Below, one piece after another: positions 1-64,000 of a stretch of DNA of 64,000 nt (positions are counted from its first letter, which is position 1; each line of letters begins with the position of its first letter). Below the pieces are notes generated by a model that saw nothing but the letters and a program-made list of their open reading frames with translations, was not told where the DNA came from and searched no databases. The position numbers and the translations under genes are program-made. The stretch spans positions 3,472,001 to 3,536,000 of the forward strand of contig NZ_OY970459.1 in assembly GCF_963853665.1 (NCBI RefSeq), given 5' to 3'. The DNA comes from Mycobacterium decipiens. GTDB taxonomy: Bacteria; Actinomycetota; Actinomycetes; Mycobacteriales; Mycobacteriaceae.

Positions 1-3000
1 TGCGGATGGCGCTGATGTGTCACCGGACTGCCCGGCCGACACCTCGGCAAGTACGACGCTGACGGCCTTGCGGTCGATCTTGCCGCCGTCGGTAAAGGGT
101 ATGCGGTCTAGCAGTGATATGTGCCGCGGAATCATGTGCGCCGGAACGAAATCGACCAGCGATTCCCGGATTCGCCCAGGGGTCAGGCCGGGATCGTCGA
201 TACAGACCGCCGCGGCCAGCACCTCCGAGTCACCGGGGGCGGGCAGGACGGCGGCCACCGCCGCCTGCACCCCCGGCACCCGCTGCATCGCCGCCTCGAT
301 CTCGCCGAGTTCGACGCGGTACCCGCTGACCTTGACACGGTGATCGGCGCGCCCGACGAATTCCAAATTGCCGTCCGGCCGGTAGCGGGCCAGATCGCCG
401 GTGCGATACCAGGTCCGGCCGTCATATTCGACGAAGCGCTGCGCGGTCAGGTCTCCCCGGCCACGGTAACCCCGGGCGATTCCGCGCCCAGCCACCCACA
501 ACTCGCCGGCCACCCAATCGGGGCAGTCGCTACCAACGTCGTTGACAACCCGGCAGACGTTATTGGGGAACGGAACGCCATACGGGACCGAGGCGCAGTC
601 CGGCGGCAGGTCCGCCGCGTCTTGGACTTCGAAAATGGTTGCATGGATTGCGGTTTCGGTGGCTCCACCCAATCCGGCGAACCGCGCTCTTGGCGCCCGG
701 GCCTGCACGCGCCGGGCCAGATCGGGACGTACCCAGTCGCCGCCGACAGCCACGGTCCGCAGCGACGACAGCCGTCCCTGCCCAACTTCCACGAGCATGT
801 CCAGCCAGCCTGGCATGAAATTCAGCACGGTCACGTTGTGAGCGTCGATCAGCCGGGCCCAGGCGTCGGGGGCACGGCGCTGCGCTTCGTCGACCACCAC
901 GATCGCCCCGCCCGACCGCAGGGCGGCGAAGATATCCAGCACCGACATGTCGCATTCCAGCGTCGCCAACGCAAGCCAGCGATCGGCGGCGCCGATGCCG
1001 AAGTGCCGGGTCACGAATTCCACGGTGTTCATCGCGGCGTCGTGTGTCAGTTCGACGCCCTTGGGTTCCCCGGTTGAGCCGGAAGTGAACAGCACGTAGG
1101 CGAGCGCCGCGGGATCGCTTGGCGTGGGCACGAATTCTCCGGACGGGGCGGCAAGCACGTCGCCAATCGACAGGGCCGGCACCGGCAAGGACATCTGGGA
1201 CACCCGCTGTGGGCCGGACACCAGCGCTAGGCGCACGGAACCGGTCGCCAGGATGCGTTCCGCTCGGTCCCGGGGCTGGTCGACGCCGATCGGGAGGTAG
1301 GCGCCACCGGCGGCGAGAATCCCCAGCAGAGCCGGCACTTGTTCGGCGGTCTTTGGGCCCAGCACCGCGACGGTGTCGCCGGCTCCAATGCCCGCCGCAC
1401 GCAGCGCCGCGGCCACGGCCACGGCCTGGTCGCGCAGCTGCGCGTAACTCATGTAGCCGGAACTGGCAAACACGGCCGGAGCCTCGGGCTGGGCCTGGGC
1501 CTGGCGGAAGAAGCCGTCGTGCAACGCCTCTCCGCTGGGAAGAGACGTGCGACCGTTCCGGGCCGCACGCACCGCGCGCTGCGCGGCGGGCAGCGCCGAC
1601 GGGCCCGGCGCATCCCAGCCGTCATCCCCAGCGGCCAACCTGAGCAGTTCGTCGATCTGATGGGCGAACATGGCGTCGATGACTCCGGGTGCAAAAACCC
1701 CCTCCCGCACATCCCAATTCACCAGCACACCGCCATCGAACTCGGTGACCTGGGCATCGAGCAGAACCTGGGGTCCCTGCGAAATGATCCATCCGGGCCT
1801 GCCGAATTGCTCGGTGACGTCGGGGCAGAAAAGTTCGCCGAGCCCCAGCGCGCTGGTGAACACCACCGGTGCCAGCACCTGGGTGCCGCGGTGGCGGCTG
1901 AGGTCGCGCAGTACCGACAGCCCGGAGTACGCGGAATGAGCCGCGGCGCTCCGCATGGCATCCTGCACAACCCGCGCCCGAGCCGCTGCGGTGCGCACGC
2001 CGGTGAGATCGACGTCCAGGAGCAGCGAGGAGGTGAAGTCGCCGACCAGTAGATCGACGTCCGGGTGCAGGGCCTGGCGACCGAACAACGGCAGGTTCAG
2101 CAGGAACCGCGACGACGCGGACCAGCGCGCCAGGGCGTTGGCGAAGACCGCGGCCAGCGTCATCGCCGGGGTGATGCCGCGTGCCTGGGCGCGGCGGAAT
2201 AGCGCGTCGCGGGTCTGCGGGTCGAGCCAGTGCCAGCGCCGGGTGCTGCGGTGCAGGTCGCGTCCCGCGCCGGTCTGGGTAGGCAGTGCCGGCGGATCCG
2301 GCAGGTACGGGATGCGCCGCGCCCACCAGTCCCGGGCGGCGTCAAGGGCCGGTTGGGGCCGTGCCTCGTTCGCCGCCTCGATGGCCCGCCGGTATTCCCG
2401 GTAGGTGTATCCCAGTTCCGGCAGTTCGCGGCCCGCATGGCAGGCCGCCAGGTCGGCCATCAGCGTGCGGTAGCTCATCGCGTCGGCGGCCTGCATGTCC
2501 AGGTCGACGTGCAGGCGTGAGCGCTCCCCGGGTAGCAGCGTCAACGCAAGTTCGAACACCGCACCGTCGAGCTGCTGGTGCGATTTTGCGTCGCGGATGG
2601 CCGCCAGCCGCTCATCGAGGCGATCCGGGGTCACCTGCCGCAGGTCGACAACGCTGAGGGGAAAGTCGCGAGATTCGGCCACCGGCGGGATGCGTTGCGT
2701 GCCATCCGGCAAGAACTGCACCCGCAGCATCGGGTGACGCAGTGCCAGCCGGGTGGCCGCCACGCGGAGCCGATCCGGATCGATCCGACCACCCTCGAAC
2801 TCAACGTAGAGGTGCCCGGCCACCCCGCCGAGCTGCTGGTGGTCTTGGCGGCCCACCCACATCGCGTGCTGCATCGGCGCGAGCGGAAAGGCCTCGCCGG
2901 CCTCGCCTTCCTCGCCGTCCTCCGGTGTCGGCGCGGTGTCGGGTAGCGGGTCGGTGCTCATGGCGGCGGAGCCGGCGGACACCAGCTGCGACCAGGCCTC

Positions 3001-3201
3001 GACCGTCGGTGTCACGGCCAGCGTGGCGAAATCGACGGCGATGCCCTGGCGGCGCCAGCGACCCGCCAGCGACATCATCCTGATGGAGTCCAGGCCGTGA
3101 GCAACGAGGTTATCGGCGGGGTGAATCGCGTCGGCGCGCACGCCAAGTAATTCCGCCACCTGGGCGCGAATGACCTCCGAGCACGCCGAAGCATGCACCA
3201 C
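1..3201 (-). CDS. mbtB: Mycobactin synthase MbtB, NRPS (partial, C-terminus cut by window edge)
   Basis: Non-ribosomal peptide synthetase that accepts salicylate from MbtA, couples it to Ser/Thr and cyclises the product to the (methyl)oxazoline of mycobactin. About 1067 residues are visible; I recall about 1414 for M. tuberculosis MbtB, so the end of the adenylation region and the carrier/thioesterase part lie outside. Order seen: an aryl-carrier domain with the phosphopantetheine motif GLDSIRMM near residue 38, a cyclization domain with DMQAADAMS (DxxxxDxxS) near residue 240, and an adenylation domain with LFTSGSTGEPKG near residue 710. The GTG at 3201 is chosen because GGAGGG lies just upstream and the protein then begins MVHASACSEV, as in M. 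tuberculosis. It is divergent from mbtA across an IdeR box. Confidence 0.95.
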   Translation of the reverse strand, partial: MVHASACSEVIRAQVAELLGVRADAIHPADNLVAHGLDSIRMMSLAGRWRRQGIAVDFATLAVTPTVEAWSQLVSAGSAAMSTDPLPDTAPTPEDGEEGEAGEAFPLAPMQHAMWVGRQDHQQLGGVAGHLYVEFEGGRIDPDRLRVAATRLALRHPMLRVQFLPDGTQRIPPVAESRDFPLSVVDLRQVTPDRLDERLAAIRDAKSHQQLDGAVFELALTLLPGERSRLHVDLDMQAADAMSYRTLMADLAACHAGRELPELGYTYREYRRAIEAANEARPQPALDAARDWWARRIPYLPDPPALPTQTGAGRDLHRSTRRWHWLDPQTRDALFRRAQARGITPAMTLAAVFANALARWSASSRFLLNLPLFGRQALHPDVDLLVGDFTSSLLLDVDLTGVRTAAARARVVQDAMRSAAAHSAYSGLSVLRDLSRHRGTQVLAPVVFTSALGLGELFCPDVTEQFGRPGWIISQGPQVLLDAQVTEFDGGVLVNWDVREGVFAPGVIDAMFAHQIDELLRLAAGDDGWDAPGPSALPAAQRAVRAARNGRTSLPSGEALHDGFFRQAQAQPEAPAVFASSGYMSYAQLRDQAVAVAAALRAAGIGAGDTVAVLGPKTAEQVPALLGILAAGGAYLPIGVDQPRDRAERILATGSVRLALVSGPQRVSQMSLPVPALSIGDVLAAPSGEFVPTPSDPAALAYVLFTSGSTGEPKGVELTHDAAMNTVEFVTRHFGIGAADRWLALATLECDMSVLDIFAALRSGGAIVVVDEAQRRAPDAWARLIDAHNVTVLNFMPGWLDMLVEVGQGRLSSLRTVAVGGDWVRPDLARRVQARAPRARFAGLGGATETAIHATIFEVQDAADLPPDCASVPYGVPFPNNVCRVVNDVGSDCPDWVAGELWVAGRGIARGYRGRGDLTAQRFVEYDGRTWYRTGDLARYRPDGNLEFVGRADHRVKVSGYRVELGEIEAAMQRVPGVQAAVAAVLPAPGDSEVLAAAVCIDDPGLTPGRIRESLVDFVPAHMIPRHISLLDRIPFTDGGKIDRKAVSVVLAEVSAGQSGDTSAPSA

Positions 3202-3213
3202 GAACCCTCCCAC

Positions 3214-3232
3214 TTAGCACAGGCTGCCCTAA
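3214..3232. promoter_or_regulatory. IdeR iron box between mbtB and mbtA
   Basis: The 19-bp sequence ttagcacaggctgccctaa fits the IdeR/DtxR consensus TTAGGTTAGGCTAACCTAA with a good right half and weaker left half. It sits in the 97-bp divergent gap between the mbtB and mbtA starts, where one repressor site can control both genes. As I recall it is identical to the known M. tuberculosis mbtA/mbtB box. Iron-loaded IdeR would repress mycobactin synthesis here. Confidence 0.85.
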
Positions 3233-3298
3233 TTTGTGGGGTTACCCTATCTTTGAACCACGCACCTTCGCTACTACGCCCCTCGTTTAGGAACCCAC

Positions 3299-5005
3299 AT
3301 GCCACCGAAGCCGGCGCCTGGCCTCCGATCGTGTTCCGGTGGCGGCCTGGACGGATTCGTACCGTTCCCCCCAGATCGGGCCGCGTCGTACCGGGCCGCC
3401 GGCTATTGGTCGGGGCGAACCCTGGACACCATCCTGTCCGATGCCGCGCGGCGCTGGCCCGATCGAATCGCGGTGGTCGATGCCGGTGTGCTGCCTGGCC
3501 ACGGCGGCGGCCTCAGTTACACAGAACTCGACCAGCAGGCCGACCGGGCCGCCGCGGCGTTGCGCGGCCTGGGCATTACGCCGGGTGACCGGGTACTGCT
3601 CCAGCTGCCGAACGGCTGCCAGTTCGCGGTCGCGCTGTTCGGGCTGGTGCGGGCGGGAGCGGTGCCGGTGATGTGCCTGCCCGGTCATCGGGCCGCCGAA
3701 CTGGGACATTTCGCCGCCGTCAGCCAGGCCACCGGGCTCCTGATCACCGATGCGGCTGGCGGATTCGACTATCGGGGGATGGCCCGCGAACTTGTCGCGG
3801 ATCACCCCACCCTGCGACACGTCATCGTCGATGGCGATCCCGGAGGATTCGTGTCGTGGCCGCAGCTGTGCGCCCAGGCCCGCACCGGTTCGCCAGCACC
3901 GCCGGCCGACCCCGGATCGCCGGCCCTGCTGCTGGTCTCCGGCGGCACCACCGGCACACCTAAACTCATTCCGCGCACCCACAACGACTACGTTTTCAAC
4001 GCGACGGCAAGCGCCGAACTCTGTCGGCTTAGCGCCGACGACGTCTATCTGGTGGTGCTGGCCGCCGGCCATAATTTCCCGCTGGCTTGCCCGGGCCTGC
4101 TCGGCGCGATGACGGCCGGCGCCACCACCGTGTTCGGCCGCGATCCCAGCCCGGAGGCCGCCTTCGCCGCCATCGAGCGCCACGGCGTTACCGTCACCGC
4201 GCTGGTGCCGGCGGTGGCCAAACTGTGGGCTCAAGCCTGCGATTGGGAACCCGTGACGCCAAAGTCGCTGCGGCTATTGCAGGTTGGCGGGTCCAAGCTG
4301 GAGCCCGCGGACGCTCGCCGGGTACGTGCCGCGCTGACCCCGGGCCTGCAGCAGGTGTTTGGCATGGCGGAGGGGCTGCTGAACTTCACCCGCGTCGACG
4401 ACCCACCAGATGTGGTCGAACACACCCAGGGGCGGCCGCTATGCCCGGCCGACGAACTGCGCATCGTCAACGCCGATGACGAGCCGGTGCGGCCCGGGGA
4501 GGAAGGCGAACTGCTGGTGCGCGGGCCCTACACACTGAACGGCTACTTTCGTGCCCAGCACGACAACGAACGCTGCTTCGATCCCGACGGCTTCTACCGC
4601 ACCGGCGACCTGGTCCGCCGGCGCGACGACGGCTACCTGGTGGTCACCGGACGCGTCAAAGACGTCATCTGCCGTGCGGGCGAAACGATCGCCGCTAAAG
4701 ACCTCGAAGAGCAGCTGCTGAGCCACCCGGGGATCTGGTCAGCCGCGGCGGTGGCGCTGCCTGACCAGTATCTGGGGGAAAAGATCTGCGCTGCGGTCGT
4801 TTTCGCTGGACCTCCGATTACCCTTGCGCAGTTGAATGCCTTCCTCGATCAGCGCGGAGTGGCGGCGCACGCTCGACCCGATCAGCTGGTCGCGATGCCG
4901 GCGCTGCCCACAACGGCGATCGGGAAGGTCGACAAACGAGCGATCGTCCGCCAGATCGGCATGGCGACGACGGCCCAAAGTCCCGCTAAAGGCACCATTG
5001 ACTAG
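3299..5005 (+). CDS. mbtA: Salicyl-AMP ligase MbtA
   Basis: Activates salicylate made by MbtI as salicyl-AMP and loads it on the aryl-carrier domain of MbtB, the first committed assembly step of mycobactin. The 568-aa protein is an ANL-family adenylating enzyme. Visible motifs: the P-loop SGGTTGTPKLIPRTH near residues 211-225, FGMAEG (A5) near 355, YRTGDLVRRRDDG near 431-443, and the C-terminal catalytic lysine region TAIGKVDKRAI near 540. AGGAA lies 9 bases before the ATG. It resembles M. tuberculosis MbtA throughout; the N-terminal 20 and C-terminal 15 residues differ most. Confidence 0.96.
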   Translation: MPPKPAPGLRSCSGGGLDGFVPFPPDRAASYRAAGYWSGRTLDTILSDAARRWPDRIAVVDAGVLPGHGGGLSYTELDQQADRAAAALRGLGITPGDRVLLQLPNGCQFAVALFGLVRAGAVPVMCLPGHRAAELGHFAAVSQATGLLITDAAGGFDYRGMARELVADHPTLRHVIVDGDPGGFVSWPQLCAQARTGSPAPPADPGSPALLLVSGGTTGTPKLIPRTHNDYVFNATASAELCRLSADDVYLVVLAAGHNFPLACPGLLGAMTAGATTVFGRDPSPEAAFAAIERHGVTVTALVPAVAKLWAQACDWEPVTPKSLRLLQVGGSKLEPADARRVRAALTPGLQQVFGMAEGLLNFTRVDDPPDVVEHTQGRPLCPADELRIVNADDEPVRPGEEGELLVRGPYTLNGYFRAQHDNERCFDPDGFYRTGDLVRRRDDGYLVVTGRVKDVICRAGETIAAKDLEEQLLSHPGIWSAAAVALPDQYLGEKICAAVVFAGPPITLAQLNAFLDQRGVAAHARPDQLVAMPALPTTAIGKVDKRAIVRQIGMATTAQSPAKGTID

Positions 5006-5096
5006 TGTGCAAATTTTGCATTGACTGCGTTTCATGACCGACGGTGTTCCGGCGCGCGGATCATTTCGATCACGCGGCGCGGTAGCGGTGAGCTCG

Positions 5097-6050
5097 ATGA
5101 TTTTGCGCCCACTCACCGCCGCGATTCCGTCCGACCGGGCGTGGGGGATATGGGCGTCGCGCCGGATCATCGCCGGACTCATGGGCGCCTTCGGGCCGTC
5201 GCTCGCGGGCACCCGAGTGGAACAAGTCAACTCCGTTCTGCCCGACGGGCGCCGGGTCGTCGGCGAGTGGGTCTACGGACCGCACAACAAGGCCACCGAT
5301 GCCGCACCCAATAGCGGTGCCATTTACTACGTACACGGCAGCGGATACACCATGTGTTCGCCCCGAACCCACCGACGGCTGACGTCCTGGCTGTCGTCAC
5401 TGACCGGGCTGCCGGTGTTCAGTGTCGGCTACCGGCTGGCGCCGCGCCACCGCTTTCCGACGGCGGCCAACGACGTGCGTGCGGGCTGGGACTGGCTACC
5501 GCAAGTGTGTGGCTTGCCGCCGGAACGCATGGTGATCGCCGCCGATTCGGCGGGCGGCCATCTGACCGTGGACATGTTGCTGCAACCCGAGGTCGCCGCG
5601 CACCCGCCGGCGGCAGTGGTGTTGTTTTCGCCGCTGATCGACCTCACATTCGGGCGCTGCGCCAGTCGTGAGCTGCAGCGCCCCGATCCCGCCGTTCGAG
5701 CTGACCGTGCGGCCAAATCCGTGGCGCTGTACTACGCCGGAGTCGATCCCACCCACCACCGGCTGACACTCGATGTCGCCGGAGGGCCACCGCTGCCGCC
5801 GACGCTGATCCAGGTCGGCGCGGCCGAGATGCTCGAGGCCGATGCGCGGCAACTCGATGCCGACATCCGCGCCGCCGGCGGCGAATGCGAGCTGCAAGTG
5901 TGGCCCGATCAGATGCACGTGTTCCAGGCCCTGCCGCGGATGACCCCCGAAGCGGCCAAGGCCATGACCCATGTTGCCCAATTCATCCGTGCGACAAGAA
6001 CACGCGAAACCAACGCCAACGAATACCTGGAGCGGTCGGCCGTCTGGTGA
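5097..6050 (+). CDS. mbtJ: MbtJ, HSL-type acetyl hydrolase/esterase
   Basis: Alpha/beta hydrolase of the hormone-sensitive-lipase class encoded within the mycobactin locus; it has been proposed to act on N-acyl/acetyl groups in mycobactin biogenesis, but its exact substrate is not settled. Visible: oxyanion-hole motif HGSGY (variant of HGGGF/Y), nucleophile elbow DSAGG, and the His of DQMHVF near the C-terminus. From 5097 it is 317 aa, beginning MILRPLTAAI, close to the M. tuberculosis protein (about 306 aa as recalled). An in-frame ATG at 5034 would add 21 residues. It follows mbtA and converges with mbtI, whose stop codon is 3 bases away. Confidence 0.9.
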   Translation: MILRPLTAAIPSDRAWGIWASRRIIAGLMGAFGPSLAGTRVEQVNSVLPDGRRVVGEWVYGPHNKATDAAPNSGAIYYVHGSGYTMCSPRTHRRLTSWLSSLTGLPVFSVGYRLAPRHRFPTAANDVRAGWDWLPQVCGLPPERMVIAADSAGGHLTVDMLLQPEVAAHPPAAVVLFSPLIDLTFGRCASRELQRPDPAVRADRAAKSVALYYAGVDPTHHRLTLDVAGGPPLPPTLIQVGAAEMLEADARQLDADIRAAGGECELQVWPDQMHVFQALPRMTPEAAKAMTHVAQFIRATRTRETNANEYLERSAVW

Positions 6051-6053
6051 AGG

Positions 6054-7406
<1,353 letters not shown>

Positions 7407-7410
7407 CTAG

Positions 7411-7429
7411 TAAATGTAGCCTAACCTAC
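7411..7429. promoter_or_regulatory. IdeR-type iron box upstream of mbtI
   Basis: The sequence taaatgtagcctaacctac matches the reverse complement of the IdeR consensus at about 14 of 19 positions, with the core TAGCCTAACCTA intact. It begins 5 bases upstream of the mbtI start codon on the minus strand, so it would overlap the transcription start or 5' end and repress mbtI under iron-replete conditions. Confidence 0.75.
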
Positions 7430-7883
7430 TTAATTGGGCGCAGCCGCCCGCGTCGTCGCACGTCCGAGATGCCCGACTGGAGAAACGCTCGTCTCGAACC
7501 AATGGCGCCCGCAGCGTTGGGCGGCGGCGCGCGCTGGGCGGCTTCACGGTCCGCGGGTTCCGCTTCGCGGCGAACCATTTCCGCAGGCAGAGGCGGTCAT
7601 CCCAGCTGCTCACAGCAGGTCGCACCACTCATCTCACGCACATGAAACCTTGAACTTTTCCTAACCGTTTACCAGCTGGCTGCAAATCAAGGTTTTACCT
7701 TCGCCAGAATTCTCCTAACATCACTAACTAACCGCGTGGACCACTTGGTCGACGGCGCAGTCGTGGTGCGCGCGGCAACGGCGACAGCTCCCCCGGCGCT
7801 CATACGAAACACAAAGCTGACTCAAGCGATCTCGACCCGCCCAGGTATCCGATCGTTGGCCAGTCAACAGAGAGGACGCGATC
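7430..7883. other. Intergenic region, no gene recognised
   Basis: The first 200 bases are GC-rich with short open frames on both strands but no convincing start or codon pattern. About 7650-7740 is clearly AT-richer (runs such as ttgaacttttcctaa), as expected for a promoter region reading toward the small gene at 7884. I could not pick out a confident -10/-35 pair. Confidence 0.4.
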
Positions 7884-8093
7884 ATGTTCGTAATCCGGCT
7901 CGCTGACGGAGAAGAGGTCCACGGCGAGTGCGATGAACTGACGATCAACCCGGAGACCGGCGTCCTAACGGTCTGCCGGGTCGACGGTTTCGAGGAAACC
8001 ACCACCCACTATTCACCGTCGGCGTGGCGGTCGGTAACACACCGCAAGCGAGGGGTCGGCGTAAGGCCATCCCTGGTCTCAACGGCTCGATAA
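7884..8093 (+). CDS. Small conserved-looking protein of unknown function (69 aa)
   Basis: Hypothetical cytoplasmic protein, not recognised by family. It is supported by a good ribosome binding site (agagagga, 8 bases before the ATG) and by a well-structured sequence: an N-terminal beta-rich part (FVIRLADGEEVHGECDEL), a TTTHYSPSAWR segment, and a basic RKRG stretch. It has no signal peptide or membrane segment. The stop is 90 bases before the SbtA-like permease on the same strand, so the two could share a transcript and this protein might be a regulatory partner, but nothing in it shows that directly. Confidence 0.65.
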   Translation: MFVIRLADGEEVHGECDELTINPETGVLTVCRVDGFEETTTHYSPSAWRSVTHRKRGVGVRPSLVSTAR

Positions 8094-8183
8094 GCAGGAT
8101 TACGTTTCCAGACTCGACCGGATGTTCCCGGTAACTCATTCTGGGTGCTTCCTGGATTGCCGCACCAAGCATGGGAGGCACCG

Positions 8184-9377
8184 ATGCTGCATGAGTTCTG
8201 GGTGAATTTCACCCACAACCTCTTCAAGCCGCTCCTACTGTTCTTCTACTTCGGGTTCTTGATCCCGATCCTCAAGGTGCGGTTCGAAATCCCCTATGTG
8301 ATCTATCAGGGCCTGACCCTCTACCTGTTGCTCGCAATCGGCTGGCATGGCGGCGAGGAGCTCGCCAAGATCAAGCCGTCCAGCATCGGCATCATCGTTG
8401 GGTTCATGGCCGTGGGCTTCCTGGTGAACTTGCTGATCGGAGGTTTCGCCTACCTGCTGCTGGGCCGCATGAGTGCCATGCGGCGAGTCGACAGGGCGAC
8501 TGTTGCCGGTTACTACGGGTCGGACTCGGCGGGAACCTTTGCCACCTGCGTGGCGGTCCTGGTCAGCGCTGGCGTCGCCTACAACCACTACATGCCGGTG
8601 ATGCTGGCCGTCATGGAGATTCCGGGTTGCCTGGTGGCGCTCTACCTGGTCGCACGGCTGCGGCACCGGGGCTTGGACGAGGCAGGATTCATGCCGGACG
8701 AGCCCGGCCACACCCCACCAGCGAAAATCGTGGCCGGACCTGGCGCGGCCGTCCGCCCCGCTGAGGGCGAAAGCCTGCAGAGCCGGCGCGAGTATCCGGA
8801 CCAGGATCCGCATGAGGTCACAACGAGCGGCAAGAGGCCATCCCTGCTATCGAGGGAACTCCTGCACGAAGTCTTCCTCAACCCTGGGCTTTGTCTCCTA
8901 CTCGGCGGCATCATCATCGGCTTCGTCAGTGGGCTGCAGGGCGAGAAGGTCGTGCACGACGACGACACGTTCTTTGTCACGGCCTTCCAGGGCGTGCTCG
9001 CGCTGTTCCTACTCGAGATGGGCATGATGGCGTCGCGCAAGTTGAGGGATCTGACGTCGGCGGGACGTGGGTTCATCTTCTTCGGCCTGCTGGCGCCGAA
9101 TCTGTTTGCGACACTTGGGATTATCGTCGCCCACGGCTACGCCTACCTCACCAACAGTGCCTTCGAACCGGGCACCTACGTGTTGTTTGCGGTGCTGTGC
9201 GGCGCTGCGTCCTACATCGCCGTCCCGGCGGTCCAACGGCTTGCGATTCCCGAGGCCAGTCCGACCCTGCCGCTGGCCGCGTCGCTGGGTTTGACATTTT
9301 CCTACAACGTCACGATAGGGATCCCGCTCTACATCGAGATCGCCCGCATCGTCGGGCATTGGTTCCCTGCCAGTTGA
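8184..9377 (+). CDS. SbtA-like sodium-dependent bicarbonate transporter family permease (Rv2387 equivalent)
   Basis: Polytopic inner-membrane protein of 397 aa of the Sbt_1 family (cyanobacterial SbtA type), likely a Na+/bicarbonate or related anion symporter. The fold shows as two hydrophobic repeat halves of about five helices each (residues 10-165 and 235-390), separated by a hydrophilic linker of about 60 residues (roughly 170-230) rich in P, E and R. The signatures GYYGSDSAGTFATCV in the first half and LPLAASLGLTFSYNVTIGIP in the second are typical of this family. The ATG at 8184 has GGAGG 8 bases upstream and starts in a natural amphipathic N-terminus (MLHEFWVNF). Transport substrate is inferred from family only. 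Confidence 0.8.
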   Translation: MLHEFWVNFTHNLFKPLLLFFYFGFLIPILKVRFEIPYVIYQGLTLYLLLAIGWHGGEELAKIKPSSIGIIVGFMAVGFLVNLLIGGFAYLLLGRMSAMRRVDRATVAGYYGSDSAGTFATCVAVLVSAGVAYNHYMPVMLAVMEIPGCLVALYLVARLRHRGLDEAGFMPDEPGHTPPAKIVAGPGAAVRPAEGESLQSRREYPDQDPHEVTTSGKRPSLLSRELLHEVFLNPGLCLLLGGIIIGFVSGLQGEKVVHDDDTFFVTAFQGVLALFLLEMGMMASRKLRDLTSAGRGFIFFGLLAPNLFATLGIIVAHGYAYLTNSAFEPGTYVLFAVLCGAASYIAVPAVQRLAIPEASPTLPLAASLGLTFSYNVTIGIPLYIEIARIVGHWFPAS

Positions 9378-9388
9378 GCTTCGATCGG

Positions 9389-10561
9389 CTAACCCAGCAG
9401 GGTGCGCACCACCGCGTCGGCCAACAGTCGTCCCCGGCCGGTGAGAACGAGTCTGTCGCCGTCGGAATCCAGCAATCCGTCAGCCAACACGACTTCGGCA
9501 CGCTCGCGTTCGGCAGCACCCAGCCGGGCCAGTGGTAGCCCTTGGCGCAGCCGGATTTTGAGCAACACGTCTTCGGTGTGCAGCGCGTCGGTGCCCAGCT
9601 GCTCGAAGCCGGCTATCGGCAGCGTCGCGCCGGCCAGTGCCTCGGCGTAAGTGTTGGGGTGCTTGACATTCCACCAGCGTGTCACGCCAACATACCCGTG
9701 CGCGCCCGGCCCCGCGCCCCACCACTGGCCACCGTCCCAATAGCCCAGGTTATGCCGGCATTCACCGTCCGGTCGGGACCAATTGGACACCTCATACCAG
9801 GTCAACCCGGCCGCGGAGAGCCGCGCGTCCACCAACTCGTAGCGATGCGCCAATACGTCGTCATCGGGCGCGGCCAGCTCACCACGCCGGATCCGGCGGG
9901 CCAGCGCGGTGCCGGTCTCGACGACCAATGCATACGCTGACACATGATCCACACCGGCCTCGACCGCGGCGTCCACCGAGCGCAGCAAATCATCGTCGGA
10001 CTCCCCCGGGGTTCCATAGATCAGATCGAGGTTGACGTGTTCGAAGCCCGCGGCCATTGCCTCACGGGCAGCGGCCGCCGCCCGGCCCGGCGAGTGGACC
10101 CGGTCCAGGGTCGCCAGCACCCGCGGCGCAACCGACTGCATGCCGAGCGATACCCGCGTGTAGCCGGCCGCGCGGATCGCCGCGAAGAACTCCGGCCAAG
10201 TCGACTCCGGGTTGGCCTCGGTGGTGACCTCGGCGTCGGGCGCCAGCACAAAATGGTCCCGCACCATATCCAGCAGCGTGGCCAGGCGCTCACCACCGAG
10301 CAGCGACGGCGTCCCGCCGCCGACGAACACGGTATTCACCATCGGTGCGTCCAGCCGCGCGGCCGCCAGTTCGAGTTCCGTCCGCAGCGCCAACAGCCAG
10401 CCGTCCGGGTTGACGCCGCCCAGCTCGGCTGGGGTGTAGGTATTGAAGTCGCAGTATCCGCACCGGGTCACACAGAACGGGACGTGTAGGTAGATCCCGA
10501 ACGGTTGTCCGGGACCCGGCCGCACGACGGGCAGCTCAACGGGTGCCTCACGAACAGTCAT
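9389..10561 (-). CDS. hemW: HemW/HemN-like radical SAM protein
   Basis: Radical SAM protein of 390 aa of the HemN/HemW group. The CxxxCxxC iron-sulfur motif is seen as FCVTRCGYC near residue 29-38, preceded by GIYLHVPF. A GGGTPS motif (SAM binding) lies near residue 103. M. tuberculosis calls the equivalent gene (Rv2388c) hemN, a coproporphyrinogen dehydrogenase. Proteins of this short length and motif pattern more often behave as HemW, a heme chaperone, so the oxygen-independent oxidase function should not be assumed. It converges with the permease gene (11-bp gap) and lies downstream of rpfD. Confidence 0.88.
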   Translation of the reverse strand: MTVREAPVELPVVRPGPGQPFGIYLHVPFCVTRCGYCDFNTYTPAELGGVNPDGWLLALRTELELAAARLDAPMVNTVFVGGGTPSLLGGERLATLLDMVRDHFVLAPDAEVTTEANPESTWPEFFAAIRAAGYTRVSLGMQSVAPRVLATLDRVHSPGRAAAAAREAMAAGFEHVNLDLIYGTPGESDDDLLRSVDAAVEAGVDHVSAYALVVETGTALARRIRRGELAAPDDDVLAHRYELVDARLSAAGLTWYEVSNWSRPDGECRHNLGYWDGGQWWGAGPGAHGYVGVTRWWNVKHPNTYAEALAGATLPIAGFEQLGTDALHTEDVLLKIRLRQGLPLARLGAAERERAEVVLADGLLDSDGDRLVLTGRGRLLADAVVRTLLG

Positions 10562-10619
10562 GCCAAATCATCGCATGACGCGTGCACGCCACAGCGGCTG
10601 CCAACGTTGCGCGAACGCG

Positions 10620-11084
10620 TCAGTCGACCGCGGTCCCGGTACAACCTCCAGTCTCAGCCGCGAGCAACGTCAAGACGTGCGTTAGCGACCCCAGCGGTGC
10701 GTCTCCCCGGCTACATGAACCGCACTTCGGCCACGCACCGGGCCCCTCGGCATTCATGATGTTGTCCGCGACCTCGATCTGCCGCTGGGGGCTGGCGGCA
10801 GCCGGTGACCCGACACCACCATTGGCATCCCACGTCGCCTGACTGATCTGCAGGCCGCCGTATAGCCCGTTACCGGTGTTTGCCGCCCAGTTGCCACCGG
10901 ATTCGCATTGCGCGATGGCGTCCCAGTTGACGTCGTCCGCTTTCGAGGTGATGGTGAAGAGCCCCAACAACGTGACAACCGTTGTCGCCACCACGACCGC
11001 TTCGATGAACAGCGTGCACACGATCGTCGTACGCCTCCTGGGTGGGTAATCGTCACCCGGAACGGAACGCAACCGGTGTGTCAC
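10620..11084 (-). CDS. rpfD: Resuscitation-promoting factor RpfD
   Basis: Secreted or membrane-anchored muralytic enzyme that cleaves peptidoglycan during exit from dormancy. The GTG at 11084 gives exactly 154 aa, the length recalled for M. tuberculosis RpfD. A hydrophobic signal segment (residues about 24-48) precedes the transglycosylase-like Rpf domain. The domain begins [20 protein letters not shown], with the catalytic Glu in CESGGNW, and continues through GLYGGLQIS. Two later Cys pairs fit the Rpf disulfide pattern. The same frame is open for a further 191 codons upstream because of an apparent 1-nt insertion in the preceding gene, so translation could also yield a 345-residue fusion starting at 11657. 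Confidence 0.88.
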
Positions 11085-11657
11085 AGCAGCTCCACCTTGA
11101 CTGGCCAGCCAGCGGCCGTTCACCTTGTCCATGGTCATCTTGATCCGACTGCGGTCGATCTTGGGAGTTGGGCTGTTCCGGTTGCTGACCGATTGATCGA
11201 TGAACATCAGGACGACGACCCGGTTCGTGGTGGCGGACTTGACCGTCGCCTCGACGACCGCCCCGTGCGTGGCCACCCGATTGTCGGCCAGCACTTGGCG
11301 GAGGTGCTTACTGGATCTGCCGTACTTGTCGTTGAACTCGCCGGTCGAACCCTCGAGAACGTCCCTCATGCCGTCGTCGATCCGGTCGGAATCGATGTCG
11401 GTCAGCTTGACGACATAGTTCTGTGCGGCCTGCAGTGCTTGGGTGGCGGCAACGTCTTCCTGATGCTTCTCAAACAGCACCCATCCGCACAACACCGACC
11501 CGGCCAACACCACCAGCAGCGCCACCCCTCCAACCCAGCGGGCTGTCGATCCGGTCGAGTGACCAGGAGCGCGAGTGGCGGGCTCGCCCGTGTCAAGTTG
11601 CTTGCGAGCGCCCCGGACGCGACCGAACCTCGCAATTCCGAGCATGGTTGACCTCAA
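11081..11657 (-). pseudogene. Mce-associated-type membrane protein (Rv2390c equivalent), apparent 1-nt frameshift at its end
   Basis: Membrane-anchored protein of about 191 aa if the frameshift is ignored: a basic, Ala/Gly-rich N-terminus, one transmembrane helix (about residues 42-62, [20 protein letters not shown]), and an extracytoplasmic NTF2-like domain of the Mce-associated type ([15 protein letters not shown] ... VVVLMFIDQ ... [11 protein letters not shown]). The usual end of such proteins, WLxSQVELL-stop, is visible out of frame. The DNA reads AGT CAAGGTGGAGCTGCTGTGA, where removing one A gives S-Q-V-E-L-L-stop overlapping the rpfD GTG as GTGA. As written, the frame runs straight on into RpfD. 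This may be a sequencing error, a recent mutation, or a real fusion. ATG 11657 or the in-frame ATG 11645 could be the start. Confidence 0.7.
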
Positions 11658-11808
11658 TCACTATCTCCTAGTGCAACTATCTCGGTGGTCATCTTTAGGC
11701 ACATCTGTCACTTCTGTCAACGACGTGCGTCCACCCAGGCCCGCTCCGTACTTTTGATCACCGTGATAAGAACTTTGTCCAGGTCGCGCGGCTACGCGCC
11801 ATCCATGG

Positions 11809-11814
11809 CAGAAT
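11809..11814 (+). promoter_or_regulatory. Probable -10 element of the sirA operon leader
   Basis: The hexamer CAGAAT, close to the mycobacterial TAnnnT -10 form, ends 6 bases before the GTG at 11821. That spacing would place the first transcribed base at or next to the GTG, so the leader peptide would be translated from a leaderless transcript. Confidence 0.5.
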
Positions 11815-11820
11815 GTCACC

Positions 11821-11925
11821 GTGACCGCCGCCAACCCCAACCTGCGCCCCAATCTGCGGATGGTGCTGGTGGCCCGGCGGCACATCGACCTCAAGCGTGT
11901 CTGCAGCTGTCGCTGTCTGCCTTGA
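11821..11925 (+). CDS. Cysteine-rich leader peptide upstream of sirA (34 aa, leaderless)
   Basis: The sequence encodes a 34-aa peptide starting at GTG (MTAANPNL) and ending KRVCSCRCLP, with three Cys codons in five positions just before the stop. A -10-like hexamer at 11809-11814 places the transcription start at the GTG, so no ribosome binding site is needed. Mycobacteria are known to carry such polycysteine leaderless short ORFs before sulfur-assimilation genes, where ribosome stalling at Cys codons under cysteine limitation raises expression of the downstream operon. The stop is 89 bases before the first sirA start. Regulation here is inferred from this pattern; the peptide itself probably has no function. 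Confidence 0.75.
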   Translation: MTAANPNLRPNLRMVLVARRHIDLKRVCSCRCLP

Positions 11926-12014
11926 TGTCGTAGACCCAGCCCACCTGTACCGCCAGCTGGCCACCGGATCTGCGCCTGTGGAACAAGCAGCGTTTTTCGT
12001 GTCCCAGGTCGGCG

Positions 12015-13706
12015 ATGTTCGCGAAGGAGAACCCCCGAATGACCACAGCACGTCCCGCCAAGGCCCGAAGTGAGGGCCAGTGGGCGCTGGGAAATCGCGA
12101 ACCGCTCAACGCCAACGAGGAGCTGAAGAAGGCCGGCAACCCGCTCGACGTGCGGGAACGCATCGAGAACAACTACGCCAAGCACGGCTTCGACAGCATC
12201 GACAAGACCGACTTGCGCGGGCGCTTCCGCTGGTGGGGCCTCTACACCCAGCGCGAGCAGGGCTACGACGGCTCGTGGACCGGCGACGAGAACATTGACA
12301 AGCTCGAGGCCAAATACTTCATGTTGCGAGTGCGCTGCGACGGGGGCGCGCTCTCGGCTGCCGCGCTGCGCACGCTGGGCCAGATCTCAACCGAGTTCGC
12401 GCGCGATACCGCCGATATCTCCGACCGGCAGAATGTGCAATACCACTGGATCGAGGTGGAGAACGTACCCGAAATCTGGCGGCGGCTGGACGAGGTCGGA
12501 CTGCAGACCACCGAGGCATGCGGTGACTGCCCGCGGGTAGTGCTGGGCTCGCCGTTGGCCGGTGAATCGCTCGACGAAGTGCTCGACCCGACCTGGGCAA
12601 TCGACGAGATCGTGCGTCGCTACATCGGCAAGCCCGACTTCGCCGACTTGCCGCGCAAGTACAAGACCGCCATCTCCGGGCTGCAGGACGTCGTGCACGA
12701 GGTCAACGACGTGGCCTTCATCGGCGTCAACCATCCCGAGCACGGGCCGGGCCTGGATCTGTGGGTCGGCGGCGGCCTGTCGACCAACCCGATGCTGGCC
12801 CAGCGGGTCGGTGTCTGGGTCCCGCTCGACGAGGTCCCCGATGTCTGGGAAGCGGTGACCAAGGTGTTCCGCGACTACGGTTACCGGCGGCTACGCGCCA
12901 AGGCCCGGCTGAAATTCCTGATCAAGGACTGGGGTATCGCGAAATTCAGGGAAGTTCTCGAAACCGAGTACCTCAAGCGTCCGCTCCTCGATGGCCCGGC
13001 CCCCGAACCGGTCAAGCATCCGATCGATCACGTCGGCGTGCAGCGGCTGAAGAACGGGCTCAACGCGGTCGGGGTTGCCCCGATTGCCGGACGGGTATCG
13101 GGCACCATCCTCTCGGCGGTCGCCGACCTCATGGAGCGGGCCGGCTCGGATCGGGCCCGGTTCACCCCCTACCAGAAGCTGGTCATCCTCGATGTTCCCG
13201 ACGACAAGCTCGACGAAATGATCGCCGGCCTTCAGGCGCTGGGGCTGCAAACGCGTCCGTCGCATTGGCGCCGGAACCTGATGGCGTGCAGCGGAATTGA
13301 GTTCTGCAAGTTGTCATTTGCCGAAACCCGGGTCCGGGCACAGTCTTTGGTTCCTGAGCTGGAACGCCGGATGGAGGACATCAACTCGCAGCTTGACGTA
13401 CCGATCACGGTCAACATCAACGGCTGCCCGAATTCCTGCGCGCGAATTCAGATCGCCGACATCGGGTTCAAGGGCCAGATGGTCGACGATGGAGATGGGG
13501 GCTCGGTCGAGGGGTTCCAGGTGCATCTGGGCGGCAGCCTCGGCCTGGACGCCGGCTTCGGCCGAAAACTGCGCCAGCACAAGGTCACCAGCGACGAACT
13601 CGGCGACTACATCGACCGGGTGACACGCAACTTCGTCAAACACCGCAGCGAAGGCGAACGCTTTGCGCAGTGGGTCATTCGGGCCGACGAGGACGATCTG
13701 CGATGA
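12015..13706 (+). CDS. sirA: Ferredoxin-dependent sulfite reductase SirA (NirA)
   Basis: Reduces sulfite to sulfide with siroheme and a [4Fe-4S] cluster, the last step before cysteine synthesis; annotated historically as nitrite reductase nirA. The protein is 563 aa, the family length in M. tuberculosis. Two nitrite/sulfite reductase ferredoxin-like halves are visible, with cluster/siroheme ligands in ACSGIEFC (near residue 424) and NINGCPNSCAR (near 467). ATG 12015 gives MFAKENPRM and the family length. An internal ATG at 12039 (MTTARPAK) has a much better ribosome binding site (aaggag) and may be the true start. It is the first gene of the sirA-cysH-che1 operon, overlapping cysH by ATGA. 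Confidence 0.95.
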   Translation: MFAKENPRMTTARPAKARSEGQWALGNREPLNANEELKKAGNPLDVRERIENNYAKHGFDSIDKTDLRGRFRWWGLYTQREQGYDGSWTGDENIDKLEAKYFMLRVRCDGGALSAAALRTLGQISTEFARDTADISDRQNVQYHWIEVENVPEIWRRLDEVGLQTTEACGDCPRVVLGSPLAGESLDEVLDPTWAIDEIVRRYIGKPDFADLPRKYKTAISGLQDVVHEVNDVAFIGVNHPEHGPGLDLWVGGGLSTNPMLAQRVGVWVPLDEVPDVWEAVTKVFRDYGYRRLRAKARLKFLIKDWGIAKFREVLETEYLKRPLLDGPAPEPVKHPIDHVGVQRLKNGLNAVGVAPIAGRVSGTILSAVADLMERAGSDRARFTPYQKLVILDVPDDKLDEMIAGLQALGLQTRPSHWRRNLMACSGIEFCKLSFAETRVRAQSLVPELERRMEDINSQLDVPITVNINGCPNSCARIQIADIGFKGQMVDDGDGGSVEGFQVHLGGSLGLDAGFGRKLRQHKVTSDELGDYIDRVTRNFVKHRSEGERFAQWVIRADEDDLR

Positions 13707-14455
13707 GCGGCAAGGCAACCAAGCCGACCGAACCTCAGCTGCGCGAGCTGGCGACGCGCGGCGCGGCCGAACTCGACGGCGCCACCGCCACCGACCTGTT
13801 GCGCTGGACCGAAGAAACCTTCGGCGGCGGCAGCGATGTCAGCGGCGGCCGCGAGTGGGCGACGTGCAACTACGTGGTTGCCTCCAACATGGCTGACGCC
13901 GTGCTGGTGGATCTGGCCGCCAAGGTACGGCCTGGCGTACCGGTCATCTTTCTGGATACCGGCTACCACTTCGTCGAGACAATCGGCACCAGAGATGCGA
14001 TCGAGTCCGTCTACGACATCCGGGTGCTCAATGTCGCCCCGGAACACACGGTCGCCGAACAGGATGAACTGCTGGGCAAGGACCTATTCGCCCGTGACCC
14101 CGGTGAGTGCTGCCGGCTGCGCAAGGTCGTCCCCCTGGGCAAGACGCTACGCGGCTACTCCGCTTGGGTAACCGGGCTCCGCCGGGCCGAGGCACCGACC
14201 CGGTCCAACGCCCCACTGATCAGCTTCGACGAGGCGTTCAAGTTGGTGAAGATCAACCCACTGGCGACGTGGACCGATCAGGATGTGCAGGACTACATCA
14301 CCGACAACGACGTGCTGGTCAATCCGCTAGTCCAGGAGGGCTATCCGTCGATCGGCTGCGCCCCGTGCACGGCCAAACCCGCCGCGGGCGCCGACCCGCG
14401 CAGCGGACGCTGGCAGGGCCTGGCCAAGACCGAATGCGGGTTGCACGCCTCATGA
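13703..14455 (+). CDS. cysH: Adenosine 5'-phosphosulfate reductase CysH
   Basis: Reduces APS to sulfite and AMP using thioredoxin and a [4Fe-4S] cluster, feeding SirA. At 250 aa it matches the family. Visible: the PAPS reductase fold entry SNMADAVLVDLAAK, the nucleotide-binding FLDTGYHF, the first cluster Cys pair in ECCRLRKV, and the C-terminal CAPCTAKP plus ECGLH with the catalytic cysteine. The CC...CxxC set marks it as an APS rather than a PAPS reductase. The ATG overlaps the sirA stop (ATGA), and the stop overlaps the che1 start (ATGA), indicating translational coupling. Confidence 0.96.
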   Translation: MSGKATKPTEPQLRELATRGAAELDGATATDLLRWTEETFGGGSDVSGGREWATCNYVVASNMADAVLVDLAAKVRPGVPVIFLDTGYHFVETIGTRDAIESVYDIRVLNVAPEHTVAEQDELLGKDLFARDPGECCRLRKVVPLGKTLRGYSAWVTGLRRAEAPTRSNAPLISFDEAFKLVKINPLATWTDQDVQDYITDNDVLVNPLVQEGYPSIGCAPCTAKPAAGADPRSGRWQGLAKTECGLHAS

Positions 14456-15183
14456 CGACACTCGTGCTGACCGCTCACGGAAGTACGAATCCCCGGTCGG
14501 CGGCCAACGCACGGGCCGTCGCGGGCCGGCTGGCGCGCATGCGGCCGGGCCTCGACGTACGGGTTGCGTTCTGCGAGAAGAACTCTCCTGGCCTGGTCGA
14601 CGTACTTGCCGGCTTGTCCGGCCCGGGTGTGGTGACCCCGCTACTACTGGCCAACGCTTATCACGCCCGCCTGGACATCCCCCGCCAGATCGCCAGCTGC
14701 GGTCTCGCCGAGCGCGGAATCGACCTGCGGCAAGCCGACGTGCTCGGCGAGGACGATCGACTGGTATCGGTGCTGCGGCAGCGGGTGACGGAGCTGGGGG
14801 TTTCCCGGCTCGACGACACGCTCGGTGTACTCGTGGTGGCGATCGGCTCATCGAACCCCGTTGCCAATGCGTGCACCGCCGAAGTAGCGCCAAAGCTGAT
14901 CGTGGGAACCCGGTGGGCGGCTGCGACGACCGCGTTCGCCACCCGTCCGGAACCTTCATTGGCCGAAGCCGTCAAACTGTTGCGACGAGAGGGCGCCCAC
15001 CGGGTGGTCATCGCGCCATGGTTTCTGGCGCCCGGGCGACTGCCGGATCGGGTGCAGCGGTTCGCGTGCGGCGCCGGCATCACCATGGCGGCGCCGCTGG
15101 GCTCGCACCCGCTGGTGGCCGAGACGGTGCTGGATCGCTTCGATCAGGCCCGGAAAGCTCGAGCGGCGCGCCTAGCGGCCTGA
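14452..15183 (+). CDS. che1: Sirohydrochlorin ferrochelatase-like protein (CbiX/SirB family)
   Basis: CbiX/SirB-type chelatase of 243 aa, expected to insert iron into sirohydrochlorin to make the siroheme that SirA needs, which explains its place in this operon. Visible are the N-terminal metal-ligand motif LTAHGSTNPR, the second-domain entry VVAIGSSNP, a LLLANAYHARLDIPRQ segment with a conserved His, and VIAPWFLAPGRLPDRV in the C-terminal part. As recalled, the M. tuberculosis protein is longer (about 281 aa). A second, diverged copy of the last 55 residues lies 400 bases downstream (15595-15765), so the tail of this gene has been rearranged or duplicated in this lineage. Confidence 0.88.
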   Translation: MTTLVLTAHGSTNPRSAANARAVAGRLARMRPGLDVRVAFCEKNSPGLVDVLAGLSGPGVVTPLLLANAYHARLDIPRQIASCGLAERGIDLRQADVLGEDDRLVSVLRQRVTELGVSRLDDTLGVLVVAIGSSNPVANACTAEVAPKLIVGTRWAAATTAFATRPEPSLAEAVKLLRREGAHRVVIAPWFLAPGRLPDRVQRFACGAGITMAAPLGSHPLVAETVLDRFDQARKARAARLAA

Positions 15184-15392
15184 CGGCGGCAAATAGGCGG
15201 ATGCGGCACCGACATCCAGGTGCATCAGGTTGCCGGCGCCAAGTTGGCAAGAAAGCAACTATTCTCGCCAAACCCTGGGATGTCGGGTCCCGGACGCCGA
15301 TAAAGTGAGCCGCTGCCGATTGGTCGACGGTGACCGGAAGCGATGCTGGCGAGTCGCCATGACTCTCCCTCGTGGCGTTTTGGAGGTGTCGG

Positions 15393-15594
15393 ATGTCCCT
15401 CATAATCATTGCGCCGGAGGCTGGTGGCCACGGATTTGGCGGCTGGGGCCGGCGGGATCGTGATCGGCAGCGGCGGGGCCGGCGGGTCCGGCGCGGCGGA
15501 CATGGGCGGCGCCGGCGGGGCCGCGGGGCTATTCGGCAACGGCGGGCAGCAGTTGGGCCTGAATGGCCTGAATGGGTTGAACGGGTTGCCCTAG
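15393..15594 (+). pseudogene. PE_PGRS remnant
   Basis: A typical PE_PGRS ribosome site (tggaggtgtcgg) precedes ATG 15393, and the frame begins MSLIIIAPEA, the standard PE N-terminus. A frameshift occurs within gctggtggcc: shifting frame restores VATDLAA, which then runs directly into GAGGIVIGSGGAGGSGAADM and further Gly-rich PGRS sequence, ending GLNGLNGLNGLP-stop. Some 80 residues of the PE domain and nearly all of the PGRS region are missing. It lies between che1 and a duplicated che1 tail. Confidence 0.7.
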
Positions 15595-15765
15595 TTGGTC
15601 CTTGCGCCGTGGCTCCTGGCGCGGGGGGTATTGTCCGACCGGGTACGCGGATACGCACGGGAGGCTGGCATCGCGATGGCACGGCCATTGGGTGCCCACC
15701 CTATGGTGGCCGCGACAATATTGGATCGCTACCAACGAACCGTGGCCGACCGGGTCGCGGCCTGA
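15595..15765 (+). pseudogene. Fragment: second che1-like C-terminal tail
   Basis: The 56-codon frame immediately after the PE_PGRS remnant's stop reads LVLAPWLLARGVLSDRV, then AGIAMARPLGAHPMVAATIL, and ends at TGA 15763-15765. It aligns with the last ~55 residues of che1 (VIAPWFLAPGRLPDRV ... AGITMAAPLGSHPLVAETVL) with clear but imperfect identity. It has no start codon or N-terminal domains. It may be the original che1 tail displaced by insertion of the PE_PGRS unit, with a homologous tail acquired upstream, or a fragment of a paralogue. Confidence 0.75.
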
Positions 15766-15789
15766 ATCTCCTCGAACGGATTTCATCTA

Positions 15790-17736
15790 GTGAATGTTTG
15801 GTCCCGAGTTGGCGCCCTGCTGGCTGCGGTGATGTTGTCGCTGACCGGATGTGGCGGTTCCCAGGTGGGTGCGCCAAGCACGGAAGGTCCGTGCGAGCTG
15901 GTACCCAACGGCACCCCGGCGCCCAAGACGTCGGGGGCGCCCGTGGCTACGGTGCCATCGTCGAGGAACCCCGCGACCAACCCCGAGATCGCCACGGGCT
16001 ACCGCACGGATATGACGGTGGTGCGGACCGCTCACTATGCGGCGGCCACCGCCAATCCGCTCGCGACTCAGGTGGCCTGCCGAGTATTGCGCGACGGTGG
16101 CACCGCCGCCGATGCCGTAGTGGCCGCCCAGGCGGTGCTGGGGTTGGTCGAACCCCAATCCTCGGGGGTCGGCGGCGGTGGATTTTTGGTGTACTTCGAC
16201 GCCAGTGCGGGCTCGGTGCAGGCCTACGACGGCCGCGAGGTCGCTCCCGCGGCCGCGACCGAGAATTACCTACGCTGGGTAAGCGATGTCGACCGCAGCG
16301 CGCCCAGACCCAACGCCCGAGCCTCGGGACGGTCGATTGGAGTCCCGGGCGTCCTGCGGATGCTCGAGATGGTGCACAACGATCATGGGCGCACACCCTG
16401 GCGCGACCTCTTCGGCCCCGCGGTGGCGTTGGCCGACAACGGTTTCGACATCAGCGCCAGGATGGCCGCTGCCATCTCCGACGCCGCGCCGCCACTGCAC
16501 GCCGACCCGCAGGCTCGCGAGTATTTCCTCAATCCCGACGGCAGCCCCAAGCCCGCGGGAACCCGGTTGACGAACCCCGGGTACGCGAAAACCCTGTCCA
16601 CCGTCGCCTCTGCCGGTGCCGATGCGTTCTATACCGGCGACATTGCCCACGACATCGTCGCGGCGGCCAACGATACGTCGAACGGCCGCACGCCCAGCCT
16701 GATGACACTGGAGGACCTGACGGGTTACCTGGCCAAGAGACGCCAGCCGTTGTGCACGTCCTATCGCGGCCGGGAGATCTGCGGCATGCCCACTCCCTCG
16801 TCGGGCGGCGTCGCCGTGGCGGCGACCTTAGGCATCCTCGAGCACTTCGCGCTGGGCAACTACGCGCCCAGCGACGTCGACCTCAACGGCGGGCGCCCGA
16901 CCGTGATGGGTGTTCACCTGATCGCTGAGGCCGAGCGGCTGGCCTATGCCGATCGCGACAAATACGTCGGTGACACCGATTTTGTCGCGATGCCCGGCGG
17001 CTCGCTCAACACTCTGGTTGACCCGGGTTATTTGGCCGGACGGGCCGCGTTGATCTCGCCGCAGCACAGCATGGGCAGCGCCGAGCCGGGGGACTTCGGT
17101 GCGCCGACTGGGACCGCGCCGCCCGTGCCCGAGCATGGCACCAGCCACCTCAGCGTGGTTGATTCATACGGCAATGCGGCCGCGTTGACAACGACGGTGG
17201 AATCGGCGTTCGGCTCCTTCCACATGGTCGACGGGTTCATCCTCAACAACCAACTGAGCGATTTCAACGCTGAGCCACGCACGGCCGACGGATCGCCGGT
17301 GGCGAACCGCGTCGAACCTGGCAAACGACCGCGCAGCTCGATGGCACCGACGTTGGTGTTTGATCGCTCGCCGGCGGGGCGGGGCGACCTGTACGCGGTG
17401 CTCGGTTCTCCAGGCGGCTCCATGATCCCCCAGTTCGTCGTGAAAGCACTTGTGGCGATGCTGGATTGGGGCTTGAACCCGCAGCAGGCGGCTTCCCTGG
17501 TGGATTTCGGCGCCGCGAACTCCCCGCAAACCAACCTCGGCGGCGAGGATCCCGAGATCAACACCACCGATGATGGGGATCACGACCCCCTGGTGCAAGG
17601 CCTGCGCGCGCTGGGGCATCGGGTCAACCTGGCCGCGCAGTCCAGCGGGCTATCGGCGATCAGCCGCAGCGAATCGGGGTGGTGCGGCGGCGCCGACCCC
17701 CGCCGTGAAGGCATGGTCATGGGTGACACCGCATAG
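15790..17736 (+). CDS. ggtB: Gamma-glutamyltranspeptidase GgtB, lipoprotein precursor
   Basis: Cleaves the gamma-glutamyl bond of glutathione-like peptides and transfers the glutamyl group, acting outside the membrane. The 648-aa precursor has a short N-terminal hydrophobic segment ending in the lipobox LTGC (Cys near 21), so it is a predicted lipoprotein. The precursor is autocleaved before the nucleophile Thr in EHGTSHLSVVD, near residue 449. Other family motifs seen are GGVGGGGFLVYFD-like (SSGVGGGGFLV), NDGGTAADA-like (RDGGTAADAVVAA), and LGSPGGSMIPQ. Start is GTG 15790 (MNVWSRVG). Its position after the sulfur genes suggests a role in thiol or cysteine turnover, an inference only. Confidence 0.93.
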   Translation: MNVWSRVGALLAAVMLSLTGCGGSQVGAPSTEGPCELVPNGTPAPKTSGAPVATVPSSRNPATNPEIATGYRTDMTVVRTAHYAAATANPLATQVACRVLRDGGTAADAVVAAQAVLGLVEPQSSGVGGGGFLVYFDASAGSVQAYDGREVAPAAATENYLRWVSDVDRSAPRPNARASGRSIGVPGVLRMLEMVHNDHGRTPWRDLFGPAVALADNGFDISARMAAAISDAAPPLHADPQAREYFLNPDGSPKPAGTRLTNPGYAKTLSTVASAGADAFYTGDIAHDIVAAANDTSNGRTPSLMTLEDLTGYLAKRRQPLCTSYRGREICGMPTPSSGGVAVAATLGILEHFALGNYAPSDVDLNGGRPTVMGVHLIAEAERLAYADRDKYVGDTDFVAMPGGSLNTLVDPGYLAGRAALISPQHSMGSAEPGDFGAPTGTAPPVPEHGTSHLSVVDSYGNAAALTTTVESAFGSFHMVDGFILNNQLSDFNAEPRTADGSPVANRVEPGKRPRSSMAPTLVFDRSPAGRGDLYAVLGSPGGSMIPQFVVKALVAMLDWGLNPQQAASLVDFGAANSPQTNLGGEDPEINTTDDGDHDPLVQGLRALGHRVNLAAQSSGLSAISRSESGWCGGADPRREGMVMGDTA

Positions 17737-17844
17737 GCCGCCGGCCCGCAGCGGCCGCAGGCTACTTCGCCGAGCCGGCAATCTCGCCGCCCCTTTCTCG
17801 GGTTTGCGCTGCGGATGTGACGCCAACGGATAGGGTCTATCCCC

Positions 17845-19848
17845 ATGTCTGGTGCAACGGTGGGTGCGCGCGAAATCACCATCCGCGGAGTCGTCCTGGG
17901 TGGATTGATTACGCTGGTGTTCACCGCAGCAAACGTCTATCTGGGGTTGCGGGTCGGGTTGACGTTTGCCACTTCCATTCCGGCCGCGGTGATCTCGATG
18001 GGCGTACTGCGGTTTTTCGCAAACCACTCGGTGGTGGAGAACAACATTGTGCAGACGATCGCGTCGTCGGCCGGCACGCTGTCGTCGATCATTTTCGTTC
18101 TACCAGCACTAATCATGATCGGCTGGTGGAGTGGCTTCCCATACTGGACAACGGTGGCGGTGTGTGCGCTCGGCGGGATTCTTGGCGTCATGTACTCAAT
18201 TCCGTTGCGCCGCGCACTGGTCACCGGCTCGGACCTACCGTACCCGGAAGGTGTTGCGGGAGCTGAGGTTCTGAAGATCGGTGACTCCGCGCGGGGGATG
18301 GAAGAGAACCGCAAAGGAATCGGGGTAATTGCCCTGGGCGCGGTGGCGGCGGCGGGCTATGCCCTGCTGGCTTCGCTGCGGGTGATCAGCAACTCGCTCT
18401 CGGCGACCTTTCGAATCGGTTCCGGCGCGACCATGGTCGGTGCCAGCTTGTCGCTGGCGTTGATCGGCGTGGGCCATCTGGTCGGCGTCACGGTCGGTAT
18501 CGCAATGATTGTCGGACTGCTAATCGCCTTCGGGGTAATGCTGCCGATGCGGACCGCCGGCCATCTGCCACTAGATGGGGGCTACGCCGCCGCCGTTGCC
18601 AAGACCTTCTCGACGGACGTGCGCTTCATCGGGGCGGGCGCGATCGCGGTGGCCGCGGTTTGGACATTCTTGAAGATCCTCGGACCGATCCTGCGTGGGA
18701 TCGCCGACGCGGCGGCCTCCGCGCGCACCCGTCGCCAGGGGCAAGCGGTTGGCCTGACCGACCGCGACATCCCCATCCACGTCGTGGCCACGGTGGTTCT
18801 ACTTTCGCTGATCCCGATCGGATTGCTACTCGCGGGCTTCACCGACGGGACACCGATAGCTGCTCACCGCGGCGGCGTCGTCGCCGCCGGTGTACTGCTC
18901 GTCTTGGTGATCGGACTGGTGGTCGCGGCGGTATGTGGCTACATGGCGGGGCTGATCGGTTCATCGAACAGCCCGATCTCGGGGGTGGGCATCCTGGTGG
19001 TGGTTCTGGCCGGGCTGTTGATCAAGACGACATACGGGCCGGCCAGCGGTTCGCAGCTGCCGGCGCTGGTGGCCTACACCGTTTTTACCGCGGCGTTGAT
19101 CTTCGGTGTGGCGACCATTTCCAACGACAATCTGCAGGACCTCAAGACCGGCCAGCTCGTCGGCGCCACCCCGTGGAAGCAGCAGGTAGCGCTCGTCATC
19201 GGCGTGCTCGTCGGGTCGGCGGTAATGGCACCGATACTGCAGCTGATGCAGACCGCATTCGGGTTCCAGGGGGCGCCTGGTGCGACCGGCAACGCACTGG
19301 CCGCACCGCAGGCCGCGCTAATTTCCGCGCTGGCCAAGGGGGTATTCGGCGGCTCGCTGAACTGGTCGCTGGTGGGTCTTGGGGCGCTGATCGGCATGGT
19401 CGTGGTCGTCGTCGACGAGGTGCTGGCCAACAGGACCGGCAAGCTTCGGCTGCCGCCGCTGGCGGTGGGTATGGGCATGTACCTGCCGGTCGCACTGACG
19501 CTGATGATCCCGATCGGCGCATTCCTCGGGCGGATCTATGATTCCTGGGCTAGGTCTACTGGCGATGATGACGAGCGCAAAAAGCGGTTGGGCGTCATGC
19601 TCGCGACCGGCCTGATCGTGGGCGAAAGCCTGTACGGAGTGATCTTTGCCGGAATCGTCGCGGCCACCGGCCGGGAGGAGCCGTTGGCCGTGGTCGGGGA
19701 CGGATTCAAGTTTGTGTCCGAGCCGCTCGGAGCCGTCGTCTTCGCCGGCCTCGTCGGATGGCTGTACAAGCGCACCCGGGTCACCGCGTCACGCCGGCCA
19801 GCAGCTCGGGCCGGCAGCCCCAGCCCGCTGCCCGAGCGGGCTGCATAG
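17845..19848 (+). CDS. OPT-family oligopeptide/metal-chelate transporter (Rv2395 equivalent)
   Basis: Integral membrane protein of 667 aa, equal to the M. tuberculosis length, with about 14-16 hydrophobic helices. It belongs to the oligopeptide transporter (OPT) family, proton-coupled importers of peptides such as glutathione or of metal chelates. Family features seen are LGLRVGLTFATSIPAAVISMG near the start, SAGTLSSIIFVLPALIM, the YPEGVAGAEVLK motif (NPG/YPEG-type) near residue 135, and AAVCGYMAGLIGSSNSPISG near residue 365. It lies 109 bases after ggtB on the same strand; a pairing of peptide hydrolysis and uptake is plausible but not shown. Confidence 0.9.
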   Translation: MSGATVGAREITIRGVVLGGLITLVFTAANVYLGLRVGLTFATSIPAAVISMGVLRFFANHSVVENNIVQTIASSAGTLSSIIFVLPALIMIGWWSGFPYWTTVAVCALGGILGVMYSIPLRRALVTGSDLPYPEGVAGAEVLKIGDSARGMEENRKGIGVIALGAVAAAGYALLASLRVISNSLSATFRIGSGATMVGASLSLALIGVGHLVGVTVGIAMIVGLLIAFGVMLPMRTAGHLPLDGGYAAAVAKTFSTDVRFIGAGAIAVAAVWTFLKILGPILRGIADAAASARTRRQGQAVGLTDRDIPIHVVATVVLLSLIPIGLLLAGFTDGTPIAAHRGGVVAAGVLLVLVIGLVVAAVCGYMAGLIGSSNSPISGVGILVVVLAGLLIKTTYGPASGSQLPALVAYTVFTAALIFGVATISNDNLQDLKTGQLVGATPWKQQVALVIGVLVGSAVMAPILQLMQTAFGFQGAPGATGNALAAPQAALISALAKGVFGGSLNWSLVGLGALIGMVVVVVDEVLANRTGKLRLPPLAVGMGMYLPVALTLMIPIGAFLGRIYDSWARSTGDDDERKKRLGVMLATGLIVGESLYGVIFAGIVAATGREEPLAVVGDGFKFVSEPLGAVVFAGLVGWLYKRTRVTASRRPAARAGSPSPLPERAA

Positions 19849-20009
19849 CTGCTGACCCGCAAACTCCGGGCGTAGGTAGCCGCGTTAGTAAAAAGCCGGC
19901 CATTTTCACAGCAAATTCACGGCATACGTCCACCTTGACTCGCAGCTCTGCGGGGCAGCCTGAGCTGAACAGCCGAGTTGGCTGGCCGAGAAGGGGGAAG
20001 GGGTTGATC

Positions 20010-20216
20010 ATGACAGCTAGTGCGGCAGAGGTGACAGGTGTAAGCCCCAAGCCAGGCTCGGCTTGGGCCGAAGCTCAGCGGCGCGCACGCCAGCGTCGCG
20101 AGGACATGCTGCGCCATCCCGCATTCCTGTCCAAGCAACTCCCTGCTGAACCAGCGGATGACGCTATCGCCGTGGTCTACGACATCGAGGTTGCGCGTCA
20201 GCGCCGACCCGCTTGA
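20010..20216 (+). CDS. Small basic hypothetical protein (68 aa)
   Basis: Not recognised. ATG 20010 has a strong purine-rich ribosome site (gagaagggggaagggg). The protein is charged and soluble, with an amphipathic helix-like middle ([21 protein letters not shown]), then an Asp/Glu-rich segment and a basic end (ARQRRPA). It overlaps the convergent cysA1 gene by 19 bp. In M. tuberculosis the acid- and phagosome-regulated apr genes occupy this position. Whether this is a relative of aprA cannot be decided from sequence alone, so no symbol is given. Confidence 0.55.
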
Positions 20217-21298
20217 GCGGGTCCCGGGACTCCCGCCGGCGACTCCTGGGTCAGTGCGTCAACCTCGGCGGATGTTTCCGATGTTTGCGATGAGCCGGCA
20301 ATCGCCGGGACCCGGGTAGCGCGCACGTACACGGTGTCTCCCTCGTGTAGGGCCAGCGCTGCGGCGTCACCCCGGGTGATCTGAGCGGTGAAGCTGCCCC
20401 CGGTAGCCGCGCTGGTCAATTCCACACGTACCTCGAAGCCCAGCACCACCACCCGATCCACGATGGCGCGCAGGACACCGGTGGACTCCGCGGTGCCGTC
20501 AGCGGCGGCCACGGCCATGTTGGGAGTCCGGCCGACCCGGATGTCGTGCGGGCGGACCAACGATCCGTTCAGCCGGGAAACCGGGCCCAGGAAGGACATC
20601 ACGAAGGCGCTTTCCGGAGCGTCGTAGACCTCGGTCGGGGATCCGACCTGCTCAATCCTGCCCTTGTTGAGCACGGCGATCCGATCCGCCACATCCAGGG
20701 CTTCGGCCTGGTCGTGGGTGACCAGCACCGTGGTGACGTGCACCTCGTCGTGCAGCCGGCGTAGCCAGGCGCGCAGATCTTCGCGCACTTTTGCATCGAG
20801 CGCGCCGAACGGCTCATCGAGCAGCAGCACTTCCGGATCCACCGCCAGCGCCCGGGCCAACGCCATCCGCTGTCGTTGCCCACCGGAGAGCTGATTGGGA
20901 TAGCGACTCTGAAATCCGCTCAGGCCCACCACCTCCAGCAGATTGTCGACCTTCGCTTTGATCTCAGCCTTGGGGCGCTTGCGAATCTTCAAGCCGAACG
21001 CCACGTTGTCGCGGACAGTGAAGTGTTTGAACGCCGCATAGTGCTGGAAGACGAATCCGATGCCACGCCGCTGTGGCGGCACCTGAGTAACGTCGCGTCC
21101 ATTGATCGTGATGGTTCCGGTGTCAGGCTGGTCGAGGCCGGCGATGGTGCGCAACAAGGTTGACTTTCCCGAACCGCTGGGGCCCAGCAATGCGGTCAGC
21201 GAACCGGTCGGTACGACGAAGTCCACGTGGTCCAATGCGACAAAGTCGCCATAGCGTTTGTTGGCATCCCGCACGATGATGGCGTCGGTCATTGTCAC
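20198..21298 (-). CDS. cysA1: Sulfate/thiosulfate ABC importer ATPase CysA1
   Basis: ATP-binding subunit of the sulfate importer that works with CysT, CysW and SubI. The 366-aa protein shows Walker [10 protein letters not shown] (near residue 38), Q-loop [14 protein letters not shown], signature [15 protein letters not shown], Walker [15 protein letters not shown] and the H-loop [12 protein letters not shown]-terminal TOBE-like regulatory region follows from about residue 240. It is the last gene of subI-cysT-cysW-cysA1, starting 10 bases after cysW. The end overlaps a small convergent gene. Confidence 0.97.
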
Positions 21299-21308
21299 AG
21301 TCTCCTTG

Positions 21309-22127
21309 TCAGGCCTGGCTGACCGCTCGTAGCCGGCGGGCGTCCAGAACCATCTGCACGATCAGCACCACCACGGAAACAACCATCAGCAGCGTCGACA
21401 GCGCATAAGCACCGTATTCGGCCCCGCGGTTGTAGCGGTCCGAAACCAGCAGGGTCAATGTCTGCGACCTGCCGGGAAGGTTCGACGACACGATGATGAC
21501 CGCGCCGTATTCGCCGAGTGTTCGAGCGACGGTCAGCACGATGCCGTACGTCAGGCCCCACCGGATCGCAGGCAGCGTGATCCGCCAGAATGTCTGCCAC
21601 CAGCCAGAACCCAGTGTCGCCGCCGCCTCCTCCTGGTCAGTGCCCAACTCGTGTAGCACCGGTTCGACCTCGCGCACCACGAACGGCAGGGTGACGAAAA
21701 CGCTGGCCAGCACGATGCCGGGCAGGCCGAAGATGATCTTCAACCCGAGGTCGCGCTCGACGAAGCCCAGCGCACCGGCGGATCCCCACAGCAGGATCAA
21801 CGCGACGCCCACGATGACCGGTGATACCGCGAAGGGCAGATCGATAATCGCCTGCAGCGCGCCCTTGCCGCGAAATCGGTTGCGGGCGAGCATCAATGCC
21901 GTCGGGACACCGAAGATCACGTTCAGGGGCACCACAATGGCCACTACCAGTAGCGACAGGTTCAGTGCCGATATCGCCGCCGGGGTGCTGACCCAGTCGA
22001 CGAACTGGCCAAACCCCGGTTCGAAGGTTCGCCACAGGATGAGTGCCACCGGAACGACCAGCAGCACAAAGATGTATGCGAGCGCGATTGACCGGATAAG
22101 GTAGCGAACCCGCGGCGACGATGTCAC
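21309..22127 (-). CDS. cysW: Sulfate ABC importer permease CysW
   Basis: Inner-membrane permease that forms the sulfate channel with CysT. GTG 22127 gives 272 aa, the exact length recalled for M. tuberculosis CysW, starting MTSSPRVRY. Six hydrophobic helices are visible. The EAA-loop motif for contact with CysA1 appears as [21 protein letters not shown] near residue 178. The GTG overlaps the cysT stop by four bases (GTGA), so the two permeases are translationally coupled. An upstream in-frame ATG would give a longer protein but has no support. Confidence 0.95.
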
Positions 22128-22975
22128 GCGATCATCTCCTCGCGTTTGGCCACACGCGCGCCGACGGTGCGCAAGAAGAGCAGCACAACAAATGAAATTG
22201 ACAGCAGCACAACCGAAATCGCGGCAGCCCCGATGGGGTCGTCGTTTTCGATCAAGGTCCGGATCCACTGCGACGATACCTCGGTCTCGCCGGGCACCGC
22301 TCCACCGATCAGCACCACCGAACCGAACTCGCCGATGGCGCGCGAGAAGGCCAGGCCCGCACCGGACAGCAACGCCGGCGTCAGCGACGGCAGCACGACC
22401 GAGGTGAAGATCTTAGGGCCGCTGGCGCCTAGCGAAGCTGCCGCCTCTTCGGTCTCCCGATCGATTTCCAGCAGCACCGGCTGGACAGCGCGCACCACGA
22501 AGGGCAACGTGACGAAGGCCAGCGCCACCCCAACACCCCATGCGGTGTGTTGTAGATGAAGACCCACCGGACTGTTGTTCCCGTAGAGGGCCAGCATGAC
22601 CAGGCTGGCGACGATGGTGGGCAACGCGAACGGCAGATCAATGATCGTATCGACGAGCCGCTTGCCGGCGAAGTCATCACGCACCAGCACCCAGGCGATC
22701 AGCAGGCCGAACACCGTGTTGAGGACCGTGACTGCGGCTGAAATCGTCAGCGTTACCCGAAACGACTCCAGCGCGGCATGCGACGTGACCGCTAGCCAGA
22801 AGGCCTGCCAACCACCGCCCGCGGCCTGCCAGGCGATGGCGGCCAGCGGCAGCAGCACGATCACCGAGAGCCAAACCACCGCAACACCGACCCGAAGGGA
22901 AGGGGTGCCCGCGCGGCGGGAAAAGCGTACGTCCACCCGCGGGCCGGCGGTTTCGCCCAACAGGGATCCCGTCAT
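22124..22975 (-). CDS. cysT: Sulfate ABC importer permease CysT
   Basis: Second channel subunit of the sulfate/thiosulfate importer. From ATG 22975 the protein is 283 aa, the family length. It has six transmembrane segments, including WLSVIVLLPLAAIAWQ at the N-terminus, and the EAA-loop EEAAASLGASGPKIFTSVVLP near residue 185. The FSRAIGEFGSVVLIGG segment after it is typical of this subfamily. It overlaps subI at the start (ATGA) and cysW at the end (GTGA). Confidence 0.95.
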   Translation of the reverse strand: MTGSLLGETAGPRVDVRFSRRAGTPSLRVGVAVVWLSVIVLLPLAAIAWQAAGGGWQAFWLAVTSHAALESFRVTLTISAAVTVLNTVFGLLIAWVLVRDDFAGKRLVDTIIDLPFALPTIVASLVMLALYGNNSPVGLHLQHTAWGVGVALAFVTLPFVVRAVQPVLLEIDRETEEAAASLGASGPKIFTSVVLPSLTPALLSGAGLAFSRAIGEFGSVVLIGGAVPGETEVSSQWIRTLIENDDPIGAAAISVVLLSISFVVLLFLRTVGARVAKREEMIA

Positions 22976-24006
22976 CCGGTGGCCTGCATATAGATCTTGG
23001 TGATGCTGCCGGTCGCCTTGTCGAACAGCTGGGAATCCACGATGCCCCAGCCACCGAGGTCGGCGATCGTCCACAGCTTCGCCGGCACCGGAAACTGATT
23101 GGAAAAGTCGGCGGCGACGGCTGGATCGACCGGCCGGAAACCGGCCTGCGCCCACAACGTCTGGGCCTGCGCGGTGTACTGGAAGTTTCTGAAGGCGATC
23201 GCGGCACCAAGGTGGGTGCTGGTCGTCACCACCGCCAACGGGTTGTCGATCTTGAACGTCTGCGGCGGGGTGACGTGTTGCACGGGTTTGCCCGCCCGCT
23301 CGGTGGCGATCGCCTCGTTCTCGTAGCTGATCAACACGTCACCGCTGCCCTGAACAAAAACATCGGTCGCTTCCCGCCCCGACCCGGGGCGCAATTTGAC
23401 GTGTCCATTCACCAACCTATTGACAAAGTCGATCCCCGCCTGGTTGTTCCTGCCGCCGTCACTTTTGGCGGCGTAGGGGGCCAGCAGATTCCATTTGGCG
23501 GAACCCGAACTCAGCGGGCTGGGCGTGACGACCTCGATGCCCGGGCGCAACAGGTCGTCCCAATCTCTGATGTTCTTCGGATTGCCGGCGCGGACCACAA
23601 ACGTCACCACCGACCCGAACGGGATGCCCTTGGTGGCGTCGGCATCCCAGTCTTTGGCAACCTTGCCGGCCTTGACCAGTCTAGTGATGTCCGGTTCGAC
23701 CGAGAAGTTCACCAGATCGGCCGGTTTACCGTCGGCAACACCGCGTGACTGGTCGGCAGAGGCGCCATACGAGGTGATCACCTGGACATCCCGGCCCTCC
23801 TTGGAAGCGTTGAACGCCGGAATCACCGCACTCCAGCCGGGTTCTGGGACGGCGTAGGCGACCAGCGTGATACTCGTGTGCGCGTCGTCCGGTCCCGCAC
23901 CGCCAACGATGTCGCTGGGACCGCCGTGACACGCCGCGACGACACCGGCGATCAGCGCGGACACGATGCACCTCGCCATCGATAGCCGCAGAGTCAGGTG
24001 GGGCAT
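22972..24006 (-). CDS. subI: Sulfate-binding lipoprotein SubI
   Basis: Extracytoplasmic sulfate-binding protein that delivers ligand to CysT/CysW. From ATG 24006 it is 344 aa with an N-terminal signal and lipobox VVAAC (Cys near residue 25). Conserved sulfate-binding-protein segments follow: LVAYAVPEPGWS, SYGASADQSRGVADG, NFSVEPDI, GNPKNIRDWDDL, SPLSSGSAKWN and SYENEAIA. An upstream in-frame ATG at 24066 is possible, but the 24006 start places a normal-length signal sequence. First gene of the sulfate importer operon. A Cys-rich leaderless short ORF ends 114 bases upstream of this start. Confidence 0.94.
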   Translation of the reverse strand: MPHLTLRLSMARCIVSALIAGVVAACHGGPSDIVGGAGPDDAHTSITLVAYAVPEPGWSAVIPAFNASKEGRDVQVITSYGASADQSRGVADGKPADLVNFSVEPDITRLVKAGKVAKDWDADATKGIPFGSVVTFVVRAGNPKNIRDWDDLLRPGIEVVTPSPLSSGSAKWNLLAPYAAKSDGGRNNQAGIDFVNRLVNGHVKLRPGSGREATDVFVQGSGDVLISYENEAIATERAGKPVQHVTPPQTFKIDNPLAVVTTSTHLGAAIAFRNFQYTAQAQTLWAQAGFRPVDPAVAADFSNQFPVPAKLWTIADLGGWGIVDSQLFDKATGSITKIYMQATG

Positions 24007-24120
24007 TGGCGACCTTCCGATGCGGGACTTTGGACGACGTTCCCGTAGCTGCGGAAGGGCGATCATTGAACAATTGCAGGAATTTCACGAACTCCGCACC
24101 AGACCGCAACGGGTTGGGAG

Positions 24121-24204
24121 TCAGCGACAACAGCGCAGGTCAGCCGCGGTGCCGCAGGCGAGCGCGACAACATTGCGCCCCAAACCACCCGATGCTGCGT
24201 GCAT
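24121..24204 (-). CDS. Cysteine-rich leader peptide upstream of subI (27 aa, leaderless)
   Basis: A 27-aa frame starts ATG 24204 (MHAASGGLGRN) and ends ACGTAADLRCCR-stop, with Cys codons at 17, 25 and 26, the last two adjacent and next to the stop. A TAGGCT -10-like hexamer ends exactly 7 bases upstream of the ATG, so the transcript would begin at the ATG with no leader. The layout matches the sirA leader at 11821 and the known mycobacterial polycysteine leaderless ORFs that sense cysteinyl-tRNA supply. The regulated genes would be subI-cysT-cysW-cysA1. Regulation is inferred from this pattern. Confidence 0.7.
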   Translation of the reverse strand: MHAASGGLGRNVVALACGTAADLRCCR

Positions 24205-24211
24205 GTCGCGA

Positions 24212-24217
24212 AGCCTA
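24212..24217 (-). promoter_or_regulatory. Probable -10 element of the subI operon
   Basis: Minus-strand TAGGCT fits the mycobacterial TAnnnT -10 form and lies 7 bases before the ATG of the 27-aa leader ORF, placing the transcription start at or beside that ATG. Confidence 0.55.
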
Positions 24218-24253
24218 ACAGAATTCGGGTGACCGACGAGTTGGCGCGCAACC

Positions 24254-24331
24254 TCAATGCGTGAGAAGCCAGGTGACGATCACCAGCGCCACCAGCGTGA
24301 CGAGAACCAAAGTGACGTGCGACCGTGGCAT
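24254..24331 (-). CDS. Tiny membrane peptide (25 aa), uncertain
   Basis: Starting 5 bases after the stop of the gene at 24337-24597, a 25-codon frame reads MPRSHVTLVLVTLVALVIVTWLLTH, shown here only as three basic/polar residues, one 17-residue hydrophobic helix and a short polar tail. It has a weak AGG upstream and could be made by reinitiation after the preceding gene. It could equally be a chance hydrophobic frame. Confidence 0.3.
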   Translation of the reverse strand: MPRSHVTLVLVTLVALVIVTWLLTH

Positions 24332-24336
24332 CCGGG

Positions 24337-24597
24337 TTACCTGGGCGCCTCGTCGGAGTGGCGAGCGCGGCGCATCAACTGGATGCCCCTGCCGAGCAAG
24401 GCATCCAGCAGCGCCGCGGTGAGGTAGGCCAAACCCAGCACGACCGGCATAACTACCAGCGCCTGAAGCGCGAACGGGAGTCCGGACAGCCACAGCTCGA
24501 CGCCGTCCCACCAACTCAGGAACCCGTGCACCGGGCCCACACTATTAGCGCTGGCACGCGAAACCAATGTGTCAAGCTCAGCGGATACCGTCCGCAC
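24337..24597 (-). CDS. Small membrane protein (86 aa) of unknown function
   Basis: Hypothetical protein with a soluble N-terminal ~30 residues (AELDTLVSRASANSVGPVHG), a Trp-containing amphipathic piece (FLSWWDGVELWLSGLP), one strong transmembrane helix (about residues 44-67, ALQALVVMPVVLGLAYLTAAL) and a basic cytoplasmic tail (RGIQLMRRARHSDEAPR). It lies between the subI leader and the trehalase gene and is divergent from trehalase. M. tuberculosis has a small membrane protein gene (Rv2401A) near here, but equivalence is not established. It may form a unit with the 25-aa peptide immediately after it. Confidence 0.5.
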   Translation of the reverse strand: MRTVSAELDTLVSRASANSVGPVHGFLSWWDGVELWLSGLPFALQALVVMPVVLGLAYLTAALLDALLGRGIQLMRRARHSDEAPR

Positions 24598-24814
24598 CCG
24601 ATCGAACAGCCGGTCTCATCGCCGGCGGCCGGTCAGCAGGCGTGGTGGCGGGTTTGCTGCTGGCCCGTGCCGGCGTTTGACGTCACCGTGATGGAAACCA
24701 CGCGGATGGTGGGCTATCCGGCGGCGGTGGTCGGGTCCTCGAGCACGCAGCCGACTACGTCAGGCGCCCGGCATGCAGTGGACGCCAAGCAGGTCGACGG
24801 ATGATGATGTCGGG

Positions 24815-26857
24815 ATGGTCCTGCACGCCCAACCCTCCGACCAACCGACCGAAACTGCGCGCGAGGCTGAAGCGTTCGCCGGGGCATCGGACGGGGCGGC
24901 GGCCGCATCCATCGATCTCCGCGCACCCGCGACCGCTTCGTTCAGCGGAGCGCTACGCAACCCGTTTCCGCCGATTGCCGATTACGCGTTCCTGTCCGAC
25001 TGGGAGACGACGTGCCTGATCTCCCCGGCCGGTTCGGTGGAATGGATGTGTGTGCCCCGGCCGGACTCCCCCAGCGTGTTCGGCGCGATTTTGGACCGCA
25101 GCGCCGGCCATTTCCGACTGGGCCCCTACGGCGTATCGGTGCCCTCGGCGCGGCGCTACCTTCCCGGCAGCCTGATCATGGAAACCACCTGGCAGACCCA
25201 TACCGGCTGGCTGATCGTGCGCGACGCGCTGGTGATGGGAAAGTGGCACGACATCGAGCGGCGATCGCGAACGCACCGCCGCACCCCGATGGACTGGGAC
25301 GCCGAACACATCCTGCTGCGCACGGTGCGCTGCGTCAGCGGCACAGTCGAACTGATGATGAGCTGCGAACCGGCGTTCGACTACCACCGCCTCGGCGCCA
25401 GCTGGGAATACTCGGCCAATGCGTACGGCGAGGCGATCGCCCGTGCCTGCAAGCAGCCAGACGCACACCCCACCCTTCGGCTGACCACCAATCTGCGGAT
25501 CGGTCTGGAGGGCCGGGAGGCGCGAGCACGCACCCGGATGACCGAGGGTGACGACGTATTCGTCGCGCTGAGCTGGACCAAACACCCAGCGCCGCAGACC
25601 TACGAAGAGGCCGCCGACCGGATGTGGCAGACCACCGAGTGCTGGCGGCAGTGGATCAACATCGGCAACTTCCCCGACCATCCGTGGCGGGCGTACCTAC
25701 AGCGCAGCGCGCTCACGTTGAAAGGGTTGACGTACTCACCCACCGGCGCGTTGCTGGCCGCCAGCACCACGTCGCTGCCCGAAACGCCACAGGGCCATCG
25801 CAACTGGGACTACCGCTACGCGTGGATTCGCGATTCGACGTTCGCGTTGTGGGGGCTCTACACCCTCGGGCTGGACCGTGAGGCCGACGACTTTTTCGCA
25901 TTCATTGCCGACGTCTCCGGTGCCAACAACAATGATCCCAATCCGCTGCAGGTGATGTACGGCGTGGGTGGCGAGCGCAGCCTGGTCGAAGACGAACTGC
26001 ACCACCTGTCCGGCTATGACCACGCGCGCCCGGTCCGCATCGGTAACGGCGCCTACAACCAGGACCAGCACGACATCTGGGGCTCGATTCTGGACTCGTT
26101 CTACCTGCACGCCAAGTCACGTGAACAAGTCCCCGAGACCCTGTGGCCGGTGCTGAAGCGGCAGGTGGAGGAGGCCATCAAGCATTGGCGCGAGCCCGAC
26201 CGCGGAATCTGGGAGGTGCGCGGGGAGCCGCAGCACTTCACGTCGTCGAAGGTGATGTGCTGGGTGGCGCTGGACCGTGGGTCCAAGCTCGCCCTGCGGC
26301 AGGGCGAGAAGAGCTATGCGCAGCAATGGCGAGCCATCGCCGAGGAGATACGGGCCGACATACTGGAACACGGTGTGGACTCCCGGGGTGTGTTCACCCA
26401 GCGCTACGGCACCGACGCGCTGGACGCCTCGCTGCTGTTGGTGGTGCTGACTCGATTCCTGCCGCCGGATGACCCGCGGGTGCGCAACACCGTGCTGGCC
26501 ATAGCCAATGAACTCACCGAGGAAGGCCTGGTGCTGCGATACAAGGTCGAAGAGACCGACGACGGGCTGACCGGGGAGGAAGGCACCTTCACCATCTGCT
26601 CGTTCTGGCTGGTGTCGGCGCTGGTCGAGATCGGTGAGGTGAGCCGCGCCAAGCGCCTGTGCGAGCGGCTGCTGTCCTTCGCCAGCCCGCTGTACCTCTA
26701 CGCCGAGGAGATCGAGCCGCGGACCGGGCGGCACCTGGGCAACTTCCCCCAGGCGTTCACCCATCTGGCGCTGATCAACGCGGTGGTCCACGTGATCCGC
26801 GCCGAAGAAGAAGCAGACAGTTCCGGGATGTTCCAGCCCGCCAACGCACCCATGTAG
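24815..26857 (+). CDS. treH: Trehalase, glycoside hydrolase family 15 (Rv2402 equivalent)
   Basis: Hydrolyses trehalose to two glucose molecules in the cytosol. The mycobacterial enzyme is an inverting GH15 enzyme dependent on phosphate and Mg2+. From ATG 24815 (MVLHAQPSDQ) the protein has 680 aa. After a variable ~45-residue N-terminus comes the GH15 N-terminal beta domain (NPFPPIADYAFLSDWETTCL ... GSVEWMCVPRPDSPSVFG). The (alpha/alpha)6 barrel has GHRNWDYRYAWIRDS near residue 328, and DRGIWEVRGEPQHFTSSKVM near 462 carries the likely catalytic Glu. The barrel is highly similar to M. tuberculosis Rv2402 as recalled. An upstream in-frame ATG at 24773 is possible. Confidence 0.92.
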   Translation: MVLHAQPSDQPTETAREAEAFAGASDGAAAASIDLRAPATASFSGALRNPFPPIADYAFLSDWETTCLISPAGSVEWMCVPRPDSPSVFGAILDRSAGHFRLGPYGVSVPSARRYLPGSLIMETTWQTHTGWLIVRDALVMGKWHDIERRSRTHRRTPMDWDAEHILLRTVRCVSGTVELMMSCEPAFDYHRLGASWEYSANAYGEAIARACKQPDAHPTLRLTTNLRIGLEGREARARTRMTEGDDVFVALSWTKHPAPQTYEEAADRMWQTTECWRQWINIGNFPDHPWRAYLQRSALTLKGLTYSPTGALLAASTTSLPETPQGHRNWDYRYAWIRDSTFALWGLYTLGLDREADDFFAFIADVSGANNNDPNPLQVMYGVGGERSLVEDELHHLSGYDHARPVRIGNGAYNQDQHDIWGSILDSFYLHAKSREQVPETLWPVLKRQVEEAIKHWREPDRGIWEVRGEPQHFTSSKVMCWVALDRGSKLALRQGEKSYAQQWRAIAEEIRADILEHGVDSRGVFTQRYGTDALDASLLLVVLTRFLPPDDPRVRNTVLAIANELTEEGLVLRYKVEETDDGLTGEEGTFTICSFWLVSALVEIGEVSRAKRLCERLLSFASPLYLYAEEIEPRTGRHLGNFPQAFTHLALINAVVHVIRAEEEADSSGMFQPANAPM

Positions 26858-26939
26858 CAAGCCAGCACTGCCGCAAAGACGGAGAAAGTCTTCGGCGGGC
26901 CGACACGCATTTCTCGAGCGCGCTACATCCCCGATCAGC

Positions 26940-26945
26940 TAGGCT
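26940..26945 (+). promoter_or_regulatory. Possible -10 element of the glycosylation cassette
   Basis: TAGGCT lies in the 150-base gap between trehalase and the glycosyltransferase and fits the mycobacterial -10 form. It would start transcription near 26952, about 55 bases before the ATG at 27008. No clear -35 was seen. Confidence 0.3.
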
Positions 26946-27007
26946 CCCGATGGACAGACGCTCTCGAAATGGGTAACGGCGCACCGTTGTTCGAAAGGTT
27001 GAGCCAG

Positions 27008-27934
27008 ATGTTGTGGGTTGTGGTGCCCGCGTTCAACGAAGCCGAGAACCTCGAGGTAGTCATCCCGAAGGTGGTTGAGTCGGCGACGAGTATCGACGCT
27101 GGCGCGCGCGTGCTGGTTGTCGATGATGGTTCGACCGACGACACCACCGGCGTGATGGAGAAGGTGGCCGCGGAGTACGCGGGCATATCCGTAGAGTGCA
27201 TGGGCCGAAATCAGGGCAAAGCTGCGGCTCTCAGGCGCGGTTTTGGTATCGCGGTCGAGGGTGGCGCGACCATTGTGGCAATGATGGACGCCGACGGTCA
27301 GGACGATCCCACTGAACTCCCGCGCCTGGTAGCCCAGCTGGAACAAGGCCCAGGATTGGTCACGGGTGCGCGTACCGTTCGCAACGACCGCTTCGTCAAA
27401 CGGACCACGTCCAAGCTCTACAACCGAGTGACAGGCACTCTGTCGGGGACACCGGGACGGGACTTCAACTCTGGTTTCAAGGTGATGCGTGCCCAGGTTG
27501 CTACGGATGTAGCGCCGATGATGTATGGCGAACTCCACCGCTACCTGACGGTCATTGCGCACTGGCGCGGCTACCGCGTCGACGAATTGTCCGTACTGCA
27601 TCACCCCCGTTTGGCCGGGCGCAGCAAGTACGGGATTGCGCGCTTCTGGCGTGGGTTTCTGGATCTCCTCACGATCCGGTTCCTAATGACATACGAGAGC
27701 AGGCCATCCCATCTGTTCAGCGGCATGGGCCTCACCAGCCTGGCACTGGGCACCCTGACCTTGCTGTACCTCGTGTACGACAAGCTCATGCTGGGCCACC
27801 CCATCGGCGGCAGACCTCTGCTTGTCGCAGGCGTCCTGATGGTCCTTGTGGGCTTGCAGGTCTTCATCTTCGGATTGCTGGCCGAGTTGGTTATTTACCT
27901 GCACAATCGCAGTATGGTGCGCGAGACGCGATGA
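27008..27934 (+). CDS. GtrB-like family 2 glycosyltransferase (polyprenyl-phosphate sugar synthase type)
   Basis: Membrane-anchored GT2 enzyme of 308 aa, first of a four-gene cassette. The N-terminal GT-A domain has VVVPAFNEAENL, the nucleotide-binding VVDDGSTDDT, a GxNQGKAAALRRG block and the metal-binding DADGQDDP (near residue 100). The C-terminal 80 residues hold two transmembrane helices (about 236-256 and 266-292) and a short basic tail, the architecture of bacterial GtrB/dolichol-phosphate sugar synthases, which load a sugar on polyprenyl phosphate. The likely start is ATG 27008 (MLWVVVPAF), preceded by aaagg. The last base of the gene overlaps the next start by ATGA. Sugar unknown. 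I recall no equivalent in this part of H37Rv. Confidence 0.85.
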   Translation: MLWVVVPAFNEAENLEVVIPKVVESATSIDAGARVLVVDDGSTDDTTGVMEKVAAEYAGISVECMGRNQGKAAALRRGFGIAVEGGATIVAMMDADGQDDPTELPRLVAQLEQGPGLVTGARTVRNDRFVKRTTSKLYNRVTGTLSGTPGRDFNSGFKVMRAQVATDVAPMMYGELHRYLTVIAHWRGYRVDELSVLHHPRLAGRSKYGIARFWRGFLDLLTIRFLMTYESRPSHLFSGMGLTSLALGTLTLLYLVYDKLMLGHPIGGRPLLVAGVLMVLVGLQVFIFGLLAELVIYLHNRSMVRETR

Positions 27935-28650
27935 AACGCGCCTATGTCGGCATCACCCGCGCCTTGCGCACCTTCCTGGGCGCCACCGGCCTACTTCGCT
28001 TGCTTGACCGGTGGGCGAGGCGTTCCCGCACGGGCACCTGGGCGCGTTCGTTGCTGTCAATCTATGACTTCCACGACCTCCTCCTTCTTGACGTGCCCTG
28101 GTGGACATTCAAGTCCGCAGACGATGTGACGAACTTCCTTGCATCTCGCCCGAGGGCACGTGTCTTCGAATGGGGTTCTGGTGCCTCAACCGCGTGGCTC
28201 GCGCATCGCGCCGGCGAGGTGACCTCCATTGAGGACAATGCAGCGTGGGCCGACATGCTTCGGGCCCAGATATGTGGGACAAATGTGGCCACGGACAACG
28301 TCGACGTGCGTACCGTGAAGCCTGACCTGGCCAATTCACCCGACGCGGTCCGCTCCCGGAAGCGGGGGTTTGAGGGACTTGACTTCAGCAAGTACGTCGC
28401 AGCGATCGATGACTTAGAGGGCAACTTCGACTTGATCGTTGTCGATGGCCGGGCGCGCGAAGCATGTTTCGCAAAGGCACTCCCGCGCCTTGCAGCCGAT
28501 GGACTGCTCGTATTCGACAACGTTGACCGCAAACGCTACCGAGAGGCCATTAGCAAGGCACAGCTCCCCGTGCAGGTGAAATGGACCCGTGGCCTGACGC
28601 CCGCGCTGCCGTACCCGACTCGTACTGCGCTGGTTCGGTTGCAGGACTGA
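27931..28650 (+). CDS. Class I SAM-dependent methyltransferase-like protein
   Basis: Soluble protein of 239 aa. The Rossmann motif I appears as VFEWGSGASTAWLA (near residue 80), followed by EVTSIEDNAAWADM and a DLIVVDGRAREACF motif IV-like block (near 168), and DGLLVFDNVD after it. These fit a class I SAM methyltransferase fold (FkbM/TylF-like arrangement), although no catalytic substrate motif is recognisable. The N-terminus is basic and could associate with membrane. It is coupled by ATGA to the GT2 gene and ends 5 bases before the next gene, so it is part of the cassette. O-methylation of a sugar is a reasonable guess, not shown. Confidence 0.7.
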   Translation: MKRAYVGITRALRTFLGATGLLRLLDRWARRSRTGTWARSLLSIYDFHDLLLLDVPWWTFKSADDVTNFLASRPRARVFEWGSGASTAWLAHRAGEVTSIEDNAAWADMLRAQICGTNVATDNVDVRTVKPDLANSPDAVRSRKRGFEGLDFSKYVAAIDDLEGNFDLIVVDGRAREACFAKALPRLAADGLLVFDNVDRKRYREAISKAQLPVQVKWTRGLTPALPYPTRTALVRLQD

Positions 28651-28655
28651 ACTGG

Positions 28656-29546
28656 ATGGCACGCAGTCGGTGGATGAACCTGGCACGAGTCGCTTTCCTG
28701 GTGGCCGTTGCCCTTGGTGGTTGGTGGGGGTTTCGGGGACGCGAAGACGAACTGTGGGCCGAGTTGCGGAACACCTCGGTTGCCCAGCTGGCGACTGCGC
28801 TGGCGCTCACACTTGTGGGCTTGTTCATCACCGCGGTGATCTGGCGAACCATCATGGCAGGTCTGGGCGCCGAACTTGGTCTGCGTGATGCCCTGTCGAT
28901 CTTCTTCGTCGGGCAGCTAGGTAAATATGTGCCCGGCTCGGTGTGGACAGTCGGGGCGCAAGCGTACCTGGCGCGGCGGTGCGATATCCCGGCCCGCGTC
29001 ACCGCGGGTGCGGGCCTGATCTTCCTCGGTTACAACGTCGCCACCGCGGTCCTCGTCGGTGGGCTCGCCTGTATGGCCCAGGCGGTCGATGCGCCCTGGC
29101 CTCGGGCTGCGACCGTCGCGGGTGTCGTGGCGACACTGCTGGCGCTGACCCCGCCGGTGGTGCGTTGGCTTGGTAAGCGGCTCGCCGGCCGGACTATGCG
29201 GTTGGGCTGGACGCAGTCTGCACTTCTGATCGGGCTCATGGGCTGCGTCTGGGGACTGTACGCTCTCGCTCTGCTGAAACTCGCGTCGTCTGCCCGCCAT
29301 TTCTGGCTCCTGGCGGGAGCCTTCGCCATCTCATACGCCATCGGGGTCGTCGTCGTGTTCGCTCCGGCGGGGCTTGGCGCACGGGAAGCGATGTTTATTG
29401 TGCTGACGGCACCCGTGATCGGAGCAGCACCGGCCGCGGCGCTGGCGTTGCTCGCTCGCGCGGTGCATACCGCGGCTGATGTGTCACTCGCATTCGGGAG
29501 CTGGCTGATCGCGCGCGGCGGAAGCAAGCCTAGGGTGCGTTCGTGA
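28656..29546 (+). CDS. AglD/LPG-synthase-type polytopic membrane protein
   Basis: Integral membrane protein of 296 aa with about eight hydrophobic segments, of the lysylphosphatidylglycerol synthase transmembrane-region (YbhN/AglD-like, UPF0104) family. Family-type segments are the first conserved block FFVGQLGKYVPGSVWTVGAQ (near residue 85) and the late APAGLGAREAMFIVL (near 235). Related proteins accompany polyprenyl-phosphate sugar pathways in archaea and bacteria, where they may move lipid-linked sugars or phospholipids across the membrane; a flippase-like role is therefore inferred, not seen. ATG 28656 is chosen because it follows the previous stop by 5 bases and starts with basic residues before the first helix. 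It overlaps the next gene by GTGA. Confidence 0.75.
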   Translation: MARSRWMNLARVAFLVAVALGGWWGFRGREDELWAELRNTSVAQLATALALTLVGLFITAVIWRTIMAGLGAELGLRDALSIFFVGQLGKYVPGSVWTVGAQAYLARRCDIPARVTAGAGLIFLGYNVATAVLVGGLACMAQAVDAPWPRAATVAGVVATLLALTPPVVRWLGKRLAGRTMRLGWTQSALLIGLMGCVWGLYALALLKLASSARHFWLLAGAFAISYAIGVVVVFAPAGLGAREAMFIVLTAPVIGAAPAAALALLARAVHTAADVSLAFGSWLIARGGSKPRVRS

Positions 29547-31150
29547 ACCCGGCGCCCCGTTCTCCTCTGCGCCCGCCACTGCTGCTGGTAGCGGTCGCCA
29601 TCTTCTCCATCATCGCCGGTGCGGTGATGGGCTTCTACGGTGCCGTGACAACCGGCGTATCCACGGATGAACCTGTTCACGTAGAACGCCTGAGAGGATA
29701 TTTCAAGGATGGCCTCTACGTTCTTGACGAAGAACGTAAGGACCACCTGCACGAAATGCCGCGCCAGGCATACGTCTATGCGCCCGTGACGATGCTGGCA
29801 CTCCACGGTTTGACGGTCGCGGTAGGCGCAGAGAAGCCCGGCAGTGTTAGTACGGATGCCCGCGCTTTCCACGCCCGGCATGTCGGTGTTGTCCTCATTG
29901 GACTAGTGGGCGTAGCTGCCGCCGGGGCTTTGGGCGCGGTCGTAATGCGGGACAGGCGCTGGGGTTTGGTCGCCGCAGGCGGACTCTCCGCGTTGCCAAT
30001 GTGGACCGGCAGCACAATGTTCAATGTCAAGGACACTCCGGTCGCCACCGGGAATACGCTGATGGTCCTTGGGCTTGCGATGCTCATCATGAGTGACCCG
30101 CAGAAAGCGCTGACGCGTTGGTTTGCGCCAGCACTGCTCGCGGCCGGAACCTTCGTCATGGTTGGCACCCGCCCTGGAATGTGGCCAGCGGTCCTGGCGA
30201 GCACGTTCGCCGCGCTTGCTGTGCTCGCGATCGGCCGCAAGCTGAGTCGGCGGATCGCAACATCGCTCGGAATCGCGTTCGCGGTGGCTGTCGCAGGTTT
30301 GCTGGCGATTGATCATCGTGTATTCGGGCGTCCTGTCCAGCTGCTCATAAATTCAATCGAAGCCACCGCAAGCTACGGGCAATTTGAATACGAATCAAGG
30401 CGGGGTCGGGGTCTCATCCCTTTTCTCACAATAGTTGAAGTGCCTATCCTTATGCTTTTGCTGGCTACCGTGGGTGTTATTACGGCGACCGCGACGGTGG
30501 TTGCGTCGTTGAGGAAAGATCCGCCGCTGGCGGCAGGGCTAGTGGCGGTGGAAGCCCAAGCACTGACTTTCCCGCTTGTCGTGATCACGTTCGGCTTGGA
30601 TGCGGGCCTTCGACAACTATTATTCGCAGCACCGGCCGCAGCGGTTCTTGCAACGTTTGGCCTACGCTGGCTCTACTCCCGTTGGGAGCATCCCGGGCAG
30701 ACAGCGTGGTCGGCAATCGGCGCCTTGGCGATCGCTCTACCCCTCGTCACACAGGTGACGACTTTCCCGTATCAGTACTCCAACCGGAACATCTTGGCCG
30801 ACCTGCTTGGCGCGCCCGAAAACAACGACTACTGGCAAACTAGTGTTCCCGAGCTCCTCGACAAGGCACCAACTGACCACCCGTACACTTGCGAAACGGG
30901 CCCAGGAAAATACGCTATCTACCCGAATCACAGGTGCTTGTTCTGGTGGGGCTGGTGGTCGCTTCGACCGGAATGGAGGGAACACGGCCTCGCCAATCCA
31001 CCCGCAGTGCCCCCGCACACCGAGTTCTACGCAGTGGCGAGGGGGTACGTACCGCCCAACTGCCAACGGGTCAAAGAGGTAACGCGATGGCGCAACTTTC
31101 GCAACGTTGTCATGAGTAGACTCCTCTTGTGCACGACGGTGCCGGACTGA
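29543..31150 (+). CDS. GT-C fold membrane glycosyltransferase
   Basis: Polytopic 535-aa membrane protein, last of the cassette. About ten transmembrane helices occupy residues 12-425, and an extracytoplasmic C-terminal domain of about 100 residues follows (DNYWQTSVPELLDK ... CETGPGKYAIYPNHRCLFWWGWW, two Cys that could pair). The acidic motif STDEPVH in the first external loop (near residue 38) is the usual place for the DD/DE catalytic motif of GT-C enzymes (GT39/GT83-like), which transfer a sugar from a polyprenyl-phosphate donor. Start is GTG 29543, overlapping the previous stop. Acceptor unknown: a cell-wall glycan, lipid or protein are all possible. Confidence 0.75.
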   Translation: MNPAPRSPLRPPLLLVAVAIFSIIAGAVMGFYGAVTTGVSTDEPVHVERLRGYFKDGLYVLDEERKDHLHEMPRQAYVYAPVTMLALHGLTVAVGAEKPGSVSTDARAFHARHVGVVLIGLVGVAAAGALGAVVMRDRRWGLVAAGGLSALPMWTGSTMFNVKDTPVATGNTLMVLGLAMLIMSDPQKALTRWFAPALLAAGTFVMVGTRPGMWPAVLASTFAALAVLAIGRKLSRRIATSLGIAFAVAVAGLLAIDHRVFGRPVQLLINSIEATASYGQFEYESRRGRGLIPFLTIVEVPILMLLLATVGVITATATVVASLRKDPPLAAGLVAVEAQALTFPLVVITFGLDAGLRQLLFAAPAAAVLATFGLRWLYSRWEHPGQTAWSAIGALAIALPLVTQVTTFPYQYSNRNILADLLGAPENNDYWQTSVPELLDKAPTDHPYTCETGPGKYAIYPNHRCLFWWGWWSLRPEWREHGLANPPAVPPHTEFYAVARGYVPPNCQRVKEVTRWRNFRNVVMSRLLLCTTVPD

Positions 31151-31317
31151 CGAAGGGCTTATCCACGCATGCCAGTGAAAGTGAATTTGGTAGGCCTATC
31201 GCGACATCCGTAATTGCGCTATTTCCGATATAAGTACTATTTCTGCGTGGCATTCCACCGCCATGGAATGCCACAATTTCTACCGAAGACGGCAGCATTT
31301 TCTATGTACAGGCCTGA

Positions 31318-31922
31318 CGGCATCCGATCCAAGTCGAGCCGGATGTTTACTAGTGATGCGCGCCAAATCGGTTGTCGGTCACCGACATCACCGAACACCG
31401 TACCTACGAGGGCAAGGTGTACTGCGCGGTCGTGCTCGATACCTTCTCCCGGCGCGTAGTTGGGTATCGATCGACCCAAGCCGGACCGCCGCAGTGGGTC
31501 ACCAACGCACTGGGAATGGCCGTCGCCAACCGTGATCCGCAGGCGGGCGAGATCATCCACTCCGACCAGAGCGTGCAATTCACCTCCTGAGCCTTTCACC
31601 GACCGCGCCAAGCGCGCCCGGCTAGTGCCATCGATAGGGTAAATCGGAAACTGCTATGACAATGTGATAATCGAATCCTTCTGCGGCAGAATGCAAACCG
31701 AGCTGGCGGATATGCGATTTCGACTACCTGGACATCTTTCACAACGGCCAACGATGCCATTCCACTCTCGGAATGCGAACCCCGATAGAGTTCGAACTGT
31801 TTCACCAAACTGCTCAACCCGTGGCCAAAAACGAAGTTCCGCGACACCACGAAACTCGGGAGGCATCAGTCCGCGACTTCGAAGCCATGGGCTACCATGT
31901 CACCCTCGACCGCGCGTCCTGA
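31318..31922 (+). mobile_element. Degenerate IS3-family transposase (DDE integrase part)
   Basis: Three frames must be joined to read a transposase C-terminal half: NRLSVTDITEHRTYEGKV then YCAVVLDTFSRRVVGYRST and EIIHSDQSVQFTS (31372-31590, stopped by TGA where Trp is expected), then TDRAKRARLVPS and CYDNVIIESFCGRMQTELAD, then FDYLDIFHNGQRCHSTLGM and RTPIEFELFHQTAQPVAKNE to a stop at 31920-31922. These are the D, D and E blocks of an IS3-type rve domain. At least one premature stop and two indels make it inactive. The N-terminal part and terminal inverted repeats were not found. It separates the glycosylation cassette from ugd. Confidence 0.85.
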
Positions 31923-32126
31923 ACAAAATGTCACCCTAACAGCTCAACTCGCGACTATCGTCGCGTCAGGTCACCGGATTGCAACTGCGTTAGCGCGATG
32001 AAGCGATTTATCGACAACAGACCTCTATCGACAACAACCCTATTGGGTCGCTGAGCTGCGCCAACAAGGTTCGTCATTCCGGCGGTGGAACAACTCCGAT
32101 GCCTTGAACACGCGAAATCCATCTGG

Positions 32127-33476
32127 CTATCCCGTCTCGGCTCCTATTAATTTCACCCGCCGCCCGAATCCCCGATAAATCCAACCTGCCGCACTCCATG
32201 CCTGAGCATCCAGGAAGTTACGGCCGTCGACGATCACCGCGGATCGGACTATGGCCTTGAGAGCGGCGGGATCAATCGATCGGAACTGCGGCCACTCCGT
32301 GAGGGCCAACACGACGTCAGCTCCTGCGCAGGCATCGAACACAGACTTCGCGTAGTTCAGCGTGGGAAATACAGAGCGCGAGTTCTCCATGGCCTGCGGG
32401 TCGAAGACGCTGACCGCCGCGCCTTGCAATTGAATCTGTCCGGCAACGTTAAGAGCCGGCGAGTCCCGCACGTCGTCCGAATTCGGTTTGAACGCGCAGC
32501 CCAGCACGGCGACCTTGGCCCCTAACAGGTCGCCTCCGCAGATGTCCCTTGTTATGTCGACCATCCGTCTTCGCCTGCTCATATTGATGCTGTCGACTTC
32601 ACGCAGAAACGTCAGCAGCTGATTCGCGCCCAGTTCGCCGGCGCGTGCCATTAGAGCACGAATATCTTTCGGCAGACAGCCTCCGCCGAAACCAAGCCCT
32701 GCGTTCAGAAATCTGCGCCCGATGCGCCCATCAAACCCTAATGCATCCGCCAAGACTGTCACGTCCGCGTCCGTCGCCTCACAGACCTCAGCGATCGCGT
32801 TGATGAACGACACCTTTGTGGCCAGAAACGCATTCGCTGCGGACTTCACTAATTCGGCCGTCGCAAGATCTGTCACCATGAATGGTACGCCTTCATCAAA
32901 TAGTTTCGCGTACACTTCCCGCGCGACACTCTCCGCCCGGCCAGGTCCTTTACCGTCGACGCCCAGAACCACACGATCGGGATGCAGCGTATCTTGAATC
33001 GCAAACCCTTCCCTTAAAAACTCCGGATTCCATGCGACCTCGACCGCATCGCCCGCGGGGGCTAATTCTCGTGCGATCTTGTTCAGTCGGGCGGCCGTAC
33101 CAACGGGAACGGTCGACTTTCCGAAGATAACTGCCGGGTTCACGAGTAGGGGCGCCAGACTGGTCAATGCCGCATCAACAAAGCTCAAATCGGCGGCGTA
33201 TTCGCCCTTCTTTTGCGGCGTACCGACAGTGATAAAGAATACGCCCGCGAAGCTAGCCGCCTCCTCGTACGAAGTGGAGAACTTTAGGCGACCATTATCA
33301 AGACCACCCCCCAGGAGGTCAGAAAGGCCCGGTTCAAAAAATGGAGGGTCGCCCGCGGTAAGTCTAGCTATTTTGCCGGTGTCAGTATCCACGCCGAGAA
33401 CCTCATGACCGAGTTCTGCCATACAGGCCGCGTGCGTGGCTCCGAGATATCCAGTTCCCACGACCGCAATTCTCAC
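32127..33476 (-). CDS. ugd: UDP-glucose 6-dehydrogenase
   Basis: Oxidises UDP-glucose to UDP-glucuronate with two NAD+, supplying glucuronate for surface glycans. The 449-aa protein has an N-terminal Rossmann motif GTGYLGATHA (residues 7-16), the LSFVDAAL and GKSTVPVGTA blocks, the central EFLREG motif, the catalytic Cys in GGGCLPKD (near residue 260) and a C-terminal UDP-binding domain. Codon and base use are unlike the neighbours: it is visibly AT-richer, with frequent third-position A/T, pointing to transfer. It faces the glycosylation cassette across an IS remnant, and it lies at or next to the place where lppR sits in M. tuberculosis. Confidence 0.9.
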   Translation of the reverse strand: MRIAVVGTGYLGATHAACMAELGHEVLGVDTDTGKIARLTAGDPPFFEPGLSDLLGGGLDNGRLKFSTSYEEAASFAGVFFITVGTPQKKGEYAADLSFVDAALTSLAPLLVNPAVIFGKSTVPVGTAARLNKIARELAPAGDAVEVAWNPEFLREGFAIQDTLHPDRVVLGVDGKGPGRAESVAREVYAKLFDEGVPFMVTDLATAELVKSAANAFLATKVSFINAIAEVCEATDADVTVLADALGFDGRIGRRFLNAGLGFGGGCLPKDIRALMARAGELGANQLLTFLREVDSINMSRRRRMVDITRDICGGDLLGAKVAVLGCAFKPNSDDVRDSPALNVAGQIQLQGAAVSVFDPQAMENSRSVFPTLNYAKSVFDACAGADVVLALTEWPQFRSIDPAALKAIVRSAVIVDGRNFLDAQAWSAAGWIYRGFGRRVKLIGAETG

Positions 33477-33583
33477 TTCTCAGGATCCTTCGCTATTTCG
33501 TAGTCAGTTGTTTAACTGAGCTCCTTAATTCTCGCCGGTACAGTGAATGTACAACTTCAACGAACCCCAACGACAGGCTTGGC

Positions 33584-35506
33584 CTACTTCTTGCCCTTGT
33601 CCCCCGCGGCATCGGTGGACAATGCCGCGACGAAGGCCTCCTGCGGCACTTCGACCCGCCCGATGGTCTTCATCCGCTTCTTGCCTTCCTTCTGCTTTTC
33701 CAGAAGTTTGCGCTTACGGGTGATGTCACCGCCGTAGCACTTGGAGAGCACGTCCTTTCGGATCGCGCGGATGTTCTCGCGCGCAATGATTTTCGAGCCG
33801 ATCGCGGCCTGCACCGGCACCTCGAACTGCTGACGTGGGATCAACTCCTTGAGCTTGGTCGTCATCTTGTTGCCGTATGCGTAAGCCCCGTCTTTGTGGA
33901 CGATCGCAGAGAATGCGTCGACGGCCTCGCCCTGCAGCAGAATGTCGACCTTGACCAAGGACGCCTCCTGCTCGCCGGCCTCCTCGTAATCGAGGCTGGC
34001 ATAGCCACGGGTACGTGACTTCAGTGAGTCGAAGAAGTCGAAGATGATCTCCCCGAGCGGCATCGTGTAGCGCAGTTCCACCCGCTCGGGCGAGAGATAG
34101 TCCATACCCCCCAACTCACCGCGGCGCGACTGGCACAGTTCCATGATGGTGCCGATGAACTCACTGGGCGCGATGATGGTGGTCTGCACGACGGGCTCGT
34201 ACACGGTGCGGATCTTGCCCGTGGGCCAGTCCGATGGATTGGTCACGACAACGGCTGCTTGGCTTCCTGGGTCCGCCCCGCCTTCCAATTCGACGCGGTA
34301 GACCACATTGGGGGACGTCGAGATCAGGTCCAGGTCGAACTCACGTTCCAGCCGCTCGCGGGTGATCTCCATGTGCAGTAGGCCCAGGAAGCCGCACCGG
34401 AACCCGAAACCCAGCGCCACCGACGTTTCCGGTTCATAGGTCAGCGCCGCGTCGTTGAGTTGCAGCTTGTCCAGGGCGTCACGCAGATTCGGGTAATCCG
34501 AGCCGTCGACGGGATAGAGCCCCGAGTAGACCATCGGCTTGGGTTCGCGGTAGCCCGTCAGCGCTTCGGTGGCACCATGGCGGGCGGTCGTTACGGTGTC
34601 GCCGACCTTGGACTGCCGGACGTCCTTGACCCCGGTGATCAGGTAGCCCACCTCCCCGACACCAAGGCCTTCGCTAGCCTTCGGTTCCGGTGAGACGATG
34701 CCGACCTCGAGCAATTCGTGGGTGGCGCCGGTCGACATCATCGCGATGCGTTCGCGCGGGGTGATTTTGCCGTCGACCACGCGGACGTAGGTCACCACGC
34801 CGCGATAGATGTCGTAGACGGAGTCGAAAATCATTGCGCGAGCGGGTGCTTCGGCGTCACCGTGCGGGGGCGGCACCTGCCGAACCACCTCGTCGAGCAG
34901 TTCAGCCACGCCTTCACCGGTTTTGCCGGACACCCGTAACACATCACCGGGCTCGCAGCCGATGATATGGGCGATCTCGCCCGCGTAGCGGTCCGGGTCG
35001 GCGGCCGGCAGGTCGATCTTGTTGAGCACCGGGATGATCGTCAGGTCCCGGTCCAGCGCCAGGTAGAGATTGGCCAGGGTCTGGGCCTCGATGCCCTGGG
35101 CGGCGTCGACCAGCAACACCGCCCCCTCACAGGCCTCCAGTGCACGCGACACCTCGTAGCTGAAGTCGACGTGACCTGGTGTGTCGATCAGATGTAGCAC
35201 GTAATCTTGGTCACCCACCCGCCATGGCAGTCGCACATTCTGAGCCTTGATCGTGATACCACGTTCCCGCTCGATGTCCATCCGGTCCAGGTATTGGGCC
35301 CGCATCGAGCGTTCGTCGACCACCCCGGTGAGCTGCAGCATTCGGTCGGCCAGCGTCGACTTGCCGTGGTCGATGTGGGCGATGATGCAAAAGTTCCGAA
35401 TCTGCGCCGGCGGGGTAAAGGTGTTGTCGGCGAAACTGCTGATGGGAATCTCCTGGAGCGGGGGTTTGCGGGTATCCAGCCTATCCGTGCGGCGCAGCCG
35501 GGACAC
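33584..35506 (-). CDS. lepA: Elongation factor 4 LepA
   Basis: Ribosome-associated GTPase (EF4) thought to act on stalled or mis-translocated ribosomes or in initiation. The 640-aa protein has G1 AHIDHGKST (near residue 43), switch I RERGIT, G3 DTPGHVDF, G4 NKID, then domains II, III, V and the LepA-specific C-terminal domain ending in lysines. Near residue 400 the sequence [20 protein letters not shown] differs from the remembered M. tuberculosis protein. ATG 35506 (MSRLRRTDR) sits 46 bases from the divergent gene at 35552, so the short gap holds both promoters. Confidence 0.97.
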
Positions 35507-35551
35507 ACTGAGACCCGATCGCGCTTCGTTGATCGCGTCTATGCTGCCAAC

Positions 35552-36154
35552 ATGGCGTCCGCACGGAAGTCACAGTGGAAAACGTTGCAGCGCTTCGCCG
35601 AGAACCTGGTGTTCAACGAGGCTCCTAAACTTGTCCGTCAGCTGCAGAACACACAGGACGCCCTTCGGACAATCCAGCAAGCCGTCAAGATCACCGCGAA
35701 CATCATGGTCACCGCCGTGCCGCCACCACCCACCGAGATCACCGCGGGCCGGCCGGTGACCAGCACCAGCTTCCCCACTGCGCAGCGGGCCCGCAAACTG
35801 GTGTACGCCCCCGACCTCGACGGCCGCGCCGATCCCGGGGAGATCGTCTGGACGTGGGTGGTCTACGACGAAGACCCCAGCCGCGGCAAAGACCGACCAG
35901 TGCTCGTTGTGGGCCGGGACCGTAGCGTGCTGCTGGGACTGATGGTGTCCAGCCAGCAGCGCCACGCTGCTGACCCGGATTGGGTCAAAATCGGTACTGG
36001 CGCTTGGGACTACGAGGGGCGAGAGAGCTGGGTCCGGCTCGACCGCGTGCTCGATGTGCCCGAAGAAAGTATTCGCCGCGAGGGCGCGGTACTGGATCGC
36101 GACACTTTCGACGTGGTGGCCGCCCGGCTGCGCGCCAACTTTTCCTGGCGCTGA
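35552..36154 (+). CDS. PemK/MazF-fold protein (Rv2405 equivalent)
   Basis: Soluble 200-aa protein of uncertain function. The C-terminal half resembles the PemK/MazF toxin fold: [26 protein letters not shown] (split here after 20 residues: [11 protein letters not shown] then [15 protein letters not shown]), followed by a beta-rich segment with SSQQRH and a C-terminal [13 protein letters not shown]. The N-terminal ~90 residues are helical and do not belong to that fold. No antitoxin gene is adjacent, so an active toxin is not implied. The stop lies 6 bases before the MIRU-type array. Confidence 0.75.
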
Positions 36155-36160
36155 CCTAGC

Positions 36161-36565
36161 CTGCCCGGTGACGATGCGCGCCGCGCAGCGGGGTGAGGAG
36201 GAGCCGGGCGATCAGCCCCTGCCCGGTGACGATGCGCGCTGCGCAGCGGGGTGAGGAGGAGCCGGGCGATCAGCCCCTGCCCGGTGACGATGCGCGCCGC
36301 GCAGCGGGGTGAGGAGGAGCCGGGCGATCAGCCCCTGCCCGGTGACGATGCGCGCCGCGCAGCGGGGTGAGGAGGAGCCGGGCGATCAGCCCCTGCCCGG
36401 TGACGATGCGCGCCGCGCAGCGGGGTGAGGAGGAGCCGGGCGATCAGCCCCTGCCCGGTGACGATGCGCGCCGCGCAGCGGGGTGAGGAGGAGCCGGGCG
36501 ATCAGCCCCTGCCCGGTGACGATGCGCGCCGCGCAGCGGGGTGAGGAGGAGCCGGGCGATCAGCC
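36161..36565. repeat. MIRU-type tandem array, seven copies of a 58-bp unit
   Basis: Units begin at 36161, 36219, 36277, 36335, 36393, 36451 and 36509, each starting ctgcccggtgacgatgcgcg and ending with gagccgggcgatcagccc; the last unit lacks one base. Copies are identical except the second, which has T where the others have C (gcgcgctgcg). The sequence matches the mycobacterial interspersed repetitive unit type (ggtgacgatgcg ... gatgaggaggagc-like core). It fills the whole gap between the convergent genes at 35552 and 36560, and its last bases carry the stop codon of the CBS gene. Period 58 is not a multiple of three, so no repeat protein is made. Confidence 0.95.
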
Positions 36566-36988
36566 TTGAGTGATGTAGGACTGCAGCTGCTGCTGCTCGG
36601 CCTCGAGTTCTCCCATTCGCGATTTCACCACGTCACCGATGCTGACGATGCCAATCAGTTTCTTCCCGTCGAGCACCGGGACGTGGCGAACCCGGTTTTC
36701 GGTCATCAGCACGCTGATCTTGTCGACCGTGTCGGATTTTGTGCAAGTGGCGACGGTGCTCGACATGATCTTGGAGATCGGGCGAGACAGCACGCTGGCA
36801 CCGTAGGTGTGTAGCTGGCGTACCACGTCACGTTCCGACACGATGCCGACCACACCTTCCGAACCGACCACCACCATGGCACCGATGTTCTGCTCGGCGA
36901 GACCGGCCAGCAGTTCCCGGACCGTGGCGTCCGGGTTGATCGTCACCACTGCTGCCCCCTTGTTCCGCAAGACATCCGCGATGCGCAT
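36560..36988 (-). CDS. Two-CBS-domain protein (Rv2406c equivalent)
   Basis: Cytoplasmic protein of 142 aa made of two CBS domains (about residues 5-60 and 75-125), the Bateman module that binds adenosine nucleotides and similar ligands. Visible repeats are IGAMVVVGSEGVVGIVSERDVVRQL and VRHVPVLDGKKLIGIVSIGDVV (each quoted within 20-residue parts: GVVGIVSERDVV and KLIGIVSIGDVV), with the common terminal SERD/SIGD motif. It ends with a Gln-rich helix (EAEQQQLQSYITQG). The 142-aa length equals the M. tuberculosis protein. The stop codon (36560-36562) lies inside the last MIRU unit. Function unknown; related CBS proteins respond to energy state or hypoxia. Confidence 0.85.
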   Translation of the reverse strand: MRIADVLRNKGAAVVTINPDATVRELLAGLAEQNIGAMVVVGSEGVVGIVSERDVVRQLHTYGASVLSRPISKIMSSTVATCTKSDTVDKISVLMTENRVRHVPVLDGKKLIGIVSIGDVVKSRMGELEAEQQQLQSYITQG

Positions 36989-37127
36989 CAAGGCCTCCCG
37001 CCGGTGGTGATCCTGTTCACACCAGGCTACGGCGTACTCGCACGGCGGGAAAGCCGACACCCGAACACGCGGCGATTGGCGCCCCAACCGATAGGTGTCC
37101 ATCACTCGGGCTTGCCAGGATAGGACC

Positions 37128-37970
37128 ATGATCGAGATCACCTTGCTGGGAACCGGAAGCCCCATCCCGGACGCGAACCGGGCCGGGCCGTCCACCCTGG
37201 TGCGGGCCGGTGGGCAGGTATTCCTGGTGGATTGCGGTCGCGGGGTGCTGCAGCGTGCGGCGGCCGTCGGCGTCGGCGCCGCGGGATTGACGGCGGTCTT
37301 GCTCACCCACTTGCATAGTGACCACATCGCCGAACTCGGCGACGTGCTCATCACGAGCTGGGTCACCAACTTCGCGCCTGATCCTCCCCCGCTGCAGATC
37401 ATCGGACCGCCGGGCACCGCCGAGGTGGTGGTGGCGACGCTGAAGGCGTTCGGTCATGACATCGGCTATCGGATCGCCCACCACGCCGATCTGACCGCAC
37501 CACCACCGATCGAGGTCCACGAATACACCGCGGGCCAAGTTTGGGATCGTGACGGCGTGAGAATCCGGGTGGCCCCTACCGATCACCGGCCGGTGGCGCC
37601 GACAATCGGGTTCCGAATCGAATCCGGCGGCACTTCGGTGGTGCTGGCCGGTGACACCGTTCCGTGCGACGGCCTCGACCAGCTGGCCGCCGGCGCGGAC
37701 GCGCTGGTACACACGGTGATCCGCAAAGACATCGTCTCTAACATCCCGCAGCAACGGCTCAAGGACATCTGTGATTACCACTCGTCGGTGCAGGACGCCG
37801 CGGCAACCGCGAACCGCGCTGGGGTGGGAACGCTCGTCATGACGCACTACGTGCCGGCCATCCTGCCGGGACAAGAGGAGCAGTGGCGCGCGCTGGCCGC
37901 GACCGAGTTCAGCGGGCAGATCGAGCTCGGCGACGACCTACACCGGGTCGAGGTGCACTCGCGGCAATAG
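37128..37970 (+). CDS. rnz: Ribonuclease Z
   Basis: Metallo-beta-lactamase-fold endonuclease that trims the 3' end of tRNA precursors. From ATG 37128 ([12 protein letters not shown]) the protein has 280 aa, near the family length. The zinc ligands are in THLHSDH (near residue 60), in the later LAGDT block, and in MTHYVPA near the end, which is shorter than usual for this region. A glycine-rich LGTGSPIPD start is typical. The last 33 bases overlap the convergent membrane-protein gene. Confidence 0.88.
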
Positions 37971-38645
37971 CGCGCCAGCGATGACCAGCCAGGCCAGGGC
38001 CGATACCCGCGCGATCGGCAAGATCACACCCAGTTCGGGCCAGGCCAACACCAACGTCGTCAATTCGGCGAGCCCGGCGATCGCCACGCCGCACCAGGCC
38101 AACGGTCTCGGCAACAGCTCCCGGACCAGGGCGGGCACCGCCATACCCGCCACCAACAGCCCCAGGGCCACGATGTGCCCCGGACCGCCGACGAGAAACG
38201 CCAAGAAGTAGATCGCCCGAACCAGCGCGGGGTCCATGCTGACTTCGGCGCGCGACAATGTCCAACCCAACAAACCGGTCAGACCCAGCGCGCCCGCCGC
38301 CAACGTGCCGCCGACCAACGCGATCGCGGCACCCGAGCCGGTCACCGAAAGCTGCCGCAACCGGGCGGCGGCTACCGCCGCGTAGACCGCCAGCGGTATC
38401 GCTGACGTGAATACCGCGGTGGCGATGACATGGAGCGCGAGTGGCTCGGCGCGGATGTACGCCACGACCGCGGCCACCGGCCCGTAGGGCAGCGGCAGCA
38501 CGCCGCCCAGTGCAACCCCGACGGCAAGTCCACCGAACAGCAACACCACACAGCTCCCGGACAGCATCACCAGCGCCGAGCCCCCTCGCTCGCCGGTCGG
38601 TGCCGTCCCGGTGCCGTCGCTCAGTGAATCGCTCATACCGGGCAT
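37938..38645 (-). CDS. Polytopic membrane protein of unknown function
   Basis: Unrecognised 235-aa protein with a ~25-residue polar N-terminus and about six to seven transmembrane helices: roughly residues 27-50, 62-78, 88-108, 117-140, 160-180, 190-212 and 215-230. No signature motif was recognised, apart from a short polar [15 protein letters not shown] loop after the fourth helix. ATG 38645 is taken; ATG 38636 is possible. It overlaps the end of rnz by 33 bp. I do not recall a gene at this place in M. tuberculosis, so it may be lineage-specific. Confidence 0.6.
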
Positions 38646-38755
38646 ACTGCCCAGCCGCGAACGTTGGTGGTGAACGGGCCCCCGATTTCGCCGAAACGCA
38701 GGCTGTCAGCGCAGCTAGCGATACGATTCGCAGGGGAAATTGATCGGAGTTCCCG

Positions 38756-40180
38756 ATGTCGTATGTGGTCACGGGTCCGGAGGCAATGCTGACCAAGGCC
38801 GCCGATTTGGCCGGGGTCGGGTCGGTGATTGCGGAGGCCAACGCGGCCGCGGCGGCCCGGACGGTCGGCATGCACGCCGCCGCCGCCGATCACGTGTCGG
38901 CGGCCGTCGCGGCGATGTTCGGGTCGCACGCGCAGATCTATCAGTCCATCAGCACCCAGATGGCCGCATTCCACGACCAGTTTGTGCAGACCCTCACCGC
39001 GAATAGCGCCGCGTACGCCAGCGCCGAGGCCAACGTTCAGCAAAGCCTGCTCGGCACGATCAATGCGCCCGCCCAAGCGCTGCTGGGTCGGCCGCTGATC
39101 GGTAACGGCGCCGACGGAGAAACCGTCGGTGGGGTGGGTCAGCCCGGCGGACCAGGCGGATTGCTGTACGGCAACGGCGGCCGGGGCGGCGACAGCACCA
39201 ACCCCGGGGTCCCCGGCGGAACCGGCGGGGCCGCCGGGCTGATCGGTTGGGGCGGTGCGGGCGGCAAGGGCGGGGACGGCGTCGTCGCCAGCGGCAACGG
39301 TGGAAACGGCGGAACCGGCGGCAGCGCGTGGCTGTGGGGTAGCGGCGGGCCCGGCGGAACCGGCGGGGCCGCCGTGGACGTGGCTCAGCCCGGCACCGGC
39401 GGTACCGGAGGCCAAGGCGGCCTGTTCTTCGGTGACGGCGGTGCCGGCGGCACCGGAGGAATTGGCGCGGACGACACCATCACCTCCGCCGGTACCGGAG
39501 GCCTCGGCGGCAGCGCCCGGCTGTTCGGCCACGGGGGACCCGGTGGAGCCGGTGGCGACACCACCGGCTCCTTCGGAGGCGGGGGCGGTGAAGGCGGCAA
39601 TGGGGGGCTGCTCTACGGCAACGGCGGCACCGGCGGTAACGGCGGCGTCGGCGCCTTCGTGGGCGGGGGCGGCGGCGAGGGTGGCGACACCGGTCTGCTC
39701 GGCAACGGCGGCAACGGCGGCGATGGCGCCGGCACCGGGGCAAGTCCCGGATTCGGCGGGGGCGGCGGGGACGGCGGCCGCCCGGGGTTGCTGTACGGCA
39801 TCGGCGGCAACGGAGGTGACGGCGGCCCCGGCACCGACGCCTCGGCCAACGCGGGCGGCTTCGGCGGCGCCGGGTACGGCGCCGGGCTGTTCGGCCACGG
39901 TGGAGCGGGCGGGAACGGCGGGTCGGGCGGCGGCACCGGCGGCGCGGGCGGAGCCGGCGCCTTCATCATCGGCAGCGGCGGCCCCGGCGGCGCGGGCGGC
40001 GCCGGCAACGCGACCAGCACCGCCGGTGGACCCGGGGGTAGCGGCGGGGACGCCCAGGTGATCGGCAACGGCGGCAACGGTGGACCCGGCGGATCGGGCT
40101 TCGGCGGCGGCCCGGACGGCGTGGGCGGACCCGGCGGGGCCGGCGGGTCGCTGTTCGGCCAACCGGGAATCCCCGGCTAG
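38756..40180 (+). CDS. PE_PGRS family protein
   Basis: Member of the PE_PGRS family: cell-surface or secreted proteins probably exported by an ESX (type VII) system, some linked to host interaction. The 474-aa protein begins with an intact PE domain ([12 protein letters not shown] ... [19 protein letters not shown], about residues 1-125). A PGRS region follows to the end, dominated by GGxGG and GNGG triplets, with recurring [15 protein letters not shown]-type phrases. PGRS breaks are frequent near 200-290, with several (G/A)GG(A/T)GG runs. The PE gene at this place in M. tuberculosis is PE24; orthology is not assured. Downstream is a convergent gene 18 bases away. Confidence 0.93.
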
Positions 40181-40197
40181 GCCGCGCGCGTCAAGGT

Positions 40198-41037
40198 TCA
40201 GGCCAGCCGCGTGGTCTCTACCACCACATCCAGGTCGGTGACCCCTTCCCCGGAGTAAATGCCTTTCAGCGGGGACACGTCGGTGTAGTCGCGGCCAACG
40301 CCCACGCTGACGTATTGCTCGGTGATTTCACTGTCATTGGTGGGGTCGTAGTGCCACCATCCGCCGGTCCAGGCCAGAATCCAGGCATGACTGCGCCCGT
40401 CGACCGTCTTTCCGACAACGGCGTCCCGCTTGGGGTGCAGATACCCGGACACGTACCGACAGGGAATTCCCATGCTGCGCAACACAATCAGCGACAAATG
40501 CACGAAGTCCTGGCAGACGCCCTTGCCTTGTTCCAACGCATCGAGCCCGGACGAATGCACACTGGTGGTGCCCGGAATGTAATCCAACTCGCTGCGCGCC
40601 CACCGGGCCGCGGCGACCACAGCTTCGCTAGGCTCGTGGTATTTCATGATCCGCCTGGCCACGGCGTCAACACGTTCGCTTGTCGGGGTGTGCGGGGTGG
40701 GGCGGAGCACTTCGTCGAACCGATCGATCACGGCCGCCGATTCCAATTCGGCCCAGGTCGCCTTGGCCACCGGCGGCTCGGGGCGCTCGGTCTCCACGAC
40801 CGACGCGGACGTCACCGTCAGCTCGGTGTGCGGCGCATGCAGATCGAATGCCGTCACCGCGGTACCCCAGTAGTCGATGTAGCGGTAGGAGCGGGTGGCC
40901 GGGATGGTTTCGACTCGATTGTGGATGACGTTTTGCCGACTGCTGGACCGCGGGGTTAACCGGGCTTCGTTGTAGGAGGCGGTGACCGGGGACTGATAGT
41001 CGTATCCGGTGGTGTGCACCACCCGCATCCGCCACAT
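40198..41037 (-). CDS. Transglutaminase-like protein (Rv2409c equivalent)
   Basis: Transglutaminase-like/bacterial-type protein of 279 aa, equal to the M. tuberculosis protein. N-terminal part is a beta-rich domain (about residues 1-100). The papain-like core has the catalytic triad: Cys in GKGVCQDFVHLSL (near residue 170), His in GRSHAWILAW (near 218) and Asp in HYDPTNDS (near 234). It ends an operon of three genes in the usual order: ATP-grasp, alpha-E protein, transglutaminase, found widely in bacteria and possibly acting on peptides; substrate unknown. Its ATG shares one base with the previous stop (TGATG). Confidence 0.9.
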   Translation of the reverse strand: MWRMRVVHTTGYDYQSPVTASYNEARLTPRSSSRQNVIHNRVETIPATRSYRYIDYWGTAVTAFDLHAPHTELTVTSASVVETERPEPPVAKATWAELESAAVIDRFDEVLRPTPHTPTSERVDAVARRIMKYHEPSEAVVAAARWARSELDYIPGTTSVHSSGLDALEQGKGVCQDFVHLSLIVLRSMGIPCRYVSGYLHPKRDAVVGKTVDGRSHAWILAWTGGWWHYDPTNDSEITEQYVSVGVGRDYTDVSPLKGIYSGEGVTDLDVVVETTRLA

Positions 41038-42014
41038 CAGGACTCCCCTTGGCTGACCACAAGTTGGCCGCGCTCGCCGGCATCCGACCAGGCAACCCAG
41101 GGCGCGGCGTGGAAATACTGCAGCGCCAACGCATCTCCGACATCGCGGCAGGTTGTCTGCAAGCCCGCCAGGCGGCTTTCCAGGGTCTCGAGCAGGACGC
41201 CCGGTTGCACGAATTCCAGTTCGCTGCGCGCCTGCCCCAGCAATCGCTGCGCCTCGCTGGTGGCCCCGATCCGGCTGTGCGGATTGTGCCCCAACTCGTC
41301 GAGGTTGTGTTCGGCCAGCTTCAACGAGTGGAAAACCGAGCGCGGGAAAAGCCGGTCGAGCATCATGAATTCGACCACCCGACCCGCGTCCAGCACACCG
41401 CGGTAGGTACGCAGGTAAGTGTCGTGCGCACCCGCCGAGCGCAGCAGCGTCACCCACGCCGGCGACGATGCGCTGTCCCCCACTCGCGACAGCAATAGCC
41501 GCACCGTCATGTCGACCCGCTCAATCGCGCGGCCCAGCACCATGAAGCGATATCCGTCGTCCCGCGACAGCGTCGAATCAGCCAGACCGGCGAACATCGC
41601 GGCGCGACCCTCGATGAACGACAGAAACTCGTGCGGCCCAAGGCGTTTGGCAGCGCGTTCGCGTTCGGGCAGGGCGTGATAGGTGGTGTTGAGACACTCC
41701 CAGGTCTCGCTGGAAGTGACTTCCCGTGCCGACTTTGCGTTTTCCCGCGCCGCCGAGATCGCGTCAACGATCGAGCAGCCGCCCGAGGTGTTGGTGCTGA
41801 AAGCCACCAAGTCCGTCAAAGACCAGACATCCAACGCGTGATCCGGGGGCTCGATGCCGAGCACAAGCAACAGCAGCCGGGAAGCGTGGTCGGGATCGAC
41901 GCTGGAATCCTCGAGCAGTTGATGCACCGCCACGTCCAGAATGCGCGCGGTGTCGTCGGCACGCTCGACATAGCGACCGATCCAATACAGTGCTTCGGCG
42001 TTGCGGGCCAGCAT
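41037..42014 (-). CDS. Alpha-E domain protein (Rv2410c equivalent)
   Basis: Alpha-helical protein of 325 aa of the bacterial alpha-E (DUF403) family, function unknown. Visible: start MLARNAEALYWIGRYVERADDTARILD, quoted in short parts as NAEALYWIGRYVERA and ARILDVAVHQLLED, a His/Glu-rich helical core (WECLNTTYHALPERE), and GRAIERVDMTVRLLLSR. The family is nearly always found between a circularly permuted ATP-grasp gene and a transglutaminase gene, as here, and the three probably form one pathway. The 325-aa length matches M. tuberculosis. Both junctions share one base with the neighbours. Confidence 0.88.
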   Translation of the reverse strand: MLARNAEALYWIGRYVERADDTARILDVAVHQLLEDSSVDPDHASRLLLLVLGIEPPDHALDVWSLTDLVAFSTNTSGGCSIVDAISAARENAKSAREVTSSETWECLNTTYHALPERERAAKRLGPHEFLSFIEGRAAMFAGLADSTLSRDDGYRFMVLGRAIERVDMTVRLLLSRVGDSASSPAWVTLLRSAGAHDTYLRTYRGVLDAGRVVEFMMLDRLFPRSVFHSLKLAEHNLDELGHNPHSRIGATSEAQRLLGQARSELEFVQPGVLLETLESRLAGLQTTCRDVGDALALQYFHAAPWVAWSDAGERGQLVVSQGES

Positions 42015-43654
42015 CAGTCGATCGCCTTCTGTTGTTGCTGCTGCTGCGGTTGTTCGTCTTGCTGTTGAGATCCGGACGCGTCCAGCGCGGGGTCGGGCAG
42101 CGGCTGCGGCAGCGAACGCACGATCTGCGCGGCACCCAACTCGCGGGCGGCCGCCGAAGCGCGTGGCGCCAGCACCCAGGTGTCCTTCGAGCCGCCGCCC
42201 TGACTGGAGTTGACCACCCGGGAGCCCTCGACCAGGGCCACCCGGGTCAGCCCGCCCGGCAGCACCCACACGTCGTTGCCGTCGTTGACCGCGAACGGCC
42301 GCAGGTCCACGTAGCGAGGTGCCAACGTGCCTTCGATTCGGGTCGGCACGGTCGACAGTTCCATCATCGGCTGCGCGATCCAGCTTCGGGGGTCGTCGCG
42401 GATCTTCTTACTGACGACGGCCAGTTCCGCCGGCGAGGCTTCAGGGCCGAACACGATGCCGTAGCCACCGGATCCCTCGACCGGCTTGACGACCAGTTCG
42501 CTGATCCGGTCCAAGACCTCTTCACGTTCGTCATCCAGCCAGCACCGCAGGGTCTCCACGTTGGCCAGGAGCGGCCTTTCGTGCAGGTAGTACTCGATCA
42601 TGGTCGGTACATAGGTGTAGACGAGTTTGTCGTCGCCGACGCCGTTGCCGATCGCACTGGAGATGACGACGTTGCCGGCGCGGGCGGCGTTGACCAGACC
42701 GGCCACCCCGAGCACCGAATCGGCGCGGAACTGCAGCGGATCCAGGAAGGCGTCATCGATGCGCCGGTAGATGACGTCGACCTGACGCTCCCCCTCAGTG
42801 GTGCGCATGTACACCTGGTTGTCCCGGCAGAACAGGTCGCGACCTTCGACCAGCTCGACACCCATCTGCCGGGCCAGCAGCGAATGCTCGAAATACGCCG
42901 AGTTGGCCACCCCTGGGGTCAGGACCACCACCGTGGGGTCGGCCTCGTTGGTAGCCGCCGAATTGCGCAGCGCACGCAGCAGGTGTGCGGAGTAGTCGTC
43001 GACCGCGCGCACCCGATGGGTGGCGAACAGGTTCGGGAATACCCGCGCCATGGTGCGCCGGTTCTCCATGACATACGACACCCCCGAGGGCGAGCGCAAG
43101 TTGTCCTCGAGAACCCGGAAGTCGCCGCGATCATCGCGGATCAGGTCGATGCCGGCGACGTGGATTCGCACGCCGTTGGGTGGGACGATCCCGACCGCCT
43201 CGCGGTGAAAGTGCTCGCAGGAAGTCACCAGCCGGCGCGGGATGACGCCGTCGCGCAGGATCTCCTGATCACCGTAGATGTCGTCGAGGTACATCTCGAG
43301 GGCCTTCACGCGCTGAGTGATGCCGCGCTCCAGCCGGGTCCACTCGGCCGCCGAGATGACCCGCGGCACCAGGTCGAGCGGGAACGGCCGCTCCTGGCCC
43401 GACAGGGAGAACGTGATGCCCTGGTCGATGAACGCCCGGCCCAGCGCATCGGCGCGGGCCTTGAGTTCCGACGCGTCTGATGGCGCCAGCTCGGCATAGA
43501 TGCCTTTGTAGGGGCCACGGACAATGCCCTGCGCATCGAACATTTCGTCGAACGCCATCGCATAAGCGGCCGATGTGTTGTAGCCACCGAAGATGCGTTC
43601 AGCGCGGGCAGGCGATCGCCGCTTGGTCTCCTTGAGTTGGTTTGGCAGACTCAC
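42014..43654 (-). CDS. Circularly permuted ATP-grasp protein (Rv2411c equivalent)
   Basis: ATP-grasp family ligase of 546 aa with circular permutation (CP_ATPgrasp, DUF404/DUF407 group); likely joins an amino-acid or peptide carboxylate to an amine. Visible blocks include GAVHGLP-type core segments: ERGITQRVKALEMYLDDIYG, RVLEDNLRSPSGVSYVMENR, and a later VVLTPGVANSAYFEHSLLA plus GVELVEGRDL. An ATP-binding lysine-type segment LVVKPVEGSGGYGIVFGP lies near residue 380. The C-terminus ends in a long Gln-rich run (QQQDEQPQQQQQQ). First gene of the three-gene operon. Substrate unknown. Confidence 0.85.
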   Translation of the reverse strand: MSLPNQLKETKRRSPARAERIFGGYNTSAAYAMAFDEMFDAQGIVRGPYKGIYAELAPSDASELKARADALGRAFIDQGITFSLSGQERPFPLDLVPRVISAAEWTRLERGITQRVKALEMYLDDIYGDQEILRDGVIPRRLVTSCEHFHREAVGIVPPNGVRIHVAGIDLIRDDRGDFRVLEDNLRSPSGVSYVMENRRTMARVFPNLFATHRVRAVDDYSAHLLRALRNSAATNEADPTVVVLTPGVANSAYFEHSLLARQMGVELVEGRDLFCRDNQVYMRTTEGERQVDVIYRRIDDAFLDPLQFRADSVLGVAGLVNAARAGNVVISSAIGNGVGDDKLVYTYVPTMIEYYLHERPLLANVETLRCWLDDEREEVLDRISELVVKPVEGSGGYGIVFGPEASPAELAVVSKKIRDDPRSWIAQPMMELSTVPTRIEGTLAPRYVDLRPFAVNDGNDVWVLPGGLTRVALVEGSRVVNSSQGGGSKDTWVLAPRASAAARELGAAQIVRSLPQPLPDPALDASGSQQQDEQPQQQQQQKAID

Positions 43655-43773
43655 CCGTCTTATGCTGCCTCAAATTCGACATTCCGGTAGCCCACGGATT
43701 CCGCTTTTGGGCGAAAACGTAACCGACTGATAACCTGGGCAGCCGAATCAAACCGACCAAGGGACTCTGACGC

Positions 43774-44034
43774 GTGGCCAACATCAAGTCGCAGCAGAAG
43801 CGCAACCGCACCAACGAGCGCGCCCGACTGCGCAACAAGGCGGTGAAATCCTCGCTTCGCACCGCCGTCCGTGCGTTCCGTGAGGCTGCCCATTCCGCTG
43901 ACAAGGAAAAGGCCGCGGAACTACTGGCGTCGACCAACCGCAAGCTGGACAAGGCGGCCAGCAAGGGCGTGATTCATAAGAATCAGGCCGCGAACAAGAA
44001 GTCGGCGCTGGCCCGGGCCCTCAACAAGCTCTGA
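43774..44034 (+). CDS. rpsT: 30S ribosomal protein S20
   Basis: Small-subunit protein S20, 86 aa, binds 16S rRNA and supports assembly. Starts at GTG 43774 ([20 protein letters not shown]), a lysine/arginine-rich helical protein with the family ends [14 protein letters not shown]. Its gene is divergent from the ATP-grasp gene and faces holA 18 bases away. Length and start are standard for mycobacteria. Confidence 0.97.
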
Positions 44035-44052
44035 GCTCTGGGGCCCGCCAAC

Positions 44053-45021
44053 TCATCGGCTGCGGTCCGCCACCAACTCGGCGACCTGCCGGACCGCGGC
44101 TTCCAGCGCGTAGTCGGCGTCCGCGACGGCGCCCTTGACGTTGGCGTTGAGTTCGGCCACCAATCTCATCGCGGTTGCCACCGTGTCGCGCGACCAACGC
44201 CGAGCCTGCTTCTGGGCCTTCTGTACCCGCCAGGGCGGCATCCCCAGCTGTGCAGCCAGCCGGTACGGGTCACCGGATTGCGGCCCGACTCGCCCAATGG
44301 CATGCACCGCTTCGGCGAGCGCATCGGCCAACACCACCAGCGGCTCGCCACGCATCATTGCCCACCGCAGCGCCTCCGCAGCTCCCGCTACATCGCCGGC
44401 CACAGCCTTGTCTGCGATGTCGAAGCCCTTCACTTCGGCCTTGCCACTGTGATAGCGCCGCACCGCGGCGGCATCGACAGCTTCGCCGGTGTCGGCGACC
44501 AACTGTGAGCAGGCCGAGGCGAGTTCGCGCGCGTCGGAGCCGACGGCATCCAGCAGGGCGGTCACCGTCTCGTCGTCGACCTTGACCCGCAACGATCGGA
44601 ACTCGCCACGGATGAAGTCCGCGCGCTCGCTGAACTTGGTGATTCGCGCACATCGGTGAATCTGCGCGCCTAGCGACTCCAACTCGTTGGCCAGCGCTTT
44701 GGCGCGCCCGCCACCCGAGTGCACCACCACCAGCACCGTGCCGTGCGGGATGTCGGCGGCGGCCGAGGCAACTAGCGCGGCAGCGTCCTTGCCGGCCTCG
44801 GCGGCGGCCTCCAGCACGACGATCCGCTCCTCGGCGAACAATGACGGACTCAGCAGTTCGGCGAGTTCATAGGTACCGACGTCGCCTGCCCGCATTCGGC
44901 TCACGGGAACGTCGTCGGAGCCGGCCCGCCGCCGAGCTGCGCGCAATACGTCCTGCACCGCCCTCTCGACCAGCAGCTCTTCGTCCCCCAGCACCAAGTG
45001 CAACTGCGAAACCTCGCTCAC
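44053..45021 (-). CDS. holA: DNA polymerase III delta subunit HolA
   Basis: Delta subunit of the clamp loader, which opens the sliding clamp. The 322-aa protein has the N-terminal HolA domain ([18 protein letters not shown]), the central AAA-like region ([21 protein letters not shown]) and the C-terminal helical domain ([20 protein letters not shown]). The next-upstream gene comEC ends 12 bases before it on the same strand, suggesting one operon comEA-comEC-holA. Confidence 0.92.
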
Positions 45022-45033
45022 CCCATGATGGTG

Positions 45034-46587
45034 TCACGACCGGCCGACGAGTCCTGACAGTGACCAGGCAAGCAGACAAAGGATGGCCACCAGCGCCGCC
45101 GAGCACATCGCTGCCCGAAACCATCGCCAGCGCCACAGCGCAATCGCGAGCACGGTGGCGCCACCGACTACCAGCATGCCGGGCAAACCCGCCCCGACGG
45201 GCACGGTCGCCGCGGGTATGCCGGCCGCCCAATGCGCCACTCGCAACACCCACCACACTTCGGGCCCGGTGAAACGGATCAGCAGTCGCGCGCCGGCCGG
45301 CCACGGGACCACCAGCACGGCCGCAGCGCTACCCAGCACGGTGATCGGCGCAATCACGGCCCCCACCGCCAGATTGGCCGCCGCGGCCACCAGGCTCACC
45401 CGGCCAGAGATAGCGGCGACCAGTGGCGCCGTCACCACCTGCGCTGCCCCCGCGACGGCGAGGGCGTCGGCCAGCGCCTCAGGACAGCCGCGCGCGACCA
45501 GGCGACGCGACCAGGCCGGCGCGATAACGATCAGTGCGGCCGTCGCCACCACGGACAGCGCGAAGCCGATGTCGACGGCAAGGTGCGGAGCGGCTGCCAG
45601 CAACACCAGCACGCTGCCCGACAATGCCGGAATGGCCTGCCGCCGGCGCGACGCCAGTATCCCCAGCAGGGCAATGGCACCCATCACGGCCGCGCGTAAC
45701 ACGCTGGCCGTCGGCTGCACCACGATGACGAACGCCACCAGTGCGACGGTCGCACCCACCGCGGCCACCCTCGGTCCGATCAATCGGGCCGAGAACAGCA
45801 CCGCCGCGCACACGATCGTGACGTTCGCCCCCGAGACCGCGGTCAGGTGCGTCAAGCCGGCCGCACGGAACTCGCGGCCGGTTGAGGCAGTGACCGTCGA
45901 AGTATCACCGAGAACCAGGGCCGGCAGCATCGTGGCCTGATCGGCGGGCAGCACCTCGCGAACCGCGCCCGCGAACCGACTGCGGACGGTGTGGGCAGCC
46001 AGATGCACCGGACTGGCGCGGCCCATGGTTGGCCGACCGGTCGCGTTGAGCACCGCGACCGTCAAGTCGTGACGGGCTGGGCGGCTGATGCGCGCGGTGA
46101 ACCGGGCGGGTTGTCCGACCAGCAGTTCGCCGAAGTCCAGCGCTCGCCCGAAAACCACTACCCGCCCGGATGTCTTGTCATCACGCAAACGCTGCAACGT
46201 CGCCCGGAACATCAACCTGCCGCGACCCAGCGACAGCGGACTCTCGCTGGGGGTGACCGTCACCAACGCGGAGGTTCCAAACGCTGCGGTGATCGGGTGG
46301 CGACCGACCGCCTCGGCCCGCAACGCGACCGCTAGCCCATACCCCGCGCCCACGACACCGATCGCGACCAGGCCGGCGCTGATCGCACCCAGTCGCGGAA
46401 CTTGCCCCAGCCGGCGCGTCACGCACCACCACAGCGCGCCGGAGGTGGCGGCCACCACGGTGCAGCACGATGCACACGCGGTGCCGATCGGCCACCAGAT
46501 CCCGGTAGCAGTGACGATCCAGCTGGTCAGCGCGGCCGGGACCAGCCGCACGTCGATGCGGGATGCGCCGAAGTCGGTATCGCGCAC
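45034..46587 (-). CDS. comEC: ComEC/Rec2-family membrane protein
   Basis: Integral membrane protein of 517 aa of the ComEC competence family, which in transformable bacteria forms the DNA channel. The ComEC core region is present: AAGLTHLTAVSGANVTIVCAAV (quoted as GLTHLTAVSGANVTIV) near residue 250, plus about ten helices after it. The usual C-terminal metallo-beta-lactamase domain is absent; the protein ends after the membrane part, as in M. tuberculosis Rv2414c (about 514 aa). DNA uptake in mycobacteria is not established, so function is unclear. Start ATG 46587 is 5 bases after comEA. Confidence 0.9.
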   Translation of the reverse strand: MRDTDFGASRIDVRLVPAALTSWIVTATGIWWPIGTACASCCTVVAATSGALWWCVTRRLGQVPRLGAISAGLVAIGVVGAGYGLAVALRAEAVGRHPITAAFGTSALVTVTPSESPLSLGRGRLMFRATLQRLRDDKTSGRVVVFGRALDFGELLVGQPARFTARISRPARHDLTVAVLNATGRPTMGRASPVHLAAHTVRSRFAGAVREVLPADQATMLPALVLGDTSTVTASTGREFRAAGLTHLTAVSGANVTIVCAAVLFSARLIGPRVAAVGATVALVAFVIVVQPTASVLRAAVMGAIALLGILASRRRQAIPALSGSVLVLLAAAPHLAVDIGFALSVVATAALIVIAPAWSRRLVARGCPEALADALAVAGAAQVVTAPLVAAISGRVSLVAAAANLAVGAVIAPITVLGSAAAVLVVPWPAGARLLIRFTGPEVWWVLRVAHWAAGIPAATVPVGAGLPGMLVVGGATVLAIALWRWRWFRAAMCSAALVAILCLLAWSLSGLVGRS

Positions 46588-46592
46588 CGGTG

Positions 46593-47459
46593 TCAGACAC
46601 GGACCAGGGTCCGCAGCTTGTCCAGCCGCGCCGGGCCGATGCCGTCGACGTCGGCGAGCTGGTCGACGCTGGTGAACCTGCCATTATGCTGCCGCCAGGC
46701 CACGATCGCCGCCGCGGTAACAGGCCCGATACCGGGCAGGGCATCCAGCTGCTCCACCGTGGCGGTGTTGAGGTCGAGCACGTCGGTTGTCTTAGCGGCA
46801 GACTTAGGGGCTGTTGTCGGGGTGCCCGAGGTGCCTGCCGGCCCCGCCGTGCCCGCGCCGACCGAGCTGCCCAGCACGCTCGGCTGCCCCGAGGGGGCGG
46901 CCAGCCCGACCACGATCTGCTCACCGTCGCCCAGCTGCCGGGCCATGTTCAATCCGATGGTGTCCGCACCGTCGATGGCTCCGCCGGCGGCCTGCAGCGC
47001 ATCGGCGATCCGCGCGCCCGGCGCCAAGGTGACCAGTCCGGGGGTGTGCACCAGGCCGACCACACTGACCACCACCGGTAGGTCAGCACCGGCCGCCGGG
47101 CCGGGGCTTGCCGACGATCTGGGGTTCGCCGGCGAAACCGGTTCTACCGAAGGAAGCTTGGCCGACATTACCGGCACAGGCCGGTCGCGGACCATGGTGA
47201 ATACCGTGACCAGCACCGCGAGGGCGGCGACCACCGCCAGTGCAATGGCGCCGGCACGGCCCGGATCCGCGCGTACCCTGGCCACCCAACCTTGCCCACG
47301 GGAGGTGTCGGGAAGCCAACGCGGCAGCAGCGAGTTCGGATCATCCGGTGGGTCATGGCTGGGATCTGGGTTCGGGTCTGCAGGTTCGGCGTGCGAGTCG
47401 GTATCCGGGACGGCACCGAGCCGTCGTTGCAGTCGCCCGGCGGGCAGTTCGGTTCGCAT
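46593..47459 (-). CDS. comEA: ComEA-like helix-hairpin-helix protein
   Basis: Membrane-anchored DNA-binding protein of 288 aa. A polar, Asp/Pro-rich N-terminus (about residues 1-65) precedes one transmembrane helix (about 70-92, GAIALAVVAALAVLVTVF), an SLBB/ComE-type domain (VVVSVVGLVHTPGLVTL near 128) and a C-terminal ComEA (HhH)2 domain: LNTATVEQLDALPGIGPVTAAAIV followed by LADVDGIGPARLDKLR, each hairpin with its GIGP motif. It is the first gene of comEA-comEC-holA. Longer upstream open frame on this strand was rejected because it is antisense to the neighbouring fadE gene. Confidence 0.9.
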   Translation of the reverse strand: MRTELPAGRLQRRLGAVPDTDSHAEPADPNPDPSHDPPDDPNSLLPRWLPDTSRGQGWVARVRADPGRAGAIALAVVAALAVLVTVFTMVRDRPVPVMSAKLPSVEPVSPANPRSSASPGPAAGADLPVVVSVVGLVHTPGLVTLAPGARIADALQAAGGAIDGADTIGLNMARQLGDGEQIVVGLAAPSGQPSVLGSSVGAGTAGPAGTSGTPTTAPKSAAKTTDVLDLNTATVEQLDALPGIGPVTAAAIVAWRQHNGRFTSVDQLADVDGIGPARLDKLRTLVRV

Positions 47460-47603
47460 AGGCCGACGGTAGCTACCGCGACCGCCGAACGAGCGCGGCC
47501 AACGGCGTCGCATCGCCGTGCTGTGGATCAATCCGAGGCTCTGCACAAGCTGCTCAGTCGGATGGGTCAAGATGGAACGAACCGGCGCGAACGGAGGTTG
47601 CCC

Positions 47604-48764
<1,161 letters not shown>

Positions 48765-48771
48765 GGCAGCC

Positions 48772-49890
48772 ATGGACTTTCAGTTGAGCGATGAGCAAGT
48801 CTTGCTCCGCGATACCACCCGCGACCTGCTGTCGCGCAGCTACGACGCGGAGAGCCGCAACAAGGTCATCGGCACCGAGCTGGGCTTCAGCCGCGAGGTG
48901 TGGAGTCAGCTTGCCGAAACCGGGATTCTCGGTCTCGGGTTCGACCCGGACGAGGCCGGCCAGATCGAGATCATGGTCGTACTCACCGAAGTCGGGCGGC
49001 GGTTGGCACCCGAACCCATCGTGCACGCCGCGCTGGCACCCGGTGCGCTCATCGCCGAACTGGGTAGCCAAGCGCAGCAACGGTTGCTGGGCGATGTGGC
49101 GGCTGGCCAGCGGCTACTGGCGTTCGCCCACCTGGAACCCGGCCACCGCAATCCGGGCACCGACGTGGTCACTAGGGCTGTACAGCAGGGCGATTCGTGG
49201 ACACTGAGCGGACGGAAGAACCCGGTGCTCGCCGGTGACTGCGCGGACACGCTGGTGGTCAGCGCCGCACTGCCGGACGGCGGCACCGGGCTGTTCCTGG
49301 TCGGCGGCGACCACGACCACATAACCGTGAACCGGCACGTTTACACGACATTCGACGGCCAGCGCGGCGCCCAGATCGACTTGGACCAGACACCCGCCGA
49401 ACCACTGGGCAATGCGGTCGATGCGTCGCTCGCCATCCGCAACGCCATCATCGGGATTCAGTCGGCGTTGTGCTCCGAGGCGGTGGGCGCGATGGAGGAA
49501 GCCCTTCGCCTGACCACCGATTACCTCAAGACGCGCAAACAATTCGGCGTCACGCTCAATAAGTTCCAGACACTCACCCAGCGTGCCGCGGACATGTATG
49601 TATCGCTGGAGATGGCCCGCAGCATGAACCTCTATGCGGCAATGTCGATCGCGGACGGCACCTTCGACCCGGTGATCGCGTCGCGGGCAAAACTGCAGGT
49701 CGGCCGGTCGGGCCGGCATATTGGGCAGGAGGCTATCCAGCTGCACGGCGGTATTGGGATGACCGCGGAGTATCCGGTCGGCCACTACACCGCCCGACTC
49801 ACCGCGATCGAGCACACGCTGGGTTCCGCTCAGGACCACCTGCGCGTGCTCATCGACCACATCTCCGATTACGAATTGGTAAGACTGTAG
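48772..49890 (+). CDS. Acyl-CoA dehydrogenase, small-subunit type
   Basis: Second acyl-CoA dehydrogenase-like protein, 372 aa. It has the family start MDFQLSDEQVLLRDTTRDLL, a middle domain with weak substrate motifs (LLAFAHLEP instead of the usual xxTEPxAGSD), and the conserved C-terminal LKTRKQFGVTLNKFQTLTQR and IQLHGGIGMTAEYPVGHY. This mixture, with the substrate-binding middle motif missing here and present in the neighbour, fits the complementary subunits of heterotetrameric mycobacterial acyl-CoA dehydrogenases. It begins 7 bases after the first subunit and is followed by the next gene after 15 bases. Confidence 0.85.
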   Translation: MDFQLSDEQVLLRDTTRDLLSRSYDAESRNKVIGTELGFSREVWSQLAETGILGLGFDPDEAGQIEIMVVLTEVGRRLAPEPIVHAALAPGALIAELGSQAQQRLLGDVAAGQRLLAFAHLEPGHRNPGTDVVTRAVQQGDSWTLSGRKNPVLAGDCADTLVVSAALPDGGTGLFLVGGDHDHITVNRHVYTTFDGQRGAQIDLDQTPAEPLGNAVDASLAIRNAIIGIQSALCSEAVGAMEEALRLTTDYLKTRKQFGVTLNKFQTLTQRAADMYVSLEMARSMNLYAAMSIADGTFDPVIASRAKLQVGRSGRHIGQEAIQLHGGIGMTAEYPVGHYTARLTAIEHTLGSAQDHLRVLIDHISDYELVRL

Positions 49891-49905
49891 GTCAGGCTCT
49901 AGCCC

Positions 49906-50328
49906 ATGGCCGAACTCTCGAACAGAGTCGTCGCGTTCCTGTCCGAAGGCACCCGCACCGGGATGCTGGGTTTCGTCGCCGCTGATGGCCGACCGTTGGT
50001 GACGCCGGTGTGGTTCGTCGTCGATAGCGGCGAGCTCTGGTTCACCACCGTGCGTAGTTCGCCGAAAGGCCGTGCACTGCAACGCGACCCACGGTTAGTG
50101 ATCTGTGTGGACGATCCCCATCCGCCGTACTCGTTCGTGCAGGTGCAGGGCGTAGCGAGCCTGACCGACGACCCGCAGGCGGTGCTGGATATCGCCACCA
50201 GAGCCGGCGCTCGCTACATGGGGGCTGATCGCGCCGACGAGTTCGGCCGCCGCAACGCCGTGCCCGGCGAGGTGGCGGTGCGGGTCCGCCCGACCAAGGT
50301 GATCTCCGCATTCAATATCAGTGACTGA
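49906..50328 (+). CDS. PPOX-class F420/FMN-binding oxidoreductase
   Basis: Small split-barrel flavoprotein of 140 aa of the pyridoxamine-phosphate-oxidase-like class that in mycobacteria often uses F420. Seen: GMLGFVAADGRPLVTPVWFV, LWFTTVRSSPKGRALQRDPR, and YSFVQVQGVASL, the three strand-rich blocks of the family. Substrate unknown. It follows the second acyl-CoA dehydrogenase by 15 bases on the same strand and may be cotranscribed, suggesting a reduction step in the same pathway. It converges with eis (10-bp gap). Confidence 0.75.
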   Translation: MAELSNRVVAFLSEGTRTGMLGFVAADGRPLVTPVWFVVDSGELWFTTVRSSPKGRALQRDPRLVICVDDPHPPYSFVQVQGVASLTDDPQAVLDIATRAGARYMGADRADEFGRRNAVPGEVAVRVRPTKVISAFNISD

Positions 50329-50338
50329 CTCGAGTCGT

Positions 50339-51568
50339 TTAGAACTCGAACGCGGTATCGACGGGGACATCGCTGGCAAACGCCGCGTCGAGTCGACAAA
50401 GCAGCTGGGAATCTTTGGCGCGCAACCGGTTCGCCGCGGCCAACGTCGAAGCACGGTGCACTCCCAGGTACAGACTGCCCAGCACATCACGACCCATTTC
50501 GATCTCGGCCGCCGCGTCGGTAGCAGTACAACGCGCGCGGCCGTCACGGATCTCGAACGCGAATCGGCCACCATCGGATACACCGAGCACGGTGGAAAGC
50601 TCGCCAATTTCCGGAGAATAGCTGCGCGCCTCGAGCGCGGCCGGTACGTCCATGATTCGCAACCACAGGCCATCCTGGCGCCAGGTAGTGCGGGCCAGGC
50701 GGGTATCGGTGAGCAGGTGGGGCAATGGGTCCCCAGGATGGGTGATAACGCTGATTCGCTCCATCGAGTCCAGCCCGAGCAGAGCACGCCACAACGCACA
50801 ATGCGCGTCGGCGGTTACCGCCCTGAGTTCGCTGACGCGCGTTAGCCTGAGATCGGCGCGATCCACCCGGTAAAGCGCGTATCCGTCGGGATGCAGTAAC
50901 GCGAACGATTGACGGTCTCGACCGGGCGTGGCCTTGCAGTCAGCCAACAGCTCGTCCCAGAGCACCTGCGGGCGTAGCAGCCCACCCGGCACCCGTTGGC
51001 GCCACCGCTCATAGATCGCCTCGAACTCACTGCGATGCTCGGTGGGTCTCACCAACCGGACGCTGCTGCTATCGAGGTCGCCGCCCGGTGCGTCGGCATG
51101 AAAAACCGCGAAGCGCCGATCAACCGTCAATTCATGCAAGATGGTGGCTGGCCCATAGCCGAACCGGCCGTAGATGCCGCCCTGGCTCGCATGCAGCGCC
51201 GCCACCGGATACCCGGAATCGGCTATGCGGCGGTGCAGTTCGGCGCACATGGCGCGCAGCAAGCCGCGTCGGCGATGTGTCGGTGCCACCGCGACGAAGC
51301 TGAGCCCGGCCGTCGGGAGCACCGCTGAGCCAGGCACGGTCAACCGCAGATCCAGATACAGCGCCATCCCGACCACTGCTGAACCGGGTCCGTCACCATC
51401 ACGGACCACCACCGCGCCATTCGCGGGCACCAGTGTCCTCAAGGCGGTAGCTGACTCAGGGCCAATGAAGTCGGCGAAACTGGCCGCGGCCAGCAAAAAC
51501 ATTCCCGGCCAGTCGGCCTCGGTCGGATCACACACAACGGGCACAGTCACGGAATCCGACTCTGGCAC
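50339..51568 (-). CDS. eis: Enhanced intracellular survival protein Eis, aminoglycoside/lysine N-acetyltransferase
   Basis: Acetyl-CoA-dependent N-acetyltransferase of the GNAT class that modifies aminoglycosides at several positions and host/bacterial lysines. The 409-aa protein begins at GTG 51568 (MPESDSVTV) and has the V/[13 protein letters not shown] acetyl-CoA loop (near residue 93) as [14 protein letters not shown], the [10 protein letters not shown] block, a second GNAT-like domain and the SCP2-like C-terminal domain, ending AFEF with the conserved C-terminal carboxylate used in catalysis. About one residue longer than M. tuberculosis Eis (408). Upregulated eis promoters confer kanamycin resistance in M. 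tuberculosis; I made no attempt to read the promoter here. Confidence 0.96.
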
Positions 51569-51638
51569 ACACCCACGCCCGCGCGCACCTGAATTTTGCG
51601 ACGATAATCTCTCCCATCGCACCGGCAAAGGAGCCCCG

Positions 51639-52697
51639 ATGAGCGCAACCAGCACGGATCGTCCGCTGCGCGTAATCCAGTGGACCACCGGCAACATAGG
51701 GCGGCGATCGTTGCACGCCATCATCGGCAGACTCGACATGGAGCTCGTCGGCGTGTACGCGCATGGGCTCGACAAGGTCGGTCTGGACGCCGCCGACCTG
51801 GCGGGCTGGCCGAAGCCGACCGGCGTATTCGCCACCAACGACATCGACGCGTTGCTCGCGCTGGGTGCCGACGCGTGTTGCTACAACCCGCTATGGCCCA
51901 ACGTCGACGAACTGGTGCGACTGCTGGAATCCGGAGTCAATGTGTGCTCCAGCGCAGCCTGGATCACCGGCGGCAAGCAGACTCCTGCGGACCGCGAACG
52001 CATCATCGCCGCCTGCGAACGCGGCGGCTCGACGATCTTCGGTAGCGGCGCCCATCCCGGGATGACGAACATGGTCGGGATGGTGCTGAGCGCTTCCTGC
52101 GAGCGGGTCGACGAGATCCGCATCACCGAATCGGTAGATTGCTCGACCTACGAGTCGGCGCAAACCCAGACGGCAATGGGGTTTTCACAAGATCCCGACA
52201 CCCCGGGGCTGGCCGAGAGTGTGCGGGTAGAAAGTGAAGTCTTTGCCGAGTCGGCGGCGATGATGGCCGATGCGATCGGAGCGCGGCTGGACCGGATGAC
52301 CTTCGATGTCACCTTTACCGCCGCCACCGCCGACACCGATCTGGGCTTCATGACAATCCCCGCCGGAACCGTCGGCGGCGTGTTCGGCTACCACCGCGGC
52401 TGGGCCGGCGACCGCAACGTCGTCAGTGTCGGATTCAACTGGACCATGGGCGATCACGTGGTCCCGCCCAAACCGCTCGAGCACGGCCACGTAATCCAGG
52501 TTTTCGGTCTGCCCAACATGCGCACCGTGATTCACTGTCTGCCGCCAAAGGATTGGACCGAGCCCGGGTTCATGGGGCTGGGCATGATCTACACCGCGCT
52601 GCCGGTCACCAATGCGGTTCCCGCGGTGGTCGCCGCCGAACCCGGGATCGTGACGCTGGCCGATCTGCCGCCAATCACCGGCCGCGCGGCCGTCTAG
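51639..52697 (+). CDS. DapB-like dehydrogenase/reductase of the dihydrodipicolinate reductase N-terminal family
   Basis: NAD(P)-binding protein of 352 aa. The N-terminal Rossmann motif is [12 protein letters not shown] (near residue 14), and the [22 protein letters not shown] segment (quoted as [16 protein letters not shown]) resembles amine dehydrogenase/DapB-like reductases. The C-terminal beta domain lacks DapB catalytic motifs, so lysine synthesis is not implied. ATG 51639 has AAAGGAG 8 bases upstream. It is divergent from eis. Function unknown, likely oxidation/reduction of a small imine or amine. Confidence 0.75.
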
Positions 52698-52771
52698 CGT
52701 GAATCGGCTGAGCCGCGGGAGCTGCGCCGCCGGAACCAGTTGTTGGAGCAGGAAAATGAAGCGCTTCGCCG

Positions 52772-54007
52772 TTATCCCCCGGCAAAGGGACGTGCCATGA
52801 CGGTGAGTTTTGTGCCGTATCGGGGCAGAGTTCCCAGATGCCCTGCCCCCGATAGGGGTGTGCCGGGCATTCCGGGCATACCGGATGCTGCAGGTGCGAT
52901 GGCGTCTGTGGCCGCTAGTGAGGTCAACGGCGTGGCCCGGAATGTCTCGGCCGTGGCTAGCGCTGGTGCGTTCCAGGCGGCAGGCACCGACATTTGCCCG
53001 ATGGAACCCGCACTGCGCATGGCGGCTGAGACTTGCCCGCCAAGCCCCGCGGCTTCGCCGGAGAATGCATTGCCGACGGAGTTCAGCGGCGAGCCCAGCA
53101 GCGGGGCGACCTTGGTCAGTCCTGCATGAGGCACAGCACCCAGGCTTTTGCCGGCCCCAATCACACCGTTAAACATCATTTGTGCGGTGTTGGCCGCGCC
53201 AAGCGTCGAATAGCAAGTGTGTAGGCCCTCGAGGAGGGTGAAGTCCTTCCTCACGATCCGCCAGAGCGTATTGGAGCTGTTGCCCACCTTGACCGGAGCC
53301 TTGGTGGCGGCAGTGCTTGGGACCGCGGCGACCGCACTGCTGGGACCGGCGCTGGTTGGGGCGGCACCGCTCGGGGCGGCGCCGGTCGGGGCGCCGCCGG
53401 TCGGAGTGGCGCTGGCAACGGTGGATTCGACTGCGGTTTTAGCAGTTTCGCTGACGGCTTCTTCGCCGGCTAAGCCGCTGGAGCTGATGCCAGGTTGTGG
53501 AGGGGCGAATGGGGTTAGCGTCCCAGCGGCCTCCGAGGCGACCGCATAGTCGGCCATTGCGGTGACGTCTTTGGCCCACATGTCGGCATAGTCGCCTTCG
53601 GCGGTTGCGATGGCTGCGGTGTTTTGACCGACGAAGTTGGTTGCCTTCAGAAATTGGCACAGGGCACGGTTGGCCGCGACCTCCGTCGGGGGAACTGTCA
53701 TCATGAATGCCTGCTCAAATGCCATCGCGGCCGCGCCGGCTTGAATCGCGGTCTGTCTTGCGAGCTCGGCAGTCGTGTTGAGCCATGCGACATATGGGCT
53801 AACCGCGGTGATGAAGGATTCCGATGCGGGACCTCGCCAATGAGAGCTGGTCAAATCCGCGATCATGTGGCGGTATACTTGGGCGGTAGTCCACAATTCG
53901 CCTGATATCGCATCCCAGGCCGCCGCGGCGGCCCACAGAGAGTCCGACCCCGGGCCGGCATAGATGAGCGCGGAGTTGACCTCCGGCGGCATTAGCAAGA
54001 AAGCCAT
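52772..54007 (-). CDS. PPE family protein (PPE-SVP type)
   Basis: Protein of 411 aa with an N-terminal PPE domain (MAFLLMPPEVNSALIYAGPG, WRGPASESF near residue 57; about 180 residues). A Pro/Ala/Thr/Ser-rich linker follows, then a C-terminal domain with GQMSVPAAWN, the Gxx-SVPxxW motif that defines the PPE-SVP subgroup. Exported by an ESX system as an interaction partner of a PE protein; no PE gene is adjacent, so this is an orphan PPE. No counterpart at this place in M. tuberculosis as I recall. A 14-bp perfect palindrome lies about 105 bases upstream of the start. Confidence 0.93.
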   Translation of the reverse strand: MAFLLMPPEVNSALIYAGPGSDSLWAAAAAWDAISGELWTTAQVYRHMIADLTSSHWRGPASESFITAVSPYVAWLNTTAELARQTAIQAGAAAMAFEQAFMMTVPPTEVAANRALCQFLKATNFVGQNTAAIATAEGDYADMWAKDVTAMADYAVASEAAGTLTPFAPPQPGISSSGLAGEEAVSETAKTAVESTVASATPTGGAPTGAAPSGAAPTSAGPSSAVAAVPSTAATKAPVKVGNSSNTLWRIVRKDFTLLEGLHTCYSTLGAANTAQMMFNGVIGAGKSLGAVPHAGLTKVAPLLGSPLNSVGNAFSGEAAGLGGQVSAAMRSAGSIGQMSVPAAWNAPALATAETFRATPLTSLAATDAIAPAASGMPGMPGTPLSGAGHLGTLPRYGTKLTVMARPFAGG

Positions 54008-54710
54008 GTTAGCGTTGAGTGCCTTTCAAACTTGAGTGCGCGGTGCGGTGTGGTTTCGGCGACGTCAGTGGTTCGTTGCCGCAAGCGGACCCATGAACGC
54101 GTTAGGTCGGACACCACGTGGTGTGGTCAGACAACATGGTGCGCGCCAGTGAAATGCGGCCAAGTTCGCGCCAAGTTCGATACCTCTGGAGAGCTTGGCC
54201 CAAATCTTCAGTGCTGGGCACTCGCCGGCCCCGTTGGGACTGTGTCGCCGAAACAATTTGCGCTGCAGCAATTTTTGCGTTGGGCACGTTGTCAGTGCCC
54301 CAGCGGCTGCCGCAATTTCACCTGAGGGGTATCTCGCCTACCCCATCTGCGGTCGAAGGTATCGACAGGTAACAGAGCCAGTGAGCAACCTGAAAGTGGA
54401 CGCGGTATCGGCCCGTTGCCTTGGCAAGCTCGGAACGGCGCGAAATGTTCTGCGCCGAGGGTCTGAAACGGGGTTGTCGTCGCCGCGGCATGAAAAACAC
54501 AATCAGCCAACATGTTTCACACCGAACGCGCCCTAACGGACTGTGCGCAAGCGTTCTCAATCCGCTTGGCGCTGCCATCCCAACGTCGTTCGCGTGGTAG
54601 TCCGACCGCCCGCCATTCGGGCGTCCTTCCCGCAGGACCAGTAGCCCCGCGGGAAGGATGCCCACCAGAAGGGTCAACCCCAATCAGTCATCGCCGTCGA
54701 TGAACGCCTA
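54008..54710. other. Intergenic region, no gene recognised
   Basis: About 700 bases with no convincing gene on either strand; short open frames lack ribosome sites and codon bias. It contains a 14-bp perfect palindrome acaccacgtggtgt at 54111-54124 and a nearby tandem pair of gccaagttcg (about 54163-54183). These may be operator-like sites for the PPE gene, but that is a guess. Confidence 0.4.
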
Positions 54711-55202
54711 TCAGTACACCTCATCGTTTGCGGTGTCTTGAATCATGCCTTCGTCTCCCCCGTAGGCGATTTCGTCAACACCCAGATCGATCCAGCCATC
54801 GACATCGTTGCCGGCGCCTACTTTGTCAGCGGCTGGCGCGATATCGTCGGCGACATCAATCCAGTCGTCGACACCGTTCTCGTCGTCCGCATAGCCAGCC
54901 CCCTCGACTTGGTCATCAACGATTTCGTCACCCAGATCGACCCAATCATCGCCACCGTTAGCGGCTTCTTCTGCCGGAACATTGACCCAGCCACCGATAT
55001 CGTTAGGGGCCGCTTCGTACTCGCCATACACACCGTCATTTGTGTCATCGAACATGGGAGCGGCGTTCGCCACCCACGGTGTGGTGGCCAGTGCCAGCCC
55101 AACCCCAAGGCCGACCGCGAGCCCACCCACCCGGGCGACAACCTTGCGGCCAGATCCCCGCCGCGCAGCGGCGCGACACTTGCTCTTCGAATTGCCTGTC
55201 AT
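54711..55202 (-). CDS. Exported acidic protein with tryptophan repeats (163 aa), unknown function
   Basis: Hypothetical secreted protein. ATG 55202 (MTGNSKSKCR) has agagga 8 bases upstream. A basic N-terminus (RGSGRKVVARVGG) and a hydrophobic stretch (about residues 24-40) precede a signal-peptidase-like site near AVANA/AP (about 44-48). The mature part is strongly acidic, with four degenerate motifs around tryptophans at about 72, 87, 114 and 137: GGWVNV, DDWVDLGDEI, DDWIDVADDI and DGWIDLGVDEI. No family recognised. Spacing of the repeats is uneven (15, 27, 23 residues). Confidence 0.7.
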   Translation of the reverse strand: MTGNSKSKCRAAARRGSGRKVVARVGGLAVGLGVGLALATTPWVANAAPMFDDTNDGVYGEYEAAPNDIGGWVNVPAEEAANGGDDWVDLGDEIVDDQVEGAGYADDENGVDDWIDVADDIAPAADKVGAGNDVDGWIDLGVDEIAYGGDEGMIQDTANDEVY

Positions 55203-56013
55203 TACAGTGATTCCTCTCATTACACTTCGGTTGGTTGGTTGATCCGAGCACAGAGCGGTGGCCGGTGTTAACCACGTTGTTAACCACGTCACTATTGCGT
55301 GCATTTCGTTCAGCCGGGCATGGCTGGTAGTGCAGCGACATCAGCGACCTAAGCCCGGGAAGGTGCACCTCACACCAGAGGCGTGGCGTCGCACAAACTT
55401 CCCTTCACTAAGCACTGCGAACCGTTGACTACAGACATCAACGTGAACAGATAGTAAACACACGTCGAATAGATCTGCAACTGCCTGTGATCGAGCTCAT
55501 CGGACGTACGTTGTGGGCGTTGGTGTTTCGCGCCAGCGCCCACGCGGTAGCGCAGTTAGCTGGCCAAGCGAGTTCCCGTTAGCTGCTCAGAGCATGCGGT
55601 AGGTGACGCGCATGCTGGTCAGATCGTCGAAACGAACGCGACATTGACCGATCCAGTCATGGATGGCAAACATCAATTCCAACGGTGGCTTCAACACGAT
55701 TCCGCATCGCTCCAGCGACACCAGCACCATGGATCTTCTCTTCCGAGAGGCATGGCCGCACAGCAGCTTTATGCCTTAGCTAACGCAGAGATGCCGCGTG
55801 AAGTCGCCCAGTGCATGGCGTCTCCGCCATGGGGATGGCGTTGGTTCGTGCGATGGTAGTCAAGCCGGCGTTGCCGGGAGTGACCTACCCAATTCCCTCG
55901 TGTAGGCGAACGGTCTTGTATTCAGTTCGTGCCCTGGTTAATTGGGTCCGCGATGGCCTAGGCCCGCCAGCGTAACGTCACCGCGAATATCCTGGCCAAG
56001 TTTCGCAGCTGGG
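55203..56013. other. Intergenic region with one possible gene fragment
   Basis: Mostly without recognisable genes. On the minus strand, 55587-55730 is a 47-codon frame (start MVLVSLERCG, end DDLTSMRVTYRML) with protein-like composition, including HDWIGQCRVRFDDL. It has no clear ribosome site and could be a fragment of a decayed gene. The rest has only short frames. Confidence 0.35.
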
Positions 56014-56859
56014 TTACCCGCGCGACGAAGCGTCCCGCACCTCCAGACACACCGCGACGGCTCCGGCACCGACGTGCAGCGCGAGCACCGGCCCCATAGG
56101 AGTTACGATCGCCGGTTCGGACGCCGGGAGCCGGCGCGCCAGCGTCGCCGCCACCTCGTTCGCGGCTGCCGGGTTGGCGACGTGGTGCACCGCGAGGGCG
56201 GCGGGGCTCTCGCCCACCACCTCACAAACCCGGTCGATCATCACGGCCACCGCGCTTCTGACAGTTCGAACCCGTTGGGCCAGAACAAGTTTGCCGTCGT
56301 CGACGCGCAACAGTGGTTTGAGCGCCAGCGCAGTGCCCAACCATGCCTTGGCCCCACCGATGCGCCCGCTACGGCGCAGGTTGTCCAACCGGTGCACGAC
56401 GATGAACGCATGAGTGCGGCTCACCGCGGCGCTCGCAACGCGCGCAACGGTATCCATGTCACGGCCTGCTGCGGCCGCGCGCGCAGCGGCCAGCGCAACG
56501 AAACCGGTGCCCATCGCGGCCGACTTCGAGTCGATAACCCTAACGGCCGGCCCGACTTCTCCCGCGGTTAGCTCGGCGGCGCGGAAGGTGCCGGAAAGCG
56601 CAGACGAAATGTGCACCCCCACTACCCCGTCGCCACAGCTGTCCGCCAACGCCCGCCGGTAGGCCGCGCACAGCTCAGCCGGCGTCGCCCCCGCGGTCGT
56701 GGCATGACGCCTGTGGATATCTTCGGGTATCTCGTCCACTCCGTCGCACAGGTCGAGGCCGTCCAGCAAGATGTGCAGTGGAACCTGGCGGATCGACCAT
56801 TTTTCGCGCAGGTCGGCAGGCAATTGCGCCGACACATCGGTCACCACCACCACGGTCAC
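56014..56859 (-). CDS. DegV family fatty-acid-binding protein (Rv2417c equivalent)
   Basis: DegV/FakB family protein of 281 aa, a fatty-acid-binding fold that in other bacteria presents fatty acids to a kinase. Seen: VVVVTDVSAQLPADL at the start, the DLRRVP-like linker, THxxxS-type block HISSALSGTFRAAELTAGE (near residue 83) with the conserved Ser, and RVIDSKSAAMGTG. No FakA kinase gene is adjacent, so partner and ligand are unknown. The length matches M. tuberculosis (about 280 aa). Confidence 0.9.
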   Translation of the reverse strand: MTVVVVTDVSAQLPADLREKWSIRQVPLHILLDGLDLCDGVDEIPEDIHRRHATTAGATPAELCAAYRRALADSCGDGVVGVHISSALSGTFRAAELTAGEVGPAVRVIDSKSAAMGTGFVALAAARAAAAGRDMDTVARVASAAVSRTHAFIVVHRLDNLRRSGRIGGAKAWLGTALALKPLLRVDDGKLVLAQRVRTVRSAVAVMIDRVCEVVGESPAALAVHHVANPAAANEVAATLARRLPASEPAIVTPMGPVLALHVGAGAVAVCLEVRDASSRG

Positions 56860-56917
56860 GGTCGCCGCTCCTCCCCCTCGCTACGCTCTGCATCCTCGCC
56901 GGCGTAGTCACCGATCT

Positions 56918-57661
56918 TCAGCCGCGCGATTTCTCGCTCGGCACCCCGGCTTCGGCCAGTGCCTTGAGCATCAGGTCCGCAACCGCATGGTGCGCCTCAA
57001 AATTCCAGTGGATCCCGTCCGGATTGCCACGCCCGCCCATAATCTGTTCGGCAACAGCGGATTTCAGATCCACCAAGGGAATATCGCGCTGCTGCGCCCA
57101 TTTCGTGATCGCCGCAACGGTGCCCGCACGCCCGCGGTGCGCCTTGCCGTACGTCTCGGCAATATGCACGGACGGCAGCGACGCGATGATCGGGATGCCT
57201 GGCCGGTTGAAATCGATTGCACCACGGGTCTGTTCAAGGTATTCCGCGGTCAGATGCGGTGGCAATGCCGCCCGCGCCACTGGCGAAAGACGCGGTTGCA
57301 CCCAGGCGTAGCCGTCGCGGACCCACCGTCGTAGCCAGGGCGGACGAACATAGCGGATGAGTTCACGAAGTGCGGTCGGCAATACCGACGGCAACGAATC
57401 CATCCCGCTAGTGGCGAAGATTACCGCCCCGGCCCGGGGTAACGCCGCCCAGGATCTCGGGTCCTGGGTCGCCGCCCACCAGACGTCCCGGCAGGTCCAG
57501 CCAATGCGACCGATCAGCTCCAGATCCCAACCTAGTTGGGAGGCGACAATATTGGGCCAGATGCGGGGGTCATCGGCGGGAAGGCCACCGGTGGGGCCGT
57601 AGTAGGCCAGCGAGTCGGCGAAGACCAACAGTATGGGCTTCACCCCGCAGTTAGAGGACAT
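56918..57661 (-). CDS. octT: Diglucosylglycerate octanoyltransferase OctT (Rv2418c equivalent)
   Basis: SGNH-hydrolase-fold acyltransferase, recalled to transfer octanoate to diglucosylglycerate during methylglucose lipopolysaccharide synthesis. From ATG 57661 it has 247 aa, the M. tuberculosis length. Seen: [10 protein letters not shown] with the catalytic-type Ser (residues 14-23), [12 protein letters not shown], and the C-terminal Asp-His motif [14 protein letters not shown] (near residue 218). It overlaps gpgP, which works in the same pathway, by 11 bases, so the two are likely translated together. Confidence 0.88.
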
Positions 57662-58346
57662 CGTTGGAGACCTGTGCCGAAGCATTCCACACGTCCAGAC
57701 GCCACCGGATACTGTCAAGGCTGCGGTCAAATTCGGCGCATGAATCGTCCATGTCCGCAGAATGGCCACTCAATTGCACCCAACTGGCATTGCCCATGCC
57801 GCCCAGAGCCGGCCAGTTGGCGACCGGCAACTTCAGCAGTGCGGCCGACAAGGCTGCGATCAACCCCCCGTGGGCCACCAGCACCACCGGCCGGTCCGGC
57901 TCGCCTGCGCCACCCCATTCCGGCTCACTGGTGACCAACTCGGCAACCAATGGCCGACTTCGGGCGGCCACGTCGATCCGGCTCTCCCCGCCGTGCGGCG
58001 CCCAGGTCGCGTCCTCACGCCACGCCAACCGGGCACCCGGCGCATCGGCGTCGATCTGGGCGTGGGTCAAGCCCTGCCAATCGCCAAGATGCGTCTCCCG
58101 CAACCGGCGGTCTACCCGGACCGCGAGCCCGGTCTGCTCGCCCAGCTTGATCGCCGTGTCGTAGGCGCGCCGCAGGTCCGACGACACGATAAGCAGTGGC
58201 TGCAGCTTGCCCAGCACCTCGGCGGCCGCGACCGCCTGGGTGCGGCCCAGGTCACTCAACTCGGTGTCCAGTTGCCCCTGCATCCGGCTACCGAGGTTGT
58301 AATCGGTCTGCCCGTGCCGCAACATCACCAGCCGCCGCACCCTCAT
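57651..58346 (-). CDS. gpgP: Glucosyl-3-phosphoglycerate phosphatase GpgP
   Basis: Histidine-phosphatase-family enzyme, 231 aa, removing phosphate from glucosyl-3-phosphoglycerate in methylglucose lipopolysaccharide synthesis (M. tuberculosis Rv2419c). The catalytic motif LRHGQTDYN is at residues 9-17, [10 protein letters not shown] follows, and the second His is in [10 protein letters not shown] (near residue 158). Codes for a slightly longer protein than M. tuberculosis (223 aa as recalled). It overlaps rsfS by ATGA and octT by 11 bases. Confidence 0.92.
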
Positions 58347-58732
58347 TGCGCACCCGCCGAGTTCTCGGTGCCCTCGGCCAACTCCACCGGCACCACCGGA
58401 CAGTCACCCCACAACCGGTCCAGCGCGTAGTAGTTGCGGTCGTCCTGATGCTGGATATGCACCACGATGTCGCGGTAATCCAACAGCGTCCAGTGGCCTT
58501 CGCGGGCACCCTCGCGGCGCGCCGGCCGGTAACCCGCCTGACGCATCTTCTCCTCGACCTCGTCGACGATGGCGTTGACCTGGCGTTCATTGGACCCCGA
58601 GGCGATGACGAAGCAGTCCGTGATGACCAGCTGCCCCGAGACGTCGATGACCACGACGTCGTCGGCGAGCTTGGCAGCGGCCGCAACGGCGGCCACCGTG
58701 GCCATGTCGACGGCTTCCTGGTTGGCGGTCAT
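58343..58732 (-). CDS. rsfS: Ribosome silencing factor RsfS
   Basis: RsfS/Iojap protein, 129 aa, binds ribosomal protein L14 and blocks subunit joining under nutrient limitation. Seen: [21 protein letters not shown] (quoted as [19 protein letters not shown]) and [16 protein letters not shown], the family signature. ATG 58732 follows nadD by a four-base overlap and overlaps gpgP. The nadD-rsfS-gpgP order is standard in actinobacteria. Confidence 0.95.
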
Positions 58733-59394
58733 GTGCTGTTCCCGGCGGCCAGGCTGTTCGTTGAGTGCGCGCCCGCGCCACTTGGGCCAAGGTAGAGCCG
58801 GCACTTGGAGACGTACTGCACGACGCCGTCGGGCATCAGGTACCACAGCGGCCGGGACTGCCGGGCCCGCTGACGGCAGTCGGTCGACGAGATGGCCAGG
58901 GCCGGGATCTCGACCAGAGTCAACGCGTCCTTGGCCAACTGACCCAGTACGTCGGTGATGTGATCGTAGTGCAGCTCGTAGCCGGGTCGGCTGACCCCGA
59001 CGAACCGAGCCAACTCGAACAGCTCCTCCCAGCCTTGCCAGGACATGATGGAAGCCAGCGCGTCGGCGCCGGTGATGAAATACAGCTCGGAGCCGGGGTT
59101 AAGCGCGTGCAGCTCGCGCAGGGTGTCCTTGGTGTAGGTGGGCCCGCCGCGGTCGATGTCGACCCGGCTCACCGAGAAGCGGGGATTGGAGGCGGTGGCG
59201 ATCACTGTCATCAGATAGCGGTCCTCGGCGGCGGAGACCTCCCGTCCCTTTTGCCAGGGTTGGCCGCTGGGCACGAATACCACTTCGTCGAGATCGAACA
59301 GGTCGGCCACCTCACTGGCGGCAACCAGGTGGCCGTAATGGATGGGGTCGAACGTCCCACCCATGACTCCCAACCTGCGACGGTCCGTTTGCAC
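58729..59394 (-). CDS. nadD: Nicotinate-nucleotide adenylyltransferase NadD
   Basis: Adenylates nicotinate mononucleotide to deamido-NAD in NAD synthesis. From GTG 59394 ([20 protein letters not shown]) the protein is 221 aa, and the HxGH nucleotidyltransferase motif is [11 protein letters not shown] (residues 12-22). A late ISSTDCR block fits the ISSTxIR motif. An ATG within the gene, at the M of MGGTF, would give a shorter form, and the open frame extends upstream to 59628 without support. First gene of the nadD-rsfS-gpgP-octT operon. Confidence 0.93.
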
Positions 59395-59572
59395 GGTTTG
59401 CCAGCTTACTGGAGTATGTTGCCGCAGTTCAGCTGGCGGTGACCGACGTGCTACGTGGCCCGCCGGCTCGGTCTCGCCTTCAGATATGGGCGCGCTCTTG
59501 ATGTGGACGTCGAGTTGCTGAGCCGACGGCCAATCGGGCCCGGCGGCGGGCTCGGTCGTGTAAAAGGGGTCT

Positions 59573-60619
59573 GTGGACAATTTGCCGATCGAATCAGCCG
59601 AGTCGACACAGTTGGCGAAGGAGGCCATGGCCCGGCGGTTCTACACCCGATCGGTGGTCAAGGCCGAGATCACGCTGCCGGCCGTGCCGAGCATGCTCGA
59701 CGAGTACGTGAGGATGTGTGACGGCCTCTTCGCGGGTGTGGGCAGGAAGTTTTCCGACGAAGAGCTTGCTCATCTTCGCAAGGTGCTCGAGGGCCAGTTG
59801 GCTGAGGCCTACGCGGCCTCCCAGCGTTCGACCATCGTCATCTCATACAACGCCCCAATGGGCCCGACCTTGCACTACCAAGTCCGAGCCCAATGGCGGA
59901 CCGTGGCCCAGGAGTACGAGAACTGGATCAGCACCCGCGAACCACCCCTCTTCGGTACCGAACCTGACGCTCGGGTGTGGGCGCTGGCCAACGAAGCAGC
60001 CGATCCCGCGATGCATCGAGTACTCGAGATTGGCGCAGGTACGGGGCGCAACGCGGTTGCGTTGGCGCGGCGCGGCCACCCGGTCGACGTGGTGGAGATG
60101 ACCCCGAAGTTCGCCGACATCATTCGCGCCGACGCCGAACGGGAGGCCCTCGACGTGCGCGTCATCATGCGTGACGTCTTCTCGATGATGGATGACCTGC
60201 GGCGGGACTATCAGCTCATGGTGCTATCCGAGGTGGTGCCTGACTTCCGGACGACGCAGCAGTTGCGCAGTCTGTTCGAGCTGGCTGCTCAGTGCCTCGC
60301 TCCCGGTGGCCACCTGGTGTTCAACGCCTTCCTCGGCACTGGGGCCTACGTGCCCGACCAAGCCGCGCGGGAGTTCGGGCAGCAAATGTATACCGGCATG
60401 TGCTCGCGGGGCGAGATGTCAACCGCGGCGGCTGGCCTACCCCTCGAACTGATTGCCGATGACTCCGTATACGACTACGAGAAAACTCACCTGCCTCCCG
60501 GCGCCTGGCCACCCACGAGTTGGTATGCCGATTGGGTCCGCGGCCTCGACGTGTTCACCATCCAACCGGAGAAGTGCCCGATCGAAATGCGCTGGCTGGT
60601 GTTCCGGAAGACGCGGTAG
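59573..60619 (+). CDS. SAM-dependent methyltransferase (Rv2423 equivalent)
   Basis: Protein of 348 aa, equal to M. tuberculosis Rv2423 as recalled. N-terminal ~150 residues form an unrecognised helical region ([19 protein letters not shown]), then a class I methyltransferase domain: motif [20 protein letters not shown] (near residue 146), post-[12 protein letters not shown], and motif IV-type [10 protein letters not shown] (near 214), with [15 protein letters not shown] 59573 follows AAAAGGGG. It is divergent from nadD. Substrate unknown. Confidence 0.8.
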
Positions 60620-60643
60620 GCCGACCCGACCGGATTGGATTTG

Positions 60644-62086
60644 CTAGACCGGCAGCAGCTGGTCGATCACCGCGGCCAGCTGTTTGGCGGACCGGCATTC
60701 GTGCATCGTGATCACCTCCTGGTAGCGCGGCACCGCCGAGTCACCGCTGCCCCATAGATGCCTAGGCTCCGGATTGAGCCAGTGCGCGTGCCTACTCGCG
60801 GTCACCATGTCGGCTAGCACGTCGCTGGCCGGGTTGCGATAGTTGGTACGCCCATCGCCGAGCACCAGCAGCGAGCTGCGCGGCGACAGCACATTTGGGA
60901 AACCCTGCATGAACGAGACGAAGGCATTGCCGTAGTCGGAATGACCATCGCGGGCATACACACCGGCCTCCCTGGTGATCCGCTGGATCGCCACGGCCAG
61001 GTCGGCATCGGGGGAAAACATGTGGGTCACCTCGTCGGTGGTGTCGACGAAGGCAAATACCCGAACCCGTGAAAACTGTTGGCGCAGGGCGTGTACCAGC
61101 AGCAAGGTGAAGTGGCTGAACCCGGCGACGGAACCGGAAACGTCGCAAAACACCACCAGTTCCGGACGCGCCGGGCGAGGCTTGTGCAATACCACATCGA
61201 TCGGCACGCCACCGGTGGACATCGACTTACGCAGCGTCTTGCGCAGATCGATCGAGCCCGCCCGGGCGCGGCGGCGCCGGGCCGCCAACCGGGTCGCCAG
61301 CGTGCGGGCCAGTGGGGCCACCACCCGGCGCATCTGGCGCAGCTGCTCACCGGAGGCACGCAGGAACTCGACATTCTCGGAAAGCTGTGGAATCCCGTAC
61401 ATCTGGACGTGGTCGCGGCCCAGTTGCTCGGCAGTGCGACGCTTGGTCTCGGCGTCGACCATTTTGCGCAGCTGCGCGATCTTTTGTGCGGCAAGCGCTT
61501 TGGCGATCTGCTCCTGGGTGGGCGTGGGCTCGTCGCCGTAGGGAGCGAGCAGGCCCGCCAGCAGCTTGCCCTCCAGTTCGTCCAGCGCCATAGCCTTGAG
61601 CGCCTGATACGACGAGAACGACGGACCGCGGCTGGAGCTGTACTTGCCGTAGGCCTCAACGATCCTGGCGATCATCGCCACCAACCGCTCGTCCAGGTCG
61701 GCCAGGTCTTCGTTGCTTCCGAGCAGATCCAGCAGCATCTGCCGCATCGCCTCAACATCGTCGGGCGGCAGGGACGCGTCGACTGCCACTGCATCGTCCT
61801 CGGTAACCACGGCGCGCGCACCCAGTGCCGCGGGAAACCATAGATCGAACATGGCGTCGTAGGTATCGCGATGGTCGGGCTGGCGCAACACCGCACAGGC
61901 GATACCCTCGCGCAGTACCTCACGATCGCCCAGGCCCAGGGTGGCCATCACCCGGCCGGCGTCCACCGTCTCCGACGGGCCCACCGAAATCCCGCTCCCG
62001 CGAAGCGCTTCGACGAAGCCAACCAAGTGACCGGGCAGCCCGTGCGGGGCGAGCGGCCGGGTGGGACGGATGCGGCGAGTGGCCAT
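60644..62086 (-). CDS. VWA-domain CoxE-like protein (Rv2425c equivalent)
   Basis: Protein of 480 aa of the CoxE/VWA family, often paired with a MoxR ATPase as a chaperone for metallo-enzymes. Equals M. tuberculosis Rv2425c length. The N-terminal ~250 residues are helical with charged segments. The C-terminal von Willebrand A domain has the MIDAS motif DVSGSVAGFS (DxSxS, near residue 318) and the later LLVLGDGRTNY. Its gene ends 13 bases before the MoxR gene's stop in the same direction, so they are one operon. The target is unknown. Confidence 0.9.
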   Translation of the reverse strand: MATRRIRPTRPLAPHGLPGHLVGFVEALRGSGISVGPSETVDAGRVMATLGLGDREVLREGIACAVLRQPDHRDTYDAMFDLWFPAALGARAVVTEDDAVAVDASLPPDDVEAMRQMLLDLLGSNEDLADLDERLVAMIARIVEAYGKYSSSRGPSFSSYQALKAMALDELEGKLLAGLLAPYGDEPTPTQEQIAKALAAQKIAQLRKMVDAETKRRTAEQLGRDHVQMYGIPQLSENVEFLRASGEQLRQMRRVVAPLARTLATRLAARRRRARAGSIDLRKTLRKSMSTGGVPIDVVLHKPRPARPELVVFCDVSGSVAGFSHFTLLLVHALRQQFSRVRVFAFVDTTDEVTHMFSPDADLAVAIQRITREAGVYARDGHSDYGNAFVSFMQGFPNVLSPRSSLLVLGDGRTNYRNPASDVLADMVTASRHAHWLNPEPRHLWGSGDSAVPRYQEVITMHECRSAKQLAAVIDQLLPV

Positions 62087-62099
62087 CAGTTGAGCCCCA

Positions 62100-62984
62100 T
62101 TAGTTCAGCCGGAGTTCGCCGCTGGCGCGTTGCTGGTCGGACTGGTGTTTGAGCACCACACCGAGTGTGGCCGCGACGACCGCGTCGTCGATGGTGTCCA
62201 ATCCCAGCGCCAGCACAGTGCGGCCCCAGTCGATGGTCTCGGCGATCGACGGCAGCTTCTTGAGCTGCATGCCACGCAGCACGCCGATGATGCGCACCAA
62301 TTCCTCGGCGAGGTGTTCGGGCAGCTCGGGCACCCGGGATAGCAGGATACGGCGCTCCAGCTCGGGGGTCGGGAAGTCGATGTGCAAGTACAGGCAGCGA
62401 CGCTTGAGCGCTTCGGACAGTTCGCGGGTGGCGTTGGAGGTCAGCAGCACGAACGGCGCCCGGGTTGCGGTCAGGGTGCCCAGTTCGGGTACGGTCACCG
62501 CGAAGTCGGACAGCACCTCCAGCAGCAGGCCTTCGATCTCGATGTCCGCCTTGTCCGTTTCGTCGATCAACAGCACCGTGGGCTCGGTGCGCCGGATGGC
62601 GGTCAGCAGCGGACGCTGCAGCAGGAATTCCTCGCTGAACACGTCATCCTTTGTGCGGTCCCAATCACTCCCGTCCACGGAGCCGGCCTGAATGCGCAGG
62701 ATCTGCTTGGCGTGGTTCCACTCATACAGCGCGCGAGCTTCGTCGACGCCCTCGTAGCACTGCAGCCGGACCAGTCCGGATCCGGTTGCCTGCGCGACGG
62801 CGCGCGCCAGTTCGGTCTTGCCGACCCCGGCCGGACCCTCCACCAGCAGCGGCTTACCGAGCCGGTCGGCGAGAAAGACCGCGGTCGCCGTGCCGGTGTC
62901 GGGCAGGTAACCCGTCTCGGCCAGACGTCGCGAGACGTCGGCGATGTCGGCAAACAGCGGCATGGGCCGGGCGGGCACGGTCAC
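62100..62984 (-). CDS. MoxR-type AAA+ ATPase (Rv2426c equivalent)
   Basis: AAA+ ATPase of 294 aa. Walker A GPAGVGKTELA (near residue 43), Walker B VLLIDETDKAD (near 138), sensor 1 VLLTSNATRELSEALKRR, and an arginine finger-like RRIL block follow. MoxR proteins act with a VWA partner, here the gene directly downstream (13-bp gap), to activate or insert cofactors in metallo-enzymes. Starts ATG 62984, which is 27 bases from the proA end. Confidence 0.9.
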   Translation of the reverse strand: MTVPARPMPLFADIADVSRRLAETGYLPDTGTATAVFLADRLGKPLLVEGPAGVGKTELARAVAQATGSGLVRLQCYEGVDEARALYEWNHAKQILRIQAGSVDGSDWDRTKDDVFSEEFLLQRPLLTAIRRTEPTVLLIDETDKADIEIEGLLLEVLSDFAVTVPELGTLTATRAPFVLLTSNATRELSEALKRRCLYLHIDFPTPELERRILLSRVPELPEHLAEELVRIIGVLRGMQLKKLPSIAETIDWGRTVLALGLDTIDDAVVAATLGVVLKHQSDQQRASGELRLN

Positions 62985-63011
62985 GATCGGGTCTCCTCTT
63001 GCAAAAGGGGG

Positions 63012-64000
63012 TCAGGCCGGGCGCGTGTGGCCAGCACCCCACGCGATCCACTTGGTCGAGGTCAGTTCCGGCAGTCCCATCGGGCCGCGCGCATGCAGCT
63101 TCTGGGTGGAGATGCCGATCTCGGCCCCGAAGCCGAACTGCTCGCCGTCGGTAAACGCCGTGGACGCGTTGACCATTACCGCGGCGGCATCGACCTGTTC
63201 GGTAAATCGTTGGGCGGCAGCAAGATCGGTGGTCACAATTGCTTCGGTGTGTCCGGTGCCGTACTCGCTGACGTGGGCGATCGCAGCATCGACACCGTCG
63301 ACCACAGCCACCGCGATATCCATCGAAAGGTATTCGCGGCGCAGGTCGGCGTCGTCGGGGTCCATGTGCACCGTGACACCCGCGTCTTGCAGAGCAGCCA
63401 GCAAGCGGGGCAACGCTCGCGCGGCGATCGCCGCATCGACCAGCAGCGTCTCGGCGGCGTTGCAGACGCTGGGCCGGCGGGTCTTGGAGTTCAGCAGGAC
63501 GCGTTCGGCGACGTCCAGGTCGGCGGCCTCGTGCACATAGACATGACAATTGCCGACGCCGGTCTCGATGGCGGGCACCTGCGCATCACGCACGACCGCC
63601 TCGATCAGGCCCGCTCCCCCGCGCGGAATCACCACGTCGACCAAGCCGCGAGCCTGAATCAGGTGGGTGACGGTGGACCGGTCGGCAGACGACAGTAGCT
63701 GGACGGCGTCGGCGGGCAAATCCTGACCGACCAGCGCGGTACGCAACACCTTGACCAGAGCTTCGTTGGACCGAGCCGCCGAGGAGCTGCCGCGTAACAG
63801 TGCGGCATTGCCCGACTTGAGCGTCAACCCGAAGGCATCGACGGTGACGTTGGGGCGGCCCTCGTAAATCATGCCGACCACGCCGAGCGGCACGCGCTGC
63901 TGGCGCAGCGCAAGCCCGTTGGGCAGCGTGTAGCCGCGCAGTACTTCGCCGACCGGATCGCGCAGTCCCGCCACCTGCCGCAGGCCGGCGGCGATTCCGT
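63012..64000 (-). CDS. proA: Gamma-glutamyl phosphate reductase ProA (partial, N-terminus outside window)
   Basis: Reduces gamma-glutamyl phosphate to glutamate semialdehyde in proline synthesis. About 329 of about 415 residues are visible. Aldehyde-dehydrogenase-fold features: [40 protein letters not shown] (quoted as [15 protein letters not shown]), the catalytic Cys in [15 protein letters not shown], and [10 protein letters not shown] near the end. The frame is open to the window edge, so the start lies outside. The gene is followed by the MoxR ATPase gene in the same direction. Confidence 0.95.

What the first reader, a model, noticed from the sequence alone, without database searches (positions are those of the whole stretch)
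26940..31150. Four-gene Gtr-like membrane glycosylation cassette inserted after trehalase
Four tightly coupled genes (ATGA, 5-bp and GTGA junctions) encode a GtrB-like GT2 with two C-terminal helices, a methyltransferase-fold protein, an AglD/LPG-synthase-type membrane protein and a GT-C transferase with an extracytoplasmic domain. Seen: coupling, domain motifs (DADGQDDP, STDEPVH) and helices. Known: GT2/GtrB enzymes make polyprenyl-phosphate sugars and GT-C enzymes use them outside the membrane. Inferred: one complete pathway loads a sugar on a lipid carrier, moves it out and transfers it to a surface acceptor, possibly with O-methylation. I do not recall it in H37Rv, where lppR follows Rv2402. 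Product and acceptor are unknown.
Basis: partly seen in the sequence, partly recalled or inferred. Interest (0 to 1): 0.75.

Follow-up and report, generated by a model that had tools for sequence, protein, structure and literature searches.

The report
Transplanted four-gene surface-sugar export cassette
A mycobacterium carries four linked genes, otherwise seen mainly in Nocardioides relatives, that probably load a sugar onto a membrane lipid, methylate it, flip it outward and attach it to a surface molecule; the sugar and its target are unknown.

Summary
Four intact + strand genes, overlapping or 5 bases apart, lie between trehalase and lepA. A is an ArnC/GtrB-type polyprenyl-phosphate GT2. 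B is a class I methyltransferase. C is a PF03706 putative flippase (AglD C-terminal/MprF type). D matches no Pfam family, but its AlphaFold model matches ArnT, STT3/AglB, PMT and Aft enzymes: a GT-C fold.

The set is real and co-inherited. D occurs in 30 of 341 Nocardioidaceae genomes; 23 of those 30 have all four genes contiguous, always ordered A-D-B-C. In the window's own genus D was found in 1 of 297 genomes and an orthologue-level B in 1 of 396 (the window's own both times). Five of five relatives have only lipoprotein-like ORF(s) at this site. The cassette was acquired, from a donor not sampled here.

[quoted passage not shown] B-C also sits in a second Nocardioidaceae locus type (7 of 7 read) between another GT2 and GT-C-like genes, ordered GT2-B-C-GT-C as in the window, so B-C looks like a reusable methylate-and-flip module. 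No activity is shown. New variant of a known kind.

The parts
26969..27934 (+). gene A: GT2 polyprenyl-phosphate sugar synthase of the ArnC/GtrB/DPMS kind (possible alternative start 27008)
   Evidence: PF00535 9.5e-24; closest solved sequences ArnC 2e-28, GtrB sll0501 2e-23; GtrB D94/D96, R122, R200 correspond to D107/D109, R135, R214 (read off the alignment), all invariant in 34 A rows
27931..28650 (+). gene B: class I SAM methyltransferase (Methyltransf_24-like), probably a sugar O-methyltransferase
28656..29546 (+). gene C: PF03706 multi-span membrane protein, putative lipid-sugar flippase
   Evidence: PF03706 1.3e-14 (tested from the upstream ATG 28581); invariant GKYxPGxVW and APAGxGxR in 26 rows; flippase prediction for the family in PMC5898192 (passages)
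29543..31150 (+). gene D: GT-C fold membrane glycosyltransferase with conserved D42-E43 in the first outer loop and a C-terminal domain with four conserved cysteines

Best explanation
The four genes form one horizontally acquired multi-component transmembrane glycosylation system. A transfers a sugar from a nucleotide donor to polyprenyl phosphate (decaprenyl phosphate in mycobacteria, recalled) on the inner face of the membrane. B, a cytosolic methyltransferase, O-methylates that sugar before export. C flips the lipid-linked sugar to the outer face. D, a GT-C enzyme, transfers it to an envelope acceptor, a glycan, glycolipid or protein. Shown: gene set, coupling, families and folds, conservation of the set elsewhere, absence from relatives. 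Inferred: each catalytic step, that B acts on this sugar, the flippase role of C, the sugar and the acceptor.
Against: No biochemistry. D departs from 8 of 61 otherwise invariant columns, which allows new specificity or decay. GtrB's proposed catalytic acid D157 falls on G169 of A in that alignment; the nearby invariant D165 aligns with an Asp of ArnC instead. A-D occurs without B and C beside it in 2 of 30 genomes (G729, G973), A-D-C without B in 1 (G930), D alone in 1 (G1031), and 2 weak D hits have none of the genes nearby, so B is not strictly needed next to A-D. C has no solved relative by sequence and its fold was not modelled here. No sugar-nucleotide gene was recognised beside the cassette, but flanks were only clustered, few were annotated.
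Confidence: 0.7

Rival explanations
1. A three-component glycosylation system (A, C, D) in which B does not methylate the transferred sugar but another envelope molecule, or caps a glycan.
For: A-D loci without B exist (G729, G973 of 30). B's closest fold matches include O-methyltransferases but also RNA and other methyltransferases at nearly the same Z, so fold does not name the substrate.
Against: B is next to C on the same strand in 17 of 20 B loci and in 7 of 7 loci with a different GT2, which ties it to the flippase step rather than to one GT2 or GT-C.
Confidence: 0.17
2. D is a protein O-glycosyltransferase (PMT-like) and the product is a glycoprotein, rather than a modified polysaccharide or glycolipid.
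Confidence: 0.3
3. The island is a relic: acquired by a mobile element and no longer functional in this host.
For: Transposase remnant in broken frames downstream; atypical composition (GC3 0.675-0.757 v 0.844 and 0.821 in the flanking genes); D departs from 8 of 61 invariant columns; no close relative for a selection test.
Against: Four open frames over 4.2 kb with tight junctions kept, and catalytic-type residues kept in A, B and D.
Confidence: 0.12

Closest known systems
Multi-component (three-component) transmembrane glycosylation systems of Gram-positive bacteria, e.g. CsbB-GtcA-YfhO (PMC8035078 section 8)
   Same: GT-A-fold polyprenyl-phosphate sugar synthase, a flippase, a GT-C transferase with a DE/DxD-type motif; GT-C members of low mutual similarity.
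   Different: Flippase is PF03706, not GtrA or Wzx; a methyltransferase is part of the set; all four genes in one tight cassette.
GtrA-GtrB-Gtr O-antigen modification (described in PMC11127046 passages)
   Same: A belongs to the GtrB kind; logic load, flip, transfer. One D homologue (P0007) has a precomputed GtrII domain and 1 of 27 scanned members a weak GtrII match, E 0.023.
   Different: No GtrA; D of the window has no Pfam match; no relative found in the phage or viral scans run.
Archaeal pfam03706 / AglD-like GT2 / PMT-STT3-like neighbourhoods (PMC5898192 passages)
   Same: The same three protein kinds side by side; PF03706 predicted to flip the lipid-linked sugar.
   Different: No methyltransferase in the passages seen; archaeal, dolichol-based.
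ArnC-ArnT lipid A modification
   Same: A's closest solved relatives are ArnC; D's second-best VIA row is ArnT.
   Different: No lipid A in this host; no Arn sugar-nucleotide genes recognised near the cassette.
Three-component pentofuranose systems with GT136 (PMC11127046)
   Same: Lipid-linked donor, flippase, GT-C.
   Different: There the synthase is related to DPPRS (UbiA type) and the flippase is of the MATE family.

Membership tests
Multi-component transmembrane glycosylation system | GT-A/GT2 enzyme that makes a polyprenyl-phosphate sugar | tested here: met
   Sequence level only: ArnC/GtrB relatives and key residues; activity not testable here.
Multi-component transmembrane glycosylation system | Flippase of GtrA or Wzx type | tested here: not met
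   C matches PF03706 and no other Pfam family at E<=1; no GtrA/Wzx match in any of the four proteins. A different proposed flippase family stands in its place, so it works like, but is not, the classical composition.
Multi-component transmembrane glycosylation system | GT-C transferase with DxD or modified DxD in an outer loop | tested here: met
   Fold; D42 invariant and E43 nearly invariant right after the first helix. That the loop is outside is inferred from the fold.
Multi-component transmembrane glycosylation system | Transfers sugar to an envelope polymer | not testable with these tools
   Needs biochemistry.
Gtr (GtrA-GtrB-Gtr) cluster | GtrA gene present | tested here: not met
   No GtrA match among the four proteins.
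AglD | GT2 and PF03706 fused in one protein | tested here: not met
   Separate genes A and C.
PF03706 flippase-like family | Match above the curated cut-off | tested here: met
   54.8 bits v 33.4. The NCBIfam flippase-like model TIGR00374 was not reached (14.1 v 43.2 bits).
Class I SAM methyltransferase | Rossmann-type fold with glycine-rich SAM motif | tested here: met
   Model and matches; EWGSGAS invariant in 27 rows. PF13578 itself just missed its cut-off.
GtrII (PF14264) | Pfam match of D | tested here: not met
   Window D: no family at E 0.05; 1 of 27 members at E 0.023.

The most novel reading that the evidence does not exclude
B and C form a methylate-and-flip module in which O-methylation licenses the lipid-linked sugar for export. 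GT2 and GT-C partners are swapped around this module (A with D; another GT2 with PMT_2/DUF2142-type genes), giving a four-component class of transmembrane glycosylation whose hallmark is an O-methylated surface sugar, and its transfer gave one mycobacterial species an envelope glycan not made by its relatives.
Probability: 0.3. Interest if true: 0.72.

Novelty: new variant of a known kind. Interest (0 to 1): 0.5.

Why it matters
Surface sugars of mycobacteria and their actinobacterial relatives decide phage adsorption, immune recognition and strain typing (general knowledge). A self-contained load-methylate-flip-transfer set offers a defined test of whether PF03706 proteins flip polyprenyl-linked sugars, a role so far predicted rather than shown in what I read (PMC5898192 passages), and of why a cytosolic methyltransferase keeps company with a flippase. 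D belongs to a group of GT-C-fold proteins without a Pfam family in 26 of 27 members scanned at E 0.01 or without a curated-level match in any, so it may found a new glycosyltransferase family.

Tried and rejected
Phage or plasmid origin: no D relative in the 72,556 plasmid records or 50,697 phage records, none confirmed for D or B in the viral contig scans (pattern-based, so a weak negative); six plasmid records hold B-like proteins at 27-42%.

A direct Nocardioides donor: A and B of the window sit on long branches (0.47 and 0.5) without a well-supported sister; B falls inside a 49-row clade of cassette-type B proteins (96/92), A in an open 8-row group (90/97) (roots at midpoint, B tree used every fourth of P0122-P0240). 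Its GC3 is lower than that of its flanks. So an unsampled donor fits better.

UGD as a fifth member: no UGD match in any of 19 loci, and none in the 38 loci. Its GC3 is lower still (0.627), it lies on the other strand beyond a transposase remnant, so it is left out.

A remnant of the lipoprotein gene: five lipoprotein sequences from relatives found no convincing match in the window (best E 0.015, outside the island).

Sequence links of D to solved structures: only two insignificant hits (E 0.21 and 0.8). C likewise (E 0.011 to a repeat protein, taken as chance). A profile search with 27 D proteins gave 150 hits among the 7998 scored candidates (listed 120), no characterised one named.

Literature: searches list no paper on this four-gene set; this covers only the open library held and those terms (61 and 84 returned 0 and 3 papers; 60 was swamped by plant papers).

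Crude gene calling produced spurious and missed ORFs; counts were therefore taken from the tblastn maps.

First genome-contig scan with D alone found nothing; the second, with an alignment, gave 19 loci. The A rows include some such duplicates and were limited to over 50% identity.

An earlier count said all top 43 VIA rows are GT-C; two of them are GPI transamidase chains (7w72_U, 8imx_U). That entry also called the B-like gene and UGD of L121 'next to' each other; they are about 4.7 kb apart.

Full report
1. What is there. Four open frames on the + strand fill 26969-31150, between trehalase (24773-26857, +) and, past a transposase remnant and a UDP-glucose dehydrogenase-type gene (32127-33476, -), lepA (33584-35506, -) (the names trehalase and lepA are recalled from sequence and synteny, with GH15 and lepA annotations under BLAST hits). 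The junctions are ATGA, a 5-base gap and GTGA.

2. Gene A. PF00535 at 9.5e-24. Closest solved sequences: ArnC (2e-28), GtrB sll0501 (2e-23), DPMS (3.2e-11). Reading the alignment with GtrB's residues as given in PMC4728340 (passages), D94/D96 fall on D107/D109, R122 on R135 and R200 on R214. All four are invariant in 34 A rows. D157, GtrB's proposed catalytic acid, falls on G169; the invariant D165 aligns with an Asp of ArnC. A is thus of the polyprenyl-phosphate sugar synthase kind; its sugar is not readable from this.

4. Gene C. PF03706 at 1.3e-14. Among 26 rows GKYxPGxVW and APAGxGxR are invariant. PMC5898192 (passages) argues that this family flips lipids or lipid-linked saccharides, from MprF and from archaeal neighbourhoods with an AglD-like GT2 and a PMT/STT3-like protein. 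That is a prediction in print, not a shown activity.

6. Who else has the set. A search of 5.8 billion proteins with D gave 147 hits among the 7999 candidates scored; the listed 120 other than itself lie at 34-40% identity, named sources being Nocardioides, Aeromicrobium, Marmoricola and Nocardioidaceae. B gave 1391 hits, best 68%. In whole genomes: D in 1 of 297 genomes of the window's genus, itself; B in 3 of 396, of which two are partial hits at 35-37%; D in 11 of 394 genomes of the class, itself included; B in 18 of 197 Nocardioidaceae; D in 30 of 341 Nocardioidaceae.

7. Gene order. Of these 30, 23 have A-D-B-C on one strand, six of them with a further D before A (D-A-D-B-C); 1 has A-D-C, 2 A-D, 1 D-A-D up to a contig end, 1 D only, and 2 weak hits have none of the genes nearby by tblastn with the window's proteins. 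Outside the family, G652 and G681 also have A-D-B-C, while G562, G730, G429, G601, G609 and G776 have a distant D with only a distant GT2, and in three a distant C, in the stretch. None of the 38 loci has the window's order A-B-C-D. In the 19 loci, A is 59-65% identical to the window's, B 51-65%, C 40-51% and D 32-41%: the transferase diverges fastest, as would suit changing acceptors (inference).

8. A second setting of B-C. In 8 of 20 B loci (7 genomes) the gene before B is a different GT2 (26-37% to A). In the 7 such loci read at length, B and C are adjacent on one strand (7 of 7), a DUF2142-type gene lies downstream of C (7 of 7) and a PMT_2-type gene in 4 of 7. The L109 DUF2142-type protein has NDEPAH in its sequence, like D's TDEPVH. 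So the order here is GT2-B-C-GT-C-like, the order of the window. Overall C stands beside B on the same strand in 17 of 20 B loci, on the other strand in 2, and is missing in 1. One genome, G729, has both an A-D locus and a GT2-B-C locus.

9. How it came here. (41 genomes, DNA 26500-34500): the listed matches of other genomes inside 26867-31360 are only two short ones (35 and 42 bases; the list is cut), whereas the trehalase end and lepA match relatives of the genus at about 79-89%. In five relatives read at the site, trehalase and lepA are 0.75-1.7 kb apart with lipoprotein-like ORF(s) only, and no A-D match (5 of 5); in the window they are 6.7 kb apart and no lipoprotein remnant was found. 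GC3 is 0.757, 0.724, 0.747 and 0.675 for A-D against 0.844 (trehalase) and 0.821 (lepA). Trees place A and B within the cassette families on long branches, without a firm sister. This is an acquisition that replaced the lipoprotein gene; the donor is not sampled and the gene order differs from the Nocardioidaceae cassettes.

10. Mechanism. The anatomy equals the multi-component transmembrane glycosylation scheme of PMC8035078 (abstract and section 8 read): GT-A synthase, flippase, GT-C. It departs in flippase family and in the methyltransferase. Since B is soluble (no hydrophobic helix) it must act inside, so on the nucleotide sugar or the lipid-linked sugar, if on the sugar at all. Its tie to C rather than to one GT2 or GT-C suggests that the methylated lipid-sugar is what C carries. 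That is inference; I give the four-step pathway 0.7 and the licensing idea 0.3.

11. Novelty. No paper on this set appeared in the searches. PMC11127046 (abstract and passages) and PMC8035078 describe the nearest systems. I call it a new variant of a known kind.

Noticed in passing
window 31357-31936: Remnant of a DDE transposase (IS3-like by recalled motifs) spread over several + frames; short matches at 73-84% elsewhere in relatives.
   Followed up: partly
window 32127-33476: Second UDP-glucose dehydrogenase-type gene of the genome, low GC3 (0.627); the other copy (G000:C1 about 512296-513542, L081) is 66% identical in protein. Also foreign-looking; possible source of UDP-glucuronate.
   Followed up: partly
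L121 (G276): Another genome of the same genus has a distant B-like protein (28-35%) about 4.7 kb from a UGD-type gene 62% identical to the window's.
   Followed up: no
L109, L111, L115, L107, L110, L112, L113: Operon-like GT2-B-C followed by DUF2142-type and, in 4 of 7, PMT_2-type genes in Nocardioidaceae: a sister system.
   Followed up: partly
L102, L103, L104, L152, L153, L162: Two D copies flank A (D-A-D-B-C), 36-40% identical to the window's D, suggesting one lipid-sugar feeding two transferases.
   Followed up: no
P0002, P0003 and other 540-580 aa D forms v 650-750 aa forms: D comes in a short form, like the window's, and a long form with a C-terminal extension of about 130 residues.
   Followed up: no
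L076 1701-3377: One relative has two lipoprotein-like genes in tandem at the site.
   Followed up: no
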